A DNA stretch of 12,712 bases from Amoebophrya sp. AT5.2 (lineage: Eukaryota; Sar; Dinophyceae; Syndiniales; Amoebophryaceae): contig RXOD01005733.1 in the NCBI GenBank assembly GCA_005223375.1, forward strand, positions 1 through 12,712, given 5' to 3'. This document shows positions 1 to 12,712 of the stretch, one piece after another. The notes beneath the pieces were generated by a model. The model was not told the origin of the DNA, ran no database searches, and worked only from the letters and a program-made list of their open reading frames with translations. Both the position numbers and the translations under genes were made by a program. Every line of letters starts with the position of its first letter. The first letter of the stretch is position 1.

Positions 1-871
1 AGTACGCCAAAACAAGTTGCCCCTGGTGCCGGAACCGCGACGGCGACGAGCGCAGACAAGATAAAGCGGAAGCCGAAGACGCTCGCGGACATTTTGAACC
101 TTCGCCGGGTGCTTTCCCCCCGCGAGCGCAAGGCGCTGCATCTCCGCGACAAGTTCCAGGACTTTCCTCTCTCTCCGGAGGGGGCGAACATACTGGCTGC
201 CAATCACGACGTTCGTTGCGACACGGTCACGGTCGGCCTGCCCTTCGGCGCGAGCCTCCGCACCGCCGGCACGCTCGCCTGTCGGCAGGGCCGGCTCGTG
301 CTCGCCGGCGACGAAATCTCTGGCACCTTCCTGGCCGCGGCTGCGCCGAGCGACGCGTCGAACTCGCTGTTTTCAGACGAAGACTTAAGTCGAAACCAAC
401 CGGCGCCAAAACGATTCCGGACGCAATCCCAACCAGTTTCAAAATCTCAGGACTTCGCGACTTCGTCAAAATGCGCGGCACTCTTGCTCTTTCTTTTGTC
501 TTGGGTGGCGCTTAGGTTTTCGCGACAGGTTTAGAGCTTTTGAGCTCCTCGCGCTAGGTATGACGAAGTGGAGATGTGCGAGGCACTTTGGCCCCGTACG
601 AACTTGGCAACTTCGGGGCTCTGTTTGAGTATTAGAAGGGATTTAAAAAGCAATTAAAAGGCTAATAAAAGGATATTCCAAGAAAAATCACGAGATAGGT
701 CAGAAGTAGGTAAGAGAAAAATCACGACCAGCCACCTTATTATGGGATTGAACGCCGAGCGACGCGTCGAACTCGCTGTTTTCAGACGAAGACTTAAGAC
801 TGGAGGATGAGCTCGGTAGAAGAAACCCGCAGGAAAGACGCCGGAAAGATACCGGAAAGACGACAAGTTAG
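1..871 (+). CDS. 3' end of a gene of unknown function, interrupted by a repeat-flanked intron-like unit (partial)
   Basis: Frame 1 is open from the left edge, so the 5' end lies outside the window. The visible part has a basic Thr/Ala-rich stretch, then a compact region around residues 30-115 (LSPRERKALHLRDKFQDFPL, then LPFGASLRTAGTLACRQGRL), and an acidic end (NSLFSDEDL). I do not recognise a family. Read straight through, the frame ends with TAG at 532-534. However, the last 46 coding bases before 390 recur exactly at 753-798. Joining copy 1 to copy 2 keeps the frame and gives a charged tail (RLEDELGRRNPQERRRKD) ending with TAG at 869-871. The spliced form is my preferred model because that tail reads like a normal hydrophilic C-terminus, whereas the read-through tail ends in an odd hydrophobic stretch. 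Splice points are uncertain, and no GT-AG pair fits removal at the repeat. Confidence 0.5.
344..389 (+). repeat. 46-bp direct repeat, copy 1 (coding)
   Basis: Identical to 753-798 over all 46 bases, offset 409. It lies at the end of the open frame of the first gene and encodes SDASNSLFSDEDL. It is far too long for chance in a window of this size. Confidence 0.95.
390..752 (+). other. Probable non-canonical intron or insertion between 46-bp direct repeats
   Basis: Removing one repeat plus this segment (409 nt in all) restores an open frame from 1 to 868. Within the ambiguity allowed by the repeat, junctions ending in AG would start CG, AC or TC, so none is GT-AG. A 9-bp inverted pair lies inside (463-471 with 560-568). 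It could be an intron made by tandem duplication of an exon end, or simply a duplication with an orphan second copy. The window alone cannot decide between these. Confidence 0.45.
753..798 (+). repeat. 46-bp direct repeat, copy 2
   Basis: Exact second copy of 344-389. In the frame continuous with copy 1 after removing 409 nt, it leads into a 24-codon tail ending at 871. The segment between the copies (390-752) is more AT-rich and has stops in all forward frames, as expected of an intron. It also holds a 13-bp direct repeat (681-693 and 715-727). Confidence 0.95.
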
Positions 872-1278
872 ACACGACTTAGATAGACAATAGACGAACG
901 CAGAGAGTAGACGGATGCGCAGAGCCGCCACAAGGACATCGCGCGGCGGGTCTAGTCGTGTCGATTTTAGAGCGTAAAGTGGTAAAGTAGGGACGCGGTG
1001 TGTCTAGAATCTGTCGCCCTGTAGGGTGCAGCTCGTCGTATACAGCTGGTATTTTTTTGCTATCGATGGTCGTCGCTGTCTTGAGCATGGCCGTCAGTCT
1101 CTGAACCTTTGCTCGCCAGATGTTGGCTGTCTAGAAATGCAGCTTCACGGTCTAGACCAAGGCCCACCAATTGTTTATCCCCACACTTTCCAGCGTCTCT
1201 CATGGGAAAGAAAGTATCGAGCCCGTCCAGTCTTTAGAAGACCAATCCGGGGAAAACGCGGAGAAGACAGCCGCCGTG
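872..1278. other. Intergenic or 5' UTR stretch without a supported gene
   Basis: About 400 bases lie between the TAG at 871 and the chosen start at 1279. An open frame runs through its right part into the next gene, but the first ATG in that frame is at 1279. One out-of-frame ATG at 1202 opens a 13-codon uORF ending at a TAG just before 1243. I see no RNA gene or strong repeat here. Confidence 0.5.
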
Positions 1279-2629
1279 ATGGACGCGCGGTCGCAGCAGT
1301 GGACCCGCACGGTCGACGACCTGTTCGAGGGCGCCAGCAAGGAGTTCTACGAGTTGAACCCCGACGCGCCGCTGAACCTGAACGGGAACCGGTTTCTGGA
1401 GCGGCTGCGCGACGGCAACAGCTGCCTCGAGGTCCCCACCGAAGTGTACGAACACGGAGAACCGCCCGCGGACTCGCTCGACCCGATCCAGATGCAGCAG
1501 TTTACTGTGGACCCGTTGTACTTCTACCAAACGCTGAACCTAGACCCGAACAAATTCGGGAAGGGGGGGGCAGAGAGCGACGACAAGATCAAGGCGGCCT
1601 TCCACGAGGTGGAGCAGCGGTACAAGGAGGCGAAGGACGCGAAGAGCCTGAAAAAAGTGATCCTGGGGGACGACGGCTTCGCACAGTCGCTGCGCGAGAG
1701 CGATCCGGCGCCGCTGGAACGCACCGGGGACGTGGGGGTGGCGAATTTCGTGGAGCTCCAGATGAACAAGGCGAGGGAAGCGTACCTACACCTGTTCTCG
1801 GCGAAAGCGCGGCAACGCTACAAGAACGAGGGGAAGCAGTACGTCCAGGTAGGCTCAAGGGCGGTCGCGGTCAACTTCCTGGGCGCGAAGCTGGACCGGG
1901 TGCGCTTGTGTTTGCGGAACGCACGCTGCTTCGAATGCTCGATCATGCCGCGGCACTGGGGCGAGCACTGCCTCCTGGACAGCGGAGACCAAAGCTTCTT
2001 CCAAGAAAACCTACGCAAAATGGAGGTCACCGGCCAAGACGGTGTCGTCGCGAAAATGAGGATGAAGTACTTCGTATGTTTTAACTGCAGACTATATTAT
2101 CCTACGCTGCAGACCAACAGTTACAGTTTTTTCGCACTACACAAACTCGAAAAATAAACTTTTGTCACCATGAATGATCCATCGCTCGTCGACCAGGTTG
2201 TCGCATTTTCTGCAGAACCTCGGCGACGCGCAGTTCGAGTCTGGCAAGGCGCTGTCCACGATGGACCGCATCAAGGATACGATTCGCGATTACAACAACG
2301 ACCTCGAGGTGGCGCGGTCCGAGATCTCGGCGGACATTCCGCGGCACCTGAACTCCATGGGCACCAACATGCAGCGCTACAAGCGCGCGGTGCAGGAGTC
2401 GTTCGAGGCGAGGGGGATGCTGGATCCCTCCGAGCTCAAGTACAACGACAAGAAGACAGACAACGCAGATGCCGCGTTGCGAGACTCCACCACCGGAAAA
2501 ACCGAGTTCGACCAGGTGCCCACCGGGGAGTGGATCACCCGGAGGAAAACGCCCCAGGACTGGCGACACATGCGCAAAAACGGAATCTCGCCGCTTAAGC
2601 CACGGCGAAGATGTCGGATGAGCCAGCTG
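1279..2629 (+). CDS. Protein with degenerate HPD-less J-like domain (5' part of a multi-exon gene)
   Basis: I start at ATG 1279 because it is the first in frame and has G at -3 and +4. Exon 1 (1279-2073) encodes 265 residues. Residues 81-186 resemble a J domain: helix I YFYQTLNLDP, helix II DDKIKAAFHEVEQRYKEAKD, and a last helix with AREAYLHLFSAKARQRYKNEG. The HPD motif that stimulates Hsp70 ATPase is missing, and about 40 extra residues sit between helix II and the final helix. A Cys group follows at C211, C217, C220 and C231. Exon 2 (2216-2629, 138 codons) is charged and helical. The joining intron at 2074-2215 is phase 0 with GTATGT and a good acceptor. A J-like fold without HPD would be non-catalytic, as in Tim16-type proteins, but no specific role can be assigned. 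It probably continues into 3005-4624. Confidence 0.6.
2074..2215 (+). other. GT-AG intron, 142 nt, phase 0
   Basis: The donor TTC|GTATGT and the acceptor CATTTTCTGCAG|AAC are near consensus, the segment is clearly more AT-rich than its flanks, and both ends are phase 0. An alternative donor at 1849 (CAG|GTAGGC), also phase 0, would give a 367-nt intron and drop 75 codons that look coding, so I favour 2074. Confidence 0.7.
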
Positions 2630-3004
2630 GTAAGTCAGAAAGAACACGTGCGCACCTTAACTGTACAGCACGGCGAGGTTAGCACCAAGCCACAACGTTG
2701 TTGGTGTCTGGGTCTGCTTTTTTTTTTCATCGCTTTGGAACCCGAATATCTGTAGGCTGTAGGCAATGGCGAGGCCGAGGAATTCGATCCTATAATCGTC
2801 TCTCGGTGTCCTCTTACAACTGCGGTCGAATGGGGCGCCCGCGTCTCTGATAGCCGCGGCCACGAGAAGTCAACATCCTCTTCCTGGTCTACTGGGCCCG
2901 TCCTTCGGACCGTATGAGGATGACTCGCCGTGTGGGCTGCCTCTCGCCCGCGCCGCTGGACGATGGATCATAGGGACGTCTTTTGGTTTCACCGGCATTA
3001 ATAG
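2630..3004 (+). other. Intron region, possibly two introns with a 52-codon cassette exon (2756-2911)
   Basis: The donor at 2630 is GTAAGT directly after CTG, phase 0. One acceptor at 2755 follows a long T-tract and opens a clean phase-0 frame of 52 codons (2756-2911) ending at a GTATGA donor. The acceptor at 3004 (CATTAATAG|GCT) is also phase 0 for the downstream exon. So 2630-3004 may be one 375-nt intron, or two introns of 126 and 93 nt around an optional exon that does not change the frame. A third possibility is that the downstream frame is a separate gene starting at ATG 3026. Confidence 0.5.
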
Positions 3005-4624
3005 GCTATACCAGTTGGCCCGAGCATGAGGATGGAAAACGTGGATGAGGACCGGTTGAATGGGCATGTCAGCTTCGATTGGGCGAACAAGCGCGCTGCC
3101 ACGGACAGGCTGACCACCAAAGACCCAAAACAAGAGCAACTGCCCCAGGTCGACGAAATCGCGGCCGTGAAACCAATGGACGAAATCGCGGCCGTGAAAC
3201 CAATGGAGAGCCCGGAGATCATGGAGTCGCAACTTGGTGCTAACGAGGCCATGGCAGCTCCCGTCGAGGAGGAGGCGCAGAACGTGAAGAAAGCAGACGG
3301 CAGTATCGTGGAGCAAAAGCACGTGCCAGACCCAGACGCGTGGCACCCGTACGCGTATGGGGTCGATGTGGAGCCAAAGATGCTCTCCGAAAAACCAGTC
3401 GCCGGCGGAGGAGCGGCAGCTGTAGAACTCCAGGATGAAGGAGGTGGTGATACTCATACTGGTGTAAAGGTACACAGAAACACCGACGAGAAGACAAACA
3501 AGAACAAGGCCGACGACAAGAGGAAAGTAGAAGAGGAACTACCGACTGGCGATCGCGACCGCGTCCCTCCTGCAAATTATGCAGAAGAGGCTCGAACACC
3601 TTCGGTCCCAGGCAATGAAGATGACGAGCAGGAGCCAGGACAATCAGCTGCATCGTTAGAAGAGGACAACACAGAAGACCACGACGGCGGACAGGCACAA
3701 GAGTCCTCGTCCGCAGAGGTCTCCGACAGGGACACTGACGAGAGCAGCGCCAGCCGGAAGAGCACAGCAGCATGGAATTGGAACAAGATGCTGCGTCGCG
3801 TCAACGGCCGCAGCGGCGCTCGAACCTCAACTTCTACATCTGCAGCCGAGCGAGAAGATGATTCTCGAGGCGAGACCTTCGGAGCGGCCACGTCCTCGTT
3901 CTTTGGACGACTCTACGAAAAAGCGCGAAATTGGTTCTTCACCTCAGGAGATGATGCAGCCGCGTCGCCTTCCTCTACTAATCAACACACAGGACGGCAA
4001 GGGGGAACCGGGGGAGGCGGAGCGCCTGCAGACAACGTCGAGGCCACGACGACAATTACCTCCAACAGCAACACCGCCCCGATCGCGACATCTTTTGTGC
4101 AACTGCAGATGACGGAGAAGCAAGGAAAGTCAGAAGATGAAGCGGGAATGACGGAAGAGGAACAAGAGAAGAGGAACAGCGAAATGGAGGAGGACAAGCA
4201 TTACGAGGCGGAGAAGAAGGAGGCATTGGACTCGATCAAGGAAGCCTGGGAAGAGGTCCAAAATCGGCAAAACGATCCCGTGGATCCGACGAAACCCATG
4301 GAGACCTTCAGTAAAGCAGCGGAGGACGTTTTGACCATCTCGGAATTGCCAGTGCGGGAGTATGACAAGCAAGTGCGAAACCACGCGAAGGCCAGAGTGA
4401 AAAGGGCGAAGGAGGAAAAGGAGAAAAAAAATGGGTCGAGGTCGACGAGCAGTAGTCTACTACAGGATGTTGCTGCCATTGCCGAGCACGACGATCTGGA
4501 GCACGACAGGTCGGCGGCGAGCACAGGCGAAACGAAAGTAGTAGAACAGCAAAAGGACGAGCAGCAGCAGGTCCAGGTGACTCCTCAAAAAATGGCTGCG
4601 GGGGAAGAAAAAAAGTCAAAGTAA
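3005..4624 (+). CDS. Long acidic low-complexity protein region (3' exon of the J-like gene, or a separate gene from ATG 3026)
   Basis: A single open frame of 539 codons ends with TAA at 4622-4624. The product is rich in Glu, Asp, Lys, Ser and Gln, with no recognisable catalytic domain. It has an in-frame 9-residue tandem repeat (DEIAAVKPM twice, 3152-3205), Ser/Asp/Glu-rich stretches, and a Lys/Glu-rich probable coiled coil roughly at 4130-4430 (EEEQEKRNSEMEEDKHYEAE, then RAKEEKEKK). The end is Gln- and Lys-rich (EQQKDEQQQVQVTPQK). There is no signal peptide and no membrane helix. Phase compatibility with the upstream exon suggests one gene, but ATG 3026, just after an in-frame TAG at 3002, would serve as an independent start. 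Function is unknown; disordered scaffold-like proteins have this composition. Confidence 0.65.
   Translation, partial: AIPVGPSMRMENVDEDRLNGHVSFDWANKRAATDRLTTKDPKQEQLPQVDEIAAVKPMDEIAAVKPMESPEIMESQLGANEAMAAPVEEEAQNVKKADGSIVEQKHVPDPDAWHPYAYGVDVEPKMLSEKPVAGGGAAAVELQDEGGGDTHTGVKVHRNTDEKTNKNKADDKRKVEEELPTGDRDRVPPANYAEEARTPSVPGNEDDEQEPGQSAASLEEDNTEDHDGGQAQESSSAEVSDRDTDESSASRKSTAAWNWNKMLRRVNGRSGARTSTSTSAAEREDDSRGETFGAATSSFFGRLYEKARNWFFTSGDDAAASPSSTNQHTGRQGGTGGGGAPADNVEATTTITSNSNTAPIATSFVQLQMTEKQGKSEDEAGMTEEEQEKRNSEMEEDKHYEAEKKEALDSIKEAWEEVQNRQNDPVDPTKPMETFSKAAEDVLTISELPVREYDKQVRNHAKARVKRAKEEKEKKNGSRSTSSSLLQDVAAIAEHDDLEHDRSAASTGETKVVEQQKDEQQQVQVTPQKMAAGEEKKSK
3152..3205 (+). repeat. 27-bp perfect tandem repeat, two copies, in frame
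   Basis: 3152-3178 and 3179-3205 are identical and encode DEIAAVKPM twice. The unit is a multiple of three, so copy-number change would not break the frame. Confidence 0.95.
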
Positions 4625-5131
4625 GGAGCTTCTTTACGACAAAACTGAGTCGAAATTCCGCCGTGGTGCTCCCCCTGATCCCTTGATGATGTACAACATC
4701 GCATCCATGCGATGCATGCACTGCTTGCTGTGTCTGCGTCGACCACGACGTGTTCAGTGCTTGTTCATGAATTTCGATTTCCAACTGGTCTTGTCTCGCA
4801 GTGACTCGCTCATCGTAACAAAATTCGCACCGTAAGCCGATCTTCTACTCCAAGCTGCAAGATCTTCAGGACGATCACGATTCGGTTAACGATCTATCAA
4901 CACCTATCTCGAGGATCACTCGAAGGTACATCAGCACGGACCATGAAACTCATGTGTCGCGACGAGCAATGATCAGCAACGAGCGATACATAGTGAAACT
5001 CCAACTACGTGAAAAAAGAAAATATACGACATCTATACTAAGAAACTGATGAAAGTATTGCGAGTAGCAGTAAGTATTGAGTCAGCTACTTTTGACATTG
5101 ACTTGCTTTGATTTCGAAGGGTGTGGTGAAA
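4625..5131. other. Intergenic stretch without a supported gene
   Basis: About 500 bases lie between the TAA at 4624 and ATG 5132. No long frame with coding character is seen on either strand. A short inverted repeat with 8-bp arms and a 2-nt spacer (4697-4704 with 4707-4714) is present. The right half is AT-rich, as expected for a 3' UTR, spacer or 5' UTR. I see no recognisable promoter motif. Confidence 0.5.
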
Positions 5132-6539
5132 ATGGATCCGCCACGGGACCAGCACTTCCAGCAGCCGCTAAGGCTCCCAGCACTACCGGAGCTACGGCCT
5201 CCAGCCGCGGAACCAGTGTTGCCAGCGCCAGTAGCGTTGGATGAGCGAGAGCGCCCAGCTCAAGGTATTGCGCCGCCTGTGACTTCGTCGACCTCGACGC
5301 AGCCGCCCATTACAATTCAGCCGCGGCAAGAGGCGCAGCCTAATCTGCCTGCTGAGCAATTACGGAAGTATGAAAAGGACCCCGAGCAACAAGTGCTGCA
5401 GGGGGGATACGGGCAACCACTTCCATCAGTGCCGACCACGGCGGCGGGCACGCAGCAAATACAAGTGCAGCAGCACCATCAACCGATGACGCAGCAGCAG
5501 CCACAACAGCGGCCGCCGCAGCAGCAAGGAGCGGCGCTACCGTCACACCAGCAGTGGGCAGCCCCCATTCATGCCGGGCCGCAATCATCAATGCCAATCG
5601 AAGAGCCGGCGCCTCCAGCGGGGGTGCCTCGTCAAGTAGAGACTGTAGCGGGGACATCGGGATCAGCATCAACACCAACGAGTGCGACCACATCAAGGCC
5701 ACTTTCTTGGTGCTCGGTTCCGGCCCAGCATCATCCGGGAGTAGACCAACAGCAGGAGCAGGGGCAGCACCACCAGCAGGCGCAGCATTTCCAGTACCAG
5801 CAGCATCAGCAACCGCAAGCCCAGCACCCGCTCCCGCATCAACAACCGCTGGGGATCGCGTCGCATACAACGCAACCACAGCCCATTTACCAACACCAGC
5901 CTTCAACGCATCAAGATCAACAACACCCTATCATGTACCACGACCCACTGCAGCAGCAGCAGGCGCAGGCGCAGGGACACTCAAGTATGGTTTGACTTTC
6001 CCTTCCTACTTCTTCCTCGATGAATTTACCTGCCTCAAATGTAAGTGTTTGCACGTATCAGTTTTAAGTTTTTCAAATGGAGGAAAAAACTTGTTGCTAT
6101 GCCGCCTACCTGTCCATCCAAAAGGACGTAAAGTTGAAGACTGGTCGATCAAAGAGAAGCTCGTAATCGCTATCATCGCTCGAATCAATTTTGCGCCGCC
6201 GCCACCACAGACACAGTGACGACTACCACGACCGCAAGTACTGCTTCGGCCACGGCGGCGGCGCCACCTCCACCGCCTTCCGGCCAGAAGCTTATGTATG
6301 TTGAGCACGAGGAGCACCTTGGTCGCAACAAGCCGTACGAGTTTGGGTGTCGTGACAACAGCAACCCCATTGGCGAGTTAGGCTGCGACAAGCGCTCAGA
6401 GCCCTTGCTTGTCTGGAAGTTTTTCTGTCCGCTTTGCACGGTGCTCAACTACGACGGCTGCCAGAGCCGGGGCTGCCCCTCCGTCGTGCTCGCATTCCTA
6501 CTCGGCTGCTGCTACACTGCTTGCTGTTGGACGCCGTAG
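5132..6539 (+). CDS. Gln/His/Pro-rich protein with a C-terminal Cys-rich hydrophobic domain (two exons)
   Basis: Exon 1 (5132-5984, 284 codons) is strongly Gln-, His- and Pro-rich with several CAG-type runs, typical of disordered or prion-like regions. A phase-1 intron (5985-6210) joins it to exon 2 (6211-6539), which begins with a Thr/Ala/Pro linker including five prolines. Exon 2 continues into a Cys-rich domain: YEFGC, GELGCDKRSEPLLVWKFFCP, then LCTVLNYDGCQSRGCPSV, and a hydrophobic stretch VLAFLLGCCYTACCW ending at TAG 6537-6539. Paired Cys around a short hydrophobic segment recall small Cys-rich membrane-associated domains of the PLAC8 or LITAF type, but the match is too loose to name a family. 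No start lies upstream in frame except a TTG. The in-frame sequence after the TAG also looks coding (separate entry). Confidence 0.6.
5985..6210 (+). other. GT-AG intron, 226 nt, phase 1
   Basis: The donor CAA|GTATGG and the acceptor CCACCACAG|AC agree in phase (both 1), and the segment is more AT-rich than its flanks. A second acceptor AG lies 6 nt downstream (6215-6216), so alternative use would add or drop two residues. Without splicing, the Gln-rich frame would stop at 5995. Confidence 0.6.
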
Positions 6540-6761
6540 CTCTGGGGTAAGCATTATCACCGCGGCAAGAAGTACCTGGTGGGAGCGCCGGTAACAGCAC
6601 AACAACTCAACAACTCGGTACCTTGTGCTGCAGGCAGCTATTCGTGTTCCTACTCTTACCTGGAAGACGAGGACGACGACGGATGGGATTCCGACTCCAC
6701 CTACTTTGATGACGCCGGCGAAGATGATCATGATGCGCATGCGGTTCTTGCGCCGGTTTAG
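6540..6761 (+). other. In-frame acidic extension after a single TAG (possible real C-terminus)
   Basis: The frame of the Cys-rich exon continues past TAG 6537-6539 without another stop until TAG 6759-6761. It contains KHYHRGKKYLVGAP and a Tyr/Asp/Glu-rich tail (YLEDEDDDGWDSDSTYFDDA). A GT-AG intron of 87 nt (GTAAGC at 6547 to CTGCAG at 6633) has matching phase 1 at both ends but lies after the TAG and does not remove it. Possible explanations are read-through, an unusual intron covering the TAG, a base error, or an untranslated remnant. Confidence 0.4.
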
Positions 6762-7870
6762 AATTTCTCGAAAAGTATAAATTTAAAGTCAGTCTTTTTA
6801 TTAGCTCTGCGGCCTCTGCATCTGCTACTTGAAGATCAAGATGTTGCTTTATTCCAAGTAGGAGGTGGTCCCACAAATAAATTGTGGATAGAAAAATATC
6901 TGAAACTGAAGCAAAAGAACCCACACTGGCCAACCACCCAGAGTGGTGCTGGTCTTCGTCTTCTTCTTTCATTCTACTACCACGTGCACGTCTAAAAATG
7001 ATAATCATAAATCTGAAGAAGGATTATGATTCCGGGGATCATTCCGATTCACTACATTCTCATTCATAGATGAATTTATTACTTTCTTAAGTTTCTCAAG
7101 CTCAAGAAGGACCACATCGTCGGAGACCCAGATGATGATCTTACACTTTCTTACACCCCGACATGAGCATGAGATCGAGAACAGCACTGCTCATGATCAT
7201 GTGTTGCACATGCATGCAGCCAGGACGAGCTAAAGAAAATATTTTGCTATTGATGCTGTACCTTTAACTAATCGACGAAATTTGCCATGGCTTTGTCAGC
7301 TTGTGGGTCCTCCTCCATTCATTGGAGGTTTTCCCGCCGAATAAATGTGCGTGCTTAGCCGTAGACCTTCAGCAGGAGCTGTAGCTGGACCGGGGCCTAT
7401 GCAGGAGCTCGAGCTGTAGCTGTAGCATAGCCGGGAGCGAAGATCACGATCACGCTACTTCTGAGGGAGCGACCCCGAGAGACAAGGAGCGAGCCAAGCC
7501 AATCGTCCGAAAAGGAAAAACTTGTCAAAAAGTTGGAAAAGCCCGGGATTAAAAATACTCCCTCCCCTACTTGTTCTAGAAGTACTTGTCGCAGCGCGAG
7601 CGCCGCCGCCGTCCGTCGCGGCCTCATCTGCCACTGACTTCCACCTGGCTCTGGCTTTGGCTTTGGGCAATAAAATAGATTAGGGTTGCAGCAGTAATAA
7701 AGGGGTAGGTGATGCTGGTGGTTCAATTACGGCACAAATTGGCTCGAGCTCGACGATGAAGTAATACGCCTAGGTAGTTCGGGCTTTCGCCTTCGCCATC
7801 GCATTCCGCAGAGCAGCCGCGTTCGCCCCTTCCCCACCAGCACCTTCACCTGCGTCAAAAATTCTCAAAG
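6762..7870. other. 1.1-kb stretch without a supported gene
   Basis: Mostly AT-rich, with ATGATC and GAAGAAGGA-type low complexity in the left half. Reverse-strand frames of 100-133 codons exist but have no coding look or recognisable domain. Noted details: a 12-bp direct repeat GAGCTGTAGCTG at 7376-7387 and 7411-7422; a small hairpin at about 7312-7328 with 6-bp arms; and an open frame without Met from 7778 leading into the next gene. I see no RNA gene. Promoter and 5' UTR of the channel gene must lie in its right end. Confidence 0.5.
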
Positions 7871-9963
7871 ATGGCAGACGTGCTCGTGACTGCTACTCTC
7901 TACTTTGTGTTTGCGTTTTGTTTCTCTCTGTTCAACATTCTCCAGTGTGATATCGCGACCACCAACGACATCTACCAGGGGCTGGTTCCTCGGTTCGTCT
8001 CGAAGCCCTTTAAGGGCGGCGCCGGGGCCAGCGGGGACAACGACCAGGCCGTTCCCAACCAGCAGCCCGAGAGGTACTTCCACGACATCCGCACCGCCGA
8101 TGACGTGTATCTGTGGCTCCGGACGGTGTTCGTTCCCTCCGTGTACAAACGCAGCTCCGTCCGCAATGGGGACCCCACCTTCTGCACGAACCGAAACCAG
8201 TGCGTCCTGCACGAGGGCCCGGTGGACGGCGCCGACGAGTGCCACCCTTGGCTTCACGCAGGGCACCGCAACTGCAACCGGTGGATGGGCCTCGCCGCAA
8301 ACTGCTGCGAGCCGTGCGAGAACCGCAACGTCACCGGCGGCGGCAGCTACGACTCGCCCGCGGGCGAGGAGTTCTGCCCGGCCTCCAAGTACACCGTCGA
8401 CAGCGCGAAGTACGACTGGGTGTTCGACAGCCGGGTGGACGACCTCGCCGCCGCTTGCCAGGTTCCCGGGGGTACCGTCGACGACGCCACGGGCGGCTAC
8501 GGTAGCCTCACCACGCCGGCCTACTTGGTCGACTACAACACAGGGCTCACCAACGTCGCGACGTTCTGTCCGGAGCTGCTGTCGTCGCCGGGGTATGGGG
8601 AGAGCACGGACCGGCGGGACAGTGGGGGCGGCCAGGTGAGGCGGCGGGTCTCCGAGTTCAACCAGATGCTGTTCACGCGCATGAGCTTCAAGCGCGCGAA
8701 ATTAATCAAGTTCTCCAACGACCGGCTTTCTTCCAGCTACGAGTTTGTGAAGGCGCAGCCGACGGGCTCGGTGTCGAACCCGGGCCCGGACGGGGAGGAT
8801 ATTTCGGCTTTTTCCACCCGCACGAGTTATTCGGCGAACCTGGGGTACGGGAACTACGGCGGGTTCCTGGAGTACCTCCACCCGGAGTACTCGCTGCAGA
8901 CCGCCGAGAACCAAATCATACACATGAAGCGCGAGAACTACTTCGATAGCGTGAAGTTTTCCAGTCTTCTTGTGGAGGCGATCTTTTTCAACGGCAACGA
9001 GGACACGTTTCTCCACCTATTGTTCAGCTTCGAGATGCAGAGCAACGGGCTGATCCGCCCTACGTTCCACGTGATCCCCTTTTCGTTAAACCTGTACAGC
9101 AGCTCGGCGCTGAACTACTTCCGGTTATTCCTCGAGATCGTGGTGCTTGTGCTGTTCGGCTTTTTCCTCGTGGACGAGTGGAGCAACTTCGCGGACGCGC
9201 CGCGGGCGTACCTGTCGAAGTCCAGCAGTTGGCTGTCGATCGTCTCGCTCGGGTTCACCCTGATCACCGTGGTGCTGTACGTGGTGCTGGTGGTCTCGCA
9301 CGACTACACCGCGCTGATGCTGCCACTGCCGTCGCTCGAGGACGGGCGGGAGATCACGGAAGGCTGGATCGAGGGGATCACGTCCCTGCAGTTTTTGAGC
9401 GAGCGCGCGGACGCCGTCGCCAGCGCGGCCAGCGTGAACATCTGCTTCATTTTCATCCGGCTTTTGACCCTGCTGGCGAACGTGTCGCCCAACCTCGGCC
9501 TGGTGCTGCAGTCGCTGTCGCAGGGCCAGGCCTCGCTGGCGTGCTTTCTGTTTCTGTTTTTGCTGTTGTTCTGCGGGTTCGCATTGTCTGGGTATTTGCA
9601 ATTCGGGGGGAACGTGGAGATGTTCAGTACCTGGTACAAGGCGCTGCTCACTTGCCTGCGCATGTCCATGGGCGACTTCGACTTCAAGCTGCTAAAGAAT
9701 TCTGCGCAGACCCCGTTCATCGCGACCGTCTGGTTCATCTTGTTCATGGCGATCTTCTTCCTCGTCCTCGTAAACATGTTTCTCTCCATCATCGTCAGCT
9801 GCTACAACAAGCAGGTTAAATATTTAAACGAGCAATTAGAAATCCACGGGGAGATCGACTCGCTCAAGCTGTTCGTGCATTCGGCGATGGAGAAGTTCGG
9901 CAAGACCTTCACGGTGTTTGAGAGATTGAAGATGCTGGCGGCGCTGAACGCGAGCAGCGGCAG
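7871..9963 (+). other. Polycystin module 1 (exon): S1 to S6
   Basis: Residues about 5-27 form S1, almost at the N-terminus, so there is no N-terminal cytoplasmic domain. The extracellular domain spans about 28-415 and carries a Cys cluster (C105, C111, C124, C135, C145, C146, C149) and a sequon N153-V-T. Its last part follows the polycystin pattern (YGGFLEYL, then FFNGNEDTFLHLLFSFEM), but the usual YNAN motif is altered to FNGN. S2 is about 417-438, S3 454-476, S4 522-540, S5 556-576 (followed by GYLQFGGNVEMFSTW, close to PKD2). The pore and filter are near G601-D602-F603-D604-F605, and S6 spans about 616-645 (VLVNMFLSIIVSCYNKQVKY). An acidic residue after the filter Gly fits a Ca2+-permeable or non-selective cation channel. 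No EF-hand is visible. Confidence 0.85.
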
Positions 9964-12712
9964 CTATGACGGCCAAATACATAGACTTCTGAGAAATAAC
10001 GACTTCAAAAATTTTAAACTTCGAGATCATCAACAAGTGGGCGGAGCAGGTGAGTGGCCGCGTGGATGCGTCCGCATCCACGCGACCACTCACCCCACCT
10101 ATTCGCTCCTACTTGCTTTGTTTGATTCGGTTTACTTGGCTGGATTGATTCATTGGCTTGATGCATCGGACTCATTCATCGGTCATCGGCATCAGCATCG
10201 CAGAACAATCATCAAAACAATGCGCAAGCATGCTGGTTCGAAATTTTTGAAGAGATTGAAGATGCTGGCGGCGCTGAACGCGAGCACCAGCGGCAGAAGT
10301 CTATTTGGCCGTCATAGCAGCGGCAGCAAAAAACTAAACTTCGAGATCATCAACAAACTGAAGGCGCAGAAGCGGGCGGAGAGCTACCCGGGGTCGGTGC
10401 ACTGCATGGCGATCAGCTCGCTGTTTTTGCTGTTTTTCATCGCGATCACGCGGATCACAAGGATCAGCGACAGCCTGGCCTACCGCGTCTCCACGCTGGC
10501 GGACCTCGAAACGGCGGAGTGGTACAGCACCTCCCACGTGAGGGAGGAGGTCTCCATGCTCCGAAGCATCGAGGGAACACGAGTCGTATGACCCGGAGGT
10601 GCCCAACTGTGAAGTTGTGCTGATGAAGTTGTACTATGATATGAAGTAACGTCTGGGTCCGGGCGGCGATGGTCTGTTTTCAATCTTGGGTATACTTTCT
10701 ACGACGCCGAGGCGCCGTCTCGTGCGGCCTCAGTTTGGGGTAAATTTAAAGTTGTTTATGTTTCCACGTCTCCCTACTAATACGCAAGATTCACCCATTC
10801 CCATGAACATGATATTCCCCTCCCACTAGCTCATCTCCCGGCGCCGGGCGGTCGAGAGCGCGTGCTAGGTTTTGCCTTAGAAACCCAGCCGGTCCTCCTA
10901 CTTCATATTAGTTGCTTGTTACTTCACAGTTCACACTCACAGTTCGACCTTCCATAAGTCGACGCGGGGGTGAATAAAGAGGACGGCAACGCGCATTTCA
11001 AGTCGGAGACGGTGATGCAGCAGACGGAACGGAGAGTGCCGGCCTCCGGGGTACAGAGCATGGCCGACGTCGAGAAGTGGGCGCGCTCGGCGATCGTGGA
11101 GGACATGTACGGCTGCGCGCCGCCAACATTCACGGACGACTGCGGCAAAACCAAAAACCTGTTTCCAACACGGGAACCGGACGGGTGGATGCTGTTTGAC
11201 GGCACGAAGCTGGGTGACTTCGAGACCGACAGCGGCCTGAACCGCAGATACCTGACGGCAGCGGTCGGGGGCACCGGGACGGCGACCGGTGCTGGGGCTG
11301 CAGCCGGGACCACTACGGGAGGCGGAGCTGCAACTTCTAGTTCCTCTGCTCTTTCCGTCACGGAATTGCGGAACGCGATCCAGCTGAGCCTCGGGTACCT
11401 GTTCGACTACACGGCCACGACGGAGGTGAAGAGCCCGATGCCGGCAGCCAACCCGGTGTCTGTGACCGCCCGCACGCCGCGGGTCCGCGAGTGGAACCTC
11501 GGGTCCGTCGGCAGCGACAATTTCTTCCGGCTGAAAATCGAGCCCGCGTGCTTCTCAGAGAACACGGCGACGCGGTGGAAGGACGGCTACCCCTACGTGT
11601 TTCTGCAGGACTCCGCCTACGTCGACGAGATCACGACCGGAGACAGCCGGAGCTGCGTCCACTTCCTCAGCTCCGGAGTCGGGGACACTGTCGCGAACTT
11701 CACGGGGAAGGCATCCGGCACCCTGTACACGCTGCGGAGAAGACCGACAGATAAGGACAGCGGGGAGACGGGCGGGTACTACCTCGTGGGGCTCGGCAAG
11801 ACGCGCACCGAGGCGCGCCGCGTGCTGGACGTGCTGAAGGAGGACGGGTTTTTCTCCGTGCAAACGCGAAAACTCACCTTCGACTGGATTCTGTACAATG
11901 CGAACCTGGACCTTTTTTCGTACAACACCGCCACCTTCGAGGTGCTGCCCTCCGGCCGCGTCTCCTACGACTTGTCCAACACCGTCTTTCCTGTCCAACA
12001 CCTGTTTTCCGGCGGCACCACGGAAACGCTCATCGCCGCAAGGGATTTCAACTTTGCACTGATGATCCTGTACGTACTCCTGGTGATCTGGGTGACGGTC
12101 GGTGTGTTCATCTCGGAGCTGCTCGTGCAGAAACAAATCAGCAGCGAACTGGCGAGGCCCTTCTACGGATTTTTAATCGACTTCTTCGACGACGGGTACA
12201 ACTACATCAACCTGGCGAGCGCAGTCGCGAACGTCGCGGTGATCGTGTCGTGGCTGCAATTCGTGGCGAACCCCGTGCACGAGGCGCTCCTGGACCGAAC
12301 GGGAACCATGACCGCAGCTGCGGTCTACGCGGAAAGCGGTATAGTTGTCGATCCTCTTTATCTCCACTCAGTTCATGATGTGCGGTGAAACTGAAGTCTA
12401 CTTCATCTCACCCGATCTATCACTATGTTAGAGTGCTTGCCCTTGCTTCTTATTCAATAGGTCGTGGCTGCAGCTGCTATGTGTCGCAAATGCGTTCACG
12501 GCTCCCGCGATGATCGCCAACAACTTTTTCTCATAGCGACCCAGCGTTCACAAAAATTTCCCCAGTGGTTTCTCACCACGAGCAGTCTACGCTCGATTCC
12601 TTCGCCGAGGCTTCTGTTTCTTGGAACACGTTTGTGGCTTGGTCCGCCATCAATTCCTTCCTCCTCGCGTTGCGCATCCTGAAGTACTTTGTATGGTGGG
12701 ACCAGCTGGTAA
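7871..12712 (+). CDS. Tandem polycystin (PKD2/TRPP-like) cation channel, at least two six-helix modules in one protein (3' partial)
   Basis: Starts at ATG 7871 (AAAGATGG context; upstream in-frame stop at 7775, no earlier Met). Polycystins are six-helix cation channels of plasma or ciliary membrane with a large extracellular domain between S1 and S2. Module 1 is complete: S1, extracellular domain, S2-S5, pore with GDFDF, and S6 with NMFLSII. The frame then runs, with no stop, through a cytoplasmic linker into a second S1 (about 10403-10456). After an intron it continues into a second extracellular domain with the family motifs GGYY and YNANLDLF, then S2 and S3, and after another intron S4. 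The window ends at a GTAA donor, so S5, pore and S6 of module 2 lie outside. Proposed exons: 7871-9963, 10327-10585, about 11003 (or 10959)-12338, 12566-12708. The family call is firm; the exon borders in the middle are less so. Confidence 0.82.
9955..9963 (+). repeat. 9-bp direct repeat CAGCGGCAG, left
   Basis: Immediately left of the left inverted repeat. The same nine bases stand immediately right of the right inverted repeat (10318-10326), like a target-site duplication. A third copy lies at 10288-10296 inside the element. Confidence 0.9.
9964..9991 (+). repeat. Left terminal inverted repeat, 28 nt
   Basis: Reverse complement of 10294-10317 with an extra CATA. Begins CTATGACGGCCAAATA and ends GACTTCTG. 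Confidence 0.9.
10015..10036 (+). repeat. Displaced copy of the downstream exon start (copy of 10335-10356)
   Basis: 22 bases starting TAAACTTCGAGATC are identical at 10015 and 10335. The inner copy is in a different frame from the main open frame and is followed shortly by CAG|GTGAGT at 10047-10055. Confidence 0.85.
10049..10094. repeat. Near-perfect palindrome, 22-nt arms, 2-nt spacer
   Basis: Arms 10049-10070 and 10073-10094 pair with one mismatch. The left arm begins at the last G of CAG|GTGAGT, so a consensus 5' splice site lies in the stem, and the right arm reads the same way on the other strand. It could form a cruciform in DNA or a strong hairpin in RNA. Confidence 0.95.
10251..10296 (+). 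repeat. Displaced copy of the upstream exon end (copy of 9921-9963)
   Basis: Identical to 9921-9963 except for three added bases (CCA). It encodes the same LKMLAALNAS stretch in the main frame. It lies just inside the right end of the element, so the order is upstream end, left repeat, downstream copy, spacer, upstream copy, right repeat, downstream exon. Confidence 0.9.
10294..10317 (-). repeat. Right terminal inverted repeat, 24 nt
   Basis: Reverse complement of 9964-9991 apart from the 4-nt indel. It is followed at once by the 9-bp direct repeat at 10318-10326. Confidence 0.9.
10327..10585 (+). other. Exon with cytoplasmic linker and S1 of polycystin module 2
   Basis: Encodes a basic linker (KKLNFEIINKLKAQKRAESY) and a hydrophobic helix CMAISSLFLLFFIAITRI at about 10403-10456. 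Then follows the start of an extracellular domain (SDSLAYRVSTLADLETAEWY) comparable to the region after S1 in module 1. A GTATGA donor at 10586 (phase 0) stands just before the in-frame TGA at 10589-10591. Because S1 must be followed by the extracellular domain found downstream, the TGA is probably intronic and not the gene end. Confidence 0.65.
10586..11002 (+). other. Probable intron between S1 and extracellular domain of module 2 (borders uncertain)
   Basis: The donor GTATGA at 10586 and an acceptor at 11002 (CATTTCAAG|TCG) agree in phase 0. An acceptor at 10958 is closer to the open frame limit but is phase 1. The segment is AT-richer with pyrimidine tracts, a TACTAAT branch-like sequence near 10776, and a 12-bp palindrome at 10837-10848. 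If it is not an intron, it would be the spacer between two genes, leaving an orphan S1. Confidence 0.45.
11003..12338 (+). other. Polycystin module 2 (exon): extracellular domain, S2 and S3
   Basis: The open frame covers 10958-12388. The N-terminal part (VQSMADVEKWARSAIVEDMY) matches the position of DIRTADDVYLWLRTVFVPSV in module 1. Hallmarks are GGYYLVGLGKTRTEA (GGYY at 11771) and WILYNANLDLFSYNTATFEV (YNAN at 11894), which follow the PKD2 pattern better than module 1 does. A Thr/Gly/Ala-rich loop sits near 11260-11340. S2 is about 12053-12121 and S3 about 12200-12270. A phase-1 GTATAG donor follows at 12339; without it the frame stops at 12386-12388. Confidence 0.8.
12339..12565 (+). other. 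GT-AG intron, 227 nt, phase 1
   Basis: The donor AGCG|GTATAG and the acceptor ATTTCCCCAG|TG agree in phase. The joined product (VYAESVVSHHEQSTLDSF) leads straight into the S4 exon. Confidence 0.65.
12566..12708 (+). other. Polycystin module 2 exon with S4 (window ends at its donor)
   Basis: Encodes FAEASVSWNTFVAWSAINSF, then LLALRILKYFVWWDQL, the S4 pattern of polycystins (hydrophobic, then a basic residue and KYF). A GTAA donor begins at 12709, phase 0. An earlier GTATGG at 12691 is a possible alternative, also phase 0. S5, pore and S6 must lie beyond the window. Confidence 0.7.

Follow-up and report, generated by a model that had tools for sequence, protein, structure and literature searches.

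A repeat-bounded element within an exon of a polycystin-type channel gene

The window (the whole stretch of DNA analysed, 12,712 nucleotides of contig RXOD01005733.1 of Amoebophrya sp. AT5.2) encodes a polycystin-type channel, and one exon of this gene contains a 352-bp element with inverted ends. A first-pass annotation had recognised the host as a channel gene, and the Pfam matches bear this out. The channel frame and the parts of the element are arranged as follows.

7871..10591, forward strand: channel reading frame with the element, first polycystin unit (PF08016, 6.1e-15; PF00520; PF20519; A120 ortholog)
9954..9964, forward strand: left direct-repeat copy, 11 bp; its last 5 bp, GCAGC, are the likely target-site duplication (TSD), as judged from the 5-bp TSD in eight other copies
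9965..10316, forward strand: 352-bp introner-like TIR element within the channel exon; termini TATGACGGCCAAATA at both ends, defined by alignment to copies C2145, C1007 and C2583
9965..10019, forward strand: left inverted-repeat arm, matching both C2145 arms
10036..10252, forward strand: element interior, 94% identity to C2145
10049..10094, forward strand: central hairpin with 22-nt arms, common to four copies
10294..10316, forward strand: right inverted-repeat terminus, 23 bp
10317..10327, forward strand: right direct-repeat copy, 11 bp; its first 5 bp are the likely TSD

The best definition of the inverted ends pairs 9965–9991 with 10294–10316, with 23 identical bp and a single 4-nt bulge. 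The inverted ends described in the first pass, at 24–28 nt, are real; arms of 26 nt, at 88%, include part of the direct repeat. Direct repeats are likewise present, but instead of the 9 bp first noted they extend over 11 bp (GCAGCGGCAGC, at 9954–9964 and 10317–10327), with the 5-bp GCAGC nested within. Element plus one repeat comes to 363 nt (352 + 11), as originally counted, or to 357 nt (352 + 5) with the 5-bp repeat, and both are divisible by three. The earlier observation that the insert is stop-free in the host frame holds, as we find no stops; 5,000 dinucleotide shuffles contain on average 4.06, and 1.3% of them are stop-free (P = 0.013). Both termini read TAT-GACGGCC-AAA, and in a predicted RNA fold the two ends are paired (z -9.2). 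Neither GT-AG nor GC-AG borders occur at any direct-repeat register of the window copy, on either strand, or at any TSD register of the eight other copies described below, extending the initial report that no repeat-bounded junction is GT-AG.

The ortholog in strain A120, a related-strain comparison that had been proposed at the outset, is contiguous across the insertion site and reads through it with no insert: ERLKMMATLNASTSGSKKLNFELI. Aligned to A120, the window protein scores 225 or 224 after exact removal (with the 5-bp or 11-bp repeat, respectively), and 106 when the insert is retained; the exon beyond the insert remains close to A120. Among the 7,996 candidates sharing most words, protein searches gave no match to channel residues 1–694, and A120 was the only protein found with residues 450–906. 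The A120 ortholog is 1569 aa long and a second polycystin domain is located at window 10958–12385 (PF20519) within 7871–12712, so that the gene seems to encode a two-unit channel. The assembly to which the window belongs spans 50.7 Mb. One of its HSP90 genes, with exons joined by hand, has 100% identity to an Amoebophrya sp. protein (taxid 88552) from a transcriptome, 94% to that of A120 and 91% to that of A25, which places the genome in Amoebophrya, whose members parasitise dinoflagellates. Genome GC is 55.2% in a 67-kb sample; the published values are 51.2% for A120, 47.8% for A25 and 55.92% for AT5, so that by base composition it could be AT5 or a relative.

Related copies share a 5-bp target-site duplication

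The first-pass annotation had made its introner-type reading depend on further copies in the genome. Sequence and pattern searches identified these, with the same ends as the window element; the ends of the related elements are TATGACGG, TATGGC or TATGAGG, and their inner arms resemble ACTTCAAAAATTTT. Nine copies, 338–456 bp long, were seen with both ends, and all nine have a TSD of 5 bp:

C1937 (the window): GCAGC, readable as 11 bp too
C2145: TGTTC
C1007: TCCTC
C2583: TGTTT
C302: AAAAC
C829: CGCGA
C1775: CCCGC
C272: CACGA
C1137: GCGTG

We therefore set aside a 9–11-bp TSD as the basic unit, the 11-bp window repeat probably reflecting the AGC/GGC-rich exon. C302, C829, C1775, C272 and C1137 belong to related subfamilies; their ends read TATGAGG, TATGGCG or TATGGCC, and the TSD is again 5 bp. 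The arms are about 42–61 bp in the three unrearranged relatives that were aligned. Eight of the nine copies have every one of the six frames interrupted by at least one stop; the window copy is the exception.

A pattern combining end and inner arm gives 8 matches, as against 0 in a reversed control, and a looser form gives 15 against 3. With the bare 15-nt end and up to 2 mismatches allowed, 35 matches were obtained versus 27 in the control, indicating that most bare-end matches are due to chance. The inner-arm pattern matched 15 further contigs, of which eight were examined: both ends were present in five (C302, C829, C1775, C272 and C1137), C1077 is cut off by the contig end, the C1913 stretch did not reach the right end, and in C1370 no right end was seen. 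The TSD count excludes C662, C689, C400, C466, C2566 and C1741, in which one end is missing or unseen, as well as C1904 and seven of the 15 inner-arm contigs; the outer flanks of C662 and C689 share no common TSD. In C662, the left end of the copy has a long inverted repeat (CAAGATCAAGCCGCCCTGCAAT...ATTGCAGGGCGGCTTGATCTTG) immediately next to it (L004 1410–1468). Neither element ends nor inner arms are present at five loci that differ from the central hairpin by one mismatch. A combined TIR and TSD search of 112 kb of loci returned two matches, both known copies, with 0.11 expected; it missed other complete copies within these 112 kb, including that in the window, and its result is thus no sign that introners are rare.

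Exact removal of the element rejoins coding frames

When the element and one repeat are removed from C2583, C829, C1775 and C272, the flanking sequences join into frames of 330, 318, 246 and 461 aa respectively, each longer than the frames obtained when the join is moved by 1 or 2 nt in either direction. The exact join does not exceed every shifted join in C1137 (184 aa vs 134–210), the window (320 vs 235–331), C2145 and C1007; in C302 it does so, but with a frame of only 52 aa and about 90 bp of flank on each side. Chance long frames are common in this GC-rich genome, and the window frame is settled by homology to A120. A Methyltransf_24 match runs across the C2583 join with 41.9 bits, compared with 29.7 for the right part alone and none for the left. 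C829, C1775 and C272 had no Pfam match, and the one for C1137, to AAA, was below threshold. Only one flank of the C400 copy, at a contig end, is visible, and it carries a B9-C2 domain frame (69.1 bits) that borders on the element. For three of the nine copies a split coding exon is not evident: C2145 sits inside a GT-AG intron of another gene, and C1007 and C302 have no clear coding context. Judged from the sequences, four copies, and by homology the window copy, appear to behave as precisely removable inserts in coding exons, as introners look. The nine 5-bp TSDs, the several split reading frames that rejoin on exact removal and the A120 sequence together lend support to the introner-type reading of the first pass.

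The main rival is that the element is retained in the mRNA as an exonised insertion, adding 119 codons to the channel. The stop-free host frame and a length, with TSD, divisible by three would both suit retention, and of the nine only the window copy has an open frame: its left arm differs by 4 nt from that of C2145, which takes the frame past a TGA present in that frame of the C2145 arm. Against this, GC3 is 0.50 in the insert and 0.87 and 0.86 in the exons, A120 has no insert, and other copies with stops in all frames sit in open genes. Retention would also give the channel a further hydrophobic stretch, at the threshold for a membrane segment (KD 1.62 vs 1.65–1.80 for the other segments listed), which is a weak argument. 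We consider retention unlikely, albeit the most credible of the alternatives.

The window copy contains pieces of both exon flanks, exchanged

The element was first taken to be a plain insertion, but it is an internally rearranged copy. Direct repeats of 44 nt (D1) and 42 nt (D2) at the window element, overlooked in the first pass, indicate that it contains copies of both exon flanks:

9921..9956, forward strand: E1, left exon flank, source of E1'
10015..10036, forward strand: E2', 22-nt copy of the right exon flank (10335–10356), of which 10020–10035 stands for 127 bp of C2145 interior
10253..10293, forward strand: E1', 41-bp copy of the left exon flank, standing where C2145 has 8 bp of right arm
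10335..10356, forward strand: E2, right exon flank, source of E2'

The nearest relative is C2145, which aligns with the window element over 217 bp (10036–10252) at 94%. Where C2145 has 127 bp after the left arm, the window element has 16 bp (10020–10035) of right-flank sequence, within an identical stretch of 22 nt (10015–10036 and 10335–10356). In the right arm, 8 bp are swapped for 41 bp (10253–10293) of left-flank sequence, and 36 nt are identical (10251–10286 and 9921–9956). The order is therefore left arm, E2', interior, E1' and right end, with joins that share few bases at most. One codon distinguishes E1' from E1: E1' has a Thr codon shared with A120 and absent from the present left flank, suggesting that the template of E1' was an older or allelic form, or that the flank has changed since. 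None of the eight other copies has captured flank, the longest direct match between element and flank being 11 nt (300 bp on each side where available, about 90 bp for C302). We dropped the idea of a tandem exon duplication around the element because E2' and E1' flank the interior on opposite sides. The rearrangement fits break repair with template switching, as proposed for Pack-TIRs in the accessible part of that study (PMC8277862). The break probably followed excision of the element, an inference from the anatomy, and another break within the element would serve equally.

The duplicated exon piece could alternatively provide a canonical GT-AG intron, for example with a donor at 9914 and an acceptor at 10252, such that E1' replaces E1 in the mRNA. 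There are 213 frame-keeping GT/GC-AG pairs at the window site; the 9914–10252 pair keeps the frame and scores 203 against A120, and the Thr codon of A120 is kept in E1'. However, every pair scores below exact removal, the best (209) having a GC donor and the best with a GT donor reaching 204, and none of the 213 has a GTA donor, unlike the three HSP90 introns checked, in which the donors are GTA and the acceptors AG. This explanation also leaves the other copies unaccounted for, and we regard it as improbable. The HSP90 introns (C274) start with GTA after G and end with CAG before GT, so that short bases are repeated at both of their borders. A search for U1 snRNA found no match, and as the control was likewise silent it is uninformative.

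The flank copies rest on one assembly, without reads, and could also be an assembly artefact derived from two haplotypes or misjoined reads, the true element being an ordinary copy. Other copies stop at contig ends, suggesting that the element breaks assembly, and the one-codon difference between E1' and E1 is possible for another haplotype; however, the observed order would need four joins with only few shared bases, and we accord an artefact little probability. Very improbable, and the weakest of these readings, is a recent, unspliced transposon hit that is gene-disabling or polymorphic: some copies lie outside coding exons, such that the element need not be an intron, but the exon beyond the insert is still close to A120 and four other split genes are open on both sides, which only a very recent hit would be compatible with.

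A possible second insertion in the window

A perfect 46-nt exon direct repeat is present at window 344–389 and 753–798, in a reading frame. The interior of the segment between the two repeats recurs on C1394, with 91% identity over 151 bp, and weakly on C150, and removal of 409 nt at 344–798 leaves the frame open for 25 further codons. The 344–798 region may be a second repeated insertion with duplicated exon sequence.

Comparison with known elements

As far as the available text of Farhat et al. 2021 (PMC7789003) goes, introner elements are defined by inverted repeats of 8–20 nt and direct repeats of 3–5 nt, and the end motif in A120 is TAT, seven less-conserved bases and at least three A. 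Inverted repeats, a border direct repeat of 5 bp, repetition in the genome and non-GT-AG borders are all found here as in the A25 and A120 elements of that account (PMC7789003), and the TAT-N7-AAA motif of A120 is present at both window ends; in C1007 and C2583 there are just two A, and the ends of C302, C829, C1775, C272 and C1137 are different. The present elements differ from those described in the same account (PMC7789003) in their longer arms (about 42–61 bp in the three unrearranged relatives), in belonging to another strain and in the copies of exchanged exon flanks. Splicing in A25 and A120 was shown there by RNA-seq (PMC7789003), whereas here it is suggested by frame restoration. Removal at the direct repeat does not give the GT-AG borders of a canonical U2 intron, and GT/GC-AG pairs elsewhere fit A120 less well.

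Inverted terminal repeats with a TSD of fixed length are those of a cut-and-paste non-autonomous DNA transposon. Introners of other eukaryotes, in the portion of Gozashti et al. 2022 available (PMC9860276), similarly have DNA-transposon-like ends and TSDs, and their removal restores a coding frame; in the examples given there (PMC9860276) the splice sites either belong to the element or are taken from the TSD, whereas here no TSD register gives GT-AG or GC-AG.

The copied host DNA, 36 nt and 22 nt of the exon flanks, within a TIR element is what characterises a Pack-TIR. The Pack-TIR gap-filling elements of Tan et al. 2021 (PMC8277862), in the part of the paper available, also carry nearby host DNA and have short shared bases at some joins; they are described there in animals, whereas the element here is introner-like and the pieces are its two immediate exon flanks, swapped left and right. 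In the titles and abstract openings of the introner literature searched, exon flanks captured by an introner do not appear as a subject. Abortive gap repair of Ac/Ds with filler DNA was reportedly described by Rubin and Levy in 1997, and is said to yield the same internal deletion and short filler at joins; those are maize hAT elements and no introner.

Discussion

The interpretation that we favour, and hold to be somewhat likelier than its alternatives combined, is that of an introner-like element, probably removed as a non-GT-AG intron, and later remodelled by break repair with template switching. Anatomy and comparison indicate that a short non-autonomous inverted-end DNA element of the Amoebophrya introner kind inserted into the channel exon and made a 5-bp TSD, most simply after the split from strain A120. 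In RNA, the paired element ends could bring the two exon ends together, such that the element and one duplication would be removed at non-GT-AG borders and the channel frame restored; by analogy with the other copies and the published strains, the window copy is most likely spliced. A later double-strand break, most likely from excision of the element, would have been repaired with template switching, during which part of the interior was presumably lost while the left arm received a copy of the right exon flank and the right arm a copy of the left one. What sets this copy apart, in an otherwise known kind of element, is the exchange of exon flanks.

A broader possibility, which we put forward tentatively and think rather less likely than not to hold in general, is that Amoebophrya introners are cut out as DNA and that break repair copies neighbouring exon ends into the intron, so that introns would be remodelled by their own excision; this could leave an insert in frame and free of stops, shifting an intron towards coding sequence. 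Farhat et al., in the text available, favour copy-paste, and the lack of a transposase in A120 is said there to rule out general transposase-driven movement (PMC7789003), which counts against a reading based on excision and break repair.

These observations suggest the presence of introner-like non-GT-AG elements in an Amoebophrya genome beyond A25 and A120. A 2025 paper, in the part available, suggested that only a subset of the genus has such elements (PMC12005148); if the elements described here are spliced, and subject to the identity of the strain, they would be more widely spread within it. Introners may move by copy-paste or by cut-and-paste, and a copy with exchanged flanks, which looks like a scar of break repair, makes cut-and-paste movement testable at one locus.
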